A stretch of DNA of 64,000 nucleotides. It comes from an uncultured Chlorobiaceae bacterium. GTDB lineage: Bacteria > Bacteroidota > Chlorobiia > Chlorobiales > Chlorobiaceae. This document shows positions 1-64,000 of this stretch, one piece after another. Below the pieces are notes generated by a model that did not search any database, was not told the origin of the DNA, and worked only from the letters and a program-made list of their open reading frames with translations. The first letter of the stretch is position 1, and each line of letters opens with the position of its first letter. Location of the stretch: NCBI GenBank assembly GCA_903895195.1, contig CAITSZ010000047.1, positions 62,001-126,000 on the forward strand. Direction: 5' to 3'. The translations under genes and the position numbers were made by a program.

Positions 1-39
1 GGTTACCCTTTCCGTTGCACCGTAGAATTGCAGCTCCAT
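1..39 (-). CDS. 5' end of a metallo-beta-lactamase-fold hydrolase (partial)
   Basis: Only the first 13 codons lie in the window, read leftwards from an ATG at 37-39. They give MELQFYGATERVT. This resembles the N-terminus of the beta-CASP/RNA-metabolising metallo-beta-lactamase proteins, which usually start with a beta strand followed by GA-x-x-x-VTGS. A purine-rich ribosome binding site (GGGAG) sits about 7 bases before the ATG, which supports a real start. The family assignment rests on very few residues and is tentative; the rest of the gene is outside the window. Confidence 0.5.
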   Translation of the reverse strand, partial: MELQFYGATERVT

Positions 40-244
40 TATGATTCTCCCTGATATCAATAAGTTTGATCACACTTGAATGTCGAATCCCTGTGAGTTT
101 TAAAACAGTCCACTACGTTTAATATACAATAAAGCTTAAGCGTATGTCAATTACTCCTTTTATGGTATCTTTACAAGAAAAACAGAGAGCATGAACTCCA
201 TGATATCATCTTTTACTCCTTGAACAGAACTCCCCTCAACACTC

Positions 245-898
245 ATGCTTGATTCAGTAATTGCTTGTGTGCAATCCGCGGACCCAATGGCAATATATTT
301 ACTTCTCTTCGTCATTGCGTTTCTGAAAAACTTTTTCCCTATAGTGCCTTTTGATGCTCCTATTGCGTTAACCGGATATCTGCTTGCATACAAAAAACTT
401 AACATCGTACTGGCTATTCTATGGCCTTCACTTGGTTCAACGTTGGGGTTTATGGTTATCTACCTCATCAGCAGAAAGTTTGGAATGAAACTATATTCGA
501 GAGACATCTCCGCGACTCCTCCTCGATGGGGTGAAAAAATTCACAGGTTTTTTCCACCCGCAGAGATTGAATTTATACGCAAACGATTTGCCGCTCATGG
601 ATATTTAGCTGTTCTTCTCAACCGCTTTCTTATAGGCTCCAGGTCATTCATTTCTCCGGTTTCCGGCTTAATGCATCTGAATGCTTTTGCAGTGCTCCTT
701 GCGGCAGGAATAAGTGCCTCTGTCTGGAATACATTACTGGTCTACGGCGGCTATCTGCTCGGGAAACATTGGGAGAATATCGGAGAATTTGTTGTTATTT
801 ACAGTATTCCGGTAACTGTAGTTTTTGTTGTTATCATTACTTTTGCCGTGATAAAATATCGAAAGGAGAGAAAGGGTCCAGAGCAGGCAAATCAATAA
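245..898 (+). CDS. DedA/VTT-family integral membrane protein
   Basis: A 217-residue hydrophobic protein with about five membrane segments. It carries hallmarks of the DedA/SNARE-associated (VTT) family: an early re-entrant hydrophobic segment with FPIVPFDAP and a G-Y-L stretch near residues 33-46, and a second half with RFLIGSRSFISPVSG, which matches the conserved R-x-x-P/S-x-x-R-x-x-x-x-x-x-AG region (residues ~126-140). The family is linked to lipid scrambling and membrane homeostasis, including undecaprenyl-phosphate recycling. The substrate here is unknown. The ATG at 245 has no obvious Shine-Dalgarno sequence. It stands alone, with the next gene 49 bases downstream on the same strand. 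Confidence 0.8.
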   Translation: MLDSVIACVQSADPMAIYLLLFVIAFLKNFFPIVPFDAPIALTGYLLAYKKLNIVLAILWPSLGSTLGFMVIYLISRKFGMKLYSRDISATPPRWGEKIHRFFPPAEIEFIRKRFAAHGYLAVLLNRFLIGSRSFISPVSGLMHLNAFAVLLAAGISASVWNTLLVYGGYLLGKHWENIGEFVVIYSIPVTVVFVVIITFAVIKYRKERKGPEQANQ

Positions 899-947
899 AA
901 CGTAGGCAAACAACTTTAAGCCAATCATAAGACAAGGAGAAGACGCG

Positions 948-1322
948 ATGGCAAAGAAAAAAGTTGAAATCAAATGGCTGAGTGAGCCCGAAGATCATGA
1001 CTATCCTGCGGCTAAGTCCTTCTTGAGCATTCTGTTCGAAGAATCATTTGCAAAGAAGATTGTGAAGGAGTTGAAAAAAGCACCGATGTCCGAGTTCAAG
1101 GCAAAAGACATTTTCAGGGCTTCCGCGCTCTCTCTTCTTGGCGTCAGCAATTCTCATATTGATAAAGACCGGCAAAAAATTGAATCCGGACAAGCTATTG
1201 CTCCGCTTCTGTTAGTAAGGGATACCTATAATGGAAAGGTCTTCATTGCCGATGGATATCATCGGTTATGCGCAATCTATTCCTATGATGAAGATGCTGT
1301 TATTCCCTGTAAAATCATTTAG
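948..1322 (+). CDS. small ParB/sulfiredoxin-fold-like protein
   Basis: A 124-residue soluble protein with a strong ribosome binding site (AAGGAG) about 9 bases before the ATG. The second half reads KVFIADGYHRLCAIYSYDED, and 'I-A-D-G-x-H-R' is the signature of the ParB-N/sulfiredoxin-like fold, where the GxHR loop binds nucleotide. The preceding stretch IAPLLLVRD is the matching beta strand. There is no DNA-binding HTH and no parA nearby, so this is not a partition protein. Function unknown; it may be a small ATP/CTP-binding regulator. It lies between a DedA protein and tatA with no shared theme. Confidence 0.65.
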   Translation: MAKKKVEIKWLSEPEDHDYPAAKSFLSILFEESFAKKIVKELKKAPMSEFKAKDIFRASALSLLGVSNSHIDKDRQKIESGQAIAPLLLVRDTYNGKVFIADGYHRLCAIYSYDEDAVIPCKII

Positions 1323-1425
1323 CAACGAGGTTATCAAGCTTTGGCTGGAAGCAAAATAAAATTTAATAACAACGCATTCTTAGAATTCAATTACTTGACG
1401 ATATAAAACCTTAAGGAGTTCTGCT

Positions 1426-1626
1426 ATGTTTGGTCAAATGGACATAATACTGATAGGTGGCGCCGTTCTTTTACTTTTTGGGCCCAAAAAATTACCTGAA
1501 CTTATGAGAGGAATGGGAAAAGGGTTGAGGGAGTTTAAAAAAGCCCAAAGTGAACATGAAGGTGACATAAAAAATGCCGGCGAGTTGCCAGAGAAAAAAA
1601 CCACGCAAAACAAACAAGAGGGTTAG
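1426..1626 (+). CDS. tatA: TatA/E-family twin-arginine translocase subunit
   Basis: A 66-residue protein with the TatA layout: a short N-terminal membrane helix (residues ~5-18, [20 protein letters not shown]), the conserved FGPKKLPEL hinge, an amphipathic helix containing [10 protein letters not shown], and a charged, variable tail. TatA oligomers form the pore of the Sec-independent pathway that exports folded proteins. An excellent AAGGAG lies 8-9 bases before the ATG. No tatC is visible in this window. The stop codon is followed after only eight bases by a heptanucleotide tandem array, which lies outside the reading frame. Confidence 0.92.
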
Positions 1627-1634
1627 GGGGGAAT

Positions 1635-1718
1635 AGTTGGCAGTTGGCAGTTGGCAGTTGGCAGTTGGCAGTTGGCAGTTGGCAGTCGGCAGTTGGCAGT
1701 CGGCAGTTGGCAGTTGGT
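1635..1718. repeat. tandem heptanucleotide array, unit AGTTGGC, about 12 copies
   Basis: Direct reading shows seven consecutive perfect AGTTGGC units (1635-1683), then alternating AGTCGGC and AGTTGGC units, ending in AGTTGGT at 1712-1718. It begins eight bases after the tatA stop codon and so lies in the 3' untranslated region between convergent genes. The 7-bp unit makes it a likely site of slipped-strand length change. It does not sit in a coding frame, so phase variation of a protein is not expected. Confidence 0.95.
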
Positions 1719-1834
1719 GGGGGAAAAGAGGGAGGGATGGCCGGAATCATGAGGGACTTGAAGTACTACAATGGACGTATTGTGCATCGCAATATTGACA
1801 AGGAATTGCTGATTGCAAGGAAGAAGGGGGAAAG

Positions 1835-1865
1835 AATAGATCCCTCACTACGTTTCAGGATGACA
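1835..1865. repeat. dispersed 31-bp repeat, copy A
   Basis: This segment (core GATCCCTCACTACGTTTCAG) differs at only two positions from 40820-40850. A more diverged relative lies at 7350-7376. All copies are intergenic or at gene ends. On the opposite strand the core begins GTCATCC, which matches a widespread family of REP-like intergenic repeats seen in many Bacteroidetes/Chlorobi genomes (recalled, not searched). Confidence 0.75.
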
Positions 1866-1903
1866 AATCTATCCTTTTCCTTCGAATACCCGGTTAGCAT
1901 CTA

Positions 1904-2539
1904 TTATTTGGCCGGTTTACCCGCCGTGTCGGCTGATTTTGGTCGACCTCTTTTTTTTGTGCGTGGTTCTTTTGCATCAGAAACTTCGGGCGAATCCGGC
2001 CCGTCGGATTCAAGCTGAGAGGCATCAAGCTCCTCTTCTGGCTCTTCTTCTACGTCGTCTTGAAGATTGAGCTCTTCGTGAAGATCGTCGTCAGGGATAT
2101 TCGGGATTGCAACAACTTCATTTTTTAGCAGCTCATCAATAATATCATCAGGGTGCACAATTTTTTTTCTGCGAACCTGCCTTTTGCCTTTCACGTCAGG
2201 AGCAATAAGGGTCAGCACCTCATGAATTGATGAATAAATATAGAGCTGTTTGTCCAGTTCCTGGAGTTTCAGCATATCCTTGATGAGCTTGCAGAGTGAG
2301 ACGAAAATAACCACACCTCCGCTCTTATTGGCAAACTCCTGAGCATACCGGATTGAGGAAACGACTGTGGCATCAATGGCTTTGACATCGGAAAAATCGA
2401 TGATGAGGTTTTTGCTCTCTTCCTTGACAAGCAGATCCGCAACTGTTGAGTTAAATTCTTCCCCATGACGAAAATCAAAAATGCCTTCTTCGATTTTCAG
2501 GACGGTTAACTCTCTACGGATGGTAACTGAAGATTTCAT
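1904..2539 (-). CDS. STAS-domain (anti-sigma-factor-antagonist-like) protein with acidic linker and AT-hook-like tail
   Basis: The start at 2539 (MKSSVTIRRELTVLKIEEG) is chosen over a longer frame because it begins directly with the first STAS strand; this gives 211 residues. Residues ~1-105 fit a STAS domain: LIIDFSDVKAIDATVVSSIR matches the strand-helix that carries the phosphorylatable Ser/Thr in SpoIIAA-type antagonists. After it come a basic KRQVRRKK segment, a strongly acidic linker (DDDLHEELNLQDDVEEEPEEE) and a tail with KKRGRPK, an AT-hook-like core (GRP flanked by basic residues). A STAS domain with an AT-hook tail is unusual. No partner kinase or sigma factor is adjacent. Confidence 0.75.
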   Translation of the reverse strand: MKSSVTIRRELTVLKIEEGIFDFRHGEEFNSTVADLLVKEESKNLIIDFSDVKAIDATVVSSIRYAQEFANKSGGVVIFVSLCKLIKDMLKLQELDKQLYIYSSIHEVLTLIAPDVKGKRQVRRKKIVHPDDIIDELLKNEVVAIPNIPDDDLHEELNLQDDVEEEPEEELDASQLESDGPDSPEVSDAKEPRTKKRGRPKSADTAGKPAK

Positions 2540-2848
2540 GACTATTACGGTATCAAAATGGATGCACAGACAAATGTGTTTGATTATAATGAAACTTTGC
2601 TCAAGATGATACATCTCATTGTTGACAGAATGCAGGTATAAAGTTGCCGACAAAAGAGATGCAGGCATTGGATGTTTCTACTATTCTATTAAAATGTAGG
2701 CAGTTAGGATGATTATTAGCTGAATAACTCAACAGAACATCTCCTTTCGTAAGGTTTACCCTCCCTGTGTGCAGTTTGTTTTAATGAAATACTTTCTCTT
2801 TGTTATCATTTTTACACTCCCAATTCACCTCTTCATCAAGGAGCTTCG

Positions 2849-3247
2849 ATGGCTATCATGACTGAATTTTTAGATTTGATTGTTCCCATAAAAGTTATTG
2901 AGAAGAAATATCCGGGCGGCTGGGAGCGTTGTCTTAAAGACCATAGTGCAGCCTTGAACGCCAGGGTCTGGTTTGATAACTCTCTTTTTCGGGATGGGGC
3001 TATGAACCATGATGCCATGAAGATATTGCTCAATGAGTGGTGGAAAATGGGGTTTGAATGTTATGGTGAAGAAGATGGAATAATGTGCTGGAAGGATGTG
3101 TGTGTTTATGAAGGAACGCAAGGAGGCGCAGGGATGCCATGTGACTGGTTGGCTGAAGACACTGCAAGCCATAGTGTTTATTTGAAGGGGACAGATCCTG
3201 GTGAGATCATTGGTCGTAATTGGGATATGATTGATGAGCTATTGTAA
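2849..3247 (+). CDS. hypothetical protein, 132 residues
   Basis: The frame starts at ATG 2849 behind AAGGAG at a good distance, so it is very likely translated. The product is soluble, acidic and rich in Trp and Cys: GGWERCLKDH near the start, EWWKMGFECYGEEDGIMCWKD in the middle and GMPCDWLAED near the end. No known motif is recognised. The four Cys are not spaced as a zinc ribbon. It has no partner gene: the STAS gene is divergent upstream and a secreted Ala/Lys-rich protein follows. Possibly lineage-restricted. Confidence 0.65.
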   Translation: MAIMTEFLDLIVPIKVIEKKYPGGWERCLKDHSAALNARVWFDNSLFRDGAMNHDAMKILLNEWWKMGFECYGEEDGIMCWKDVCVYEGTQGGAGMPCDWLAEDTASHSVYLKGTDPGEIIGRNWDMIDELL

Positions 3248-3363
3248 CTTTATTTCGGAAAAGAAAGATTTGTTGAAAGAAAAGAGAATGCTCTGCGTAG
3301 TAGTATATAGGAAGCAGGATAACCTTGATTCCAAAGAATTATAAAACCTAAACTTATATTCAA

Positions 3364-3609
3364 ATGAAAAAGAATTTCATCGCAGGCGTAATCGTTTCTC
3401 TTGCTATCACCGGTATCTTTGGTGGCGTTTCTTTCGCAGCTGACAAAGCAGCAGCTCCTGCAGCAGCAGTAGCAGCACCTGCAGCAACTCCTGCTCCAGA
3501 AGCTAAAGTTGAGAAGAAAGCAACCAAGAAGAAAGCAGCTAAGAAAGTTTCAAAAAAGAAAGCTGCAAAGAAAGTTGAAGCAAAGGTAGAAGCTCCTGCA
3601 GCTAAGTAA
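3364..3609 (+). CDS. small secreted Ala/Pro/Lys-rich low-complexity protein
   Basis: An 81-residue protein with a clear signal peptide: MKKNF start, hydrophobic core to about residue 20, and cleavage expected near VSFA-AD (residue ~26). The mature part begins as Ala/Pro-rich sequence (APAAAVAAPAATPAPEAK) and then becomes a run of KKA/KKAAKK repeats like a histone H1 tail, ending EAPAAK. A signal peptide argues against a DNA-binding role inside the cell. It may coat or bind anionic cell-wall polymers, but function is unknown. An intrinsic terminator follows at 3708-3740. The Ala/Pro composition echoes the lipoprotein at 50408-50626. Confidence 0.7.
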   Translation: MKKNFIAGVIVSLAITGIFGGVSFAADKAAAPAAAVAAPAATPAPEAKVEKKATKKKAAKKVSKKKAAKKVEAKVEAPAAK

Positions 3610-3707
3610 GCTCTTCCCTTTAGAAGAGTGATATTGATGGCTATTAAGGCAAATGATGTTGATTAGATGAGTAAGTTAAGATAAGCTGTCGGTAGTAAAC
3701 CATAGAG

Positions 3708-3740
3708 AAAGCCCCTTCGCAAGTTGGGGCTTTTTCTTTT
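3708..3740 (+). terminator. intrinsic terminator
   Basis: An AAAGCCCC arm and a GGGGCTTT arm enclose a 10-base loop and are followed by a T-rich run (3731-3740). It ends transcription from the small secreted protein gene about 100 bases upstream. Confidence 0.85.
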
Positions 3741-3902
3741 ACGGCAAATATCTTTACCACACGACGTAATATAATATTACACAATGGCGTACTATCTGTA
3801 CTGGAAAGAAAAAACAATGTTTTTTTAAAAATAAATCGCATTATTACATCAAGAAGCACTGAAATCAAGACGTAGTCAGTAAAAAACTCTCTTCAGTCCG
3901 CA

Positions 3903-5135
3903 ATGGCAATCCCAAAACTGCAGGAATTAACAGTAACCGAAAAGAGTCACTGGAGAAACCATCATCCTGAGGCTGATTATACCAAGCAGGCCCGAATACT
4001 GGACGGAGACATCGTTCATACGTGGGCTAAAGCCAATCATGATATAGAGCTGGACTTCATGGATGTTGATCTTCTGAAGCTTGTGCTCAGCGAAACCGGC
4101 CTTGTAAACAAGAAGTTTCATGTCATATTTGATCTCAATCACGTTACTGACATCTCCTATTCCTACAAGAAGGCTATTACTGAAATGCTGTTTCATTGGC
4201 AGCCATTCCTGGGCCTGGTATGTTTTTTCAATGTCTGCCCTCCCATGTCCATTATTGTAGACTCTTTTTCTGCAGTTGCGCCTGAGAGTTTTTGTGTCCT
4301 TCAGGCAGAAACATATCAGGATGCTGTAAAAAAGGCACTGGCATTCAAAGCAAATGATACCTTATCAGAAAACGGGACTACCGCATACGGCATTGAAAAT
4401 TCTGAATTAAAAAGACTGTTTCTCGGCGCAGTAGCTAGGATGTCCTGGCTCAACATTCTGGACTATCCAATCCCGATACCTGCTCCTGACAGTCAGTATT
4501 ACCCTTTTTTTCAGGCTATAGATGCCTTACGCTCTGACTGCAAAGCAAAAGAAATAGAAAAAGAGAATGAAATAAAACAGCTCCAACAGGATTATGAATC
4601 CAGAATAACTCAAACAATCATAAAAATGAATGCACAAACAGAAGTCGGCAAAAAGTCTATCAATGATTTTGAAGCACAGTTGACAGCTCTAAGGGCAAGA
4701 GTCGCAGCACAGGATATGGAGCTGACAAGAGTGGCTACAGCGATTTCAGAAAAGACCAATGCGCTGAGAAATCTTCTTGATCAAATACACTCTCTTGACA
4801 TTGATACTGATGTTAAAAGAAAGATGACTGATGGATGCCTTAAACTTTTGGAAACAGAAACAATAGAAAAGCGACTGAATATTGAACTGACAGAAACCGA
4901 TTCTTTCTTTCTGTCAAAACTCCAGAAAAAGCATCCTAACCTGAACCAGCGTGAACTGAGAATAAGCTTACTTGTCAAGCTGAATTATGACACCATAGAA
5001 ATTGCCCGGTCTGTCGGCATTTCGACGCGAGGTATGGAAAGCATCCGCTATCGGATGCATAAAAAACTTGGCTTAGGAAAGCATGAATCCATCAAAACTT
5101 ATCTTTCTGATTTTTCAGCGGCGTATAGTGCTTAA
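3903..5135 (+). CDS. coiled-coil HTH (LuxR-like) transcriptional regulator
   Basis: A 410-residue protein in three parts. Residues ~20-160 form an alpha/beta domain (HVIFDLNHVTDISYSYKKA, then LGLVCFFNVCPPMSIIVDSF) that looks SpoIIAA/STAS-like but lacks a clear signature. Residues ~215-300 are a long coiled coil with heptad-spaced leucines. Residues ~335-405 are a helix-turn-helix: LNQRELRISLLVKLNYDTIEIA followed by SVGISTRGMESIRYRMHKKLG, matching the LuxR/GerE pattern with an atypical turn. It probably dimerises through the coiled coil and binds DNA in response to an unknown cue. It stands alone and is followed by a bidirectional terminator shared with deaD. No good ribosome binding site precedes the ATG. 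Confidence 0.7.
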   Translation: MAIPKLQELTVTEKSHWRNHHPEADYTKQARILDGDIVHTWAKANHDIELDFMDVDLLKLVLSETGLVNKKFHVIFDLNHVTDISYSYKKAITEMLFHWQPFLGLVCFFNVCPPMSIIVDSFSAVAPESFCVLQAETYQDAVKKALAFKANDTLSENGTTAYGIENSELKRLFLGAVARMSWLNILDYPIPIPAPDSQYYPFFQAIDALRSDCKAKEIEKENEIKQLQQDYESRITQTIIKMNAQTEVGKKSINDFEAQLTALRARVAAQDMELTRVATAISEKTNALRNLLDQIHSLDIDTDVKRKMTDGCLKLLETETIEKRLNIELTETDSFFLSKLQKKHPNLNQRELRISLLVKLNYDTIEIARSVGISTRGMESIRYRMHKKLGLGKHESIKTYLSDFSAAYSA

Positions 5136-5193
5136 AGCCTTACATCAAAGGGAAATACGGGTGTAAGGGGAAAAAAGTGAGTGAGTGCAAAAA

Positions 5194-5221
5194 AAAAGCG
5201 AGGAAGAAATTCCCCGCTTTT
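5194..5221. terminator. bidirectional intrinsic terminator between convergent genes
   Basis: The arms AAAAGCG-A-GGAA and TTCC-C-CGCTTTT form a near-perfect stem with one A/C mismatch and a GAAA tetraloop. A-tracts and T-tracts on both sides let it work for the HTH regulator (plus strand) and for deaD (minus strand), whose stop is 19 bases away. Confidence 0.85.
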
Positions 5222-5239
5222 AACTCTCTATGGAAAGGC

Positions 5240-7036
5240 TTAACCGTTGCGTTTCTTTTTGTTGCCTGTAAAGAATGCCGTTTCTTTTCCTGCAGGTTTA
5301 AAAGGCTTCTTGAAGCTCTTTTTTATACCGTAAGGTGATGACGGACGCTCCTGCTCTTCCATTTTCGTAAGTCTCAGCTGACGACCACAGACCCTGACCT
5401 TTCTGAGCTCATGGAAGATGTTATCCGGCATTCCCTGAGGAAGTTCAACTGTGCTGTATGCATCGTTGATCGAAATCTGCCCTACCGATTCGGGATCAAG
5501 CCCAACTTCGTTAAGAATAGCGCCAAGAATATTACCGGCTTTCACGCCATCTTTGCTTCCGACCTCAATTCGATACCTTTCCTTACCTTCTTCACCATAG
5601 GTCTCGTCCTTTTTTCTTCTTTTAACCGGGCCGCGCTCTCTGTCAGAAAACCCACGATCTCTGTCAAAACTATCCCTGCTATCTTCACGGGGTCTTGGCT
5701 TTTCAGGCTTGTTGGATAAAAGCAGAGGTGTCTCACCTTGAAGCATCGAGGCTAACGCTGCTGCTGCTTCAATTGTGGGAACATCATGCTCGTGACAGTA
5801 CTGCTCGATAAGGCTGGTGAAAAATCCAAGATCTTCAGCGGCAATGGTATCAGTAATTTTCTGATTGAACTTTGCAACCCTCTTGTTATTGATGATTTCT
5901 GTTGAAGGAAGCTCCATCAATTCAATGCGGCTGTGGGTAGCTCTTTCAATAGCGCTGAGCATATTTTTTTCGCGTGGAGATACAAACAAAATTGCATCGC
6001 CTGCACGTCCTGCACGTCCTGTTCGTCCTATGCGGTGCACGTATGATTCGGTATCGGAAGGAATATCGTAATTGATAACATGGCTGATGCGTTCGACATC
6101 AAGTCCTCGTGCGGCCACGTCGGTAGCAATAACGATGCTCAGTGCTCCATTTTTCAATTGTTCGACAGTGCGCTCACGCTGATTTTGAACCATATCTCCG
6201 TTGAGTGCTGCCGCACCATAACCACGGGCCTGAAGTTTTTCGGCAAGTTCGAGCGTCATTGTTTTTGTACGAACAAAAATAAGCATGCCGTCAAATGGCT
6301 CGACTTCGAGAATTCTTGTCAGGATATCAATTTTGTGACTTCCGCCTACAATCCAGTAACGCTGGCGAATGGTATCTACAGTGGTGGTTTTTGTCTGGAT
6401 GGTAACTTCGGCCGGTTTGTTCAGATACTTTTGCGCAATACGGCGTATTACCGACGGCATTGTTGCGGAGAAAAGAGCAACCTGACGAGTTTTTGGTGTC
6501 TGATCAAGGATCCATTCGACATCGTCGATAAATCCCATGCGAAGCATTTCATCAGCTTCATCCAGAACAAGACATTTCAATGAAGAGAGATTGAGTGATC
6601 CCCGGCGCATATGATCCATCACACGGCCAGGTGTACCGACAACAACATGGACTCCGCGCTTCAACATGCGAAGCTGAATACCGTAATCCTGTCCGCCATA
6701 AATAGGGATGACATGGAAACCCTTGAGATATTCGGCATAACGCTGAAATGCCTCGGCAACCTGTATGGCAAGCTCACGTGTAGGAGCCAGAACAAGAGCC
6801 TGAGGTTCGGCCAGTTCAATATCGATGTTGGAGAGTATCGGCAGGGCAAAAGCTGCGGTTTTTCCTGTACCGGTCTGTGCCTGCCCGAGGACGTCGCGTC
6901 CTTCGAGAATAAGTGGAATTGTCTGAGCCTGAATGGGAGTAGGGTTTTCGTACCCGACTTCTTCAAGTGCTCTCATTATCGGTTCTGCGAGCTGTAGGCT
7001 GCGGAAATCCTGCGGCAATAATTGCTGATCTTTCAT
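5240..7036 (-). CDS. deaD: DEAD-box ATP-dependent RNA helicase, DeaD/CsdA type
   Basis: A 598-residue protein with all DEAD-box motifs in order: Q motif (NPTPIQAQTIP), Walker A AQTGTGKT (~residue 55), PTRELA, TPGR, DEAD, SAT, then in the second RecA lobe VATD-like IATDVAARGLD and HRIGRTGRAG. Residues ~485-560 (RYRIEVGSKDGVKAGNILGAI, ending GRQLRL) are a DbpA/CsdA-type RNA-binding domain. The tail is basic and rich in Lys/Phe. The family unwinds RNA duplexes in ribosome assembly, mRNA turnover and cold adaptation. It is a single transcription unit with its own terminator. Confidence 0.95.
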   Translation of the reverse strand: MKDQQLLPQDFRSLQLAEPIMRALEEVGYENPTPIQAQTIPLILEGRDVLGQAQTGTGKTAAFALPILSNIDIELAEPQALVLAPTRELAIQVAEAFQRYAEYLKGFHVIPIYGGQDYGIQLRMLKRGVHVVVGTPGRVMDHMRRGSLNLSSLKCLVLDEADEMLRMGFIDDVEWILDQTPKTRQVALFSATMPSVIRRIAQKYLNKPAEVTIQTKTTTVDTIRQRYWIVGGSHKIDILTRILEVEPFDGMLIFVRTKTMTLELAEKLQARGYGAAALNGDMVQNQRERTVEQLKNGALSIVIATDVAARGLDVERISHVINYDIPSDTESYVHRIGRTGRAGRAGDAILFVSPREKNMLSAIERATHSRIELMELPSTEIINNKRVAKFNQKITDTIAAEDLGFFTSLIEQYCHEHDVPTIEAAAALASMLQGETPLLLSNKPEKPRPREDSRDSFDRDRGFSDRERGPVKRRKKDETYGEEGKERYRIEVGSKDGVKAGNILGAILNEVGLDPESVGQISINDAYSTVELPQGMPDNIFHELRKVRVCGRQLRLTKMEEQERPSSPYGIKKSFKKPFKPAGKETAFFTGNKKKRNG

Positions 7037-7349
7037 TTGTGTATTCTATTCCAAATCATTGAGTAAAAAGCCTCGTATGAGGCGGGAGTGGCAGCAATGC
7101 AGGAAAGAAAAAAATGAAGAAGAGTTCTCATCAACCGAAAACATCCGGGCAACTTCAGACACAATACCGAGCGCCATCGTTTCGTCACAAACACTGGAAA
7201 TACTCAAGGCCTGTTTGACCTTATAATTCCTGCGTCCTTTCTTAGCATATTCACCACGCATTTAAAACGCCAGCATAGTACGATTTTTTTTTACCAAATA
7301 CGAATTTATTATGCGGTAATTGAACAGGGGGCGGATGTGAAAGAGGATG

Positions 7350-7376
7350 AGATCCCTCGCCAAATGTCGGGATGAC
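7350..7376. repeat. diverged copy of the dispersed 31-bp repeat
   Basis: It shares AGATCCCTC at one end and GTCGGGATGAC-like sequence (7367-7376) at the other with the copies at 1835-1865 and 40820-40850, but the middle differs. It lies in the spacer between divergent deaD and waaA. I see nothing else recognisable in the spacer 7037-7466. Confidence 0.5.
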
Positions 7377-7466
7377 GAAAAAGATGCAAATTGTATAGAA
7401 AAAGTGATTTGATGAGGGGAGTCGGCAAGTGACTTTTTTATTACCTTAAAGCTATTTACCGATGTA

Positions 7467-8759
7467 ATGAGCATGAAACATTTCGTTATGCATAGCTTTG
7501 CCCTTTTTTGCTACTCCCTTCTTTTTCCGTTTTTTCACGGTACTGCAAAATTAATACGACCATTCTCTCCGAAACTTCGAACTTTTTTCGAAGTCAGGAA
7601 GGCCGTGATAGAGAAAGTTGAAAAAAAAATAAGTCAACTTCCATCGCCTGCTTTCAGGGTATGGATACATGCTGCCTCTGTCGGGGAATTCGAGCAGGCT
7701 CGGCCTATAATAGCCGCATTGAAGGAAAAGCGACCGGACATTATCTTTTTTGTCTCTTTTCTTTCGGATTCAGGATACAACGCAAGAAAAAACTTCCCGG
7801 ATGCCGCTGCAGTGTTTTACCTGCCTGTTGATTCACGAGCTAATGCAAAAAAGCTGATATCAGTCCTCAAGCCTGATGTTTTGCTTCTCATGCGCTATGA
7901 CTTCTGGCCGAACCATCTTGTGGAAGCTAAAAAATATGGCACAAAACTGATTCTCGCTGCGGCGGTGCTGCAACAAAACGCTCCGTATTTCAAGCCGGTT
8001 GTGAAACGTTTTTATACAAGCATTTTTCATCTGTTCGATCATATCTATACGGCAGCTTCAAAGGACACCGCTGCGTTCAGGCAGATATTCATGTGCCTGA
8101 ACGCTGAGACTGCAGGCGACCCGCGGTTTGATCAGGTCATACAACGCAGTAAAAACCCGGGGAGGATTGATCACATCAAACCTTTTTTTGAAAACAAGAC
8201 AGTTCTGGTTGCCGGAAGCGTGTGGGATAAAGACAGCGCTCTTCTCCTTTCAGCATGGCAGGAGTTGGCAGTGCGTCCATCGCTTATTCTGGTACCTCAT
8301 CAAGTACACCCTGAAAATATGGCGCGTCTCACCCGGGATCTTCAAACCCGTTCTATCGCGTTTGTGAAGGTTTCAGCTATGACTGAAAAATTTGATCCTG
8401 CACAGGAAGTTCTCGTCATTGACCAGACCGGCTATCTTGTGGAGCTTTATTCAATAGCTTCGATAGCTTATGTCGGTGGAGGATTCGGCGTCAATGTCCA
8501 TAACACGCTTGAGCCGGCGGTCTACGGTATTCCTGTTGTGTTTGGCCCAAACTATCACAACTCTCCTGAAGCAGAAGCTCTTGTTGATGCTGGCGGTGCA
8601 ACAGTCATTTTCGATCAGGCGACACTGTCGGCCACACTGAACGAAATTGTTACCAATGCCACTGAAAGAGCAAAGAGAGGAAAGATCGCTAAAACATTTG
8701 TGGAAGAGAGAACAGGGGCTACGGCAATAATAGCCGACAGTATTATGACACTGCTGTAA
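7467..8759 (+). CDS. waaA: 3-deoxy-D-manno-octulosonic acid (Kdo) transferase
   Basis: A 430-residue membrane-anchored glycosyltransferase that adds Kdo from CMP-Kdo to lipid A precursor, building the lipopolysaccharide inner core. Signs are the N-terminal hydrophobic anchor (residues ~8-25), the family signature VWIHAASVGEFEQARP (~residues 65-80), the catalytic Glu in GEFEQ, the LMRYDFWPN segment (~residues 140-150) and the C-terminal lobe with YVGGGFG and the HNTLEPAVYGIPVVFGPNY donor-binding motif. Its length is typical. ATG 7467 or ATG 7473 could be the start; neither has a clear ribosome binding site. Its presence indicates a Gram-negative envelope. Confidence 0.93.
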   Translation: MSMKHFVMHSFALFCYSLLFPFFHGTAKLIRPFSPKLRTFFEVRKAVIEKVEKKISQLPSPAFRVWIHAASVGEFEQARPIIAALKEKRPDIIFFVSFLSDSGYNARKNFPDAAAVFYLPVDSRANAKKLISVLKPDVLLLMRYDFWPNHLVEAKKYGTKLILAAAVLQQNAPYFKPVVKRFYTSIFHLFDHIYTAASKDTAAFRQIFMCLNAETAGDPRFDQVIQRSKNPGRIDHIKPFFENKTVLVAGSVWDKDSALLLSAWQELAVRPSLILVPHQVHPENMARLTRDLQTRSIAFVKVSAMTEKFDPAQEVLVIDQTGYLVELYSIASIAYVGGGFGVNVHNTLEPAVYGIPVVFGPNYHNSPEAEALVDAGGATVIFDQATLSATLNEIVTNATERAKRGKIAKTFVEERTGATAIIADSIMTLL

Positions 8760-8771
8760 CCCCGGAAGCGC

Positions 8772-9566
8772 TTACGGAACCAAGGAGTCCTTAACTGTTT
8801 TTATCGGTGCAATTTTCGGCAACTGAACAGGGCGCTTGCGATACCTCTTTGACCAACCTTGTATGGTGTATGCCTTAAAGGTCTGCGTCGAAACGACAAC
8901 TCCTGTGATTTTAACCTGTTTTCCGGGAAGAAGCCGGGTGCCGGGACGAATATCTGTATTGTTGATATCAATCTGCCAGATATTTTTATTGAAATCTCTT
9001 ATGACAAGGATCTGCTTCTCCTTCCGGTACTCAATAACCTTCCCGCCAAGCATACCCTTTTCGGCGTGTGTCCAGCGGTGTTCGTTGGCATAAACCAGCT
9101 TGTTATAGACATGTAGATTTTCAATAAGGTACCGATGAATATACTTACCGACATCAATCGTATTCAATCCGACGCTGAGCAAAAGACTTGCGAGCAGAGC
9201 TCCTGCAATAACCTTTGTGGTTGCATAACGATAGCCTGTTTTGGTGTGTCGGAATCCGAAATAGGCGACTATGGTAAAAAGTGCAAGAGTTGCTACCCAT
9301 ACATAGGGTATGCTTGCTACTATTTCGGCAATTAAGGGACGTTCGGCCAAAAACAGGTCGATGTATTGATGATCCTCTATGAAATCATTATCAATGAAAA
9401 CATAAATAGCTGTAGCCATCGCAATACTGCCGGTCAAGACTGAAATTGCAGCAAGAAGCCAGAACCCGAATCGTTGAAGAACGAAGTGCCAGCGAGGAAT
9501 AGGCACTGCATTTCTTTTTTCGATTTCTTCCAGAATTGATTTTGATCTGTCCTTAAGCATAATCAT
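8772..9566 (-). CDS. membrane protein, probable anti-sigma partner of the ECF sigma factor
   Basis: A 264-residue protein encoded 5 bases after the ECF sigma factor stop codon, so almost certainly cotranscribed. It has a cytoplasmic N-terminus of ~35 residues, three hydrophobic segments (residues ~33-55, ~82-100, ~115-135) and a large C-terminal domain. That domain contains beta-rich sequence (KQILVIRDFNKNIWQIDI, PGKQVKITGVVV) like a small OB-fold/barrel. There is no zinc-binding ZAS motif (HxxxCxxC). Position and topology suggest control of the sigma factor by membrane sequestration, which is inference. The C-terminal domain could sense an envelope or redox signal. Confidence 0.65.
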   Translation of the reverse strand: MIMLKDRSKSILEEIEKRNAVPIPRWHFVLQRFGFWLLAAISVLTGSIAMATAIYVFIDNDFIEDHQYIDLFLAERPLIAEIVASIPYVWVATLALFTIVAYFGFRHTKTGYRYATTKVIAGALLASLLLSVGLNTIDVGKYIHRYLIENLHVYNKLVYANEHRWTHAEKGMLGGKVIEYRKEKQILVIRDFNKNIWQIDINNTDIRPGTRLLPGKQVKITGVVVSTQTFKAYTIQGWSKRYRKRPVQLPKIAPIKTVKDSLVP

Positions 9567-9571
9567 GATAT

Positions 9572-10153
9572 CTAACGCCCTTCTAAATAACTTTTAATTT
9601 TTTTCTTGGCACGATTAATCATAGTGGCAACTGTCCCCTCAGGTATCTGTAAAATATCTGATATCTCTTCATAGCGTTTTTCTTCAAAGAATTTCAAAAC
9701 AATGATTTCGCGACTTTTCGGATCAAGCCTGTCAACAGCCGCCTGTATTTCCGATGACGAATGCTTTTGACCATCCCCGTCCGTCAGTTCCAAATTTTCA
9801 ACAACTTTTTCAAAAAGAAATAAATCGCACTCTCTCTCTAATACACTCGGGAGATTCTTTTCCTTTCGAAATGAGCTGATGATTTCATTATGCGCGATGC
9901 GGTATATCCACGATGAAAACTGAAGGGAGTGATCGTAATCATTGAGATGAACGTAGGTTTTGATGAAGATCTCCTGCAGCAGATCCTGCGCCGCAGTGGA
10001 ATCCCTGCATCCCAGTCGGGTTATATATCGTAAAAGAGGAGCTTCGTAGCGACGAACGATTGCAGCAAACGCATTTTTATCAACAAGAGTCTGTGTAACC
10101 AGATCCTGGTCTGTGCATGGATGCTGTTCTTTATGTCGTGAAGTATCGGCCAT
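9572..10153 (-). CDS. ECF-type RNA polymerase sigma factor
   Basis: A 193-residue sigma-70 family protein. Region 2 covers residues ~30-100 (AAQDLLQEIFIKTYVHL, then FSSWIYRIAHNEIISSFRK, the -10 recognition and core-binding helices). Region 4 covers ~138-190 (LDPKSREIIVLKFFEEKRYEEI and IPEGTVATMINRAKKKIK, the -35 HTH). A Ser/Asp-rich linker separates them, with no region 1 or 3, as expected for group 4. AGGA precedes the ATG. The next gene encodes a membrane protein that probably restrains it. The regulon cannot be read from the window. Confidence 0.92.
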   Translation of the reverse strand: MADTSRHKEQHPCTDQDLVTQTLVDKNAFAAIVRRYEAPLLRYITRLGCRDSTAAQDLLQEIFIKTYVHLNDYDHSLQFSSWIYRIAHNEIISSFRKEKNLPSVLERECDLFLFEKVVENLELTDGDGQKHSSSEIQAAVDRLDPKSREIIVLKFFEEKRYEEISDILQIPEGTVATMINRAKKKIKSYLEGR

Positions 10154-10270
10154 ATCCTGGAAAAAAAATCCTGAATGTCAGTGTTATAATCTTTATAGAG
10201 TAAAGCGAAAAGCCTGCAACCCTATATATCTTCGTAAAGGAAGATGACCGGCTCTGTATCCTCTGGACAT

Positions 10271-11521
10271 TTAATCCAGTCGAGGCTTAACTCCTTTAAT
10301 ATCGTGGAAAGAAACAACGCCAAGCAGGTGATCGCTCTCATCGGTTATCGGTACAGCGCGGAATGAGTAACGGAAAAAAATGTCAACAGCATCCTGCAGG
10401 GTTTCATCCGGACTGAGGGTGATGAGGCTGTCGGTCATAATCTCCCCAAGTGTCTGTTCTGGCTCAGCGGCAATAAGCTCGCGTAAATCAACAACTCCCT
10501 GAAGAACATTCTCTTCATTGACAACGTAGACATACATGATGACATCCATGTCGCCGGCAACGTCGCGATAATTGTTAATGACATCACGCACTATGGTCTC
10601 AGGCGGTCGTTTGATAACCTGCTGCGTCGAGTAGAGCATGATGTTTTCATCATTCTGATCAATAATCTGCTGCACTCTCTGCTTGTTTTCACTGTCTACA
10701 AACTCAATAATCTCATCGGCTTCCGAAGCTGGCAGCACTGAAAGAATATCTGCTACCTGAGCAGGACTCATTTCGTTAATCAATTCTGCTGCACGCTCTT
10801 TTTCCATCGAGCGGATAAGCTCTCGCTGCACTCTCGGTTCAACCTCTTCGAGGGTATCTGAAGCCAGTTCCGGTTCTATCTGATTGAATACTGCCATACG
10901 CTGGCTGCCGTCGAGCTCCTCGAGAATATCAGCCAGATCGACCGGGTGAATATCGTTGATATTTTCCTTGAGCACATTGAGCTTGACATTGCCTTCAAAG
11001 CTGCCGATAGTATCAGGCAAAGGCTGCACATAAAGCCAGGATATACTGGATCCCTCTTTGTATTTGGCAAGATAATTGGCAAGCTTTTTAAAGCCCATCC
11101 GGCGGAGAATACGAAAACGGTTGAAATCCACATCAGTGACAAAAAGCCGGTCGTTCTGAAACAGAAGCTTGACATCGTAGACTACTTCAACCTCATGGCC
11201 ATCCATATCAAGTATCTTCTTGTCAAGAATATAGTCTTTCAGGAAAATGTGGTTATCGAGGGGATTGAGTTCGTAGCCTTCGGTGCTGGTGATTTCTGAA
11301 ACAATTTCAGTGTTTGAAATCAGGGTGATTTTATCCCATGGAATCAAAAGACGAGGATCACCATAAGGCTGGTGAACCAGCAGATGGGTAACTTCAGGAA
11401 CCTTACCGGCGTTTTCCTGTATAACAAGATCTTTCAGCTTTCCGACTGAACGTGTTTTCAGATAGATTCGGCGGCCGACAATCTCGCTAAGGTAAAAGTC
11501 ACGATTAAGAACTGTAACCAT
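10271..11521 (-). CDS. soluble MgtE-N/CBS-domain protein with PRC-barrel-like N-terminus
   Basis: 416 residues without membrane segments. Residues ~8-75 look like a PRC barrel (VGRRIYLKTRSVGKLKDLVI), with a second related unit to ~140. Residues ~180-290 carry the MgtE intracellular N domain (HPVDLADILEELDGSQRMAVF, repeated helix pairs with ADILS and ADEIIEFV). Residues ~300-415 are two CBS repeats ending HLLGVVSFHDI. In MgtE channels these domains sense cytosolic Mg2+, but the channel domain is absent. Downstream of the NRAMP-like transporter and the 55-residue peptide in one operon, it most likely gates or senses for that transporter (inference). Confidence 0.85.
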   Translation of the reverse strand: MVTVLNRDFYLSEIVGRRIYLKTRSVGKLKDLVIQENAGKVPEVTHLLVHQPYGDPRLLIPWDKITLISNTEIVSEITSTEGYELNPLDNHIFLKDYILDKKILDMDGHEVEVVYDVKLLFQNDRLFVTDVDFNRFRILRRMGFKKLANYLAKYKEGSSISWLYVQPLPDTIGSFEGNVKLNVLKENINDIHPVDLADILEELDGSQRMAVFNQIEPELASDTLEEVEPRVQRELIRSMEKERAAELINEMSPAQVADILSVLPASEADEIIEFVDSENKQRVQQIIDQNDENIMLYSTQQVIKRPPETIVRDVINNYRDVAGDMDVIMYVYVVNEENVLQGVVDLRELIAAEPEQTLGEIMTDSLITLSPDETLQDAVDIFFRYSFRAVPITDESDHLLGVVSFHDIKGVKPRLD

Positions 11522-11537
11522 GGGCGTGTTTGGGATT

Positions 11538-11705
11538 TTATAAAACCGTGATGAATTTATAGATCATCAATAGCACAAGCACAAAGAGATAAATCCTGAG
11601 AACCGCTAAGGAAAAACTGACGCCTTTTGACATTTCAATTTTTGGTTTGGCATAGCGCTGGTTGATCTCGCGGATCTTGCCGATAAACTGTTTGAGCATC
11701 CTCAT
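11538..11705 (-). CDS. 55-residue single-span membrane peptide in the metal-transport operon
   Basis: A small frame between the NRAMP-like gene and the MgtE/CBS gene. It reads MRMLKQFIGKIREINQRYAK at the N-terminus (basic, amphipathic), then about 20 hydrophobic residues (SLAVLRIYLFVLVLLMIYKF) and a short end. GAGG lies about 12 bases before the ATG. It fills the otherwise empty spacer almost exactly and starts 16 bases after the transporter stop. The basic N-terminus and C-terminal helix predict an N-in membrane peptide, possibly a small subunit or regulator of the transporter. No family is recognised. Confidence 0.6.
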   Translation of the reverse strand: MRMLKQFIGKIREINQRYAKPKIEMSKGVSFSLAVLRIYLFVLVLLMIYKFITVL

Positions 11706-11721
11706 AATCTGACAGCCTCAA

Positions 11722-12990
11722 TTACTTGAAAAGATTAGGGAAAAGCGCACTTATGCCATATAACGTGGAAAGTATGACAATTAGAACAACGATCAAGGTA
11801 CTGACAATATTCTGCAAAGGGGTGTTGGCATACTCCCCCATTGTCTTTTTATCGTTGAGCAGCAATATCAGAAAGACAAGTGCAGCGGGCAGCAACGTCA
11901 CGGCAACGACCTGGACAAAAAGCGTGATGAGCACAAGCGGAGCACCGGGTATCAGAGGAACAACGCCGGCAGTCGCCAGAGTTATAAAAAATGAAATATA
12001 GAACCAGGGGGCTTCCTTGACCTTTGTATTAAGGGAGTGCGCCCATCCGAAAATTTCTCCAAACGCCCAGGAGCTTGCCAGTGAGATGCAGATTGCCCCC
12101 AAGAGGCCGGCATCAAACAGGCCAATAGCCATTAATGCTCCAATATAGTGGTTGGTCTTCATGAGCATTCTGGCTGCGGTGGCGGCATCATCAATTGGTG
12201 CGCCATTGAGGAGTGTCCCGGTTACAATCACGATGAAAATCGCAACAGCCACGGTGATGATGGAGCCGATGAAGGTGTCAAGTTTGCCCATTTTGATGTC
12301 TTTTTCCTGCAAGCCTTTGTCAACAACAGAGCTTTGCTGAAAAAAAAGCATCCACGGGGCAATGGTTGTACCGATATTGGCCATGAGCAGAAAAAACAGC
12401 TCATTATTGAAGCCGCCTGGAAAATTGGGAATCAATCCCTGACCAATGATACTTTCAATGGAAGGGTTAACCATGAATGCTGCAGGAATATAAATCAGGT
12501 TCAGCAAACAAAACCCTAAGGCAATCTTTTCCCATGTCCAGTATCGACCGTTCAAAACGATTATGCTCATCAGAAGCACAACCAGAATCACCGTCAGCCA
12601 GGCAGGAACTCCGAATATGCCGAGCGCTGCAGTCATTCCCACAAATTCCGTGACCAGCGTCAGCCAGTCCACAAACATGAGATCAATAAGCGAGAACCAT
12701 CCCCAGAATGCACCGAAACTCTCAAAAATAGCTTCAGCGTGCCCTCGCTTGGTAACAGCGCCAAGCCGGACAGTCATTTCCTGTACGTAGTAAGCTATGG
12801 GGATAAGAAGGAGGAGAAACCATATCAGGTGATAACCATATCTGGCTCCAGTAGCTGCATAGGTTGTAATGCCTCCGGCATCATTATCGGCAATCATCAC
12901 GACGAGGCCCGGCCCGGCAATAACAAGGTAAAGACGAATCGATTTCCAAACTTTTTTAAACCGGTAGTAGAGAACGGAAAAAAAATCCAT
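11722..12990 (-). CDS. NRAMP-superfamily divalent metal transporter with non-canonical metal site
   Basis: A 422-residue protein with about 11 membrane helices and the SLC11/NRAMP fold. Helix 1 begins GPGLVVMIADNDAGGIT (residues ~26-42); the usual DPGN is DAGG here. Helix 6 has GTTIAPWMLFFQQ where classical Mn/Fe transporters have G-A-T-V-M-P-H-N, so the selectivity methionine is Ala and the His is Trp. Classical family members move Mn2+ or Fe2+ with protons. Loss of the methionine is known in NRAMP-related magnesium transporters, so Mg2+ or broad divalent transport is plausible. First gene of a three-gene unit with the 55-residue peptide and the MgtE/CBS protein. Confidence 0.85.
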   Translation of the reverse strand: MDFFSVLYYRFKKVWKSIRLYLVIAGPGLVVMIADNDAGGITTYAATGARYGYHLIWFLLLLIPIAYYVQEMTVRLGAVTKRGHAEAIFESFGAFWGWFSLIDLMFVDWLTLVTEFVGMTAALGIFGVPAWLTVILVVLLMSIIVLNGRYWTWEKIALGFCLLNLIYIPAAFMVNPSIESIIGQGLIPNFPGGFNNELFFLLMANIGTTIAPWMLFFQQSSVVDKGLQEKDIKMGKLDTFIGSIITVAVAIFIVIVTGTLLNGAPIDDAATAARMLMKTNHYIGALMAIGLFDAGLLGAICISLASSWAFGEIFGWAHSLNTKVKEAPWFYISFFITLATAGVVPLIPGAPLVLITLFVQVVAVTLLPAALVFLILLLNDKKTMGEYANTPLQNIVSTLIVVLIVILSTLYGISALFPNLFK

Positions 12991-13311
12991 ATCCGTTGAG
13001 TTGGACGTTGACGAAACCCGGCATTGCTATTAAGAAGGAAAGGAAAGGCATCGAACTCACAGGTGTTCATACTCACCATTCGATCAGGCGCAAATTTACA
13101 ACACTATGTTCACTTTACAAAGTCGTTTTGACAATCTCTGCAAGAGGCTCCAGTGAAGGAATACCATATATGAGGTATTTTTTGAAATTCACTTGCAACC
13201 TCTTAATATATTGATCTTTATAGCTAATCAGGATATATCAGGTCAGACATTTTATAATGTACACCTCATTTTTCATATAAAACACTCAAGTAAACAAAGG
13301 GCAACATATTC

Positions 13312-14529
13312 ATGCCAGTACCGGTAACTTCGAATCGCGCTTTTCTCAAGCTGTTATCTTTCAGGATTTTAATTGTACTTGCCTATCAGATTATGGCGAT
13401 TGTTGTGGGCTGGCATATCTATGAGCTGACTCATGACACCCTCGCACTTGGTTTGATTGGACTTGCCGAGGTCATACCGTACTTTTCGTGCGCGCTCTTC
13501 GCGGGCCATGCGATAGACCACTATTCCCGACGATTGTTCGGGGTGGCCGCCTGCTTGATGTTAGTTCTCAATTCGCTGACTCTGACTGCTGTATCGGCAG
13601 GCTGGATAAGCGGCAATCCTTCTTTATGGATATACGGTTCTATTGCTGTTGGCGGAGTGGCACGTGCATTTATCGGTCCATCTTACAGCGCCATGTTTGC
13701 ACTGATCTTACCACGCGATCACTACGCCCGGGCCTCGGGAATCGGCAGTTCTGTATTTCAGTTGGGATTGGTGACAGGACCCGCCTTTGGGGGGATTCTG
13801 GTTGGACTGGCAGGAAAAACAACTGCCTATAGTGTTGCAACCGCCCTATGCCTTGCCGCTGCATTAATGCTGCTCTCTATCCGCATAGAGGAACCACCGT
13901 CAGCAGAGAGTACACCGATTTTCACCAGCATTGCCGGAGGGTTGCGCTTTGTGTTCAGCAATCAGATCATTCTGGGCGCTCAGTCTATGGATATGTTTGC
14001 AGTGCTTTTCGGGGGAGCTGTTTCCATGTTGCCTGCCTTCATTCATGATGTCTTTCACTACGGACCTGAAGGGCTTGGAGTGCTTCGTGCAGCTCCGGCA
14101 ATAGGTGGTTTGATAACCGGGTTATTTCTCTCTCGCCACCCGATCAATCTCCATGCCGGGAAATGGCTGCTGGCGGCTGTCGCCGGTTTCGGTATCTGTA
14201 TTATTTCCTTTGCAGTATCAACGAACATATGGATTGCGGGCCTGCTTTTACTGTTTTCGGGGGTTTGCGATGGGGTATCGGTGGTCATGCGTACAACCAT
14301 CATGCAACTATTGACTCCCGACGCCCTGCGTGGCCGGGTTTCGGCCATAAACGGCATTTTTATTGGCTCATCTAACGAACTTGGCGCTTTTGAGTCAGGC
14401 TTTGCGGCCCGGTTGATGGGACTTATACCGTCGGTAATTTTTGGAGGAATAATGACGCTGACGGTTGTAGGTGCAACGGCAAAACTGGCACCGAAACTGC
14501 GCCGCCTTGAACTGCACCAACTCTATTGA
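13312..14529 (+). CDS. MFS exporter, EntS-like (MFS_3) family
   Basis: A 405-residue protein with twelve hydrophobic segments. Major facilitator features include the loop-2 motif GHAIDHYSRRLFGV (residues ~65-78; the family has G-x-x-x-D-R-x-x-R-R) and a related repeat in the C-terminal half (LLTPDALRGRVSAING). The layout matches the MFS_3/enterobactin-exporter-like clade that exports siderophores and other small molecules. There are no siderophore genes nearby, so the substrate is unknown. The spacer 12991-13311 contains a TATAAT at 13253-13258 but no convincing -35 box, and nothing else I recognise. Confidence 0.85.
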   Translation: MPVPVTSNRAFLKLLSFRILIVLAYQIMAIVVGWHIYELTHDTLALGLIGLAEVIPYFSCALFAGHAIDHYSRRLFGVAACLMLVLNSLTLTAVSAGWISGNPSLWIYGSIAVGGVARAFIGPSYSAMFALILPRDHYARASGIGSSVFQLGLVTGPAFGGILVGLAGKTTAYSVATALCLAAALMLLSIRIEEPPSAESTPIFTSIAGGLRFVFSNQIILGAQSMDMFAVLFGGAVSMLPAFIHDVFHYGPEGLGVLRAAPAIGGLITGLFLSRHPINLHAGKWLLAAVAGFGICIISFAVSTNIWIAGLLLLFSGVCDGVSVVMRTTIMQLLTPDALRGRVSAINGIFIGSSNELGAFESGFAARLMGLIPSVIFGGIMTLTVVGATAKLAPKLRRLELHQLY

Positions 14530-14559
14530 CCAAAACAACATGTTATTTTTCGGGAAGAG

Positions 14560-15642
14560 TTAATCTCGCTCATTGAATTGATTTTTTAACTTTTCCCAGT
14601 ATGGATCATCAGGATTTTCAGCTGCCAGGCTTTCAAGAGCCGATGTATAAATTGAGGTGATGATAAACTGCCGGATATTTCCCTTCGATTTGATAAAGCC
14701 GCTCTCTTCCATGGTTTTCCAAAAAAGCTCAATGCCTTTTACATTAGGATCAGAACTCTGATCAACATTACCGCTGTAATAGGCTTTTTCAACCATGGCC
14801 GGATCAATTTTCAGGTACTTCTGAATAATTGAGATGGTTTCACCTCTATTCTCCTGCTGTTGAGTGAACCTTTCAGCGCGAAGAATCGCTCTGATAAAAC
14901 GCGGCCATACTGTAGCATATTTTTTCTGATCAAGAGTATTAATAGTTATCCTGCAGCAGGGGTGGCCCGGCTCGAGATCCTGTGAACGGGCAATAATTTT
15001 CAATCCCATCTCCTCTGCCTCTATATCGTGAGGACCCCACACAACTCCTGCATCAACCATGCCTGACTGGACTGCCTGTAAAATACCTGCAGGGTTTTTC
15101 AGTTCAAAGATCTGCAGGTCTTTGCGCCATTCAAGACCGGCTCGATGCAGCGCCCCGCGAAGAACGGCATCACCAGTAGCCAGGCGAACAGTAGCTACCT
15201 TTTTGCCTTTAAGGTCTTTAACCGACTTGATGATTTCCGCATTTTCATGTGAAGTAATCAGTGCGACATCCCCGCCCATAATACCGCCGATTATACGGAG
15301 GTTAGCTCCATTTGCTATATGAAAGAGGGGCGATGTGGTACCGAATGCTCCGATATCAAGCGCATTTGAACGAAGAGCCCTTATACCTTCATCCGAATTT
15401 ACAAACTGAATCAATTCAACGTTCAAACCTTCCTGGTCAAAGAAGCCCTTATCTTTTGCCACAAAAAACTTTGCATGACCTGTGACAGGCAGATACCCCA
15501 CTTTAAACGGAATCTTCGGCGAAAGTGGCGGATAGATAGCTGCATGCACATCTGAACAAATAAGCATGGCTATACCTGCCATAATGCACAGGGCTTTTCG
15601 AAACTGCAAACGAAGAAGAGAAGGAAACAGCATGTCCATCAC
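14560..15642 (-). CDS. ABC transporter solute-binding protein, NitT/TauT/SsuA type (orphan)
   Basis: A 360-residue secreted protein with an N-terminal signal sequence ending near VHAA (residue ~35). The mature N-terminus (PFKVGYLPVTGHAKFFVAKD, then KGFFDQEGLNVELIQF) is the classic start of the NMT1/SsuA-like periplasmic binding proteins, followed by ALDIGAFGT and DLKGKKVATV. The family binds nitrate, sulfonates, taurine, thiamine precursors and related molecules. No permease or ATPase gene is adjacent: the neighbours are a convergent MFS gene and a divergent DUF486 gene. It may act with components encoded elsewhere. Ligand unknown. Confidence 0.85.
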   Translation of the reverse strand: MMDMLFPSLLRLQFRKALCIMAGIAMLICSDVHAAIYPPLSPKIPFKVGYLPVTGHAKFFVAKDKGFFDQEGLNVELIQFVNSDEGIRALRSNALDIGAFGTTSPLFHIANGANLRIIGGIMGGDVALITSHENAEIIKSVKDLKGKKVATVRLATGDAVLRGALHRAGLEWRKDLQIFELKNPAGILQAVQSGMVDAGVVWGPHDIEAEEMGLKIIARSQDLEPGHPCCRITINTLDQKKYATVWPRFIRAILRAERFTQQQENRGETISIIQKYLKIDPAMVEKAYYSGNVDQSSDPNVKGIELFWKTMEESGFIKSKGNIRQFIITSIYTSALESLAAENPDDPYWEKLKNQFNERD

Positions 15643-15863
15643 GGTAACTATTAGCGAGATTCAGGAAGAGAAACTTTTGTGAACTGGGCAGAATTGAAGC
15701 GCCAAAACAAAGAAGTCTCTTCACTTAGAAGAAGGTAAAAAAAGGGATTACGCAACCGTAAAAGAGTTATTGATTAAAAAATAATACATTTTGTCCAATT
15801 TACCGATAACACAGTATTTCTACACAGAAACAATTATTCAATTCTTCATCGGAAGTGCCTGCT

Positions 15864-16193
15864 ATGAAAACAATCTTTCTTTTACTTGCTTCTAATATTT
15901 TTATGACTTTTGCCTGGTATGGCCATTTAAAATCCATGCAAAACAAACCGCTTATTGTGGCTATTCTCTTCAGCTGGGGACTGGCTCTTTTTGAATATGC
16001 ACTTCAAGTTCCGGCTAATCGAATCGGTTATCATACCTTCAGTTTAGGCCAATTGAAAATCATTCAGGAAATTATCACCATGTTCGTCTTTGCCGGATTT
16101 GCTTATTGGTATATGGAAAAGCCTCTGAGTTGGAATTACCTCTATGCCGGATTATGCATGGTTGGAGCTGCCTTTTTTATTTTTCGTGATTGA
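15864..16193 (+). CDS. DUF486 (DMT-superfamily-like) membrane protein
   Basis: 109 residues from ATG 15864, chosen over a GTG nine bases upstream because GGAAG sits 8 bases before this ATG and overlaps the GTG. Four hydrophobic segments fit a small four-helix membrane protein. The sequence FMTFAWYGHLK near the start, FEYALQVPANRIGY in the middle and the final Y-x-x-A-G-L-C-M-V-G-A-A-F-F-I-F are hallmarks of DUF486, a conserved family related to the drug/metabolite transporter superfamily. Function unproven. It stands alone, about 100 bases upstream of cysK. Confidence 0.85.
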   Translation: MKTIFLLLASNIFMTFAWYGHLKSMQNKPLIVAILFSWGLALFEYALQVPANRIGYHTFSLGQLKIIQEIITMFVFAGFAYWYMEKPLSWNYLYAGLCMVGAAFFIFRD

Positions 16194-16289
16194 GAATGTT
16201 TCTATCGCTTCCTGTATTCCATAAATACATGAGCAATTGTTATTATTTAGAAAAAAATTGTCAAACAAACTATTGAGCAATAAGCAGAC

Positions 16290-17243
16290 ATGAAACGTAT
16301 CGCTAAGAAGCTTACCGAACTTATCGGTAACACCCCGTTGCTTGAACTTCAGAATTTCAATCAATTGCATAAAACATTGGCCACTATTATCGTGAAGCTT
16401 GAGTACTTCAACCCAGGCGGAAGTGTCAAGGACCGTATAGGGTTTGCAATGATTGAGGATGCGGAAAAGAAGGGGTTACTTAATAAAGAGAGTGTCATCA
16501 TTGAACCGACCAGCGGCAACACCGGTATTGCACTTGCATATATTGCGGCGGCAAAAGGATACCGCCTGATACTCACTATGCCTGAAACCATGAGTATAGA
16601 GCGAAGAAATCTGCTCAAAGCGCTTGGAGCCGAGTTAGTGCTGACAGCAGGCTCGGAGGGAATGAGTGGCGCAATAAAAAAAGCTGATGTACTCCATGCT
16701 CAAATTATAAACTCATTTATTCCGCAACAGTTTAAAAACCCCGCAAATCCGGAGATCCACCGATCAACAACTGCTGAGGAGATATGGAACGATACGGAGG
16801 GAATGGTTGATATATTTGTCAGCGGTGTAGGAACAGGCGGGACAATAACCGGTGTCGGGGAGGTACTCAAAGGGAGAAATCCTGAGATACAAATCGTGGC
16901 TGTTGAGCCATTTGATTCACCTGTTATTTCAGGTGGACAACCAGGGCCCCATAAAATACAGGGTATAGGTCCCGGATTTATTCCGGAAATTCTGAACACA
17001 GAAATAATTGACGACATCATTCTCGTAAAGAATGAAAATGCCATGCGCACCAGCCGCGAACTGGCCAGAAGTGAAGGGCTTATTGTCGGCATCTCTTCGG
17101 GAGCTGCAGTATATGCTGCCTTGCAGCTTGCACAGCAGGAGGAGAATGCGGGAAAACGCATTGTGGTTATCCTGCCGGATACAGGGGAACGATACCTGTC
17201 AACCATGCTTTTCCAGTTTGATGATGAGCTCTTAAATATGTAA
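16290..17243 (+). CDS. cysK: cysteine synthase (O-acetylserine sulfhydrylase)
   Basis: A 317-residue PLP enzyme that makes L-cysteine from O-acetylserine and sulfide. Key features: the start with [11 protein letters not shown]; the PLP lysine in NPGGSVKDR (Lys47); the substrate loop [11 protein letters not shown] (~residues 70-80); the phosphate-binding loop [10 protein letters not shown] (~residues 177-186); and the C-terminal GISSGAA with the active-site serine. Length and motifs fit CysK rather than cystathionine beta-synthase, which is longer. In a sulfide-oxidising phototroph it would fix sulfide directly into cysteine. It is followed by genes for a DUF4293 protein and pdxA, the latter a PLP-synthesis enzyme. 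Confidence 0.94.
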
Positions 17244-17395
17244 GAGGTCGATCGTTTTCAAGGGTTTTCACCGCGTCAGAATAAGGCTGACTGAAAAGGG
17301 AATCTATATATCTCCATTTTTTCGGAAAAAGCTCTTTTCTTGTTATTATGTGTATTGTAGCTCTATATCTCAATGACTGTTAACCGTCTGAACCA

Positions 17396-17863
17396 ATGGT
17401 GGCAAGAATTCAGAACCTATACCTGTTCCTTGCGGGAGTGCTTGCTGCAGGAAGTATGTTTTTCCCTTTCTGGAGCTTCGATGCGGGAAAAGCTTATGTC
17501 ATTTCCGATTTCGCCTCATTCAGTACCTCAGGCATTCCGTTTGTCAATGGAGCCTGCTTTGCAGCTGGAATATTTTCTCCTTTGACAACGATCATCTCGC
17601 TTGCCGCCATCTTTTTCTTTAAGAACCGGGTTCTCCAGAGCAAGCTCATTCTGCTTGGCATCCTTCTTTTTCTCGCTGATCTTTTTTCGGGACTTACGGC
17701 GGCTCATTTTCTGAACCAGTATTTTCAGAGCATCGGCACTGCAGTAACGCATAACCCTGAAGCCGGCTTTTTTATAATGCTTCCTGAACCAGTCCTGTTC
17801 ATACTGGCGCTGAAAGGGGTTAAAACTGATGACAAGATTGCCAATGCATACAAAAGACTGTAA
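17396..17863 (+). CDS. DUF4293 family four-helix membrane protein
   Basis: A 155-residue protein beginning MVARIQNLYLFLAG, typical of DUF4293 (M-I-Q-R-x-Q-x-x-x-L), a family found in Bacteroidetes and Chlorobi. It has four hydrophobic segments (residues ~8-28, ~50-72, ~82-100, ~125-143). The second pair is separated by a Phe/Lys-rich turn (FFFKNRVLQSK). It lies immediately upstream of pdxA (pdxA starts 2 bases after the stop), so the two are cotranscribed. Function unknown. Confidence 0.8.
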   Translation: MVARIQNLYLFLAGVLAAGSMFFPFWSFDAGKAYVISDFASFSTSGIPFVNGACFAAGIFSPLTTIISLAAIFFFKNRVLQSKLILLGILLFLADLFSGLTAAHFLNQYFQSIGTAVTHNPEAGFFIMLPEPVLFILALKGVKTDDKIANAYKRL

Positions 17864-17865
17864 CC

Positions 17866-18873
17866 ATGCGCATTGTATGGTCTGCAGGTGATCCTCACGG
17901 CATTGGTCCGGAAATCATTCTGAAAAGCTTTCTTAAACTTGAGCACTCCCGGCATTCATTTCTTGTTTGCGGATCGTATTCCGTAATGGATTATTACAGG
18001 GATGCGCTTAAGCTGCCGGTGAAACTGAAACTGGTTGAGAATGCCTCGTTTATAAAGAAGATGGAGAGTGCTGACGGGGTTCTGCATGTGCTTAATGTCG
18101 CAGAAGCTGATGCGATCATGCCAGGCAGAATATCGGCTGCAGCCGGACGGGTAGCTATGGAGTCCATTCATGCGGCGGCTGAGCTCTGCCGGGAGGGTGC
18201 GAGCGACGCACTTGTTACCGCTCCGATACACAAGGAAGCTGTTGCACTGGCAGGATATGCCGAAACAGGCCATACCGGATATCTCGGCACCATGTTCGGG
18301 GTTGCTTCTCCGACCATGATGTTCTTTGACCCGGTACTGAACCTCAAGGTTGCCCTTGCCACCATTCATGAGCCGCTTGAAAAGATTCCCGGTTTGATCC
18401 GCAAGATGGATCTTGACACTTTTTTTTCATCTCTTGCCAAGTCGCTTAGAACTGATTTCGGAATTGCTGAGCCACGAATTGCTGTGCTTGGCCTGAATCC
18501 GCATGCTTCAGACGGCGGAGTGATGGGACGAGAAGAGCAGGAAATCATAAGTCCCTGCATTGAAAGGCTTTCAGGGCGCTTGCATATTAAGGGGCCTTTT
18601 CCTGCTGATGGTTTTTTCGGGGCTGGCAGCTATAAAAACTATGATATTGTTGTGGCGATGTATCACGATCAAGGCCTGCTGCCATTTAAAGTCCTTGCCT
18701 TCGAAACAGGTGTAAACGTAACGCTCGGATTACCGATTGTGCGAACGTCACCCGATCATGGAACGGGTTTTGATATTGCCGGAAAAGGCATCGCGTCTGA
18801 AAGAAGTTTTTATGAGGCTACGCTGCTTGCCATACAGATAGCCCAAAACAGAATCAAAACTCTGCATCCATAA
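17866..18873 (+). CDS. pdxA: 4-hydroxythreonine-4-phosphate dehydrogenase
   Basis: A 335-residue NAD-dependent, metal-requiring oxidoreductase of pyridoxal 5'-phosphate synthesis (DXP-dependent route). It oxidises 4-phosphohydroxy-L-threonine, which decarboxylates to the PdxJ substrate. Diagnostic residues are the start GDPHGIGPEII, TAPIHKEAV (active-site Lys/His region, ~residues 118-126), the metal ligand in ETGHTGYL, LNPHASDGG (~residues 207-215) and YHDQGLLPFK (~residues 266-275). Its stop codon overlaps the ftsE start by one base, giving translational coupling between two unrelated functions. Confidence 0.95.
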   Translation: MRIVWSAGDPHGIGPEIILKSFLKLEHSRHSFLVCGSYSVMDYYRDALKLPVKLKLVENASFIKKMESADGVLHVLNVAEADAIMPGRISAAAGRVAMESIHAAAELCREGASDALVTAPIHKEAVALAGYAETGHTGYLGTMFGVASPTMMFFDPVLNLKVALATIHEPLEKIPGLIRKMDLDTFFSSLAKSLRTDFGIAEPRIAVLGLNPHASDGGVMGREEQEIISPCIERLSGRLHIKGPFPADGFFGAGSYKNYDIVVAMYHDQGLLPFKVLAFETGVNVTLGLPIVRTSPDHGTGFDIAGKGIASERSFYEATLLAIQIAQNRIKTLHP

Positions 18874-19583
18874 TGATCTCATTTATCAACGTTGACATTG
18901 AGCTGAATAAAAAACCGGTTTTCCAAAACCTGAACCTTACCATTGAGCCTGGAGAGCTTGTCTATATTGTGGGTAAAAGCGGAAGCGGCAAAACGACCCT
19001 GCTCAAGTCGCTCTATATGGATATTCGTCCAAAAAAAGGAGAGATCCGGGTTGCAGGATTCAGTTCCCACACTATTAAGAAACGTCAGATCCCGCTCTTG
19101 CGCAGAAAGCTTGGGATTATCTTCCAGGATTTCCGCCTGCTCGAAGACCGCAATGTTTATGATAATCTGGCTTTTGTACTGCAGGTAACGGGTACGAAGG
19201 AGAAGCTTATCAAGGAAAAGGTGATGCATGCGCTTGAGAGTGTCAGCCTTGAACATGCGGCTAAGCTGATGCCTCTTGGCCTGTCGGGTGGAGAGCAGCA
19301 GAGAATTTCAATTGCAAGAGCACTTGTCCGCGAGCCACTTGTTATTCTGGCCGATGAACCGACGGGAAACCTCGACCCTGATACATCGCTTGAAATCCTT
19401 GAGTATTTGAAGAGGATTAACCAGAAGGGCATTATTGTCCTTATCGGCACCCATGATTATGAGCTGGTCCGGCACTCCCCTTTCAGAACGCTTCAAATTA
19501 CAGGGCTGAACCTTGAGGAAACTACCATGGAGCCTTCGGCGACAGGGTTTAGACCATCCACAACTGCACCATTACAGCTTTAG
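18873..19583 (+). CDS. ftsE: FtsE-type ABC ATPase
   Basis: A 236-residue ABC ATPase of the FtsE/LolD class. Walker A is GKSGSGKTT (~residues 33-41), the Q loop is FQDFRLLEDRNVYDNL (typical of FtsE), the signature is LSGGEQQRISIARAL (~residues 137-151), Walker B is VILADEPTGNLD and the switch His is in IGTHDYELV. With FtsX, FtsE gates peptidoglycan hydrolases at the division site. No ftsX is next to it; the Wadjet operon begins just downstream. The last ~20 residues (PSATGFRPSTTAPLQL) are atypical and lie next to the island edge, so the native tail may have been altered. Confidence 0.85.
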   Translation: MISFINVDIELNKKPVFQNLNLTIEPGELVYIVGKSGSGKTTLLKSLYMDIRPKKGEIRVAGFSSHTIKKRQIPLLRRKLGIIFQDFRLLEDRNVYDNLAFVLQVTGTKEKLIKEKVMHALESVSLEHAAKLMPLGLSGGEQQRISIARALVREPLVILADEPTGNLDPDTSLEILEYLKRINQKGIIVLIGTHDYELVRHSPFRTLQITGLNLEETTMEPSATGFRPSTTAPLQL

Positions 19584-19592
19584 CAAGATGAG

Positions 19593-19700
19593 ATGAGAGC
19601 AATCGAACAAAACCGGATAAAAATCCTTAATTTCAGCATCAAATCCGAACCGCTTCCGGCGGTACTTTTTTCTCCAGAATCAATGGTTAGCCGCTGCTGA
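19593..19700 (+). CDS. 35-codon orphan frame between ftsE and jetA, possibly a truncated gene
   Basis: ATG 19593 opens 9 bases after the ftsE stop and runs 35 codons: it starts MRAIEQNRIKILNFSIKSEP and ends SPESMVSRC. The N-terminus looks like the start of an ordinary soluble protein, then it stops 8 bases before jetA. This could be the remains of a gene that followed ftsE and was cut when the Wadjet operon was inserted, or a leader peptide. There is no homology I can name. Translation is uncertain. Confidence 0.3.
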   Translation: MRAIEQNRIKILNFSIKSEPLPAVLFSPESMVSRC

Positions 19701-19708
19701 CAACCTTA

Positions 19709-21154
19709 ATGGCTCTCGACTACACCACCCTGAACCTGCTTCGTCAGAACCACCCTGCATGGCGATTGTTGTGCGCGCAACATGCGCCATTGGTAGCCGG
19801 GTTTCTGCACCGGGTATTTATTGTTCCCAATGTGCGGATACTCTCACAGGCGGATCTGGTCGAGGCGCTTGAAGATGAGTTGTTTGCATTGCGCCAGCAG
19901 CTTGGAGCAGATCAATTTCCAGGTACAGCACAAAATTACCTGAATGAGTGGGCTGACAACGAGAAGGGATGGCTGCGTAAATTCTATCAGGACGGTACGG
20001 ATGAACCTCACTTTGACCTGACTGCAGCAACTGAAAAGGCACTGGCCTGGCTGGAAGGGTTGACTGAGCGTACTTTTGTTGGAACTGAGTCGCGACTTCT
20101 AACCTTATTTGAACTGTTGCGTCAAATGAGTATGGGAAGCCAGGCCGACCCTGAAGTTCGGATTGCGGAACTGCAAAAGCGCCGTGACGATATTGATGCA
20201 GAAATTGCCCGCATTCTTGCCGGAGAGATATCACTTTTGGATGATACCGGCCTGAAAGATCGTTTCCAGCAGTTTCTGCAACTGGCACGTGAATTGTTGA
20301 CCGATTTTCGCGAGGTGGAGCATAACTTTCGAAAACTCGATCGCAGGGTACGTGAGCGCATCGCCCTCTGGGAGGGAGCCAAGGGAGCACTGCTTGAAGA
20401 GATCATGGGTGAACGTGATGCTATCGCCGATTCGGATCAGGGAAAGAGTTTCCGGGCATTCTGGGATTTTCTCATGTCGCAGTCCCGCCAGGAGGAGTTG
20501 AGCGTGCTCCTGGAAGATGTGCTGAGCTTGCCGCCAATCATTTCGATGCGCCCCGATACCCGTCTGCGAAGGGTTCACTATGACTGGCTGGAGGCAGGAG
20601 AACATACCCAGCGGACTGTTGCCCGACTCTCTGAACAGTTGCGCAGGTTTCTTGATGACAAGGCGTGGCTTGAGAACCGCCGTATCATGGATATCCTGCA
20701 TGAGATCGAAACCCATGCCCTTGATTTGCGCGACGATCTCCCTTCAGGTGGATTCATGCCTCTTGACGACTCCACAGCGGTCATTGAACTGCCTTTTGAA
20801 AGAGCCCTTTATCGCCCACCCTTCAAGCCTTTAATTGCAGGCATCGCTCTGGATGAAGGAGATGCTGAAATCGATACCGCAGTTCTTTACGCCCAGGTTT
20901 TTGTCGACCGGGCCGAGCTGTTGCGAAATATCCGCATGGAACTTCAGATACACAGCCAGATAACCCTCGGGGAGGTAGTTGTGCGTCATCCCCTGCGTAA
21001 TGGGTTGGCAGAACTGGTTGCTTATCTGCAACTTGCCGGGGAGTGGCCCCGGAGTGCGGTGGATGAAGGAGCCATGGAAGAGATAAGGTGGCAGAGCGTG
21101 ACGGGTATAACCAGACTGGCAACATTACCGCGCATTATTTTATTAAGAAACTGA
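19709..21154 (+). CDS. jetA: Wadjet JetA (DUF3375) condensin-like kleisin subunit
   Basis: A 481-residue protein. Its N-terminus (DYTTLNLLRQNHPAWRLL, then APLVAGFLHRVFI) is the DUF3375 signature. The middle (residues ~145-240) is helical and charged, predicted coiled coil. The C-terminal part (SQITLGEVVVRHPLRNGLAE) is a winged-helix-like segment. In Wadjet type I, JetA is the kleisin that bridges the SMC-like JetC heads. It is the first gene of a four-gene run whose members overlap. The stop TGA (21152-21154) shares a base with the jetB ATG. The start codon lacks a clear ribosome binding site. Confidence 0.88.
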   Translation: MALDYTTLNLLRQNHPAWRLLCAQHAPLVAGFLHRVFIVPNVRILSQADLVEALEDELFALRQQLGADQFPGTAQNYLNEWADNEKGWLRKFYQDGTDEPHFDLTAATEKALAWLEGLTERTFVGTESRLLTLFELLRQMSMGSQADPEVRIAELQKRRDDIDAEIARILAGEISLLDDTGLKDRFQQFLQLARELLTDFREVEHNFRKLDRRVRERIALWEGAKGALLEEIMGERDAIADSDQGKSFRAFWDFLMSQSRQEELSVLLEDVLSLPPIISMRPDTRLRRVHYDWLEAGEHTQRTVARLSEQLRRFLDDKAWLENRRIMDILHEIETHALDLRDDLPSGGFMPLDDSTAVIELPFERALYRPPFKPLIAGIALDEGDAEIDTAVLYAQVFVDRAELLRNIRMELQIHSQITLGEVVVRHPLRNGLAELVAYLQLAGEWPRSAVDEGAMEEIRWQSVTGITRLATLPRIILLRN

Positions 21155-21789
21155 TGATGAACCATACAGAGATTGATACATCCCGTCCGTTGTACCCGAC
21201 CCAGGAACTCTCTTTTGTAGTGATTCCCCTTTTGAAAGGCGTGATTTACGAGGAGGATAACCAGGCATTATGGAGCGCCTTACTCAACCAGCTGGCTGGC
21301 ATTCGGGATTACGTGGCAGTGCTTGGCCTGGAATTGATTGTTGATGAGGCAGAAGGATACGCTTTTTTGCGTTCTCAGCCTGAAACCGGAGCAGAAGGCA
21401 CAAACACCACTCCCCGCCTTATGGCAAGGAGGCAGCTCAGTTACCCGGTCAGCCTGTTGTTGGCACTGCTGCGTAAAAAGCTTGCTGAATTTGATGCCGG
21501 AGCCGGTGATACACGTTTGATTCTTTCACGGGATGAGGTGGTTGAACTGATCAGGATTTTCCTCCCCGCTGCAAGCAATGAGGTCAAGTTGATCGACCAG
21601 GTCGATGCCACGTTGAATAAAATCGCCGACCTTGGTTTTATCCGTCGTTTGAGGGGAGAGAAGCAGATGATTGAAGTCCGCAGGATTATCAAGGCGTTTA
21701 TTGACGCCCAATGGCTGGCCGATTTTGATCAACGCCTCGACGAATACCTGCAGCGACCTGCACAACCGATGGAGGGAAATAATGAGTGA
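21154..21789 (+). CDS. jetB: Wadjet JetB (DUF4194) accessory subunit
   Basis: 211 residues from ATG 21154 (a second ATG follows directly). The start is placed here because it overlaps the jetA stop; an upstream in-frame codon would lie inside jetA. The sequence fits DUF4194: [19 protein letters not shown] near residue 25, [20 protein letters not shown] (~residues 95-115), then two winged-helix-like segments ending [22 protein letters not shown]. In Wadjet type I it plays the KITE (MukE/ScpB-like) role on the JetA kleisin. It overlaps jetC by 8 bases. Confidence 0.87.
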
Positions 21790-24700
21790 AGCACTTGAAT
21801 TTGGATTTATCGGTGATGATCGTCTGGCTGGCTTTCGACTTCAGCGTCTGGAGGTTTTCAACTGGGGAACCTTCGATGGACGGGTCTGGACATTGCGGCT
21901 GGGCGGAAAAAATGGACTCCTCACCGGGGATATCGGTTCCGGAAAATCGACACTGGTCGATGCCGTAACGACCTTACTTGTGCCAAGCCAGCGTATCGCC
22001 TATAACAAGGCGGCTGGGGCAGAAAACCGTGAACGCTCGCTGCGTTCTTACGTGCTGGGATATTACAAGTCGGAGCGACAGGAAAACCTTGGCGGAGGCG
22101 CCAAACCGGTCGCTCTGCGCGAATCCAACTGTTATTCGGTGATTCTCGGCGTCTTTCATAACGAAGGGTACGACAAAACTGTAACCCTGGCACAAGTGTT
22201 CTCGATGAAAGATGCCACACAGCCAGCCCGTTTTTATGCTGCTTATGAGGGTGATCTCTCCATCGCGGCAGATTTCTCTGCGTTTGGTACCGAAATCGGA
22301 GCTCTGCGCAAGCGATTGCGCGGGTTGGGAGTTGAGTTGTTTGAAAGCTTTCCTCCTTACGGTGCTTGGTTCCGACGACGCTTCGGCATCGACAATGAGC
22401 AGGCGCTGGATCTGTTTCATCAAACCGTATCGCTCAAGTCGGTAGGAAACCTTACCGATTTCGTACGTCTCCACATGCTCGAGCCTTTCAATGTCGAGCC
22501 ACGTATTGCTGCTCTTATCCAGCATTTCGAAGATCTCAACCGGGCTCACGAAGCCGTCCTTAAAGCAAAGCGGCAAATAGAAATGCTGGGGCCTCTGGTG
22601 GCTGATTGCGATAATCACCAGAGTATGGCCCGAACAGCGGAAGCGTTGCGGGCCTCTCGCGATTCCCTGCGTCCCTGGTTCGCATCTCTCAAGCTGGAAT
22701 TGCTGGACAAACGCCTTTCCGTGCTGGATGAAGAGCTGAGCCGTCACCATATCGCCATTGAACGACTGGAAGAAGAACGCCGCACCCAGCAGGGACGTGA
22801 TCGTGAGCTGCGCCGAACCATCGCTGAAAACGGCGGTGACCGTATAGAGAGTATTGATGCAGAGATTCGGCAGAAAGAGGATGATCTTGAACGGCGCAAT
22901 CAGAAAGCAACCCGATATGGGGAACTTACAGGTCTGCTTGGTGAGCATCCTGCAACGAACGCTGAGGAGTTTCATCTTCAGCGCGGCGGGCACTCAACCA
23001 TGCAGGAAGCAACTGCTGATAATGAAGCAAGAGTTCAAAACGATCTCAATGAGGCGGGCGTTCTCTTTACCCAGGGTCGCAATGAGCATGAACAACTGAC
23101 AACTGAGATCAAGGGTTTGAAAGCCCGCATGAGTAATATCGACGAAAAACAGGTTACCATGCGTCGATCGCTCTGTCAGTCGCTGAATATCGAGGAAAAT
23201 GAGATGCTTTTTGCCGGAGAACTGCTTCAGGTTCGTGAGGACGATCAGGTTTGGGAAGGAGCCATTGAACGTGTACTCCGAAACTTCGGCCTTTCGCTAC
23301 TGGTGCCGGATCATCACTACCTGAAGGTGGCGGAGTGGGTGGAGCAAACCAACCTTAAAGGTCGTCTGGTCTATTTTCGAGTGCGTCAGCGTTCCCGCAG
23401 TGAACAGATGCCCGATCATCCAGCTTCTCTGGCGAACAAGCTCGCCATTAAAGCCGATTCCCCTTATTTTGACTGGCTGGAACATGAAGTCGCCTTGCGT
23501 TTCGATCTGGTTTGCTGCATGAGCCAGGAAGAGTTCCGGAGGGAGAAAAAAGCCATAACCCTGGCCGGACAGATCAAGTCACCGGGTGAACGCCATGAAA
23601 AGGATGACCGCCACCGGCTTGACGACCGCAGCCGCTATGTGCTTGGCTGGAGCAATGCCCAGAAAATCGCTGCACTGGAAGATAAAGCCCAACTCCAGAA
23701 AAAAGCACTTGCCGAACTTTCCAGCCGCATGAGCATTATGCAGCAAGAGCAAAATACACTCAAAGAGCGTCTGACAACACTCTCCAAGCTTGCCGAATAT
23801 CCGGATTTCCGCGATCTTGACTGGCAACCTCTGGCCGTTGCTATCGCCAGACTGGAAAAGGAAAAGCGAGATCTTGAGGCAACATCAAACCTTCTGCAAA
23901 CCCTGACCGCCCAACTTGCCGCGCTGGAAAAGGAACTACAGGAAACGGAGCGGAAACTTGACGATCGGAAGGATAAACGCTCTAAGATTGAGCAAAAGAT
24001 CAGCAGCATCAAGGAGTTACAGCTGCAGGTGCTTACGCTTCTGGCTGAAGCTGAACCAGAAGCTGCTGCGCGTTTCGCTATGCTTGAAACCATGCGCGTG
24101 CAGGCTCTCGGAGAACAGACGCTAACGGTTGAAACGTGCGACAATCGCGAGCGTGAGATGCGTGATTGGCTGCAGGCAAAAATCGACGCCGAGGACAGGA
24201 AGCTCTCCCGACTGAGCGAAAAGATCATCAGGGCAATGACAGAATACAAGGAAGAGTGGAAGCTGGAAACCCGTGAGGTGGATGTCAACATTGCTGCAGG
24301 AGCGGAATATCGTTCTATGTTTGATCAACTCCATGCTGATGATCTGCCGCGATTTGAGGGGCGTTTCAAGGAGCTGCTCAATGAGAATACCATCCGTGAG
24401 GTTGCCAATTTCCAATCACAACTGGCTCGCGAGCGGGAGACCATTAAGGAGCGCATTACCCGGCTCAATGAATCGCTTACGCAAATCGACTTCAATCCCG
24501 GCCGATACATCACCCTTGAAGCACAAATAAACCTCGATGCTGACCTTCGTGACTTTCAGTCGGAGCTTCGTGCCTGCACCGAAGGGAGTCTGACAGGCTC
24601 GGATGATGCGCAGTATTCAGAAGCAAAATTCCTCCAGGTAAGGAGGATCATCGATCGATTCCGTGGCCGTGATGAGCATGCCGACTTGGATCGGCGCTGG

Positions 24701-25147
24701 ACAGCAAAAGTCACTGATGTGCGCAACTGGTTCGTTTTTGCGGCCAGTGAACGTTGGCGGGAAGACAACAGCGAACATGAACACTACGCTGATTCGGGGG
24801 GTAAATCCGGAGGGCAGAAGGAGAAGCTTGCTTATACCGTGCTTGCCGCCAGCCTGGCCTATCAGTTCGGCCTGGAGTGGGGCGCGGTGCGCTCCCGGTC
24901 GTTCCGCTTTGTGGTCATCGATGAAGCCTTCGGTCGCGGTTCTGATGAGTCGGCCCAGTACGGGCTGCAACTCTTTGCCCAGCTCAACCTGCAACTGCTG
25001 ATTGTTACACCATTGCAGAAAATCCATATCATAGAGCCGTATGTATCCAGTGTAGGGTTTGTTCTCAATCAGGAGGGGCGCTGCTCGGTGTTGCGCAACC
25101 TTACCATTGAAGAGTATCACGCCGAGAAAGAGAAGGCACTTGAATGA
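21782..25147 (+). CDS. jetC: Wadjet JetC, SMC/MukB-like ATPase
   Basis: 1121 residues from ATG 21782; an earlier in-frame start would lie in jetB. Walker A is GDIGSGKST (residues 49-57), preceded by [14 protein letters not shown]. Two long coiled-coil arms (residues ~245-470 and ~610-900) flank a compact hinge ([20 protein letters not shown] region, ~residues 490-560). The C-terminal head has the signature [19 protein letters not shown] and Walker [20 protein letters not shown]. This is the motor of the Wadjet complex, which extrudes DNA loops and recognises small circular DNA. Frames on both sides overlap (jetB by 8 bases, jetD by 4), so the operon is tightly coupled. Confidence 0.92.
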
Positions 25148-26328
25148 GCTGGACAACCCCTGCAGAACTCAAGGCCCAGGTTCAAAAACTCTGGGATCGG
25201 GGCTTAATCCTCTCCGCCCTGACTGGCAGTGAAGAGATTTTCCCCCGACGTTTGACGCTGAGAGGGCCAGACTCCCGGCAGTTAAGCGACTCTTTTTCCG
25301 ATGTACGAGACTGGATTGCCCGGCTGTCAGGCCCAGCGAAACAGTTCAGGATTGTATGGCGCAGCATCAATCATCGCATTCTGGGACCCAATGAAATTCC
25401 AGCGGAAATCTGGATCGATTCACTCGATGATGCTCTTGGGTTGATAGGTAAACGGCGTGCAGCCGAACAATTTGCCGCTCTCTTTGCACAAACACGCAAG
25501 CATCAGCCCGCCTTACTCCCATGGCTGGCAAAACGACCCCTGCGCGCCCTTGAGCTGGTCGAAGAGTGGCCCCGCATCCTTGAAATCGTCACATGGCTGC
25601 TGAAGCATCCCCGTCCTGGCATATATCTCCGACAGATCGACCTGCCCGGAATACACAGCAAGTTCATTGAAGGACAACGAGGTGTGCTCGGTGAGCTTTT
25701 GGATCTTGTGCTTCCGCCGGAGGAGATCGATGCAAGAGCCACAGGAATAGGGGGTTTCTGTCGCCGTTATGGCTTTCTGGATAAACCTCTACGGGTGCGA
25801 TTCAGAATTCTCGACCCTCAATTGGCGAAGTTGCAGACGGGAACAGATCAGGATATCACGGTGACACAGGCAACTTTTGCCAAACTGGATATAGCGGTTA
25901 CAAAGGTTTTCATCACCGAAAACGAAATCAACTTTCTTGCTTTCCCCCGGGTTCCTCAGGCAATGGTGATTTTTGGAGCTGGCTATGGTTTTGAGAACCT
26001 CGCCACAGCAGAATGGCTGCACGTCCGGAAGATACATTACTGGGGAGACATTGATACCCATGGTTTCGCCATCCTCAACCAACTACGGGGGTTCTTTCCC
26101 CAAGTGGCCTCTTTTTTGATGGATCAGCAGACATTTCTGGAATATCGAACCCTTTGGGGCGTAGAACCATCTCCTGAAACAGGAACACTCACGCGCCTGA
26201 CAGCTGAAGAGAGTGCGCTTTATGATCAGTTGCGATCGAATGAATATGGCGGTCAACTAAGGCTGGAGCAGGAGAGGATTGGTTTTAATTGGCTGGTTGA
26301 GGCGCTGGGGGCTTTGGGGAGGGTTTGA
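25144..26328 (+). CDS. jetD: Wadjet JetD (DUF3322/DUF2220) Toprim-like nuclease
   Basis: A 394-residue protein and last gene of the Wadjet operon (ATGA overlap with jetC). The N-terminal ~190 residues ([28 protein letters not shown]) are DUF3322-like. The C-terminal DUF2220 part is a Toprim-type domain related to topoisomerase VI A/Spo11. The acidic residue is in [14 protein letters not shown] (~residue 260) and the DxD pair in [15 protein letters not shown] (~residue 300). JetD cleaves plasmid DNA once the JetABC motor stalls on a small circle. The catalytic residues look intact, so the system is probably functional. Confidence 0.9.
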
Positions 26329-26389
26329 TCGGGGGGTACATATTCGCTGGAATACTTAACAACCCTACTCTCTGCAAGAGAGAACGATA

Positions 26390-26715
26390 TCAAGCGGATT
26401 TCGCCATCTTTTCCGTACGCTGATCCAGGGTGCACAGGACTTCCTGAATGGCTTCCACTTCGGGGTCATCAAAATAGACTTCACCACACTGGGCGCAATC
26501 ATCCTTCGGTGAGCAAACGACATGAATTGGAGTATCATCTCCGGCTTATAACCTAAAATAAGGCAACTATGACCTCGCAAATCTTCAGGGTAGTCCTCGA
26601 CCAATCCCCCTCGCTCAACCACATTTCTGACCTCCGCAACCCTGATCATCCTGTCTGGTCAAGACATTTGCCGAACAGCATGAGGGAGATAGATTATCCT
26701 TTTTGCAGCACTTTT
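26390..26715 (-). pseudogene. degraded DUF4258 toxin fused by deletion to a YgiT-type antitoxin tail
   Basis: Read leftwards, one frame gives KRIIYLPHAVRQMS, an in-frame TGA (26659-26661), then MIRVAEVRNVVERGG and YPEDLRGHSCLILGYK, the DUF4258 toxin pattern. Near 26543 the frame shifts, and the next frame continues DDTPIHVVCSPKDD, the expected DUF4258 strand. It then jumps directly to CAQCGEVYFDDPEVEAIQEV, the C-terminal half of a YgiT-type zinc-finger antitoxin, ending MAKSA and a stop at 26390. The toxin C-terminus and antitoxin N-terminus (including its first CxxC) are missing. So a toxin-antitoxin pair has suffered a stop mutation, a frameshift and an internal deletion. No product is expected. 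Confidence 0.75.
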
Positions 26716-26969
26716 CTGAACAGAACTTATGATATCTGAATGAAGGGTCATAGGGTACTTTCAATCTGTAGCTCAGTGGCTCGATGCACTAATGCCAAAA
26801 TCCATAACGACGCAGCAGCCTATCTGATAGGCGTTAATGGGAGCGGTTGCCAACACTCTTCAACAGTACTCGCCTCGTAAAGTATCTACCCTTTGGAGTA
26901 TAACAAACAATTTCAGGCCATCAAAACACACAATCCGAAACAGATATCAACGACATTACGTCCTTCTTT

Positions 26970-27068
26970 TCAGACAAGCGTCTTTGCCCGGCTTCTTACT
27001 CGTTCAAAAATTGCATTGGCAACCTGTGAGGGAAATCCTGCAGGCAGGTGACCTGCTCGCAGGGTCAT
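26970..27068 (-). pseudogene. possible HipA C-terminal relic
   Basis: A 32-codon minus-strand frame reads HLPAGFPSQVANAIFERVRS followed by RAKTLV and a stop. This resembles the C-terminal end of HipA-type kinases (a 'DFP..VA..IF.GL..RA' pattern). Upstream sequence in this frame is closed by a stop a few codons before, and no further HipA sequence is recognisable. The match is short and rests on recall of a family pattern. The remainder of the gap (26716-27159) shows no gene I can support. Confidence 0.3.
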
Positions 27069-27159
27069 ATCATCGAATCAGTCCATCGACTTGATCCACT
27101 GACCAAGCCGATAACCCTTGGGGTCTTGCTGCGACAGGGTTCCGACCGGCGGCTGCTCT

Positions 27160-30100
27160 TCAGGAGCAGCCGGTTGTCATTCCGCAATCTTCGCAGACTT
27201 TGCAGGTTCCATTCTGCTTGACGCGCATGGATCCGCAGTTTTCGCACTGTTCGCCGGTATAGCCCTGGACTTTCGCCTGGTATGCCTGGCTCTGGAGTGC
27301 TGAGGTGTGCGATAATTCAGCATGAACGACAAGTGCCGGCTCGGGAACCTGAGTATGGTCTGAGGTACCGTTGCTTTTCTGCTTTCCATCGTCACCCTCC
27401 AGCTCGTCAACGGCTTTTACATGCACAAAATCCTTGCGACCGAGATAGTCGTATCCGATTGAGCGGAAAACGTAATCGAGAATGGATGTTGAATTTTTTA
27501 TGACGTTGTGGCCCTGCACAGTGCCCGCAGGCTCAAAGCGGGTAAAGGTGAAGCTGTCGACAAGCTCCTCGAGCGGCATGCCGTATTGCAGTGCTTTGGA
27601 AGCAAGCACGGCGAAGCAGTTCAATAGCCCCTTGAATGATGCACCTTCTTTATACATGTCGATAAAAACCTCTCCCAGGGAGCCGTCATCATACTCCCCT
27701 GTCCGGAGAAATACCTTGTGTCCACCGACATGGGCTTCACGGATATACCCTTTTCTACGCTTCGGCAGGTGGCGGCGTTCTGAACGGTGATAAACCCGCT
27801 CTACAATGCGCTCCTGAACCTCTTTAGGCCCCTTGGTTTCATCAAGACTCTCTTCCGTTCCAAGCATGATGACTTCGTCGAGATCCTGATAGCTGGAAAT
27901 ATTGAGCGGCTGAGAGAGTTTGGATCCATCTCGATAGACCGTGACAGCCTTGACCATGTGCTGCCATGCAGACTGGTATACTTCGCCGATTTCAGCGGTC
28001 GTGGCTGTTCCCGGCATGTTGACCGTTTTTGAAATCGCACCTGAAATAAAGGGCTGTACCGATGACATCATGCGGATGTGCGCCATGTGTTTGATATAGC
28101 GAAGCCCTTTTTTACCGCACTTGCTGGCACAGTCGAACACAGGAAGATGTTCAAGCTTCAGATGAGGAGCTCCCTCAATGGTCATGGTGCCGCAGACGTA
28201 GTCGTTTGAAGCTTCTGCATCATCGAGCGTAGCGCCAAGAGCCTGAAGCATATCAAAATCGGGATCATTGAGCTGCCCGTCACTGAATCCGAGTGCTGCA
28301 CAGAAGTCCTCACCGAGAATCCATTTGTTGAAAGCAAAGCGAATATCAAAAACAGTTTCAAGTTGTGATTCGACGACTTCGATCTTATCGTCAGTAAAGC
28401 CCCTGGTTTTCAGCCATTGGCGATTGATGGCGGGTGATCCGGCAAGTGTTCCATGTCCCTTGCAGTAGTGTTCGATATCATCAATCTGTGCATCGGTGTA
28501 ACCAAGCCGTTCAAGAGCTTTATGCACCGACTGGTTGACAATCTTGAAATATCCTCCACCTGCAAGTTTTTTGAATTTGACAATGGCAAACTCGGGCTCG
28601 ATACCGGTGGTATCGCAATCCATAACCAGGCCGATCGTACCAGTTGGTGCAATAACACTAACCTGTGCATTACGGTATCCGTATTTCTTTCCTTTTTGAA
28701 GTGCTTCGTCCCATACATGCCCTGCTGCTTCAAAAAGCTCCTTGGAGCAATACTCTGCATCAATACCCCGCGGTTTGACAGAGAGCCCTTCGTACTCTTC
28801 TTCAGAGAGGTTTCTGGCAGCTCTGCGGTGGTTGCGGATAACGCGAAGCATATCCTTGGCATTTGCACTGTATCCGGCAAACGTGCCAAGATCATGAGCC
28901 ATTTCCGCCGAGGTCAAATAGGCCTGGCCGGTCATTATCGCTGATATGGCGCCAGCTAAAGCGAGCGCTTTTGGTGAATCGTAGGGAATGCCGAGCACCA
29001 TCAGCACCGTGCCCATATTTGCAAACCCGAGACCAAGTGTTCTGAATTCGTAGCTCAGACGGGCTATATCCCTTGAAGGGAAATGGGCCATCAGGACTGA
29101 AATTTCAAGAACGATTGTCCATAGATTGGATGCATGCTGCAACTCCCTGACTTTAACGCGACCGGAAGCCTCATCAATAAAATGAATCAGGTTAAGACTG
29201 GCGAGATTGCAGGCCGTATCGTCAAGGAACATGTACTCAGAACATGGATTACTTGCATTGATACGACCGCTTTCAGGGCAGGTGTGCCATTCGTTGATGG
29301 TAGTATCGAACTGCAGGCCTGGATCAGCGCATTTCCAGGCACTGAGCAGAATTTTTTCCCACAGGTCGCGGGCGTTGACTGCTTTTGCAATTTTGCCTGA
29401 TGTGCGCTCACGCAGCTGCCAGAGATCGTTGTTTTCAACCGCCTTCATGAACTCGTTGGTCACGCGGACGGTATTGTTGGAATTCTGGCCTCCGACAGTA
29501 TGGTATGCTTCCGATTCGTAATTAGAGTTGTACTCTTCAAAATCAAGCGAGGTGTAACCCTGTTCGACCAAAGCGAGCACTCGGATGATATAGCTCATCG
29601 GTACAGCCCGGCTTAAGGCATTCTGAATCAGGTTCTGCAACCTTGGGTTAGCCTTGCGGTCAACACCGTTTGCGATGGCCTCTGCTACAATAGCCTGAAG
29701 AAAGCGGGAACAGATTCTTGAACCGGCTACCAGTGAAGCAACCTTATCCTCTTCCTTCGCCTTCCACTCTATAAACTTTTCAACATCAGGATGGTCAATG
29801 TCAACGATGACCATTTTGGCTGCCCGCCGTGTTGTTCCGCCGGATTTTATAGCGCCTGCGGCTGAATCAAAAATTTTAAGGAAACTCATCAAGCCCGAAG
29901 AACTTCCTCCTCCACTGAGCTTCTCTCCTCCAGAACGAAGGTTTGAGTAGTTTGTGCCTGAACCACTTCCAAATTTAAACACCCTGGCCTCGCGGATTGC
30001 CAGATCAAAAATACCGCCGTCATTAACAAGGTCGTCACTGACTGACTGGATAAAACATGCATGAGCCTGAGGTCTGCCGTAGGCATCTTCCGACTCTTTT

Positions 30101-30603
30101 ACTTCCCCGCTTTTCGGGTCGACATAAAAATGCCCCTGGGCGGGACCGGTAGTGCCATAAGCAAAATTCAAACCCGTATTAAACCATTGCGGGGAGTTTG
30201 GTGCACCCATCTGCTTGAGGATCATAAACGCCACCTCATCATAAAATGCCTGGGCATCATCAGGGGTATCGAAATAACTGTTTTTTTCGCCCCAATCTCT
30301 CCAGCAGCCTGCCATACGATGGACAACTTCCTTGATTGAGTGCTCGCTGCCGGTCACCGGATTGCCTTCAGGATCGATGAGAACGTTGCCATTTTCATCT
30401 CGCTGCGGAATCCCTGTTTTGCGGAAATACTTCTGGGCAAGAATATCTGCAGCAACCTGGGACCACTGTTTCGGCACTTCTATATCGGTCATTTCAAAGA
30501 CCTTCGAGCCGTCAGTATTTCGCAGTACCGAAGTTCTGGTGGTGTATTCGAAACGGTCGTAAACATTTTCACCGGAACTGGTAAAAAGACGTGAAATTTT
30601 CAT
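27160..30603 (-). CDS. nrdJ: adenosylcobalamin-dependent (class II) ribonucleoside-diphosphate reductase
   Basis: 1147 residues from ATG 30603 (GGAG precedes it; the upstream codon at 30624 is not ATG). It makes deoxyribonucleotides using coenzyme B12, independent of oxygen. Motifs: the active-site box NPCSEYMFLDDTACNLASLN (N-x-C-x-E), the GGTTRRAAKMV allosteric/substrate loop (~residue 265), the GGGSSSGLMSF stretch and the PTGTIG loop. A TSCPD domain (FTRFEPAGTVQGHNVI region) and a C-terminal four-Cys zinc motif (CENCGSMRVKQNGTCKVCEDCG) follow. No NrdR box or B12 riboswitch is convincing in the 266-base upstream spacer. A stem-loop (27145-27174) overlaps the stop codon but lacks a T-run. Confidence 0.95.
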   Translation of the reverse strand: MKISRLFTSSGENVYDRFEYTTRTSVLRNTDGSKVFEMTDIEVPKQWSQVAADILAQKYFRKTGIPQRDENGNVLIDPEGNPVTGSEHSIKEVVHRMAGCWRDWGEKNSYFDTPDDAQAFYDEVAFMILKQMGAPNSPQWFNTGLNFAYGTTGPAQGHFYVDPKSGEVKESEDAYGRPQAHACFIQSVSDDLVNDGGIFDLAIREARVFKFGSGSGTNYSNLRSGGEKLSGGGSSSGLMSFLKIFDSAAGAIKSGGTTRRAAKMVIVDIDHPDVEKFIEWKAKEEDKVASLVAGSRICSRFLQAIVAEAIANGVDRKANPRLQNLIQNALSRAVPMSYIIRVLALVEQGYTSLDFEEYNSNYESEAYHTVGGQNSNNTVRVTNEFMKAVENNDLWQLRERTSGKIAKAVNARDLWEKILLSAWKCADPGLQFDTTINEWHTCPESGRINASNPCSEYMFLDDTACNLASLNLIHFIDEASGRVKVRELQHASNLWTIVLEISVLMAHFPSRDIARLSYEFRTLGLGFANMGTVLMVLGIPYDSPKALALAGAISAIMTGQAYLTSAEMAHDLGTFAGYSANAKDMLRVIRNHRRAARNLSEEEYEGLSVKPRGIDAEYCSKELFEAAGHVWDEALQKGKKYGYRNAQVSVIAPTGTIGLVMDCDTTGIEPEFAIVKFKKLAGGGYFKIVNQSVHKALERLGYTDAQIDDIEHYCKGHGTLAGSPAINRQWLKTRGFTDDKIEVVESQLETVFDIRFAFNKWILGEDFCAALGFSDGQLNDPDFDMLQALGATLDDAEASNDYVCGTMTIEGAPHLKLEHLPVFDCASKCGKKGLRYIKHMAHIRMMSSVQPFISGAISKTVNMPGTATTAEIGEVYQSAWQHMVKAVTVYRDGSKLSQPLNISSYQDLDEVIMLGTEESLDETKGPKEVQERIVERVYHRSERRHLPKRRKGYIREAHVGGHKVFLRTGEYDDGSLGEVFIDMYKEGASFKGLLNCFAVLASKALQYGMPLEELVDSFTFTRFEPAGTVQGHNVIKNSTSILDYVFRSIGYDYLGRKDFVHVKAVDELEGDDGKQKSNGTSDHTQVPEPALVVHAELSHTSALQSQAYQAKVQGYTGEQCENCGSMRVKQNGTCKVCEDCGMTTGCS

Positions 30604-30869
30604 AAGAACTCTCCGGGGGGTCAAATATGGAATATGAAATATAAATGGCTTTCTTTCATAAACTTAACCATCCAGACAGCCGTAACCTTACGGATAGTAA
30701 CCGATCGTTTATGCGAAAATATTATCAGCAAGTTATAATAATTTTCTGAAGTTGTAAGATGCCTTTTGAGGTTTTTTTTCTAAGATTCGAATAAAAACCG
30801 TAAAATTCACAAGCTTCATTTCTCTTATGAACCCTACATATTGAGAGGGTCATAGAGGACTATTCTCAA

Positions 30870-31865
30870 TCAATAGGTCATAACCAGGCCGCCTATCGAA
30901 AGGCCGGCGCCGGTGCCGACAAGGAGTGCTTTTTGCCCTCTCTGAAGGTCACCGTCCCTGACCGCCTGGTAGAGTGTTGCGGGAATTGATGCAGCAACAC
31001 AATTACCCAGCCAGGGGAGCGTCTGCATGATACTTGGTTCAGGCCAGCCGAATCGTTGAAGCATACGCAGGCCGACCTTGCTTGCCTGATGAGGAACGAC
31101 AATATCAATATCGAGCAGGCTTGTTGAAAGACCGGGGTAAAGCTCTTCAAGAAACGTTTCATCAATACCGCGCACCATGCGTAACACTGCGGAACCATCC
31201 ATGTAGAAAAGATCATCGTCAGAGTTGTGACCCGGTTTTGCCGGGTGGCGAGCCGAACCTCCTCCCATAATGGTTGTGAGATACGCCCCGTCACCATAGG
31301 TCTTGAAATGGGCTTGATGGATTGTGGATCTATCGCCCTCACTGGAACGAGTAACAATAACTGCTGCTGCTGCATCCCCCACCAGCGAAGCCGATTCAGG
31401 CTCTTTTGGGTTAATGCCGCAAGAGGAGATATCCGAACTGGCGATGAGAATATTGCGGTAGCGTCCTGAATTGAGATAGGTTGCCGCTACGTCCATAGCA
31501 GTGATAAAGCTCAGGCAGGTAGTATGCACGCTCATGGACGGAATGCCCGACCGACCCAGACCGAGATGGCGCTGAATCAAGGCCCCTGTATCGGGGATGG
31601 CCTGCTCAACTGTCCCCGATGCATTGATAATAAGGTTGAGTTCCCCCGGCTCCAGCCCGGCTTCTTCAAGAGCTTCGCGAGCAGCCTCTGCGGCCATGAA
31701 TGATGAAGTTTCATCGGTAACCCGACGACGCTGGCGAACTCCATTTCGCTGCTCAACCCAGCCGGAAGGCAGGCTGTACACTGTTTCAAGTTCGGAACTG
31801 TGGACTATATGAGAGGGCAGGTAACGGCCAAGACCTATAATCTTGAGGGGAAGATTGACTTCCAT
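30870..31865 (-). CDS. 3-oxoacyl-ACP synthase III-like (FabH-related) enzyme
   Basis: A 331-residue thiolase-fold protein. The catalytic triad is visible: Cys117 in HTTCLSF, His in VPHQASKVGL (~residue 243) and Asn in LGNCVAASIPATL (~residue 274); GLSIGG closes the fold. Unlike housekeeping FabH it starts LKIIGLGRYLPSHIVHSSEL and has the HTTC motif seen in divergent KAS III enzymes that condense unusual acyl groups. It is the last gene of a minus-strand run: nadA, nuclease-like, pentapeptide, this gene. Six bases separate it from the pentapeptide gene. No fab cluster is nearby, so a role in a dedicated lipid or secondary product is plausible (inference). Confidence 0.82.
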   Translation of the reverse strand: MEVNLPLKIIGLGRYLPSHIVHSSELETVYSLPSGWVEQRNGVRQRRRVTDETSSFMAAEAAREALEEAGLEPGELNLIINASGTVEQAIPDTGALIQRHLGLGRSGIPSMSVHTTCLSFITAMDVAATYLNSGRYRNILIASSDISSCGINPKEPESASLVGDAAAAVIVTRSSEGDRSTIHQAHFKTYGDGAYLTTIMGGGSARHPAKPGHNSDDDLFYMDGSAVLRMVRGIDETFLEELYPGLSTSLLDIDIVVPHQASKVGLRMLQRFGWPEPSIMQTLPWLGNCVAASIPATLYQAVRDGDLQRGQKALLVGTGAGLSIGGLVMTY

Positions 31866-31871
31866 AGACTA

Positions 31872-32963
31872 TCACCCTTCCCTTTTGCGCAAGAGCTCTA
31901 CAAGCTCGGCAGTTCGTGATGCCTGTTTTTCGACAGCTTCGGCCAGACGTTCCATTTCACTATGCCGGCCTCTTTCAGTTTCAGTATCAAACAGAATCGG
32001 CTTCTGAAACCCTTCGGAGAGCTTGAAAATATGAATACAGATCTTGAGAAGGATAACATACAGGACTGGAAGCAGGTACTCTCCAAAGATGATCGGCATC
32101 TCCTGATAGTGCTGCATAAGCCCTTGCCAGTCTCCACTGAACAGCAGATCCCACTTTATGAAAAAATAGATGTAGATAACCGGATGAAAGACGAGAAAGA
32201 AGCGCATGATCTTTGATTGCCGACGGTTTGCCGGGTCACTTTCATATTTGGAGAGCAACCAGGGAAAATGTCCGACAAGCATGGCTGAGCGCCGATCATT
32301 GAGATAGTGTGCCCCCTGAAGAGCTGAATCAATAAAGGAGGAGACCTGGCTTAAGAGTACTGTAGAGAGGATTGTTGCAAGAAAAGAGTAGCTGAAATCA
32401 TCAAATTTGAACGATCCTGCCAGATAGGGCAGGGTAATAGTCTTTGGTTTAATGACAATAAAAAGCAGGGCAATACCTGCAAGCAGGAGAGAAAAAGTCT
32501 GGAGCTTGCGGGCGTGCTTAAGACTTTCGATAACAGCATCCGCGTTGGCACCCTGCATGGAGTTCCCCGGAGGATCAATTCTCAGGAGCGCTGCGGAGTC
32601 AGTAAGAGGTGAGTATATGCCGTTGACGCCAATATCGCAGCCTTGAACATCGCGGTAGGTTGTAAAAATGTCGATAGCGCTTTTGCTGAAATTTACGCCT
32701 GTGAGATTTGTTCTCGTGAGGTCGGCCCCACGCAGGTCCGCTCCACTTAAATCAGCTTCAGTCAAATTCGCATCGACAAGATTCGCCTTTGACATGTTTG
32801 CGCCTCTGAGATTTGCTCCGGCAAAGTTTATGCCCCGAAGATCCAGAGAAGCGAGGGAGATGTCGTGCAGATCAGGGCGGACATCCGCATTTTCCTGGCG
32901 CCAAAGGTTCCAGACAGCAACGCCCTCTTTAAGGCGGTTAAGATGTTCAGATTCAGCAATCAT
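31872..32963 (-). CDS. pentapeptide-repeat membrane protein
   Basis: 363 residues. Residues ~45-100 are a run of pentapeptides A(D/N)LXX (INFAGANLRGANMSKANLVD, then ADLSGADLRGADLTRTNLTG), which form a right-handed beta-helix of about ten turns. After a linker there are four hydrophobic segments (residues ~160-178, ~190-213, ~255-275, ~285-310), and the C-terminus has a short coiled coil (AEAVEKQASRTAELVELLRK). Its ATG overlaps the stop of the nuclease-like gene. This architecture recalls bacterial membrane proteins of unknown function. It may scaffold or anchor its operon partners. Confidence 0.75.
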   Translation of the reverse strand: MIAESEHLNRLKEGVAVWNLWRQENADVRPDLHDISLASLDLRGINFAGANLRGANMSKANLVDANLTEADLSGADLRGADLTRTNLTGVNFSKSAIDIFTTYRDVQGCDIGVNGIYSPLTDSAALLRIDPPGNSMQGANADAVIESLKHARKLQTFSLLLAGIALLFIVIKPKTITLPYLAGSFKFDDFSYSFLATILSTVLLSQVSSFIDSALQGAHYLNDRRSAMLVGHFPWLLSKYESDPANRRQSKIMRFFLVFHPVIYIYFFIKWDLLFSGDWQGLMQHYQEMPIIFGEYLLPVLYVILLKICIHIFKLSEGFQKPILFDTETERGRHSEMERLAEAVEKQASRTAELVELLRKREG

Positions 32964-33673
32964 GAGGGCTTTTTTCCAACATACTTGAGTACGGCTTTCA
33001 GCAGTGAGGAACTCTGGATAACCTGCGCGTAGGCTTCTTCCTGAGTCATATCCCTCTGCTCTTTTCTTATTTTAGCTCCGAGTTTTCGGGAAGCGTTGGC
33101 AACTTTTGCTATTTCACGGGCAAGATCACTCTCACTTTCAATGGTGATTGGCCTGATGTTGCGTTGGATATAACCAATGTTGTTTCTGACACTGCCTTCA
33201 ATGATTCCATCATTGACCGAGTGCCGTTTTTTATTGAAATCGTCATACCCTGTGTTATGCAGCGGCATTGAAAGGTCGCCGATATAATGCGCACAGAACA
33301 CCAGCGGATATTCGGCATATTTACCGGCAGCACTCTCTGCCTTATAGGCTCTCACTGCACCTATAATCGCTCCATAGAGGTGACCCTCTTCATCGCCTGC
33401 TTTATTGTAACGGGCAACCTGCTCAAGAACCATTGCTTCATCAACTTCTTTATCGGCATTGTTGTTGAAGTAGTGGTTTTTTTCTTCCAGTGGCCTGAAT
33501 TCACTTTTTGACTTGGCGACGTCGGGCGCTGCCGCACTGTACCAGAGCTCAAATCCTGCGGCTTCGGCAATTGACAGATGGGTCTTGTCGTGCCAGGCAT
33601 AAGCCTGAACGGACGATAACATAACGGAGAGAATCAGGGAAAGCGAAGCAACTCCTTTTGATAGTGTTCGCAT
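32960..33673 (-). CDS. exported S1/P1-nuclease or phospholipase C-like zinc enzyme
   Basis: 237 residues from ATG 33673, which gives a normal signal peptide (RTLSKG, hydrophobic core, AYA cleavage). The mature protein would begin WHDKTH; an N-terminal Trp whose amino group helps bind zinc is a hallmark of S1/P1 nucleases and zinc phospholipases C. Further ligand regions are LEEKNHYFNN (~residue 75) and FCAHYIGDLSMPLHNTGYDD (~residues 135-155), the H-x-x-x-D-x-x-x-P-x-H motif of the family. It should cleave single-stranded nucleic acid or phospholipid head groups in the periplasm; the substrate cannot be decided. Start and stop overlap or abut neighbours in the nadA operon. Confidence 0.78.
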   Translation of the reverse strand: MRTLSKGVASLSLILSVMLSSVQAYAWHDKTHLSIAEAAGFELWYSAAAPDVAKSKSEFRPLEEKNHYFNNNADKEVDEAMVLEQVARYNKAGDEEGHLYGAIIGAVRAYKAESAAGKYAEYPLVFCAHYIGDLSMPLHNTGYDDFNKKRHSVNDGIIEGSVRNNIGYIQRNIRPITIESESDLAREIAKVANASRKLGAKIRKEQRDMTQEEAYAQVIQSSSLLKAVLKYVGKKPS

Positions 33674-33753
33674 GATGGCTTCTCTGGTTTTAGTGATAGG
33701 ATAACTGACTGAAGGGCAGCTCAGAAAAAAAAGATGGTACCTTTTCAGTGCGC

Positions 33754-34728
33754 TCATCCTGGTGACATTTCAAGCATTTTTTTGATTGAACCCAATGATG
33801 CAAGTCGAAGCGCTTCGTCGATGACGATCTCTGGTTTGCGACTGAGCATGCACTGATAGAGCTTTTCAAGTGTGTTCTGTTTCATCTGTGTGCAGAGGCT
33901 GAATGGATTTTCGGGATCTTTTGGTGCTGGAATAAAGGTTTTCGAGGGAGAACGCTTCTGCATTTCGTAGAGAATACCGGGCTCTGTGGCTACTATAAAC
34001 TGCTCGGCTGAACTTACCGCGGTATAGTCAAGCAGTGCTTTTGTTGAACCGGTAAACACCGCATGACGCAACACCTCCTCCCTGCATTCGGGATGTGCTA
34101 TAAACTCGGCATCCGGATATTCCAGACATGCCTTGAGAATAATTTGCTCTGAAAACGCATCATGGACGTAACAACAGCCCTGCCAGAGAATCATCTCCCT
34201 GCCAAGTTTCCTTGATATATAGCCGCCAAGGTTTTTATCGGGAGCAAAAATAATCTGCCGCCCTTCGGGAATCTGACGGATGATCTGTTCGGCATTGGAG
34301 GATGTGCAGGTAATGTCGGAAAGTGCTTTTATATCGGCAGTCGAGTTTATATAGGTTACAACGATGGCTCCGGGGTAGTGCTTTTTGAACTCACGGAACT
34401 CTTCTGCCGGGCAACTGTCGGCAAGAGGACAACCTGCATAGGTATCGGGCATCAGTACCTGCTTGCCCGGATTAAGAATTTTAGCAGTTTCAGCCATGAA
34501 ATAAACTCCGGCAAAAACAATGACATCAGCATCATTTTTTTCGGCTGCCCGGGCCAGGGCAAGACTGTCGCCGACAACATCGGCAATTTGCTGTATCTCG
34601 GGAACCGTATAGTAGTGAGCAAGAATAATGGCATTCATCTCTTTTTTAAGTACCCTTATTCTCTTGAATAGCTCTTCATGAGCTTGAACACCGTTACCCG
34701 GACTGGCGGAAGCAATATCTCTGGTCAT
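33754..34728 (-). CDS. nadA: quinolinate synthase
   Basis: A 324-residue [4Fe-4S] enzyme that condenses iminoaspartate with dihydroxyacetone phosphate to quinolinate, the first dedicated ring step of NAD synthesis. Visible landmarks: LAHYYTVPEIQQIADVVGDS (~residues 38-57), the cluster cysteine regions in MPDTYAGCPLADSCP, HPECREEVL and ENPFSLCTQMKQNTLEKL. Its partner nadB lies ~9 kb away on the other strand, and nadE is next to nadB. It is the first gene of an operon that continues into the nuclease-like gene. Confidence 0.95.
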   Translation of the reverse strand: MTRDIASASPGNGVQAHEELFKRIRVLKKEMNAIILAHYYTVPEIQQIADVVGDSLALARAAEKNDADVIVFAGVYFMAETAKILNPGKQVLMPDTYAGCPLADSCPAEEFREFKKHYPGAIVVTYINSTADIKALSDITCTSSNAEQIIRQIPEGRQIIFAPDKNLGGYISRKLGREMILWQGCCYVHDAFSEQIILKACLEYPDAEFIAHPECREEVLRHAVFTGSTKALLDYTAVSSAEQFIVATEPGILYEMQKRSPSKTFIPAPKDPENPFSLCTQMKQNTLEKLYQCMLSRKPEIVIDEALRLASLGSIKKMLEMSPG

Positions 34729-34791
34729 AATGTGATTACAATCGGTTACTAACTATGAAAGTGAAGAGTAAGGGGGATTGATTGAACCGGA

Positions 34792-35181
34792 TTACTTCAA
34801 ATAGTAATCGATTTCATCATCTTCCCTGATCAGAAGCAGGATAGCGGCATTTGGAACAATAATGTAACGCTCTTCCTCATATTCAATTTCATAAGAGCTG
34901 TTCTGGATAAAAATTGCCATATCACCTACTTTTGCCTGCAATGGTATGTACTGGGCTGTGGTAACACGCTCTTTCCACGGTTCATCTGATTCGGGCGGCG
35001 GGCCGATCGGATAGCCCGGTCCTGTTTTTATAACATAGCCGGACTGGATTTTTTCTTTTTCCTGAACACCGGGAGGAAGATAAATTCCGGATTTTGTTCT
35101 TTCGTCAAGAGATTTTGGCCTGATTAATACTCTATCACCGACAACAACAAATTTATCTGTTATATTTATATTCTGCGTCAT
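34792..35181 (-). CDS. GroES-like co-chaperonin-fold protein
   Basis: 129 residues with the GroES/Cpn10 beta-barrel pattern: VVGDRVLIRPKSLDERTKSG resembles the family start, IQSGYVIKTGPG matches the GEVLAVG-type strand and KVGDMAIFI the KVGD-V-F motif. GIYLPPGVQEKEK replaces the mobile loop, lacking the classic IVL tripeptide that docks onto GroEL. An insert (YPIGPPPESDEPWKERVTTA) follows. It is not next to groEL. It may be a specialised co-chaperonin or a repurposed fold. Confidence 0.78.
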   Translation of the reverse strand: MTQNINITDKFVVVGDRVLIRPKSLDERTKSGIYLPPGVQEKEKIQSGYVIKTGPGYPIGPPPESDEPWKERVTTAQYIPLQAKVGDMAIFIQNSSYEIEYEEERYIIVPNAAILLLIREDDEIDYYLK

Positions 35182-35434
35182 GTTAATTCTCTTGACATAT
35201 TAGCCCTACTTACCTTGGCATTGAATGAAGAAAATGTAACAAAAATTATGTGTCAGGCAAATCAGCGAGAGAATAGTCAGGCAAGAGCATCAGGGGGGCA
35301 TATAACCCCGAAAAAAGCGTAAAAAATTGACAACCCCCTTATAAACGTGACTGCAGTCTGCCGGTAGTGAATCATGAGCTATACAATCATGGCTGTTACC
35401 GACAGGTCACACATATAAAACCGGAACCTGAAAC

Positions 35435-36265
35435 GTGCAGAAGTTTTTCAATCTTTTTTTCAAGTATAACACCTATCTGCTTTTTGTAGTCTACTGCTGC
35501 ATTTCATTTCTCTTCATCAAGTTTCAGGATGATGATCTGCTTACCAAACTGCGTAATAACGGTATGGAGATCAGTGCATACATAAATGATACAATGATGA
35601 GCTATAGCTATGTGCTTAATCTGAAAGAAGAAAACGACAGGCTGATGCGCATCAACACCGAGCTCATTTCAAAGGTGCTGAGTAGTGAAACAACAGCTTT
35701 GGATGAACGAACCCGCCAGAAAATACTTGCTGACACTACCTTAAAGGCCTCTAAGTTTATTATGGCAAGAGTGGTTTACCGCAAATTCAGTGATCGGGAC
35801 AACATGCTGCTGATCAATGCGGGACGGAGTGACGGGATTAAAAAAGAGATGACCGTGCTGACACCGGAAGGACTTGTGGGAAGAGTAAGCACTGTATCAG
35901 AGCATTTTGCAAAGGTGATGCCGCTCATCAACTCAGACTTCAAGGTGAGCGTCGTATCGAGCGAAAGCAACAGCATGGGACTGCTCAGCTGGAACGGCGG
36001 CAATGAGTCTATCGCCCAGGTTGAACATATTCCCATAAGCAGCAAGCTCAAGCTGCATGAACAGATAGTCACTTCAGACTTCAGTACATTTGCAATCCGC
36101 GGTATCCCTGTCGGAAAAGTTGTACGTATACAACCCGATAAACTTTTCTATACGGTAGAAGTGAGGCTGGCCGTTGATTTTTCATCCTTGACTCATGTAC
36201 TGATTGCACCTCTGAAAACTGAAGCTGAAAAAGTTGAGATGATCGGAGAAAATACCTCTCTGTGA
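35435..36265 (+). CDS. mreC: rod shape-determining protein
   Basis: 276 residues from a GTG start behind GGAA. It has one N-terminal membrane helix (residues ~12-30), a coiled coil (residues ~55-85, LKEENDRLMRINTELISKVL) and two periplasmic beta domains with INAGRSDGI, GLVGRVSTVS and FAIRGIPVGKVVRI, typical of MreC. MreC organises the elongation complex with MreD, PBP2, RodA and cytoplasmic MreB. It opens the mreC-mreD-mrdA operon. The MreB gene is about 20 kb downstream, so the operon is split. Length is at the short end of normal. Confidence 0.92.
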   Translation: MQKFFNLFFKYNTYLLFVVYCCISFLFIKFQDDDLLTKLRNNGMEISAYINDTMMSYSYVLNLKEENDRLMRINTELISKVLSSETTALDERTRQKILADTTLKASKFIMARVVYRKFSDRDNMLLINAGRSDGIKKEMTVLTPEGLVGRVSTVSEHFAKVMPLINSDFKVSVVSSESNSMGLLSWNGGNESIAQVEHIPISSKLKLHEQIVTSDFSTFAIRGIPVGKVVRIQPDKLFYTVEVRLAVDFSSLTHVLIAPLKTEAEKVEMIGENTSL

Positions 36266-36294
36266 AACATTCCCTTAATTGCAGAAACTGACTT

Positions 36295-36786
36295 GTGACC
36301 AAAAAATATCCTCTTTATATCGGCATTCTCTTTCTTGCTGCACTTTTTCAGGAGTTCGGCCTGTCACGCCTCACCCTGTTTAATGTATCGCCCGATATCA
36401 TCACAATTTGTATCGCGTTTATTTCTGTAACCGTCGGCCAGAAGAGCGGCACGAGTTTCGGGTTTATGGCAGGTCTTCTTTCGGGCATTCTTTCAGGAAA
36501 CATGGGTCTGAATATGCTTGCAAGAACAGTTGAGGGTTTTGTTGCCGGGTTTTTCAATATTCCAGTCGGCAGTCATGCAACAGCAAAGCAGAAAACTAAA
36601 CGCATCTATGGAGCGATAGTTACGGCAGGGTTTACCGCTAATTCCGTTCTGGCCGCAGGGTACAATCCTCTGGCCATTTCACCTCTCTACCGAATAGTTG
36701 TCCTTGGTCTCGTTGAGACTTTATTAACCCTCATACTCGCCGTTATCGTAACCCGGTTATTTTTGAGACAATCACTTGCCGACTGA
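36295..36786 (+). CDS. mreD: rod shape-determining protein
   Basis: A 163-residue highly hydrophobic protein with five membrane segments, starting at GTG 36295 some 29 bases after the mreC stop. The sequence (LFQEFGLSRLTLFNVSPDII, GFMAGLLSGILSGNMGLNML) fits the MreD family, whose members are poorly conserved apart from topology. Position between mreC and mrdA is the strongest evidence. MreD stabilises the elongasome in the membrane. The stop is 3 bases from the mrdA start. Confidence 0.88.
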   Translation: MTKKYPLYIGILFLAALFQEFGLSRLTLFNVSPDIITICIAFISVTVGQKSGTSFGFMAGLLSGILSGNMGLNMLARTVEGFVAGFFNIPVGSHATAKQKTKRIYGAIVTAGFTANSVLAAGYNPLAISPLYRIVVLGLVETLLTLILAVIVTRLFLRQSLAD

Positions 36787-36789
36787 CCG

Positions 36790-38724
36790 ATGGATAAACT
36801 TCAGCGAAGCATCTGGGTCATACCGCTTTTTGTAATAGCTGTTTTTTCGGTTCTGTTCGGTCGGCTTTTTTATCTGCAGGTCCTTAATTTTCAGGAACTC
36901 GGATCACTCTCAACCTCGAACAGCATCCGCAGAATCTGGTCTCAACCGCCAAGAGGACGCATGATTGATAAAAACGGCATTGTCCTGGTTGATAATCAGG
37001 CACTCTATACGGTCAAAGTGATTCCGTCAGAATTCAGAAAAGCGAAAACGGGTTACCTCGCCTGGATACTGCAAATAGATAAAAGTGAGCTGGCTGAGAA
37101 AATCAGCAAGGGTGAGGAGCAGAACAAGTTTGCCGCAATAACCGTAAGCCATAATCTGAACGCCATATCGATAGACCGGCTGAGCGAAAATCTCTGGCAG
37201 CTCCCCGGAGTGCTTATTGATACTGACAACAAGCGCCAGTATCCTGATTCATTTCACGGAGCCCATATTTTCGGGTATTCACGTCCCATATCGAAAGAGC
37301 AGATTGAGGCCTTGGAGGATGACAGTTATGCTCCGGATGATAAAATCGGATTCAGCGGTTTAGAAAAGTATTATGAAGAGTGGCTGAGAGGTGAGAAAGG
37401 AGCAAGATTTGAACTGGTTACACCTCTCGGTAAATTTGCAGGGAAATTCAATAACGGGAAAAATGATATTGCATCCGTACGCGGAGATGACCTTTACCTT
37501 GCTCTTGACGGCGGACTGCAACAGCTCGCTGAACAACTCCTGAAAAAAACAGGGAAATCCGGTGCTGTTGTAGCAATGGATCCTTCGACAGGTGGTATTC
37601 TTGCCCTTGCCAGTGCTCCAGACTACGATCTTGATACGTTCAACGGGTCAACCGATCGCAAAGGGTGGAAGGAGATTATTACGTCCCCACAGAAACCGCT
37701 TTTTAACAGAACAATTCAGGCTGTCTATCCACCAGGATCCATCTATAAGATGATTCTTGCCATGGCTGCACTTGAAGAGAAAAAATTTGATCCGGATAAA
37801 AAAGTACTTGACAGCGGCGTCTTCATGTACGGAGGAAGACGATTTCTGAGTAACGAAGGCAAGGGGCATGGATGGGTGGATATGAGGGAGGCGATTACCG
37901 TTTCATCGAATGTATACTTCTATAATCTGATTTTTCATGCCGGGTTTGATAATTGGACCAAATATGGAAGTATGTTCGGCTTTGGTGAAAAAACCGGCAT
38001 TGACCTTCCCGGGGAGCGATCGGGTCTTCTGCCATCAACCAAATATTACGATAAACGGTACGGTAAAGACAAGTGGACAAAAGGGTATCTGGTCAGCCTT
38101 GCCATTGGTCAGGGGGAACTCGGCACTACACCTGTCCAGCTTGCGTCCTACGCGGCAGCTATAGCGAACAATGGCATACTTCATCAGCCTCATATTGTCA
38201 GCGGGTACAGGGACGCTGAAACCGGCAAATATTATCCTTTGACCTATGAAAAAAAGCAGTTGCCCGTTTCCCCTTCAACATTCAGTCTGATCAAGGACGG
38301 TATGATCGGGGTTGTGCTGCGTGGGACTGGAACGCTCGCGAAAGTGCCCGGCATCGACATTGCCGGTAAAACGGGAACTGCACAAAATCCCCATGGAAAG
38401 GATCATGCCTGGTTTATCGCATTCGCACCTGTTGAAAATCCAAAAATAGCCATGGCGGTGCTCGTCGAGAATGCAGGTTTCGGTGGCTCCATCTCTGCTC
38501 CGATTGCCCGTGAACTTATAAAGTATTACCTGCAAGGACGGGTAATGCCAGGTTCAGCTCCTCAAAATGAGGTAAAAGCCTCCGATACCTCACTGCCGTC
38601 AGCAGAGAGCAGTGATAACGATCTTCCGGTGATTGAATCTGAAAAACCGCTCAACAGCAAAGTTCCTGCAACTGGGGCACCTCCTGAAAGCAACAGCGGA
38701 AAGCAGCAGCAAAATGATTTATAA
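36790..38724 (+). CDS. mrdA: penicillin-binding protein 2
   Basis: A 644-residue class B PBP that cross-links peptidoglycan during elongation. After a membrane anchor (residues ~10-30) comes the pedestal ([17 protein letters not shown]), then the transpeptidase domain with the catalytic SxxK in PPGSIYKM (~residue 318), SxN in VSSNVYF (~residue 374) and KTG in AGKTGTAQ (~residue 525). The last ~55 residues are a low-complexity Ser/Pro/Glu tail. It is coupled to mreD and its 3' end overlaps the next gene by 11 bases. A rodA gene is not in the window. Confidence 0.95.
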
Positions 38725-40195
38725 ACATGACCCTGCATCCATCCAGGGATTCCTTGAGGATACGAGTAATCTGAAAACAGGCCATACTCCGGGAGTGTTT
38801 TTTCCGGAAACAACCGATGACGTGTCAGAATTGCTTAAAGGTGCAGTGAAAGAGCATCGCCGTTTCACCATAGCCGGAAACGGGACAGGCACGACCGGTG
38901 CAAGAATCCCTCTGGGCGATTATGTCATTTCCATGCAAAAGCTTGACTGGATCGGTGAGGCGGTGGAGCTCTCCAGAGAGAGTGCATATATTACCGTTCA
39001 GGCGGGGGCACTTCTGGGTGACATCCAGAAAAAAGTAGAACAGAGCAACTGGTTTTACCCGCCGGACCCGACAGAAAAGCTTTGCTTCATCGGCAGCACC
39101 ATAGCAAACAACTCTTCGGGAGCCCGATCATTCAAATACGGCCCCACAAGAAAGCATATTTCAAGAATCCTTGTTGTACTGCCTGAAGGCGACCGGCTTG
39201 ATCTCTCACGTGGAACAATTCTGGCTGATGAACAAGGCATGTTCCGCCTCAGCCTGCCAATAGCCGGAAATATTGCATTCAAGAGGCCGCAATACACTAT
39301 GCCTGATACTTCAAAGCATAATGCGGGCTACTTTTCAGAAGAGGGAATGGACCTTATCGACCTCTTTATCGGCTCTGAAGGGACGCTCGGTATTATTGCC
39401 GAGGCAGATCTTATGCTCATACCTCTGCCTGCAGCGATTATCTCCTGCCTTGTCTATTTCAGGAAGATGGATGATCTCTTCAGATTTGTCAGCCTGCTTA
39501 AGGATCCCAACAACCCGGTAACACCGAGGGCTATTGAGTTTTTTGACAAACAGTCACTTAATTTTCTCGCCTCAAAATATCCTGAAGTCCCCTCTAATAG
39601 CTGCGGAGCTATTTTTTTAGAGCAGGAAACGACATCGGAAACTGAAGAGATAGACCTTGATACACTGTTTGAACGAATGGAGGCGTGCAACGCCATCATC
39701 GATGACTCCTGGATGGCTCTTGACCGTGATGAACAGGCCCGGTTACGGGAGTTCCGCCATTCATTGCCTCTTCTCGTGAACGACTGGCTCAGCAAGCAGC
39801 AGGAGAGTAAAATCAGCTCGGACATGGCCGTGCCCGATGGGGCGTTCGGTGAACTGTACGAATTTTATTGTAACTCCTGCGAGCAACAGGGCTTTTTCTA
39901 TATTATTTTCGGCCATATCGGCAATTCCCATGTGCACCTGAATATCCTCCCCCGCAACCGTGAAGAGTTTATAAAAGGAAAGGCCCTCTACCGTGAATTT
40001 ATTGCAAAAGTTCTTTCGCTTGGAGGAACAATTTCAGCCGAGCACGGTATAGGCAAGCTTAAGGCAGAATACCTTGTTGAGATGTATCATGACCACGGTA
40101 TCAAGGAAATGGCACGCATAAAAAAATGCCTGGATCCCTATCTGGTTCTCAATATGGGGAACCTTATTCCTCGTGCATATCTGGAATCGGAATAA
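38714..40195 (+). CDS. FAD-linked oxidase, GlcD-like
   Basis: 493 residues from ATG 38714, inside the 3' end of mrdA. An earlier in-frame start would give a spurious N-terminus. The N-terminal half is a PCMH-type FAD domain ([54 protein letters not shown]). The C-terminal half is the FAD-oxidase C domain ([27 protein letters not shown] with the conserved His). The family oxidises 2-hydroxy acids such as glycolate or D-lactate. There are no glcE/F subunits nearby. Substrate unknown. Confidence 0.85.
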
Positions 40196-40300
40196 GCACT
40201 CTTTACGTCAAAAACAAAGTCCTCCGTAACAGAGATCAATAGTGTCTGATCACAACAAATCCGAGTTTTTGTACCGATACGGAAATTGAAAATTACATCT

Positions 40301-40465
40301 TCAGGAACCTTCGACAAGGCGAGCCACATTACGGCCGCATGTTCCGCACTTTCCTTTAAGAATCAGGTCGCCCTTCACCATTGCACCGGAATACTCAACA
40401 ATCTCAACAGCTCCTCGACACTGCGAACAGAAAACATTGGAAAGTAATAGCTCTCTGTAGAGCAT
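40301..40465 (-). CDS. 54-residue zinc-ribbon protein
   Basis: A short minus-strand frame from ATG 40463-40465, behind AAGGA. The product reads MLYRELLLSNVFCSQCRGAV, then EIVEYSGAMVKGDLILKGKC and GTCGRNVARLVEGS. Two CxxC knuckles (CSQC at residues 13-16 and CGTC at 40-43) separated by 23 residues form a classic zinc ribbon. Such miniature ribbon proteins often bind RNA or RNA polymerase, or escort other proteins, but no family is recognised. It is an isolated gene in a 0.8-kb spacer; the rest of that spacer is repeats. Confidence 0.7.
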   Translation of the reverse strand: MLYRELLLSNVFCSQCRGAVEIVEYSGAMVKGDLILKGKCGTCGRNVARLVEGS

Positions 40466-40691
40466 CGATCCTTTTTTTTATCAGATAAATTTTTCAGTTC
40501 AAAAACACCCCAGCGTTTGCTGCGGATAACTTTTTTACCGCTCTTTTCCGTCCAATCACTTTAACCGGATAAACAGGATACCCTGCAAGTCTTGGCAATA
40601 ATCCATGCTTCTGCTTCAGTTTAGAAATCGAGGGATGAGTTGCAGGCGGCAGCGGCAATTAGAAAGAGGAATAGGGCCTATGGGACGCATG

Positions 40692-40718
40692 GGGCAAATA
40701 GGGCAAATAGGGCAAATA
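40692..40718. repeat. three perfect copies of the 9-bp unit GGGCAAATA
   Basis: Copies lie at 40692-40700, 40701-40709 and 40710-40718, preceded by a related GGGACGCATG segment. It is a small tandem repeat in the non-coding spacer upstream of smpB. Similar degenerate units built on CCTATAG occur at 62619-62665. Confidence 0.9.
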
Positions 40719-40742
40719 CGACTGTGCGATCTGCAATGTTCA

Positions 40743-40763
40743 GGGCGACCACAAGGGTCGCCC
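40743..40763. repeat. 8-bp-arm inverted repeat (GGGCGACC / GGTCGCCC)
   Basis: The two perfect arms surround an ACAAG loop. There is no T-run, so a terminator is unlikely. The element resembles a short palindromic intergenic repeat seen in many genomes (recall). It is 57 bases from the dispersed 31-bp repeat, so the spacer concentrates such elements. Confidence 0.75.
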
Positions 40764-40819
40764 CTACGTGTTTTGTTTCTGGTATGTTTTATTACGGAAT
40801 CATTTTCTGTGAAGCGCTT

Positions 40820-40850
40820 AATAGATCCCTCACTGCGTTTCGGGATGACA
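40820..40850. repeat. dispersed 31-bp repeat, copy B
   Basis: It matches 1835-1865 at 29 of 31 positions in the same orientation relative to the plus strand. It is intergenic. See also the diverged copy at 7350-7376. Confidence 0.8.
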
Positions 40851-41000
40851 TGGGGAGTTTCCTTCAGGTGGAATAGCTGTTCCCTTGTAAAACTCAGGAT
40901 AAAGACTGATCTTCACTGTACTGATCTGCTGCCTCAGTTTCGGGTGGTTTGAGGTTTAGGTGCATATTTGGAAACGGAAAATCATTGAAAGAAGGTCACG

Positions 41001-41474
41001 GTGGCAAAAAAACAACATGTTCAGGAATACGTAAAGGCCATACAGAACAGAAAGGCCCGGTTTGAGTTTGAGATTCTTGATACCATCGTTACCGGGATAC
41101 AGCTTTTCGGGAGCGAGGTAAAGTCGGTGCGGCTTGGAAAAGCGAGCCTTAGCGACAGCTTTGCCATTATCCATCATAATGAGGTATGGCTGGAGAATAT
41201 GCAGATTACTCCCTACGAGCATAACCATATAGAGATGATTGAAGCAAAACGGAGCCGCAAACTGCTGCTGCATAAGGCGGAGATCAACAAAATCATGACT
41301 AAAGTCAATGAAAAAGGATTGACCCTGGTACCCCTGAAGGCTTTTTTCAATTCGAAGGGGCTGCTCAAAATTGACCTTGCCATTGCCAAAGGGAAAAAAC
41401 TTTATGATAAGCGGGAAACCATAAAGACAAGGGAAAACCAGCGGCAGATGGAGCAGATCAGAAAACAATTCTAA
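41001..41474 (+). CDS. smpB: SsrA-binding protein
   Basis: 157 residues from GTG 41001. SmpB binds tmRNA and mediates rescue of stalled ribosomes by trans-translation. Characteristic stretches are [24 protein letters not shown] near residue 25 (the family 'E-x-G-x-x-L-x-G-x-E-V-K-S-x-R'), [16 protein letters not shown]-like sequence at ~residue 60 and the basic C-terminal tail [18 protein letters not shown], which docks in the ribosomal A site. Length is normal. It is 18 bases upstream of tyrS, likely an operon. Confidence 0.95.
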
Positions 41475-41492
41475 ACAAAAAAACGGGAATTC

Positions 41493-42710
41493 ATGCCTTT
41501 TCCATCTGTACAGGAACAACTTGATATTATTGTCGGCAATGTCGTTGAAATTATCAGCGTCGACGAGCTTGAACAAAAACTTCTCCTTAGTCTTAAAACC
41601 TGCAAACCGCTGAAGATAAAACTTGGAGCTGATCCTTCACGGCCTGACCTGCATTTGGGGCATTCGGTTGTTCTGAGGAAGCTGAGAGAGTTTCAGGATC
41701 TTGGGCATGAAGCGATATTGATTATCGGCGACTTTACCGCAATGATCGGCGATCCTTCGGGGAAAAGCAAAACGAGGCCTCAGCTTACAGCTGAAGAGGC
41801 GCGGGAAAACGGGTTGAGCTACTTTGAGCAGGCTTCGAAAATTCTTGACCCTCAAAAAACCACTATCTGCTATAATGCCGACTGGCTTGGGAAAATGACT
41901 TTCGCTGATGTCATAAAACTCTCAAGCCACTACACTGTTGCCCGGATGCTTGAGCGTGATGACTTTGAGAGACGATATCGCGGGCAGGAGCCTATTTCGA
42001 TTCACGAGTTTCTCTATCCGCTTGCCCAGGGCATGGATTCAGTACACCTGAGAAACGATGTTGAGCTTGGCGGAACTGACCAGAAATTCAACCTCCTTGT
42101 CGGAAGGGATCTGCAGCGGGAGTATGGAATAGCTCCGCAGGTGTGCATTACCATGTCGTTGCTCGTGGGTACTGACGGAAAGGAGAAGATGTCGAAATCG
42201 CTTGGCAATGCCATCTGCTTTAACGACTCCCCTGCCGACATGTACGGCAAGTCGCTCTCAATTCCGGATACGCTAATTGAAACATACTGCAAGCTTCTTC
42301 TGCCGGCAGCCGATAATGTAGTTCAGGAAATTCTTTCGAAGTGTGAGGCTGACCCGAGAACGGCTAAACGGGCGCTGGCAAAAAAAATTGTAGCGCTTTA
42401 CTACTCGGAAGAGGATGCAGAAGGTGCTGAATCCCATTTTGACCAGGTTTTTATTCATAAAAAAGCACCGGACACTCTTGAACTCGTGGAATTTGACGAA
42501 GCGTCGATGCCGATAATAGACCTTTTGATGACTCTTGGAGCTGCGGTATCAAAAAGTGAGGCACGAAGAATGATTGAACAGAAATCGGTGCTTGTGGGGG
42601 ATAACAAAGTTGAAGATATCCACGAGTCCATTGCCCTGGAAATTGAGCCGAAAATCATCAGGGTTGGAAAAAGAAAGTTTTTTAAAGTCGCCACAAGAAA
42701 AACGTTTTGA
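41493..42710 (+). CDS. tyrS: tyrosyl-tRNA synthetase
   Basis: A 405-residue class I synthetase that charges tRNA-Tyr. The HIGH-like signature is HLGH (residues 54-57, in [15 protein letters not shown]) and KMSKS is in [10 protein letters not shown] (~residue 231). The substrate-binding region [20 protein letters not shown] precedes it, and the C-terminal ~60 residues form an S4 RNA-binding domain ([20 protein letters not shown]). The length and insertion pattern match the TyrZ/TyrS long clade of Gram-negatives. It follows smpB directly. Confidence 0.95.
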
Positions 42711-42791
42711 ATGCCACCTCTTTTTTATATAATTCGTCAATTTCGAAACTGTTAACGATTTAAGTAACATTATAAATCCGGAGGCACAGCA

Positions 42792-43337
42792 TTGTCATTT
42801 GTCCCATCAAAAGTTTTTTTCACTAAAGGTGTGGGAAGGCACAAAGAATATCTCTCATCATTCGAGCTTGCCCTGAGAGAGGCCAAAATTGAAAAATGCA
42901 ATCTGGTTACTGTATCAAGTATATTTCCTCCTCACTGTGAACGCATCACTGTTGAAGAAGGCCTTGAGCACCTCGCTCCCGGTCAGATCACCTTTGCGGT
43001 CATGGCCCGTAATTCAACCAATGAATACAATCGTCTTATTGCAGCTTCAGTAGGCGTAGCCATTCCCGCTGATGAAACGCAGTACGGCTATCTCTCTGAG
43101 CACCATCCGTTCGGAGAATCCGCCGAGCAGGCCGGAGAGTATGCCGAAGATCTGGCTGCAACAATGCTTGCGACCACTCTTGGCATTGAGTTTGACCCAA
43201 ACAAGGATTGGGACGAGCGTGAGGGTATTTATAAAATGAGCGGGAAGATTATTAATTCATACAATATCACACAGACTGCAGAGGGCGAAAACGGTCTTTG
43301 GACAACGGTCATTTCCTGCGCGGTTCTCCTGCCGTAA
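42792..43337 (+). CDS. pdaD: pyruvoyl-dependent arginine decarboxylase
   Basis: 181 residues from TTG 42792, chosen because GGAGG lies 7 bases upstream and the first residues match the family ([20 protein letters not shown]). The enzyme makes agmatine from arginine, the entry to polyamine synthesis. It self-cleaves at a Ser-Ser bond to create the pyruvoyl group; here [11 protein letters not shown] puts cleavage between Ser42 and Ser43. [24 protein letters not shown] and the final strands follow the pattern of archaeal and Chlorobi enzymes. A terminator lies downstream at 43392. No speB-like gene is in the window. Confidence 0.92.
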
Positions 43338-43391
43338 TACGTAGAGGCTGGGTTAACGAAAATCAGGAAATACAAAAGAGAACGCTTACTG

Positions 43392-43435
43392 AACGGGGAA
43401 GAGGCTACCTGAGAGCCCTGTTCCCCGTTTGTTAT
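43392..43435 (+). terminator. intrinsic terminator with branched stem
   Basis: The outer arms AACGGGGAA and TTCCCCGTT (43392-43400 and 43421-43429) enclose an inner GGCT/AGCC stem and are followed by a modest T-rich tail (TTGTTATT). It ends the arginine decarboxylase transcript before nadB. Confidence 0.7.
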
Positions 43436-43490
43436 TATGGTCGTTAAGGATTCAACTGAGTAACCTTTAATAAAGAGGTGCATCACGGAT

Positions 43491-45086
43491 ATGACTGAAT
43501 CAATGAAAACTGATGTTCTGGTAATCGGCAGCGGCATTGGAGGACTTTATTTTGCAATTCATATGGCTGAATACGCCAAGGTGACGATTATCACAAAAAA
43601 AGAGAGTTCAACCTCGAATACCAACTGGGCCCAGGGAGGAATAGCTGCTACTATAGATGCAAACGACAGTTCCGAATTTCACATTGCCGATACCCTCGAA
43701 GCCGGTGCCGGACTGTGCAATGAGGAGATGGTATCGCTTATGGTGAAGGAAGGGCCTCAACACATCAGGCGTCTTACCGAACTTGGAGTGAACTTTACAA
43801 CATCTGACCAGGACAATCTGCATCTCGGCAAAGAGGGCGGCCACTCCATGAGCAGAATTGTTCACGCACAGGATTTGACGGGAAAAGAGGTTGAAACTGC
43901 CCTGCTCAACCGTGTCAACAGCCATCCGAATATAACCCTGCTTGAGCACCATTTTGCCATTGAACTCTTGACCGAGCATCACCTCGGCATCAAAACAAAT
44001 GACATCAGCTGCTACGGGGCATACGTTCTTGATTCGATGCAGCGGCAGCCAAAAAAGATTCTTGCTAAAATCACCATAGTGGCATCCGGCGGCCTTGGCC
44101 ATGTTTATCCCTACACGACCAACCCTGAAATTGCCACCGGAGACGGCGTAGCAATGGGATACAGGGCTGGTGCTGAAATTTCCAACATGGAGTTTATCCA
44201 GTTTCATCCAACCTCGCTGTTCCATCCGAAAGCAAAATCATTTCTGATTTCTGAAGCGGTTCGGGGATTCGGAGGGGTATTGAAACTGAAAAATGGTCAG
44301 GAGTTCATGCACAAGTATGATAAACGCCAGAATCTTGCCCCCCGGGATATTGTTGCCCGGGCCATTGACTCGGAAATCAAAAAAAGTGGTGAGGATTGCG
44401 TTTTTCTCGATGTGACACATATTGATCCCGAAAAAACCAGGGAGCATTTTCCCAATATCTACGAGACATGCCTTAGCTTTGGAATCGATATGACCAGGGA
44501 GATGATTCCTGTTGTACCGGCCGCACACTATTCATGCGGAGGCATTCGTACGGACGACAGGGGCCGAACCACCATCAACCGTCTTTATGCCTGCGGAGAG
44601 ACAAGTTGTACCGGGGTTCATGGGGCAAACCGTCTTGCAAGCAACTCTCTGCTTGAAGCTCTTGTGTTTGCATCGAGGGCTTGCGGCGATATACGCGAAC
44701 AGCTCGCTGCATTAAACAACACCGTCGATTTTCCTGATTGGGACGATACAGGAACAGTCAATCCGGAGGAGTGGATTCTGGTCTCACACAACAAGCGGGA
44801 AGCGCAGCAGGTCATGAACGATTATGTCGGTATTGTGCGGAGTGATCTCAGACTGCAACGGGCAAAAAGAAGAATGGACTTTCTCAAGGAAGAGACAGAG
44901 TCATACTTTAAAAAAACAAAGATCACCACCCAGATCCTTGAACTGAGAAACATCATCAAGGTTGCGAGTCTTATTATTGAAGGCGCAATCAAGCGGAGGG
45001 AGTCAAGAGGATTGCACTACACGACCGATTATCCGGGGAAGGATGACAAGCATTTTCTGGTGGATACTGTGCTGAGGTCTTTTTGA
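43491..45086 (+). CDS. nadB: L-aspartate oxidase
   Basis: A 531-residue FAD enzyme that oxidises L-aspartate to iminoaspartate, the NadA substrate. The dinucleotide motif is [16 protein letters not shown] at the N-terminus. [13 protein letters not shown] (~residues 45-57), the catalytic region [20 protein letters not shown] with [20 protein letters not shown] (~residues 345-390) and the C-terminal helical domain are all present. In anaerobes of this group fumarate rather than oxygen is the likely electron acceptor (inference). It is separated from nadE by 25 bases, tail to tail. Confidence 0.95.
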
Positions 45087-45111
45087 AGAAAAGAGAAGAA
45101 TAGGGCCTATA

Positions 45112-45945
45112 TTATTTGACTTCCTGCCAGTCCCGGGCGTAGCGGAAGTCTATGCCGGGGGTACGGCCTGAAATTTTGGCAATGACCGGCATCATGCGTT
45201 TGTACTGGTTTCGGACTACCATTTTTCTTACACGGTCGTAAAATGGTTCTGGGATACCTTCGTTAAGAATCGCCTCTTTATCCATTCTTTTTTCAAGCAT
45301 CATAAAGAGAAGAAGATCTACTGCTTCATAACTGAAACCGAGGTCATCCTCATCACTCTGCCCTTCCCAAAGGTCTGCTGAAGGGGCTTTTACAATAAGT
45401 TCTTCGGGAATGCCAAGATGACGTGCAAGCCCTCTTATCTGGGTTTTATAGAGATCGCCAATGGGATTGACGGCTGAAGCCATATCGCCGAACATGGTGC
45501 CGTAGCCGAGGAGCAACTCGGTTTTATTGCTGGTGCCGGCAACAAGCCGTCCGTCCCGGGCTGAAACATCATAGAGAAACACCATTCTGGTGCGGGCCAT
45601 AATGTTGCCGCGTCTCAGCAGTTGATCGGCGGGAACTGTCGAGAAAAAAGCGTCCACTACCGGTGTAATGGAAACCTCCTCAGCCCGTATGCCAAGCTTG
45701 CGGATCATGAGTTCAGCATGCTTGAGGCTATCAGGACTGCTGGAGGCGTAGGGCATCTTGAGCGCAAGAACATTGTCGGGGCCAAGCGCACGAACGGCAA
45801 GTTCACACACTACGGCTGAATCTATACCGCCCGAAAGGCCAAGCACAATGGAGTTGAACCCGAACTTGCGTATCTCATTGAGAAGAAACGCCTTAAGAAT
45901 ATCCTCAACAATAGGGTAGTCGAGATGGAGTTCCTGAACCTTCAT
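45112..45945 (-). CDS. nadE: NAD+ synthetase
   Basis: A 277-residue enzyme that amidates nicotinic acid adenine dinucleotide. It has the PP-loop SGGIDSAVV (~residues 40-48), the [20 protein letters not shown] region and the C-terminal signature [20 protein letters not shown]. No glutaminase (CN-hydrolase) domain is fused, so it would use ammonia directly or an independent amidase. With nadA and nadB in the same window the NAD pathway is partly clustered. The nadE/Yip1/EnvC-like genes form a closely packed minus-strand set. Confidence 0.94.
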
Positions 45946-45958
45946 AGTATGAGGTCAT

Positions 45959-46513
45959 CTAAAAGTTAAACAGTCGTATAACAGCCCTGATCAGCAAAAA
46001 GACGGATGTGTTGACCGTAACGGCAAACAGTGCGGTATTGCGCAGGAGATTAACCGGCAGGGCTACTTCGAAATCAAGCATGACTGCCAGGCCGTTTTTA
46101 CCGATTACAAGAGCATAGCTTAGCGCAAGAAAAGCAAAAAGCCAACTCCAGCTTCCGGTAAAATAAAAAAGCTCAACAATCCATACAGGGGTCATTGAAT
46201 AACAGAAAACCGTTACCATTCCGGCTTTTATCTTTTCGGAACGCTCCCTCGAAAGCAGATAAGCGGTCCCACCCATAATGAGATAGAGTGCCGCAATATC
46301 GATCAGAAAATTTGCTATGGCAAAAATCATAGCCTGACGGGGTTGGCCGATCAGAGGAAACTTGGCTATCTGCACAATGGCAATGACCGGGGCGGCATAG
46401 TCCTTGAGAACATTGAACTCATCGTCCGGGGTCGCCTCTTTGAGATCGTGCCAGAACTTCCTGTATCGGAACAAGAGTGTGAAAATTGCTGAAAACAGTT
46501 CTTTAGTGCCCAT
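45959..46513 (-). CDS. Yip1-domain membrane protein
   Basis: A 184-residue protein with five hydrophobic segments. AAPVIAIVQIAKFPLIG and GTAYLLSRERSEKIKAGMVT, followed by a VFCYSMTPVWIVELF stretch, match the Yip1-like family (the conserved 'Y-S-x-T-P' motif). Bacterial Yip1 proteins have no defined role. It starts a few bases after the EnvC-like gene stop (5-base gap) and precedes nadE, so it is probably cotranscribed with both. Confidence 0.75.
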   Translation of the reverse strand: MGTKELFSAIFTLLFRYRKFWHDLKEATPDDEFNVLKDYAAPVIAIVQIAKFPLIGQPRQAMIFAIANFLIDIAALYLIMGGTAYLLSRERSEKIKAGMVTVFCYSMTPVWIVELFYFTGSWSWLFAFLALSYALVIGKNGLAVMLDFEVALPVNLLRNTALFAVTVNTSVFLLIRAVIRLFNF

Positions 46514-46518
46514 AATGG

Positions 46519-48072
46519 TTATCGTCTAAGCCATTTTTCAGGATTCTGCTTAACCCGGCCTTTCCATATCTCAAAGTGAACAACTGAACCACCTTCAGTC
46601 ATTTTACCCGAAAGCCCGACGAGCTGTTGTGACTTTATAATGTCGTCCTTGACCACATGTAACTGGCCAAGATTAGCGTAGACGGTAAGGTAGGATTTCG
46701 GATGCCGGATAATGACAATATTGCCGAAGGTCGGAAGAAAAGCGATCTGAACAACTTTGCCGCCCGACACTGCCCTTACCTGAGTATTGACTGGAACGGT
46801 AATGTCAATACCGTTATTGGTGGTGACGATTTTAAGATCCTTGTCCTCAATTGATCCGAATTTGTGAGCGACAACACCATTTCGTACAGGCCATGGCAGA
46901 GAGCCTGCTGCGTTGTCAAAATCAACAGAAACTTTTTCAAGCTCACGCACTCCCAGATCCGGCACAACGGTAACGCTCTCCTTTTCGGGAGCTCTCTGCT
47001 CTGCCGGTTCAGGCTGCTTTATCTCTTTTTTGGCAATTACAGGTTCCTGCACGAGATGTTTTTCGGGCTTCAAGGGCAGTCTTTCCTTCTCAACATGCTG
47101 TGTGTCACGACGTTTTGCCGCAAGCCGCAACGCCTCCTGTCGTTTTGCTTCAAGCCTGTCAGCCTCACGCTGCCTGACCTCACGCTGCTTTGCGGCAACT
47201 CTCTGTGCCTCACGTCGCCTGGCCTCAGCTATTTTCTGCTGCCGGATGTTTTCTATCTCTACCGCCCGCTGTTCGGCAAGAATCAGGGACTCTATGCGTG
47301 ATTGGAGCTGCTGACGTTTTTTCTGGACCTCTGCAAGCTGTGCGGCATATTCCTGCTTATTTTTTTTCAGGTTATCAAGCACCACCTCTTTTTCTTTTTT
47401 ACTCTTCGACCAGCTTTTTAACTGCTGCTCCTGCTCCCTGACCATTTCAGCTTTTTGCTTATAGGTTTGCTCGAGCGCAAGACGGTTATTTTCGAGCTTC
47501 TGAGCCGCCAGCTGCAGTTCATCAACATTGTGGCGCACTGCACGGGTAAAAAATCCCATATACTGGGCTCTCATAATAGCGCTATTGACAGAGCCTGAAG
47601 CAAAGACATGCTCAATATCTCTTGTTCCCCCATATTTATAGACTGATACGGCTGTTCTGCGGAAATCATCGGAAACCCTGCCGTAAACCTGTCGATTACC
47701 CTGTATATCATGCTGCAATCGATCAATATCCCTGTCGAGCTTTTCGAGGTAGTGCTGATTTTCACTGATAATATGCTCCAGCATCAGAATCTGTGTGCGG
47801 ATATTCTCAAGTGCTTTAAATGACTGTGACTCCTTACGCGTTGTGGTGTTCAGTTTGGACTGGTACTCCTTGAGCTGCTTCTTGAGTGCATTGAGATTCT
47901 GCTCTACGGCAGTGCGCTCTTTCATGATTTTCAATATCTCACTGTTCACCCTGGGGGCAGCTGCTGCATTGAGTGGCAAACCAGGCAGAAACATCAGCAA
48001 AAGAGAGAGTAGGGGCACTACAGACCTCCGCAGAAACATAGAGAACAGGCGGAGCGAAACGATAAGGGTCAT
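46519..48072 (-). CDS. EnvC-like M23-family murein hydrolase activator
   Basis: 517 residues. A signal peptide ends near NAAAAPRVNS (an internal Met at 48039 is an alternative start). A long coiled coil covers residues ~40-245, and a low-complexity Arg/Lys/Ala/Glu-rich stretch (RRREAQRVAAKQREVRQREA-type) runs to ~300. The C-terminal ~130 residues are LytM/M23: NNGIDITVPVNTQVRAVSGG and SVVHFEIWKGRVKQNPEKWL. The catalytic H-x-x-x-D is reduced to N-x-x-x-D and the H-x-H to V-x-H, so key zinc ligands are lost. As in E. coli EnvC, it probably activates amidases at the septum rather than cutting peptidoglycan. Confidence 0.85.
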   Translation of the reverse strand: MTLIVSLRLFSMFLRRSVVPLLSLLLMFLPGLPLNAAAAPRVNSEILKIMKERTAVEQNLNALKKQLKEYQSKLNTTTRKESQSFKALENIRTQILMLEHIISENQHYLEKLDRDIDRLQHDIQGNRQVYGRVSDDFRRTAVSVYKYGGTRDIEHVFASGSVNSAIMRAQYMGFFTRAVRHNVDELQLAAQKLENNRLALEQTYKQKAEMVREQEQQLKSWSKSKKEKEVVLDNLKKNKQEYAAQLAEVQKKRQQLQSRIESLILAEQRAVEIENIRQQKIAEARRREAQRVAAKQREVRQREADRLEAKRQEALRLAAKRRDTQHVEKERLPLKPEKHLVQEPVIAKKEIKQPEPAEQRAPEKESVTVVPDLGVRELEKVSVDFDNAAGSLPWPVRNGVVAHKFGSIEDKDLKIVTTNNGIDITVPVNTQVRAVSGGKVVQIAFLPTFGNIVIIRHPKSYLTVYANLGQLHVVKDDIIKSQQLVGLSGKMTEGGSVVHFEIWKGRVKQNPEKWLRR

Positions 48073-48267
48073 AGAAAGTCCTTGAGCTTGAATTCAAACG
48101 CTTTACAAAAAACGGGTACAGGAAAAAACATTGACAAACGTTATAAGAACACCAGTTAAAGGTAAAGGATAAAAACCTTTTCTTCGCAAAGGGTTCTAAA
48201 AAAAATATTTTGTTTTTCATGACCTGAAATAATTGTAAATATCGGTTTTTCATCAGCAAATCAATAC

Positions 48268-49539
48268 ATGGACAAGCTTGTCATAAGAGGCGGACACCGG
48301 ATTTCCGGCAGCATAACTGCTTCAGGTTCAAAAAACGCCTCTCTACCGATCATTGCCGCCACACTATTAACAGGACAGGGAACATTCACACTGCATAATA
48401 TCCCCGACCTGAAGGATATTCTGACCTTTAGTCAGCTTCTGCATCATCTGGGGGTTGAAACCTCATACTCCGGAAACACGTTGAAGGTTTCTTCACGAAA
48501 TGTGGAAAGTCTGCAGGCTCCGTATGAGCTGGTAAAAAAAATGAGAGCATCAATCTATGTGCTCGGCCCGCTGCTTGCAAGGTTCGGCCATGCAAGGGTA
48601 TCGCTTCCCGGAGGCTGTGCTTTCGGTCCACGTCCGATAGACCTTCATTTATTGGCTATGGAAAAACTCGGGGCTAAAATCACTATTGAAACGGGGTTTA
48701 TTGATGCAACTGCTCCTGGAGGAAGACTCCGTGGTGCCCATATCGACTTTCCCATTTCATCCGTAGGGGCAACCGGGAACGCCGTTATGGCTGCTGTGCT
48801 TGCTGAAGGGAGGACGACTATCAGCAATGCCGCAGCGGAACCGGAAATTGATACACTCTGCAAATTTCTTATGGCCATGGGTGCCACAATCAAGGGAACA
48901 GGAACTACCGAGCTTGAAATAGAGGGTACCGATTCACTTAATGCGGTTGAATTTCAAAATGTTTTTGATCGTATTGAAGCAGGAACACTGCTTGCCGCTG
49001 CAGCTATAACCGGCGGAGATATTACAGTAAACGGTGTTGAGCCCGAACAATTGAAAGCTGTTCTTAAAAAGTTTGTCCAGGCAGGCTGCAGTGTTGAAAC
49101 AACCCTCAACAGTGTTACCCTTAAAAGTCCAAGGAAGCTTTTACCGACTGATGTAACAGCAAAACCTTACCCTGCATTTCCCACCGACATGCAGGCCCAA
49201 TGGATAGCGCTGATGACACAGGCAGAGGGAACAAGCAATATCACTGACAAAGTCTATCATGAACGATTCAACCATATACCTGAACTGAACAGACTTGGCG
49301 CCCATATAGAAATCCGGAAAAACCAGGCAATTGTTCACGGACCGCAAAAGCTTTCGGGCACTACAGTCATGTCGACCGATCTGAGAGCATCAGCAAGCCT
49401 TGTTCTTGCCGGCCTTGTAGCCGAGGGAACAACTGAGGTATTGAGGGTGTACCACCTTGATCGGGGATATGAGAAGATTGAAGTGAAACTGAACAGCCTG
49501 GGAGCTGACATCAGCCGTGAAAAGTATAACGAATTTTAG
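48268..49539 (+). CDS. murA: UDP-N-acetylglucosamine 1-carboxyvinyltransferase
   Basis: A 423-residue EPSP-synthase-fold enzyme that transfers enolpyruvate from PEP to UDP-GlcNAc, the first committed step of peptidoglycan synthesis. It has [14 protein letters not shown] near the start (Lys22/Asn23 contact substrate), the catalytic Cys117 in [14 protein letters not shown] (the fosfomycin target, present as Cys not Asp), ADGTTTISN-like [20 protein letters not shown] and the C-terminal [18 protein letters not shown] motifs. Divergent from the EnvC-like gene across a 195-base spacer. Confidence 0.95.
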
Positions 49540-49565
49540 CCGCCTCCTGAAAAATGATTATTGTT

Positions 49566-49593
49566 TTGCATTTTATTAATGAAACGTTATATT
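49566..49593 (+). promoter_or_regulatory. possible promoter of the tRNA cluster
   Basis: TTGCAT (49566-49571) and TATATT (49588-49593) are separated by 16 bases and lie about 25 bases upstream of the first tRNA. The boxes fit a sigma-70 type promoter loosely; the assignment is by position and similarity only. Confidence 0.35.
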
Positions 49594-49618
49594 AACTGCC
49601 TCTAAAGCCAAGCATTGA

Positions 49619-49692
49619 GGGCCCTTAGCTCAGTTGGTCAGAGCAAGCGACTCATAATCGCTGGGTCGTAGGTTCAAGTCCTACAGGGCCCA
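49619..49692 (+). tRNA. tRNA with CAU anticodon, probably tRNA-Ile2
   Basis: A full cloverleaf is present: acceptor GGGCCCT/AGGGCCC, D-stem GCTC/GAGC, anticodon stem AGCGA/TCGCT with loop CTCATAA (anticodon CAT), T-arm GTAGG-TTCAAGT-CCTAC, discriminator A. CCA is not encoded. The anticodon arm and T-arm resemble E. coli tRNA-Ile2 (ileX) more than elongator Met, so the C34 is probably modified to lysidine by TilS and reads AUA. Elongator tRNA-Met is the alternative. Confidence 0.9.
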
Positions 49693-49718
49693 CTGGTTGT
49701 GTGACATAACAAGTACCT

Positions 49719-49792
49719 GGCGTGTTCGTCTAGTGGCCCAGGACATCGCCCTCTCAAGGCGAAGATCACGGGTTCGAATCCCGTACACGCTA
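49719..49792 (+). tRNA. tRNA-Glu (CTC)
   Basis: Acceptor GGCGTGT/ACACGCT has a G-U pair at position 1-72. TCGTCTAGTGGCCCAGGA is the typical Glu D-arm, and the anticodon stem TCGCC/GGCGA has loop CTCTCAA (anticodon CTC). The T-arm is ACGGG-TTCGAAT-CCCGT with discriminator A. CCA is not encoded. Confidence 0.93.
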
Positions 49793-49802
49793 CAAAAAAA
49801 AA

Positions 49803-49879
49803 GCACCCGTAGCTCAACTGGATAGAGTATCTGACTACGAATCAGACGGTTAGAGGTTCGACTCCTCTCGGGTGCACCA
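49803..49879 (+). tRNA. tRNA-Arg (ACG)
   Basis: Acceptor GCACCCG/CGGGTGC, anticodon stem TCTGA/TCAGA with loop CTACGAA (anticodon ACG, read as inosine in most bacteria), T-arm AGAGG-TTCGACT-CCTCT, discriminator A. CCA is encoded at 49877-49879, unlike the two preceding tRNAs. A small CTCT-GAAA-AGAG hairpin and a T-run follow. The spacer 49880-50213 holds nothing else I recognise. Confidence 0.94.
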
Positions 49880-50213
49880 CTCTGAAAAGAGCCGGTTTTA
49901 ATTTTTTTCTTCTCTCTCGCTGATATATTCTCCCTGCATTTCTTCTGATCCCGCTTCTTCCTTTTTTTCTAAATAGTTTTGTCCCGATTTGACTGAGCGA
50001 GCCATTGCTGCAGTTTTTTGCTTTAGCTCCTCCTGGAATTACGCAGAGTACCGGCCTATTCAATTACAACTCAACAGAGAATTTTCCTCTACACCTGCCA
50101 CTCGTTACATTGCCGGAATAACGATTGACACTATGGTTCTTCTCACTATTCTTTAAGAAAAAAGAGAAAAGGGAATTGGAATAATTAATTTTTTAATATA
50201 TTCACAACGCTAT

Positions 50214-50286
50214 TGAGGAGTGGCCAAATTGGTAAGGCACCTGATTCTGGATCAGACAATTGCAGGTTCGAGTCCTGCCTCCTCAG
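50214..50286 (+). tRNA. tRNA-Gln (CTG)
   Basis: Acceptor TGAGGAG/CTCCTCA (U1-A72, as is usual in bacterial tRNA-Gln), D-arm GGCCAAATTGGTAAGGC, anticodon stem CCTGA/TCAGA (outer pair C-A) with loop TTCTGGA (anticodon CTG), T-arm GCAGG-TTCGAGT-CCTGC, discriminator G. Followed at once by a strong terminator. Confidence 0.92.
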
Positions 50287-50288
50287 CA

Positions 50289-50328
50289 AAAAAAAGACAC
50301 AGTTCAACTAACTGTGTCTTTTTTTTTT
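50289..50328 (+). terminator. intrinsic terminator of tRNA-Gln
   Basis: The perfect 11-bp arms AAGACACAGTT and AACTGTGTCTT surround a CAACT loop and are followed by a run of ten T. It ends the tRNA transcript. Confidence 0.92.
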
Positions 50329-50344
50329 ACCTGAAATTTCAATC

Positions 50345-50379
50345 AAAAAAAAAGAGACAGAACTTTCGTTCTGTCTCTT
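50345..50379 (-). terminator. intrinsic terminator of the repeat lipoprotein gene
   Basis: On the minus strand AAGAGACAGAAC and GTTCTGTCTCTT form a perfect 12-bp stem around a GAAA tetraloop (TTTC on plus), followed by a run of T's. It lies 29 bases after the lipoprotein stop codon. Confidence 0.92.
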
Positions 50380-50407
50380 CAGCATAAAAGCCCGAATTAA
50401 CGGAAAC

Positions 50408-50626
50408 TTATTTTGCAGGTGCTGCAGGTGCTGCTGGAGCTTCTGCTGCTGGTGCTGCAGGTGCTGCTGGAGCTTCTGCTGCTGGTGCTGCAGGTGCTGC
50501 TGGAGCCTCTGCTGCTGGTGCTGCAGGTGCTGCTGCTGGTGCTTCTGCAGGAGCTTCAGTTTTTTTTGCACAGCCTACGAAAGAAACTGAGCTTAAAAGA
50601 AAGAGGAATACGAGAAATTTTTTCAT
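50408..50626 (-). CDS. small lipoprotein with Ala/Pro/Glu tandem repeats
   Basis: A 72-residue protein with a lipoprotein signal: MKKFLVFLFLLSSVSFVGCA, with lipobox V-G-C around Cys19. The mature part is nearly all Ala, Pro and Glu, with three perfect repeats of the 11-residue unit AEAPAAPAAPA, encoded by 33-bp DNA repeats (about 50410-50540). Such Ala-Pro rods span periplasm or cell wall as flexible spacers. There is no functional domain, so it may be a structural lipoprotein. The unit is a multiple of three, so copy-number change would alter the length but not the frame. Confidence 0.75.
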   Translation of the reverse strand: MKKFLVFLFLLSSVSFVGCAKKTEAPAEAPAAAPAAPAAEAPAAPAAPAAEAPAAPAAPAAEAPAAPAAPAK

Positions 50627-50768
50627 TGCAGGATATTATTTTTGTTGTTTGATAATTGACAGCTTCATCAGCTCTCGAATATTAAAAAAAAACAGCGACT
50701 TTTCAAAAGACTACTGTATGGCGGAATATGCAAAATATTTCGATATCCCGCCACAATAAATGTTTTTT

Positions 50769-53339
50769 TTACTCTACAAGCATCTCCAGCTCCGCTTTTT
50801 CAAGTGCGTCAAAATTCAAATAGCGATAGATATTTTCTTCCTTTTCGCCTGAGAGATGGCGGGAAAAAACCTCCATATATTCTTCCTTATTGGGCAGATG
50901 ACCAAGCAGCGCCGTCAATGAAGCAAGCTCAGCTGAGCCGAGATATACCTGTGCGCCTGTTCCCATCCGGTTATCGAAATTTCTGGTGCTGGTTGAAAAA
51001 ACTACTGCATTATCGGCAACTCTGGCCTGGTTACCCATACAGAGCGAACAGCCTGGAGGCTCAATACGGGCGCCGGAGGCACCGAAAACAGAATAGTAAC
51101 CTTCTTCGGTAAGTTTTTTCATGTCCATCTTCGTTGGAGGTACAATCCAGAGTTTGACCGGCACAGCTCCCCTGTTCCTTAAAATCTCTCCGAGAGCCCT
51201 GAAATGGCCGATATTGGTCATACAGCTTCCGACAAAGACTTCATCGATCACTTTCGGTTTCTTTTCATCACGAAGGACCTCGGTGAGTGTCATGACATCA
51301 TCAGGATCGTTAGGGCAGGCAAGAATAGGCTCTGTGACAGCATTCATATCTATCTCAATAACTTCCGCGTACTCTGCATCGGCATCCGGTTCAAGAAGAG
51401 TTGGCTTTTTAAGCCAGGCCTGCATTTTTCCGATACGGCGTTTCAGGGTATCAGCGTCACCGTAGCCCTCTTCAATCATCTGCTGAAGCAACGTGATGTT
51501 AGAGCTGAGATATTCAATTACAGGCTCTTTATCGAGGCGTACCGTGCATGCTGCGGCGCTGCGCTCAGCAGAGGCATCGCTGAGTTCAAAAGCCTGCTCC
51601 ACTTTGAGCCTGGGAAGTCCTTCAATTTCAAGAATACGTCCGGCAAATACATTTTTCTTGCCTTTCTTTTCAACCGTCAACAACCCGCGCTTGATCGCCT
51701 CGTAGGGAATGGCATTGACCAGATCACGCAAGGTAATTCCCGGCTGGAGTTTACCTGAGAAACGCACAAGCACCGATTCGGGAACATTAAGGGGCATTGT
51801 TCCGGTAACTCCCGCAAAAGCTACAAGACCGGATCCTGCAGGGAAGGATATACCAATTGGAAAGCGGGTGTGGGAATCGGCACCGGTACCAAGAGTATCG
51901 GGCAGTACCATACGGTTGAGCCATGTGTGAATTACCCCGTCACCCGGTTTAAGCGAAACGCCTCCCCTGCTCTGGATAAAGTAAGGCAGGCTGCGATGCA
52001 TTTTAATATCGGAGGGCTTCGGATAGGCTGAGGTATGACAAAAGCTCTGCATCAGGAGATCGGCACTGAAACTCAAGGCTGCAAATTCCTTGACTTCATC
52101 ACGGGTCATAGCTCCCGTGGTATCCTGTGAACCGACCGTAAGCGTTTCAGGTTCGACATACATGCCGGGACGAACACCAGGCAAGCCGCACGCCTTGCCT
52201 ATCATTTTCTGTGCAAGCGTGTAGCCTTTACCGCTATCGACGGGTTGTTCCGGGTGGATAAAAATCGAATCCTCACCAAGCCCGAGCGCTTTTCTGGCTT
52301 TTTTTGTCAGGGTTCTTCCAATAATAAGGGGAATACGTCCTCCAGCGCGAACTTCATCAGAAATCGTGTTCGGCGAAAGCTCAAAACGGGATATAACCTC
52401 CCCGTTCTTCTCTACTCTTCCATCAGAAAGATAGATATCAATAACGTCCCCCATTTCCATTGCGGAGACGTCAGTCTGGATAGGCAAAGCACCTGAATCC
52501 TCTGCCGTATTGAAAAATATCGGTGCGATAGTGCTTCCAAGAACTACACCTGCAGTCCTTTTATTCGGAACTGCCGGAATATCATTACCCAGATGCCACT
52601 GAACAGAGTTAATACCGGATTTCCTGCTTGATCCAGTACCAACAACATCGCCAACGTAGGCAAGCGGATGGCCTTTTGCTTTCAATGATGCAATAGTGCC
52701 GATAGGATCGGTCATTTTGGAGCCGAGCATACAGAGGGAGTGCAGAGGAATATCACTGCGGGTAAATGCTTCACTGGCTGGAGAGAGATCATCGGTATTG
52801 GTTTCGCCAGGAACCTTGAAAACCGTAAGTGTCATTTTTTCAGGAAGAAGAGGCCTGGTGGTGAACCATTCGGCATCTGCCCAGGATTTCAGCACTTCTT
52901 CGGCATATCGGTTGGATTTTGATAGAGTGACGACGACATCAAACATGTCGTAGACAAGCAGTGTCTTTTTTAGCACCAGCGCAGCTTCGCTGCATATAGC
53001 GGGGTCTTTATGACTTAATGAGTCGACAAGGGGCTTGACGTTATAACCGCCAAGCATTGTTCCCAATATTCTTACAGCTTCGATAGCAGAGATAACAGTG
53101 CAGGAAATATCCCCTTTGAGAATACCGTCAAGAAACGCAGCTTTTTCAAAAGCTGCATCGTCAACACCGGGACTGATGTGCTCGCGAAATAACTCCAGCA
53201 GATACTCCTTTTCCTGAACGTTATCCTGCCTTAAAAGATCGATAAGCAAGCGTGCCTGCTCAGCAGTTAAGGGTAAAGGGGGAATACAAAGCCCGGCCCG
53301 CTCTTCGGTATGCGCACGATATTGTTCTACAAGACTCAT
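50769..53339 (-). CDS. acnB: aconitate hydratase B
   Basis: An 856-residue [4Fe-4S] enzyme that interconverts citrate, cis-aconitate and isocitrate. It has the AcnB order: an N-terminal helical HEAT-like domain (residues ~1-155), a swivel domain ([20 protein letters not shown]...), then the catalytic domains with cluster cysteines in [12 protein letters not shown] and [13 protein letters not shown] near the C-terminus. GGGAG precedes the ATG. In green sulfur bacteria it would run in the reductive TCA cycle for carbon fixation. A lone gene in this window. Confidence 0.95.
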
Positions 53340-53582
53340 AAGGAAAATCTCCCAGTGTTATGGATGTTGAAAACGAATGTGAAATAAAATTAAATGGCAG
53401 GGGGAAAACGCGCGGGCGATCCCACAATAATCCAACGATAAAAATACCACCCCGTACTTTTAAAACCAAAATAACCAGCCCGGCGCTTCGCGAAAATACC
53501 GAAGTTCTTTAGGCAGAAAACAAAGTTATACTTGTTTCTTTACGTAGAAGTGAGAAACAGGAAGATTTGAGAAAAAAAACGA

Positions 53583-54608
53583 CTAAAGAATCAACATGCT
53601 GTCACCATAACTAAGGAAGTTATACCCCTCCAGAAGCGCCTCATTGTATGCTTTATGCAGATTAGTCGCACCCGCCAATGCAGCAGTAAGCATCAGCACT
53701 GTAGAGCGGGGTGCATGAAAATTGGTAAGCAGAAGATCGATAACGCGAAATTTATAGCCTGGATAAATAAAAATATCAGCCTCACCGGTAAGCGGCTCAT
53801 CCCCCGAAAAATCCGTAATGCGCTCCGCGGCATGCTCGAGCGCTCTTGTAACAGTAGTTCCTACAGCAACAACTCTTCCTCCTGAAGTTTTTGTACGGCG
53901 GATTTTTTCAACTGTAGCGGAAGGAATAGAGTAAAATTCACGGTGCATGACATGCTCTTCAAACGAATCGACCCTGATGGGAAGAAATGTGCCGAGACCG
54001 ACATGGAGAGCGAGAGAGGCTATATCGACGCCCTTCTGTTGAAGCTTGTCAAACAGCTCCCCGGTCATATTCAGTGAGGCTGTGGGAGCTGCAACAGAAC
54101 CCGGCAGTTCAGCAAAGACCGTCTGGTAGCGCTCCTGATCAATTGCTTCAGCATCGCGTTTGAGATATGGAGGAATGGGCACCGCCCCGAAATGATCAAA
54201 AAGATCGCTTAACGATCCCTCTCCGGAAACAGAAATACGGGCAATCCCCTGCTCAACGATCTCTGTCACAGCAAGTTCGCGGTTGTGCGTGTCGAGCCTG
54301 TCTCCTTTTTTCAGCTTGCCACGGTAAAGAACAAGAGTTTGTTCATCCTCGTGCTTTTCAAGAAGCATCAGCTCAATCTTTCCTCCCGTCTGCTTGTTGG
54401 CAAACAACCTTGCCCGGACTACCCTGGTGTTATTGAGAAGAAGAAGATCGCCTTCTTTCAAAAAAGCATACAAACCGGCGTAGCGGGCATGCTCGATGCC
54501 ACCTGAGCGACTGTTGAGTACCAGAAGACGGGTTGAACCTCTCTGTGGAGGAGGATATTTGGCAATATGTTCTTCAGGCAGTTCGTAATCAAAGTCTGCG
54601 ACTCTCAT
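53583..54608 (-). CDS. queA: S-adenosylmethionine:tRNA ribosyltransferase-isomerase
   Basis: 341 residues. QueA transfers the ribosyl moiety of SAM to 7-aminomethyl-7-deazaguanine in tRNA, giving epoxyqueuosine. The N-terminal [24 protein letters not shown] and the [17 protein letters not shown] and [19 protein letters not shown] stretches are diagnostic. Its ATG overlaps the hisD stop by 4 bases (ATGA), so it is coexpressed with histidine biosynthesis, which is not a functional pairing I can explain. Length is typical. Confidence 0.95.
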
Positions 54609-55891
54609 AGCACTCTCAATCTTGCCCGGACAGCTTCGGCATGGGCCTGAAGCCCTTCATAATCGGCAAAAGAGGCAATTTTTTCTCCAGTCGAGAGCAA
54701 TTGCTGCTTCGACCAGGAGATAATCGATGTATGCTTGACAAAGTCACGAACCGAAAGTGGAGAGAAAAATCGTGCCGTTCCGTTGGTTGGAAGCGTATGG
54801 TTTGGGCCTGCGAAATAATCGCCGACGGTTTCGCAAGAATAACTTCCCATGAAAATAGCGCCCGCATGGTGGATTCCAGGAAGAATATCCCAGGGATTCT
54901 GAACATGCAGTTCAAGATGTTCGGGGGCTATCATATCAGAGACCTCACATGCTTCTTCAAGAGAGTCCACAAGAACAATGGCTCCATTATGCTGCAGGGA
55001 AGAGGCAATTATATCGCGTCGAAGCATTCCCGGAAGGCGGCTTTCTGCGTGTTCCCTTACGGAAGCCGCCAATACCGAAGAGGTAGTGATAAGCACCGCT
55101 GAGGCATCGGGGTCGTGCTCAGCCTGGGCAAACATGTCGAGCACGATAAATTCCGGATTGGCCGATTCATCAGCAATAATAACTACTTCAGAAGGGCCGG
55201 CTATACTGTCGATGGAGACATGACCAAAGACCTGTTTTTTGGCCAGTGCCACGTATTTGTTACCAGGGCCGGTAATAATATCAACCTTCGGTATGGTCTC
55301 TGTACCATAGGCAAAAGCTGCTATTGCCTGAGCGCCGCCTACTTTATATACACTGCTGACACCGGCAACCGATGCAGCTGCAAGAATATTGGGATTGACC
55401 GCTCCGTTAGTGTCACATGGAGTGGTGACGAAAATTTCTTTAACCCCTGCCACTTTTGCCGGTGCTGCATTCATCAAAAGGGAGGATGGATAGGATGCCT
55501 TGCCGCCCGGAACATAGAGCAGAGCTTTTTCCATTGGGGTTACCCGCTGGCCGAGAATTACACCGCCATCGGCTTCATAAAAAAAACTTTTTTCAACTTC
55601 ATGCTGATGAAAACGAATAATATTGCGGTACGCCTCTTCAAGCACCTCAAGAAAAGAGGAATCCGCATGTGTATATGCATGCTGTATTTCATCGGGGGAA
55701 ACCAGCATATCCTCGAGCCGGACACCCTGGAACCTCTCGGTATAGCTCAGCACCGCAGCATCGCCGTTGTGGCGTACATCATTGAGGATTTCGTCGACAG
55801 TAGACTGTACAGAAGCATCAAAAGTGACACTTCTTTGCAATTGCTTTTTCAGGGCTGAACGGTCTTCAGCAAAACGATAGAGGGGCAGCAC
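54605..55891 (-). CDS. hisD: histidinol dehydrogenase
   Basis: A 428-residue zinc enzyme that oxidises L-histidinol to L-histidine in two steps, the end of histidine synthesis. It has [24 protein letters not shown] (~residues 127-150), the NAD site with [28 protein letters not shown] and the zinc ligands in [15 protein letters not shown] (~residues 255-270) and [10 protein letters not shown] (~residue 360). First gene of the hisD-queA pair; no other his gene in the window. Confidence 0.95.
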
Positions 55892-56116
55892 TTTATAGTG
55901 ATTATTGTTTATCTGGCGTAAAATAACTCATAGTAACAATGTACTCAATAGCTATATCTATAGAAAACCCCGTAAAAGCAGCCGATAAAAGGAAAAAATA
56001 CAAAAAAAGGAGCCTCAAAACGCTCTTTTCATTTGAAAAAAAAGTTCCATTAACTACCTTAAGGGTTCAGTTTAAACCTTGGAATATAGCCTGAATCAGC
56101 TCCTTTCCAAGCCACT

Positions 56117-57172
56117 ATGAGTTACACACAGAACCATGTTAACATGAGCTTTTTCAGTAATCTGTTCAGAGATATCGCCATTGATCTTGGAACAGCAAAT
56201 ACATTGATTTTTATCAGAGGCAAAGGCGTAGTTTTAAATGAACCATCAATTGTCGCCCGCGAGCGCAATACTGGAAAAATAGTGGCAATAGGGCATGAAG
56301 CGCTGCTCATGCATGAAAAAACCCATCCAGGAATTATCACCATTCGACCGCTTGCAAGTGGTGTTATTGCTGACTATGAAGCAACCGAAGAGTTGATTAA
56401 AGGGCTTATCAATAAAACTAAAACTCAATTTTCATTCGGCATCCGTCGGATGGTTATCGGTATTCCTTCTGGTATCACCGAGGTTGAAAAACGCGCTGTA
56501 CGCGACTCTGCAGAACATGTCGGGGCCAAAGAGGTTTATCTGGTTACTGAGCCAATGGCTGCTGCAATCGGAATAGGACTTGATGTTAAGGAACCGATGG
56601 GAAATATGATTGTCGATATCGGGGGTGGAACAACTGAAATTGCCGTCATTTCACTCGGCGGCATTGCATCCGGTGAATCGTTGCGTGTTGCTGGAACCGA
56701 TATAACCAACGCAATTATCCGGCACTTCCGCAAAGCTTACAATCTGGCCATCGGTGAACGCACAGCTGAGGATGTTAAAATTAAAATTGCTTCAGCCTAC
56801 AAGCTTGAAAAGGAACTGACCATGATGGTAAGGGGCAGAAACCTTGTAACTGCTCTGCCTGAAGAGCGGGAAATCAACTCTGCCACTATCAGGGAAGCCA
56901 TTGCAACCCCGATCAGCCAGATCATAACGTCAATTAAAAAGAGCCTTGAGGTGACCAAACCTGAACTATCGGCCGACATTCTCGATCGTGGACTCTTCCT
57001 CGCCGGTGGCGGAGCTCTCATCAAGGGGCTTGACAAGAAAATCAATGAGGAAACAAAACTGGCCGTGCATATCAGCGAAGATCCGCTGACCGCCGTGGCA
57101 AGAGGGACCGGAGAGGTATTGGAAAACCTTGAAAAGTACCGCACCGTGCTTCTTTCGACCAAACGCTACTGA
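56117..57172 (+). CDS. mreB: rod shape-determining actin-like protein
   Basis: 351 residues from ATG 56117; an internal ATG at 56144 (MSFFSNLFRD) is an equally likely start, since MreB proteins usually begin just before the first strand. Actin-fold signatures: AIDLGTANTLIFIRGKGVVLNEPS (phosphate-1), IGIPSGITEVEKRAV, MIVDIGGGTTEIAVISLGGI (phosphate-2) and LFLAGGGALIKGLDK (adenosine). MreB filaments guide the MreCD/PBP2 elongasome, whose genes lie ~20 kb upstream. Single gene, convergent with bshA. Confidence 0.95.
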   Translation: MSYTQNHVNMSFFSNLFRDIAIDLGTANTLIFIRGKGVVLNEPSIVARERNTGKIVAIGHEALLMHEKTHPGIITIRPLASGVIADYEATEELIKGLINKTKTQFSFGIRRMVIGIPSGITEVEKRAVRDSAEHVGAKEVYLVTEPMAAAIGIGLDVKEPMGNMIVDIGGGTTEIAVISLGGIASGESLRVAGTDITNAIIRHFRKAYNLAIGERTAEDVKIKIASAYKLEKELTMMVRGRNLVTALPEEREINSATIREAIATPISQIITSIKKSLEVTKPELSADILDRGLFLAGGGALIKGLDKKINEETKLAVHISEDPLTAVARGTGEVLENLEKYRTVLLSTKRY

Positions 57173-57193
57173 TAAAAAAGCAGGGACCATCCA

Positions 57194-58330
57194 TTACTCC
57201 CCTTCCAGAAGCCTTGTATAATACTCTTCATACTGTTCAACAAGCGAAGCTGTCTCATAGAGCTTCGCTTGCTTGACGCAGGCTTCGGAACATGCAAGCC
57301 AGTGAGCATCGTCAGAGAGCAGAAGAAAGGCTTTTTCGGTCATGCCCTCAATATCGCCAGGGGCGAGAAGATAGCCGTGAAGACCAGGAACTATAAATTC
57401 GGGAAACCCGCCAGCATTGGTGGCAACAACCGGCACTCCACATGCCATAGCCTCAAGGGCGGCAAGTCCGAATGATTCCACATTACTCGGCATCAGCATA
57501 AGATCAGCAATAGAGAGAAGCGGAACAATATCGTCAAGCTTGCCGAGGAACCTTACCCTCTCTGTAATCCCCAACTCGCGCGCAAGAATCTCCGATTCAC
57601 TCCGTTCCGGACCGTCACCGACAAGAAGAAGCGTGGCATCAAGACGTTTGGTTAAGGCATTGAATATCCGGATAATATCACTGATACACTTCACCGGCCT
57701 GAAATTGGAGATATGAATGACAATTTTTTCATCCCTGATTCCGAGCTGTTCGCGGATTTCCTGTTTCGGTGAACGGCAGAATATCGAGGTATCGACAAAG
57801 TTGGCAATGACCGTGATCTCCTTTTTGGGGCTGAACATTCTGACAGTTTCATCCTTCAGATACACGGAAACTGATGTCACGCCATCAGACTTGTTGATGG
57901 CCAGTCGCACGACATCCTCCATGCTGCGATCGGCTCCGACTACCGTTATATCTGTTCCATGCAGAGTAGTGGCAATCTTGAAACACTTTTCATTGATACA
58001 CTTGTCCTCAAGAATCTGACGGGCAAGCATGGCGCTGAGGGCATGCGGAATAGCATAATGGGCATGCACAATATCCAGCTTTTCATAGTAGGCAACCTCA
58101 GCTATTTTAGAGGCAAGAGCAAGTGAATAAAAAGAACACTCAAAGAGAGGGTAATGCTTTAATTCAACCTCATGGTAAAAGATATTTTTTGAAAAGATGC
58201 CTAACCGAAAAGGCAGAGACTGGCTGAAAAAATGAACAATGTGCCCTTTAGCGGCCAGCGCCTTGCCTAGTTCAGTAGCAACAGCCCCGCTTCCTCCGTA
58301 GGTGGGATGACAGATAATGCCTATTTTCAT
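57194..58330 (-). CDS. bshA: N-acetyl-alpha-D-glucosaminyl L-malate synthase
   Basis: A 378-residue GT4 glycosyltransferase that joins GlcNAc from UDP-GlcNAc to L-malate, the first step of bacillithiol synthesis. The start KIGIICHPTYGGSGAVATEL (GGSG donor loop), the DIVHAHYAIPHALSAM acceptor region and the C-terminal VESFGLAALEAMACGVPVVA (E-x7-E motif) match the family, with length as in Bacillus BshA. In Chlorobi the known product is N-methyl-bacillithiol. bshB and bshC are not in the window. Confidence 0.88.
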   Translation of the reverse strand: MKIGIICHPTYGGSGAVATELGKALAAKGHIVHFFSQSLPFRLGIFSKNIFYHEVELKHYPLFECSFYSLALASKIAEVAYYEKLDIVHAHYAIPHALSAMLARQILEDKCINEKCFKIATTLHGTDITVVGADRSMEDVVRLAINKSDGVTSVSVYLKDETVRMFSPKKEITVIANFVDTSIFCRSPKQEIREQLGIRDEKIVIHISNFRPVKCISDIIRIFNALTKRLDATLLLVGDGPERSESEILARELGITERVRFLGKLDDIVPLLSIADLMLMPSNVESFGLAALEAMACGVPVVATNAGGFPEFIVPGLHGYLLAPGDIEGMTEKAFLLLSDDAHWLACSEACVKQAKLYETASLVEQYEEYYTRLLEGE

Positions 58331-58470
58331 GGTGTGTGATTGTGTGTGTACTCAAATATACCAATAAACGCTTGTAATAGTTGCCCTTGCACAGAATGAA
58401 ATTTGCAGGGTGACATGCATGTCAGTACATTCGACATACAGTCTGAAATTGTGAACGCATAAAGAGAGGA

Positions 58471-59850
58471 ATGGAAAACAGTCAAAAAAAACAAGCGGTA
58501 GCTTTAAGCTCTGTAATAGCAAGCATCCTGCTTACTGCTATGAAACTCGTTGTCGGCATCATGACCGGCAGTATAGGCATTATTTCTGAAGCGGCACACT
58601 CAGCTCTTGATTTCGGTGCTGCAGGCCTGACCCTGTTTGCCGTTCGAATGAGTGACAAACCCGCTGACAGTAAGCACCATTACGGGCATGCAAAGGTTGA
58701 AAGTGTTTCAGCGCTTATCGAAACGGGTCTTCTTATTGTAACAAGCGCATGGATAATATATGCGGCTATCGACCGGCTGAAAGGAGGTGCCATGGAATTA
58801 GAGGTTACATGGTATGCCTTTGCCGTTATGATCATATCAATCATTGTTGATTTTTCACGGTCAAGAGCGCTGAAAAAGGTTGCAAAAGAGACCAACAGCC
58901 AGGCGCTTGAAGCTGATGCGCTCCACTTCAGCTCTGATATTCTCAGCTCGGCAGTTGTTATTGTCGGCCTCATTTTCGTTACCATGGGCATCGCCTGGGC
59001 AGATGCGGCAGCGGGTATTGCTGTTGCCCTTCTGGTAGGATGGGCGGCGTTCAAACTCGGGAAAAAGACAATCGATATCTTGATTGATGCAGCACCGGAA
59101 GGACTCTCTGAGCGGATTGAAGAGATAGCAATGACTGTAGATGGAGTAATTTCAATTGATAAACTCAGGGTGAAACCAACCGGTCCTCAAGTATTTGTTG
59201 AAATGGTGGTCTCGGTCAACAGAACCTTGTCGGTTGAAAAAGTTCAGCAGATCTGCATAAAGATTGAACAGAAGGTGCGTGAAGATTTTCCTGTAGCAGA
59301 TTTTACCATCAATACGAAACCTATTGCCCTCAATAACGAAACCATAGCAGAGAGGGTGCATGTAATCGGGCTGAATCATAACCTTCACGCCCATAATATT
59401 TCAACAAACCTGACAGACAAGAACAAGCACATTACCTTTGATGTTGAGATTGACCATCAGCTTTCCATAAAAGAGGCGCACGATACGGTTACCGCACTTG
59501 AGGAGGAACTTCACAGGGAGTTCGACGGAGAGATCGATATATGCATCCATATTGATCCACTCCGCAATGATGAGCATAGCACCAGCTCTCTTTCATCTGA
59601 AGAAGAGAGGCTTGTTCGAGAAGTCATTGTCGGTGTCGCACAACGTATAGAAACTGTTCATGACGTCCACGATATCCAGATCAGGAAAAACGAGAAGCAG
59701 AAATTATTGATTACCCTTCACTGTTCATTTAATGATGAGGTGCTGTTAGAGGAGGTTCACTCTCTGACGAGCAGGCTTGAAGGAGCAATCTACCAGGCTC
59801 TTCCTGACGCTTACCGTGTCATCATCCACGCTGAACCGCTTTTTGCATAA
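58471..59850 (+). CDS. cation diffusion facilitator transporter with extended C-terminus
   Basis: A 459-residue member of the CDF (zinc/iron efflux) family. About six helices cover residues 1-200, with metal-site residues in SEAAHSALDFGA (H-x-x-x-D), HYGHAKVES and EADALHFSSDILSS (H-x-x-x-D). Most CDF proteins end with one ~80-residue dimerisation domain near residue 300. Here the tail continues for about 160 residues, with two further domains of the same kind (around ITFDVEIDHQLSIKEAHDTV and KLLITLHCSFNDEVLLEEVH). The tripled C-terminal domain is unusual. It stands alone upstream of the HAD gene. Zn2+/Fe2+ export from the cytoplasm is expected. Confidence 0.88.
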   Translation: MENSQKKQAVALSSVIASILLTAMKLVVGIMTGSIGIISEAAHSALDFGAAGLTLFAVRMSDKPADSKHHYGHAKVESVSALIETGLLIVTSAWIIYAAIDRLKGGAMELEVTWYAFAVMIISIIVDFSRSRALKKVAKETNSQALEADALHFSSDILSSAVVIVGLIFVTMGIAWADAAAGIAVALLVGWAAFKLGKKTIDILIDAAPEGLSERIEEIAMTVDGVISIDKLRVKPTGPQVFVEMVVSVNRTLSVEKVQQICIKIEQKVREDFPVADFTINTKPIALNNETIAERVHVIGLNHNLHAHNISTNLTDKNKHITFDVEIDHQLSIKEAHDTVTALEEELHREFDGEIDICIHIDPLRNDEHSTSSLSSEEERLVREVIVGVAQRIETVHDVHDIQIRKNEKQKLLITLHCSFNDEVLLEEVHSLTSRLEGAIYQALPDAYRVIIHAEPLFA

Positions 59851-59866
59851 CTAACAATAAGAAGCC

Positions 59867-60571
59867 ATGAACGGAGCTATACCGGAAACGCTTGCGTTTG
59901 ATATCTATGGAACCCTGATTGATACACACGGCCTTATTGCTATGCTGCGATGCCATGCCGGTGATAACGCTTCCCGTTTTTCGCAACTGTGGCGTCAGAA
60001 ACAGCTTGAATACTCATTCAGACGCGGACTGATGCGTCAATACCAGGACTTCAGCATCTGCACTGCCCAGGCACTTCAGTACACATGCCTCTCTTTCGGA
60101 GTATCTCTCACTGAGAATGAAACAGCTGCACTGCTGAACGCATACAGGGCTCTACCAACCTTTGAGGATGTGACGGAGGGACTTGGAAATGCGAGGGATG
60201 CCGGATTCCGACTCTATGCGTTTTCAAACGGGAAGGAAACCGATATAGTGCAGCTGCTTGATCATGCTGACATCAGCCGATATTTTATCGATATCATCAG
60301 TGTCGACGCTGTACAATCATTCAAGCCTGACCCTCTTGTTTACCGGCACTTTCTCGAAAAATCAGCAGCAAAGGCTGAAAACAGCTGGATGGTTTCTGCT
60401 AATCCTTTTGATGTTATCGGCGCCGTGTCAGCCGGGATGAGATCGGCATGGGTGCAACGTTCGCCTGATGCTATCATGGATCCCTGGGAGATAAAACCAA
60501 CCGTTGCAATTCATCGCCTCAACGAGCTGGTGAGCGCGATAACCGACTGGCGAAAAACTACTTTCCGTTAA
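59867..60571 (+). CDS. haloacid dehalogenase type II-like HAD hydrolase
   Basis: A 234-residue HAD protein with FDIYGTLIDT near residue 12 (nucleophile Asp), the FSNGK motif II Ser (~residue 125), the motif III Lys in SFKPDPLVY (~residue 155) and VSANPFDVIGAVSAGM (~residues 178-193). These are the L-2-haloacid dehalogenase (type II) subclass features. In most genomes such proteins act on small phospho- or halo-acids, or have unknown substrates. It starts 16 bases after the CDF gene, so cotranscription is likely, but the functional link is unclear. The spacer 60572-60876 has no gene or clear site. Confidence 0.85.
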   Translation: MNGAIPETLAFDIYGTLIDTHGLIAMLRCHAGDNASRFSQLWRQKQLEYSFRRGLMRQYQDFSICTAQALQYTCLSFGVSLTENETAALLNAYRALPTFEDVTEGLGNARDAGFRLYAFSNGKETDIVQLLDHADISRYFIDIISVDAVQSFKPDPLVYRHFLEKSAAKAENSWMVSANPFDVIGAVSAGMRSAWVQRSPDAIMDPWEIKPTVAIHRLNELVSAITDWRKTTFR

Positions 60572-60876
60572 GAAATCTTTCCTTTTTCCCTCCATACTTA
60601 TCCTTGATAACGGCTTTTTCAAACATTATTTTTTTAAATTGTACAGTTAACGGCACTGCGTCGTATGTATTACGATCCCCCCAGCTTTGCCTTTATACAC
60701 AGAAGGTGATTAAATCACTCTCTGAAAAATACTCTCTCTCTTGACATTAATTATATCGGCGGCATCATCCGTCCCTTGCAATTTTTTTTATTCGCTTGAA
60801 TCTGTCAGTCGGAAAAACGAGATAAACGGGGCTACCGAAAACCGAAAAGAGTAGGTAAAAAATAAATTACCCAGCG

Positions 60877-61914
60877 ATGGCAATGAAAAAAATTACAAAG
60901 AAACTCTGTAAACAGCCGAAAACTATCCAGAGGACTTTTGACCCTAATGTATCTCAACACAGAAAGGGTTTTATCCTTTCAACCGGATTGAAATGGGTCA
61001 ATAGCACAGAGATCAAGTACATGTTTATCGAAGGGGATGAACCACAAAAAAATGTTGTGAGAACGGCTTTCAAGGTCTGGAAAGATCTGGGTATCGGCAT
61101 CTCATTCAAAGAGGTTCCGGCGGTTGAGGATTCAATGGTGAGAATAGGGTTTGACTACACTGATGGCTCATGGTCTTATGTTGGTCGGGAAATTTTAAAC
61201 ATTCCTAAAAATCAGAAAACAATGAATTTCGGCTGGGACTTGACTGCCGACAGTTATGGCATGACTACGGCAGTTCATGAAATAGGTCATACGATTGGCT
61301 TCCAGCATGAACACCAAAGTCCATTTGCGGGTATCGAGTGGAACATCCCTGCGGTGTATGCAGAGTTTTCAGGGCCACCCAACAATTGGCCAAAAAGTGA
61401 AATTGATTCTAACATCATCGATAAATTACCGGCAAATCAGGTGAAGGGTTCTGCGTGGGATCCCAAATCAATCATGGAGTATGAATTCGGGCCGGGATTG
61501 GTGGTACAACCAGCTGAGTACAAAAAGGGAATATTTCCTCCCGGCATTTTATCGGCAACCGATATACAGGGAGTAAAGTCGTTCTATCCGGTTGTTGCTG
61601 AAAAAACTATTGTAAAGCTGCAATTGCATAAATCGGTGCAAATTAAAGCAAATTCAGGCGGGCAGGATGATTTTATTTTTACTGCTCCTTCGACAAAAAA
61701 ATATACGTTTCGAACAGTTGGAGAGCTGGATACTGTAATGGTGATATCTGAAAAAGCAAAGACTGAAAACCATTACCTTGCCGGGGATGATGACAGTGGT
61801 TATGAAAAAAACGCCAAAATCACACTGCCTCTGATAAAAGGACGGAGCTACTTAATCAATGTCAGGGTAATGTATGCACCGGCAACCCAAAGCGGCTCTA
61901 TTATAGTCAGCTGA
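60877..61914 (+). CDS. astacin-like (M12A) zinc metallopeptidase with C-terminal PPC-like domain
   Basis: 345 residues. The catalytic zinc motif HEIGHTIGFQHEHQSP (~residues 134-149) matches H-E-x-x-H-x-x-G-x-x-H-E, and the Met-turn is in SIMEYEFGPG (~residue 200). The C-terminal ~95 residues (QDDFIFTAPSTKKYTFRTVG, then ending SIIVS) look like a pre-peptidase C-terminal (PPC) beta domain. No signal peptide is visible: the N-terminus MAMKKITKKLCKQPKTIQ is basic and lacks a hydrophobic core, unlike most secreted astacins. It could leave by another route (PPC domains often accompany secretion) or act inside the cell. The upstream 305-base spacer is unexplained. Confidence 0.8.
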   Translation: MAMKKITKKLCKQPKTIQRTFDPNVSQHRKGFILSTGLKWVNSTEIKYMFIEGDEPQKNVVRTAFKVWKDLGIGISFKEVPAVEDSMVRIGFDYTDGSWSYVGREILNIPKNQKTMNFGWDLTADSYGMTTAVHEIGHTIGFQHEHQSPFAGIEWNIPAVYAEFSGPPNNWPKSEIDSNIIDKLPANQVKGSAWDPKSIMEYEFGPGLVVQPAEYKKGIFPPGILSATDIQGVKSFYPVVAEKTIVKLQLHKSVQIKANSGGQDDFIFTAPSTKKYTFRTVGELDTVMVISEKAKTENHYLAGDDDSGYEKNAKITLPLIKGRSYLINVRVMYAPATQSGSIIVS

Positions 61915-61936
61915 GCAGCATAAAAACTGTTGACGG

Positions 61937-62602
61937 CTATAGCACCCGATTGATAAAGTCGATGAGAGGTTTCACCGATCTGAATTTGACAGAAAGCGAG
62001 TCTGCAAATCCCGGATCGGTGACTTCGTTATTGTCGAGAAAGCGCTGGGTGAAGTATCCTTTGAACTTGAGGTAGTCTATTGCGGGATTTGAGATGTCAT
62101 AGCCTTTTGGTGGGCGGACCAATTTTCCGGATGGCTGGACTCCTTCAGGGAAAAAGTGAAGCAACTCTTTGCCTTGAACGATTGATTGCCACTCTTTGAA
62201 AAAGCGGTCTATCTCCCCTCTTACATGCTCAAGAATGGCTGGTTCAGGCATGTATATCCCTCCTCCTGCAAAAGAGGCGCCAGGCTCCACATGAAGATAA
62301 TATCCGGCATAGGGACTCTTTCGGCCTCCCTTGTTGATAAAGGCAAAGAAGTTTGTCTTGTAGGGCGTTTTGTCTTTTGAAAAACGAATATCGCGGTTGA
62401 TTCGCATGAGACATGCTTTCGGCTCAAGGTATGATGATGCGATATCATCATCGAAAGAGGAGAGCCGGGCAAGCAGTTGGACGACTGTATCCAAAACATC
62501 ACCCTGTGCCTTCTGATACTCTTTATTATTATCGTCAAACCATGCCTTGGTATTATTGGCTTTCAGGTTCGAGAGAAAGTCGAGGGTTTTTGTGGTAATC
62601 AT
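61937..62602 (-). CDS. DUF2461 (TIGR02453) family protein
   Basis: A 221-residue protein beginning with FLSNLKANNTKAWFDDNNKE, the DUF2461 start (L-x-x-N-N-x-x-x-W-F-x-x-N-x-x-x-Y), and containing CLMRINRDIRFSKDKTPYKTNF (~residues 60-82) and SPYAGYYLHVEPGASFAGGG (~residues 92-113). The family is widespread, soluble and of unknown function. It is convergent with the protease gene (22-base gap). Degenerate CCTATAG repeats lie in its upstream spacer. Confidence 0.88.
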   Translation of the reverse strand: MITTKTLDFLSNLKANNTKAWFDDNNKEYQKAQGDVLDTVVQLLARLSSFDDDIASSYLEPKACLMRINRDIRFSKDKTPYKTNFFAFINKGGRKSPYAGYYLHVEPGASFAGGGIYMPEPAILEHVRGEIDRFFKEWQSIVQGKELLHFFPEGVQPSGKLVRPPKGYDISNPAIDYLKFKGYFTQRFLDNNEVTDPGFADSLSVKFRSVKPLIDFINRVL

Positions 62603-62618
62603 AAAATCAAGAGTTAGT

Positions 62619-62665
62619 TATAGGTCCTATTGGATGCATAAGACCTATAGTACCTATAGTATTAT
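62619..62665. repeat. degenerate CCTATAG-type repeat cluster
   Basis: The spacer upstream of the DUF2461 gene contains AGGTCCTAT, AGACCTATAG, TACCTATAG and TATACCTATGG in a row. Units are imperfect and of 9-10 bp. This resembles the GGGCCTAT/GGGCAAATA repeats at 40.7 kb and may be a decayed tandem repeat. Confidence 0.5.
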
Positions 62666-62667
62666 AC

Positions 62668-63168
62668 CTATGGAAGAGTTCGTTTTTTCTTGTCGGACAT
62701 GGTGAAAGAGTCCTGATCAACACCTTTTTTTTCTGAACTGGTTACCAGTTTGTGCAGAATACCTATAACAAGAAGAGAGGCGAGCAAAAGACCGTAATGC
62801 CAGGTGTTGGTGACCTGTTCTATGCTCTGACCTGCAGTTACTGTACGAACCGGCTCAACAATCAATTGCCTGAGTAGAGTTATCATGGCTACTTCGATGA
62901 AAACAACCACGTGGAAAACGCCGGTCTGGACATAATTGATCTCAGCAGAGATAAGACTCGACAGGGTCCAGACAATAAAAAGTGTACCCAACGCCTGGAG
63001 AAAACCGTGAGCAAGATTATTTATTTCAAATGAATGAACAACAGCCATGGCAAACTCCCACAATACCATCATGCTGGCCAGCACCAGTGCTACGGCGAGA
63101 AAAGCATGCAGGATATGATTAAAGGCACGGAGAGCACTTAACAGGCGATCTTCGAAAGATGCTATCAT
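62668..63168 (-). CDS. PsiE-like membrane protein
   Basis: A 166-residue protein with four hydrophobic segments (residues ~18-40, ~58-75, ~80-105 and ~120-145). The pattern WTLSSLISAEINYVQTGVFH followed by VVFIEVAMITLLRQLIVE fits the phosphate-starvation-inducible PsiE family, which has an acidic residue before Y-x-x-T-G-x-x-x. Its function is not known. The basic Lys/Arg-rich C-terminus (SDKKKRTLP) is unstructured. The spacer to the plus-strand SRPBCC gene is 270 bases and empty. Confidence 0.7.
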   Translation of the reverse strand: MIASFEDRLLSALRAFNHILHAFLAVALVLASMMVLWEFAMAVVHSFEINNLAHGFLQALGTLFIVWTLSSLISAEINYVQTGVFHVVVFIEVAMITLLRQLIVEPVRTVTAGQSIEQVTNTWHYGLLLASLLVIGILHKLVTSSEKKGVDQDSFTMSDKKKRTLP

Positions 63169-63442
63169 GAACTACGGGGTTAATGGTTTACTGGAGCGGA
63201 AAAACAAGAGTTTCCGGAATGTTCACAATTATTAAATTCATGTTTACTTTATTGTAACAATTAGGAGCTGTGTTTGCAAGAAAGAGAGGGGTCAACAGTT
63301 AAGAAATCCAATTACTCTTTTTCATTCCGGTGCTCTCCCCCCCTGATTTATTGGAGAGTATCATCACTGGATGTACATTATTACAATATTCAGATTTCCT
63401 GGAGTTTTCACTGTATAGCTCTTGCTGTTAGATCCGATATGC

Positions 63443-63955
63443 ATGGACGAAAAAGAAATACAAAAGCTGCAGAAGGGTGAAGTTTTTATAACCCTTACCT
63501 ATTTGCCGGATGACGTAGTCAGCGTCAGCAGCAGAATCCATATTAATGCCCATCCTGAAGCGGTATGGAAGACGCTAACGGATTACGACAATCTTAGCAG
63601 CTACCTTCCAAAGGTTATGGCAAGCGATGTTGTTGAACGACATGGAAATGAAATCATTCTTGACCAGACCGGGAAAACCGGTATTTTTATCTTTGAAAAA
63701 GTTGTTAATTTCAGGCTCAAACTCAGTGAAGAATACCCTAATTCCATCTCCTTCGAGCAGATTGCCGGTGATTTTCTGGTTTATCAGGGAGAATGGCTGC
63801 TTGAAACCAGCAATGCAATACAAGGCACACTGCTCTCGTATAATGCAAAATTGAAACCGATTTTTTTTGCACCGCCAATTCTTGTCAGCTTTGTGCAGTG
63901 GCAGGATCTCCCGGGCATACTGACGGCTCACAAACAAAGAGCTGAAGCACTGTAG
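63443..63955 (+). CDS. SRPBCC (START-like, polyketide cyclase/dehydrase) family protein
   Basis: 170 residues from ATG 63443 (a TTG seven codons upstream is less likely). VSVSSRIHINAHPEAVWKTL, then LTDYDNLSSYLPKVMASDV is the signature N-terminal strand-helix of the SRPBCC helix-grip fold: a beta strand, then 'A-x-x-x-V-W-x-x-L-T-D-Y-x-x-L'. The fold binds hydrophobic ligands such as lipids or polyketides. There is no partner gene and the ligand is unknown. The remaining 45 bases of the window show nothing. Confidence 0.78.
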   Translation: MDEKEIQKLQKGEVFITLTYLPDDVVSVSSRIHINAHPEAVWKTLTDYDNLSSYLPKVMASDVVERHGNEIILDQTGKTGIFIFEKVVNFRLKLSEEYPNSISFEQIAGDFLVYQGEWLLETSNAIQGTLLSYNAKLKPIFFAPPILVSFVQWQDLPGILTAHKQRAEAL

Positions 63956-64000
63956 AGAACAGATCACATTTTAATAGTATCCCGCGGTGAACATTGTATT

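Follow-up and report, generated by a model that had tools for sequence, protein, structure and literature searches.

What is the function of a 55-codon reading frame that fills the gap between a metal transporter gene and a putative metal sensor gene? The question arises from the window analysed here, a stretch of 64,000 nucleotides from an uncultured Chlorobiaceae bacterium, in which three genes follow one another on the minus strand with 16 nt between each neighbour pair: the NRMT-type transporter P0002 (422 aa, 11722..12990), the small membrane protein P0001 (55 aa, 11538..11705) and the PRC-MgtE_N-CBS-CBS protein P0003 (416 aa, 10271..11521). The initial annotation of this DNA had placed a 55-residue frame between transporter and sensor, and this was borne out exactly, the frame running from ATG to stop over 11538-11705(-). 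Size alone is uninformative for such a frame, since 100 ORFs of at least 30 aa overlap positions 7000-16500, and it is conservation that decides. P0003 led to 47 loci, 41 of which have the small frame in the same position; in the remaining six (L067, L069, L070, L074-L076) the contig begins at or within the MgtE gene. In other words, the small gene is present in 41/41 related loci whose contig extends that far. Among 61 related genomes there are 20 carriers (E ≤2.3e-20, 21 loci), all of which also have the transporter (at least 90% identity) and a full or contig-broken MgtE/CBS gene, so that the annotated company of a conserved membrane peptide, an NRAMP variant and an MgtE/CBS gene in Chlorobium holds in 20/20 cases. 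One more genome beyond these carriers, G016, shows just a 54-residue piece of MgtE, at the end of a contig. One Chlorobium genome (G003) contains two complete cassettes, on contigs C7 and C8, with a small gene in each.

The median pairwise dN/dS of the small frame is 0.097 for 39 distinct Chlorobium sequences (690 usable and non-independent pairs, 48 of them with saturated dS), and the variable columns at codon positions 1, 2 and 3 are 24, 13 and 46 of 48. The two alternative frames give ratios above 1 and are interrupted by stops in 39/39 and 33/39 sequences. The small frame is under strong purifying selection. The objection foreseen in the initial annotation, an unconserved frame with equal synonymous and non-synonymous change, fails because the frame is under this selection and is always found with the transporter and MgtE/CBS genes in Chlorobium. 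A chance ORF is ruled out by the dN/dS and the synteny, and an RNA element rather than a protein by the codon-position pattern and the lack of an Rfam match, as neither an M-box nor any other Rfam element was detected in 9500-13600 with E up to 1. The 55-codon frame is a real gene. A scan of 10100-13350 for promoter-like and terminator-like signals gave 5 and 4 sites, which is not above chance, as shuffled sequences have 5.6 and 3.0. The 16-nt spacer upstream of the small gene (11706..11721, minus strand) contains GAGG, a likely ribosome binding site, as had been anticipated. The 63 loci with a tblastn match overlap between searches and reduce to 42 distinct DNA stretches; a GAGG, AGGA, GGAG or AAGG tetramer is located at most 25 nt upstream of the small frame in 39 of these (a raw count without background). 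Over the same 42 stretches the distance from transporter stop to peptide is 7-32 (median 17) and that from peptide stop to MgtE gene 11-25 (median 14.5).

AlphaFold2 predicts two helices for P0001, at residues 2-19 and 27-54 (mean pLDDT 85), in agreement with the amphipathic-plus-hydrophobic design read earlier from the letters. Codons 2-19 (11649..11702, minus strand) would form an amphipathic, positively charged cytosolic helix with a KIREIN motif, as judged from the AlphaFold2 helix and the charge bias, and codons 27-54 (11544..11627, minus strand) a TM helix with the pattern LRxYL...K, in which the Arg is Arg37 (11595..11597, minus strand). The flanking proteins are easier to assign. P0002 matches Pfam Nramp (3.1e-77) and carries the NRMT signature of DxxG on TM1 and TxxA/T on TM6 (PMC8806188, in its available part), here as DNDAGG and GTTIAPWM. 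Its closest solved relative is EleNRMT (7qia, E 1.8e-67), followed by MntH (7e-16). P0003 contains MgtE_N (2.1e-23), CBS (7e-16) and PRC (1.3e-6) domains according to Pfam, and is 98% identical to its counterpart in the nearest named locus, that of Chlorobium sp. isolate L227-2013-22; the genome is of Chlorobium type. Its match to the MgtE structure 2yvx ends at residue 273/473, before the membrane part, and 2yvy was also matched. P0003 is thus a neighbour homologous to the cytosolic N domain of MgtE and devoid of a TM domain, as in NrmT operons, and is a putative cytosolic Mg2+/Mn2+ sensor.

The key to the small protein lies in longer NRMTs. These have about 90-100 extra C-terminal residues, comprising a further TM helix, a linker with a WRMPP-like end and a last TM helix. 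The last TM carries LRxYL, with a Lys or Arg 13 residues past the Arg in 17/18, and P0001 shows matching features with LRIYL and Lys50. Fused NRMTs are encoded in proteobacterial genomes and on plasmids of Burkholderia, Paraburkholderia, Rhodococcus, Streptomyces, Mycolicibacterium, Cellulomonas, Pseudarthrobacter, Methylobacterium, Mesorhizobium and Alicyclobacillus, and the helix is within one chain in 18/18 long NRMTs sampled. When 17 small proteins (profile A4) were compared with 18 fused C-termini (profile A3) using hhalign, a probability of 92.9 and an E of 3.7e-7 were obtained with LR on LR, for an alignment of only about 33 hydrophobic residues. Against the transporter core the E values were 0.022 for A3 and 0.56 for A4. 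Profile A3, built from fused proteins only, was then searched in 23 whole genomes, 14 with a separate gene and 9 controls. The small gene was the top match in seven of the 14 carriers, with E from 8e-5 to 0.08 (G003 8.1e-5, G480 1.7e-4, G563 4.2e-4, G590 8.3e-4, G000 9.5e-4, G005 1.2e-3, G029 0.077), and was missed in the other seven (G061, G062, G578, G507, G559, G433, G478). The best E in the nine controls was 0.33. The G029 match is weak by itself, because the best unrelated match in all 23 genomes, found in a carrier, reached 0.18. Profile A4 was searched in 21 genomes and retrieved the separate genes of G433 and G478 (1.3e-3), each as top match; the peptides of G507 and G559 were already part of A4. 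In seven fused genomes it had the fused helix as top match in three (G756 0.035, G735 0.069, G604 0.70) and missed it in four.

Scoring with a fused-only HMM separates the small proteins from decoys. The 55 distinct small proteins have a median of 21.9 bits, with 51 at 10 bits or more, compared with -0.7 for reversed sequences, -0.3 (maximum 12.4) for 550 shuffles keeping the TM composition, and a median of -1.2 (maximum 14.2) for 1782 other TM-bearing frames of the loci collected. The lowest small-protein scores are those of L123 (1.2), L144 (2.0), L143 (3.8) and L122 (9.8). Most of the 55 are close Chlorobium relatives and should therefore not be counted as 55 independent proofs. The motif [LM]RxY occurs in 53/55 small proteins, 18/18 fused proteins and 33/1782 other TM frames. 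A search of the small-protein profile against PDB chains gave no match. These sequence comparisons lend good support to P0001 being a transporter helix that can be detached, encoded here by a gene of its own and in longer NRMTs as their C-terminal helix. The protein had been called unannotatable, which stands insofar as no Pfam or NCBIfam family matched P0001 or those relatives that were tried, and does not stand insofar as it can be placed beside the fused helix. Since other bacteria carry this membrane helix as the terminal part of the transporter chain, P0001 is probably a missing transporter subunit.

The history of the transporters points in the same direction. In a tree of 63 transporter cores, from which the C-terminal extensions had been removed, a single branch (support 94/87, present in 96% of bootstrap trees) sets apart the 41 helix-bearing rows (18 fused, 23 separate), and P0002 lies on the same side of it as the fused NRMTs. 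The 22 rows without helix fall outside, namely 10 of an AxxM outgroup, six MgtE-first NRMTs from Bacteroidota and six DPSG-type paralogues. Within the sampled branch, every transporter (41/41) has the helix, either separate or fused. Since all helix-bearing transporters share one branch, a single gain of the helix with later fission or fusion, in either direction, would be the simplest account. An earlier tree with extensions partly included recovered the same groups. The canonical Nramp loci L105 and L106 were omitted from the second tree for their long branches, L099 yielded no row, and L227, L232, L241-L245 and most near-identical Chlorobium loci are outside the tree. The inner branch order should not be over-read, given the long branches of L123 and L150/L153. 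EleNRMT, placed by a quick method, is outside the helix-bearing branch and nearest to the MgtE-first group. Sampling of NRMTs covered Pseudomonadota, Bacteroidota/Chlorobi and plasmids, and a PF01566 search returned only control names.

Five columns are invariant in the 41 and have a residue absent from all 22, i.e. G97, D103, T111, P169 and A363; private columns of this kind are expected on any single long branch. Three of the five are in the stretch before Glu115 of TM3, and D103 alone is charged. This Asp103 (12682..12684, minus strand), described as intramembrane, is found in 41/41 transporters with helix and 0/22 without. The AlphaFold2 model of the transporter is of poor quality, with a mean pLDDT of 41. 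Several further Nramp types were met. Loci L154-L161, L135 and L236 constitute a separate Nramp-like clade with DTDAGS-type and AVIMPW motifs, a site unlike that of both NRMT and canonical Nramp, and with neither helix nor small gene. Chlorobium paralogues (L108, on contig C34 of G000, and L100-L104) with D[DN]DPSG and GTTISPY represent another non-canonical type. Six Bacteroidota NRMTs (L234, L235, L237-L240), nearest to EleNRMT, lack both the small gene and the extension and have their MgtE-like gene upstream.

Could the resemblance between P0001 and the fused C-termini be convergence of unrelated hydrophobic helices, the small gene having some unrelated role? The shortness and hydrophobicity of the matched stretch would allow it, as would the half of the whole-genome tests that missed. 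However, reversed and shuffled sequences and the 1782 other TM frames score far lower, LRxY and the K/R at +13 share the same offset in both forms, and all helix bearers are on one branch of a tree built from cores only, which makes convergence a most improbable explanation. Granting homology, P0001 could still be a transporter-specific factor for assembly, insertion or protection from proteases, with no role in the working complex. This would fit a small TM protein that is always encoded beside its transporter, but the fused forms of other bacteria, in which the helix belongs to the mature transporter, imply that it stays, and we regard such a factor as very unlikely.

Alternatively, P0001 could be a conditional regulator akin to MntS, MgtS or MgtR, which would inhibit, stabilise or destabilise the transporter when needed instead of being a permanent subunit. 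This has better precedent, as many bacterial TM proteins of 30-60 aa are described as acting in this way on metal transporters (PMC10710835, PMC4361602, in their available parts). Such a regulator would be expected under separate control, whereas the small gene is part of the transporter operon, with short gaps to its neighbours, and the helix is part of the chain in all long NRMTs sampled and never absent from the sampled branch. This explanation thus appears unlikely. With a probability of roughly three in four, we favour P0001 as a stoichiometric accessory subunit of one NRMT branch, a detached extra C-terminal TM helix that would probably couple the transporter core to P0003.

How might such a subunit work? 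We infer its topology, its binding, an Arg-Asp contact, the role of the MgtE-like protein and the transported ion. The P0001 helix would span the membrane once with a cytosolic N-terminus. In 52/55 distinct small proteins the part preceding the TM has a higher net charge than the part following it, and it is this positive bias, together with the positive-inside rule, that suggests the orientation. The fused linker before the last helix is likewise net positive in 16/18 and zero in 2/18. With 11 TM helices and its N-terminus in the cytosol, an Nramp core has its C-terminus outside. A fused helix entering from the cytosol would therefore need one returning helix first, and a separate gene would need none; fused forms do show one more hydrophobic segment before the last helix. 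The TM helix of P0001 would pack against the core of the transporter, likely along TM3 and perhaps via Arg37 and Asp103. As D103 is the sole charged private column and Arg37 the one nearly invariant charge in the cytosolic half of the helix, we guess that these two residues make the docking contact. Such a bridge would not be universal, because the small proteins of L143 and L144 have LAWY in place of LRxY and yet their transporters keep Asp103.

On the cytosolic side, the amphipathic helix of P0001 would probably link the transporter core with P0003, and P0003 in turn would signal the cytosolic level of Mg2+ or Mn2+. By eye, a REIN/RAIN segment before the TM helix is present in separate peptides directly preceding a PRC-MgtE-CBS gene and absent from fused and MgtE-less forms. 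This association counts as one event, because it is confined to one clade; the segment may dock the MgtE-like sensor, and the three products may form a physical complex. We can take this further, although only tentatively and with more doubt than belief: a whole branch of the Nramp superfamily may have an obligate helix, either in the chain or encoded separately and held by the intramembrane Arg-Asp pair on TM3, and in the separate form the amphipathic helix may act in place of the connecting (plug) helix of MgtE, a free-standing MgtE-type sensor thereby gating the transporter. If true, the gating part of a channel family would have been placed on an unrelated Nramp-fold carrier. We know of no earlier sensor-plus-adaptor system for an Nramp-fold protein, and this would then be the first.

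The cassette is not confined to Chlorobium. A second genus of Chlorobiaceae and a further Bacteroidota genome have the same gene order (L226-L230), as do proteobacterial genomes with peptides 47-65% identical (L072, L139-L142, and L071, identical with L138). Loci L143 and L144 have a more divergent version, in which the transporter is at 59%. Two conjugative IncHI plasmids, NZ_LR881935.1 of Citrobacter freundii (132038-142175, L117) and CP068396.1 of Serratia marcescens (280593-290730, L118), have the same cassette, adjoining an ArsR-type regulator gene and a heavy-metal P-type ATPase gene. This suggests mobile spread, perhaps in a context of metal stress. The current annotation of both plasmids includes the transporter and CBS genes and omits the small gene, according to a PLSDB gene table that declares itself incomplete. 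A third order, transporter-MgtE-peptide, occurs in three Bacteroidota loci (L231, L232, L233; transporter 57-58%), in which transporter and MgtE gene are too close to leave space for the peptide, which comes after the MgtE gene instead. Loci L122, L123, L150 and L153 have an NRMT with an unlinked small gene directly downstream and no MgtE gene in the stretch examined. In L153 (about 2760-2950) the downstream small frame lacks ATG, GTG or TTG at the expected start, possibly due to a CTG start or translational coupling. A class-wide profile search for the small gene matched 3/369 genomes, of which the query genome alone is a true match, with E 0.009 over 19-22 positions for the other two; searched viral contigs gave no match.

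The pair formed by an NRMT and an MgtE fragment has been known since Shin et al. 2014 (PMC4072509), who named NrmT, so that the unit is not as undescribed as the initial annotation supposed; its third gene appears new. No mention of a small gene was found in the available part of Shin et al. 2014 (PMC4072509), nor, among titles and abstract openings in a literature search lying mostly outside subscription journals, any description of an NRMT small subunit or C-terminal helix. According to the accessible text of that study, NRMTs are a fourth class of bacterial Mg2+ importers, members from C. acetobutylicum give Mg2+ rescue, and most members of the group adjoin an MgtE-N-like gene. The present locus has the same transporter type and the same kind of neighbour, homologous to the MgtE N-terminal domain. 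It differs from the M-box-controlled NrmT operon, which has this riboswitch upstream, by the absence of an M-box in 9500-13600. Gene order distinguishes it from the A. capsulatum operon, the MgtE-like gene coming before the transporter there and after transporter and peptide here. Since that study found the A. capsulatum member to act as a Mn2+ transporter, the ion of P0002 should not be fixed as Mg2+. The job of the NRMT-associated MgtE-like gene has been a standing question since 2014.

EleNRMT (7qia/7qic/7qji/7qjj, PMC8806188, as far as the available text goes) shares the DNDAGG / GTTIAPWM site with P0002 and transports Mg2+ and Mn2+. Unlike P0002 it is a 438-residue chain without extra helix, outside the helix-bearing branch, so transport by itself does not require the helix. 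If an overlooked third subunit is real for the helix-bearing branch, expression and structure work on a bare transporter from it would deal with an incomplete complex. The fused NRMTs, such as those of Burkholderia, Rhodococcus, Streptomyces and Alicyclobacillus, are about 530-560 aa in length and carry the annotation 'NRAMP family divalent metal transporter'. They have the homologous helix as last TM and differ from P0002/P0001 in being one chain instead of two and in lacking the KIREIN segment. Separate and fused forms thus provide a ready-made comparison of the same helix in one chain or two. AcrZ, MgtS and MntS (PMC10710835, PMC4361602) and the small subunits KdpF and CydX (PMC10903887) are likewise, in the available parts of these papers, single short TM helices that associate with a larger membrane protein. 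They have other partners and no family match to P0001, for which, in addition, a fused counterpart exists.

Follow-up and report, generated by a model that had tools for sequence, protein, structure and literature searches.

A complete type I Wadjet operon between ftsE and nrdJ in a green sulfur bacterium, with interrupted counterparts elsewhere in the genus

The window analyzed here, a stretch of 64,000 nucleotides from an uncultured Chlorobiaceae bacterium, almost certainly encodes a functional type I Wadjet complex that was in place between ftsE and nrdJ before the related species split and that has been inherited since. Judged by its sequence, jetABCD is a complete and ordinary representative of this already known system. 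The type I label, given in the first-pass annotation, is borne out: the matches to family models, the order of the genes, the motifs aligned with solved structures and the signs of purifying selection all agree with it. The annotation was also right in naming a green sulfur bacterium as the host, as near-identical operons with the same flanks are found in Chlorobiaceae genomes.

The four genes lie on the plus strand as a single operon, in the order jetA-jetB-jetC-jetD (19709–26328). The first gene, jetA (19709–21154), encodes a kleisin-like DUF3375 subunit of 481 aa (PF11855, 6.5e-157; PADLOC JetA1, 5.6e-222; JetA of PDB 8dk1, 4.4e-26), and jetB (21154–21789) encodes a KITE/MukE-like DUF4194 subunit of 211 aa (PF13835, 2.2e-46; PADLOC JetB1, 6.2e-88; JetB of 8dk1, 6.1e-9). 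They are followed by jetC (21782–25147), coding for an SMC/MukB-like ATPase of 1121 aa that matches PADLOC JetC1 (E = 0), the Pfam families AAA_29 and SbcC_Walker_B (about 7e-24 each) and, in a near full-length alignment, JetC of PDB 8as8 (1e-60). The last gene, jetD (25144–26328), encodes a Toprim nuclease of 394 aa with DUF3322 and JetD_C domains (PF11795, 2.5e-59; PF09983, 1e-60), which matches MksG (8b7f, 9e-22), JetD (7til, 2.9e-13) and JetD(E248A) (8q72, 1.7e-10). The four proposed Pfam models are thus each matched by the expected jet protein, at E-values that, together with the JetC1 result, rule out a chance match. An NCBIfam search of the four proteins returned no specific model. The genome contains one DUF3375 gene.

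The genes are tightly packed. The jetA stop codon and the jetB ATG have one base in common, jetB and jetC overlap by 8 bp, and jetC and jetD by 4 bp. A mechanically listed ORF starts jetC at 21671; this was rejected as an over-extension and the ATG at 21782 was taken instead. None of the four genes contains an internal stop, so that coordinates, content and uninterrupted frames all agree with the earlier description of four intact, overlapping genes. The motifs that had been read from the letters were all located as well. In JetC, Walker A is found at residues 49–57, the signature SGGQKEK at 1009–1015 and Walker B, FVVIDEAF, at 1043–1050. The Toprim residues of JetD are ENEINFL (259–265) and GDID (within 299–307). 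In alignments with the solved structures, ENEINFL has its first glutamate at the position that is mutated in 8q72 (E248A), and GDIDTHG is paired with GDMDSWG and GDMDTWG. On alignment, where a frameshift or a lost catalytic residue had been sought, frames and motifs are intact, and no catalytic motif is missing from the jet proteins.

Purifying selection was found for jetC and jetD. For jetC, dN/dS is 0.08–0.09 against the relatives G032 and G005, which indicates strong constraint, and for jetD it is 0.13–0.15 against near relatives. JetD has changed more quickly, with 82–85% identity in the nearest relatives as against 88–96% for JetA and JetC. The mode of action is inferred from known family members, as regards the extrusion of loops, the sensing of circle size, the cleavage step and the restriction of plasmids. 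By analogy with them, JetC dimers together with JetA and JetB would make up an SMC motor that, once loaded on DNA, extrudes loops at the expense of ATP. On a small circular molecule, the motor would come full circle and stall, whereupon a JetD dimer would be engaged and make a double-strand cut. As a result, plasmids would be lost and the large chromosome would be spared. A sigma-70 scan, which says little in this phylum, recognized no promoter upstream of jetA.

The history of the site was examined by comparing the ftsE-nrdJ interval in related genomes, as had been suggested earlier. In all nine nearest relatives, defined by an nrdJ identity of at least 93%, the operon adjoins ftsE, nrdJ or both, and jetA identity (92–96%) is close to that of ftsE (89–96%). 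In 22 more distant congeners, the ftsE-nrdJ gap measures 5–647 bp with no operon between. Since ftsE and nrdJ stand side by side in these genomes, an insertion did occur here, but at an earlier time: the site was filled before the nearest species split, which is not compatible with a recent gain. The absence of the block, proposed in the annotation as a sign of horizontal gain, was found in distant congeners; its presence at the same place in all nine closest relatives, which the annotation had named as refuting recent transfer, largely does so. Moreover, 15 of the 22 congeners with an empty junction have jet genes elsewhere, either on a different contig or at a long distance, and in G015, G020, G012, G067 and G023 (nrdJ about 89–90% identical) jetA is located 1.7–4 kb from ftsE. 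Across the phylum, DUF3375 is patchy, being detected in 43 of 297 sampled genomes and 10 of 140 genera. The closest operons found beyond the Chlorobiaceae are those of Desulfobacterota, with 72–74% identity in jetC. These data fit an old horizontal spread and moves between sites within the genus, combined with vertical inheritance at ftsE/nrdJ in the group of the window, the latter being suggested by position and identity.

A recently gained mobile operon with a composition that is still foreign is, by comparison, very improbable. Besides the patchy presence and the 22 empty sites, it could draw on base composition, as the jet genes had been described by eye as richer in GC at third codon positions than their neighbors. 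The remark is correct, but the effect is small: GC3 ranges from 0.519 to 0.552 in the jet genes, against a mean of 0.473 (sd 0.038, maximum 0.530) in the 36 other ORFs of at least 200 aa, and the values of the flanking genes ftsE (0.523) and nrdJ (0.517) are close, with the jet range overlapping them. The raised GC3 is thus not evidence of recent transfer. In addition, no integrase or transposase was seen adjoining the operon in the window, and the conserved position and jetA identity among the nine nearest relatives argue against such a gain.

Compared with the solved type I systems (8dk1–8dk3, 8as8, 8q72 and 7til), the window operon shares gene order, domain families and catalytic motifs and differs in sequence divergence only, with no gene extra or missing. 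All four proteins hit their Wadjet counterparts in the PDB, and their best PADLOC models are, in turn, JetA1, JetB1, JetC1 and JetD1. For types II and III, only weak JetD3 matches were obtained (1.6e-4 versus 8.8e-154 for JetD1). The Wadjet operons of the Desulfobacterota mentioned above, from Desulfogranum japonicum (L050) and Desulfuromonas (L045), have the same gene order, but their upstream regions differ from that of the window operon. MksBEFG of Corynebacterium is overall the same machine as JetABCD; its MksG (8b7f) is the top-scoring PDB chain for JetD. The corynebacterial system carries a separate name, whereas all four proteins of the window are covered by the PADLOC type I Wadjet models. 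That MksG match, together with that of JetB to MksE (5.5e-21), is what could speak for a MukBEF- or MksBEF-like housekeeping condensin that stands beside a Toprim gene by chance and organizes the chromosome rather than defending it, but this is the least probable account of all, given the type I models for all four proteins, the translational overlap of jetD and its intact Toprim residues, a jetD match in only 40 of 61 sampled congeners next to the limited DUF3375 count in the phylum, and an operon position that differs between genomes, a patchy spread and variable placement being unlike a core condensin.

On its 5′ side, the operon is preceded by a leader of about 86 bp (19623–19708, plus strand) that, according to upstream comparison and alignment, is kept beside jetA across the genus; homology starts near its 5′ edge in 12 of the compared loci. 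The leader contains a weak terminator-like hairpin (19649–19663), ACCGCTTCCGGCGGT, followed by the T run ACTTTTTT, about 45 bp 5′ of jetA. A role as attenuator was considered and left as a weak remark, because both elements have decayed in several of the relatives. Similarly, a fixed transposon-like unit was considered, since homology repeatedly runs from about 86 bp 5′ of jetA to near the jetD stop, but it was not adopted: these boundaries fall at the leader and at the final codons, and no transposase was linked to them.

On the 3′ side, the gap between jetD and nrdJ measures 0.8 kb and holds remnants outside the Wadjet machine. A decayed DUF4258 gene with adjoining remnants (26365–26760, minus strand; PF14076, 2.6e-7) shows 86–87% blastx identity, in broken frames, to ORFs of the loci L051, L033 and L048, and is related to small genes 3′ of jetD in relatives. 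The last ~40 codons of a HipA-family gene follow at 26976–27077 (minus strand; blastx to ORFs of L054 and L056, the former matching HipA_C at 7.3e-46). A complete copy of this gene occupies the jetD-nrdJ interval in the relatives G032 and G005, as it does in L054 and L056. Probably, cargo once stood 3′ of jetD in the window and has since been lost. The jet operon itself is free of inserts.

Elsewhere in the genus, jet operons are interrupted. In L061 (G027), a ParD/ParE cassette of 760 bp (10082–10841) is located between jetB and jetC, bounded by direct repeats of ~130 bp that consist of the jetB end and the jetC start (9952–10081 and 10842–10972). At the same junction, L041 (G067) has a 2.1-kb insert (7829–9927) with 186-bp repeats, and L033 (G012) one of about 6.7 kb (3147–9922) with 126-bp repeats, which codes for a TacA/GNAT pair, a HEAT-repeat protein and a radical-SAM protein that weakly resembles pVip. 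In G003 (L093/L094), jetAB and jetCD are about 12 kb apart. The repeat copies are non-identical, which indicates that the inserts are not brand new, and jetC of split loci is as constrained as jetC of intact operons (dN/dS 0.05–0.11). Most genomes with interrupted operons are metagenome bins, in which misassembly at repeats is a possible source of such arrangements. ParDE-like sequence is additionally present 5′ of jetA in L027 (535–1150), L049 (6077–6355), L055 (7310–7588) and L114 (4504–4836), making ParDE a recurrent Wadjet neighbor in the genus; in the last three loci it sits between ftsE and jetA.

Fused and duplicated jet fragments occur as well. The first ~54 codons of jetA are joined in frame to the last ~29 of jetB, directly 5′ of an intact or contig-truncated jetC, in L028 (9756–10004), L034 (3581–3832), L037 (9762–10007) and L044 (853–1104), at the same junction or within a few bases of it. 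Fusions of a jetC tail to a jetD tail are found in L095 (G079:C33), L102, L104, L108 and L120, with a common junction (reference position 5947 joined to 7029) at which about 15 bp are shared. In G079, jetD is present several times within 20 kb. The last 50–60 codons of jetD occur a second time ~1 kb 3′ of the full gene, with other sequence between, in L026 (15396–15581), L042 (13372–13527), L033 (15524–15661) and L060 (2997–3170). In some loci, jetD tails stand 3′ of cargo.

These sequence comparisons suggest that the jet loci are a hot spot of recombination in which toxin-antitoxin genes abound. The likeliest mechanisms are homologous recombination via duplicated operon ends, or duplication of the operon followed by deletion. 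It is conceivable, if still rather doubtful, that cassettes of toxin-antitoxin genes or other cargo repeatedly enter the type I Wadjet of Chlorobium at its junctions, i.e., jetB/jetC, the 3′ end of jetD and the region 5′ of jetA. Roughly 60–190 bp would be duplicated at jetB/jetC and at the jetD end, so that jetAB and jetCD can become separate units with no damage to any of the four jet genes, and the embedded pairs may guard against loss of the operon. The window copy would then be an uninterrupted one with decayed cargo on its 3′ side. In the part of the literature covered, preprints excluded, no work linking Wadjet with Chlorobium was found, and titles and abstracts held nothing relevant on cargo inside Wadjet operons, which is weak evidence of novelty.

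The window operon adds a well-preserved natural Wadjet for green sulfur bacteria. If expressed, Wadjet may help to account for the poor plasmid uptake of these organisms. The genus-wide pattern outside the window is a more useful lead than the window operon itself, as dozens of related genomes present the same operon intact, moved, split or decayed, in some cases with toxin-antitoxin cassettes inside. The genus thereby allows two questions to be tested: whether defence operons acquire addiction modules via recombination at their junctions, and whether jetAB and jetCD still cooperate once they have been split.
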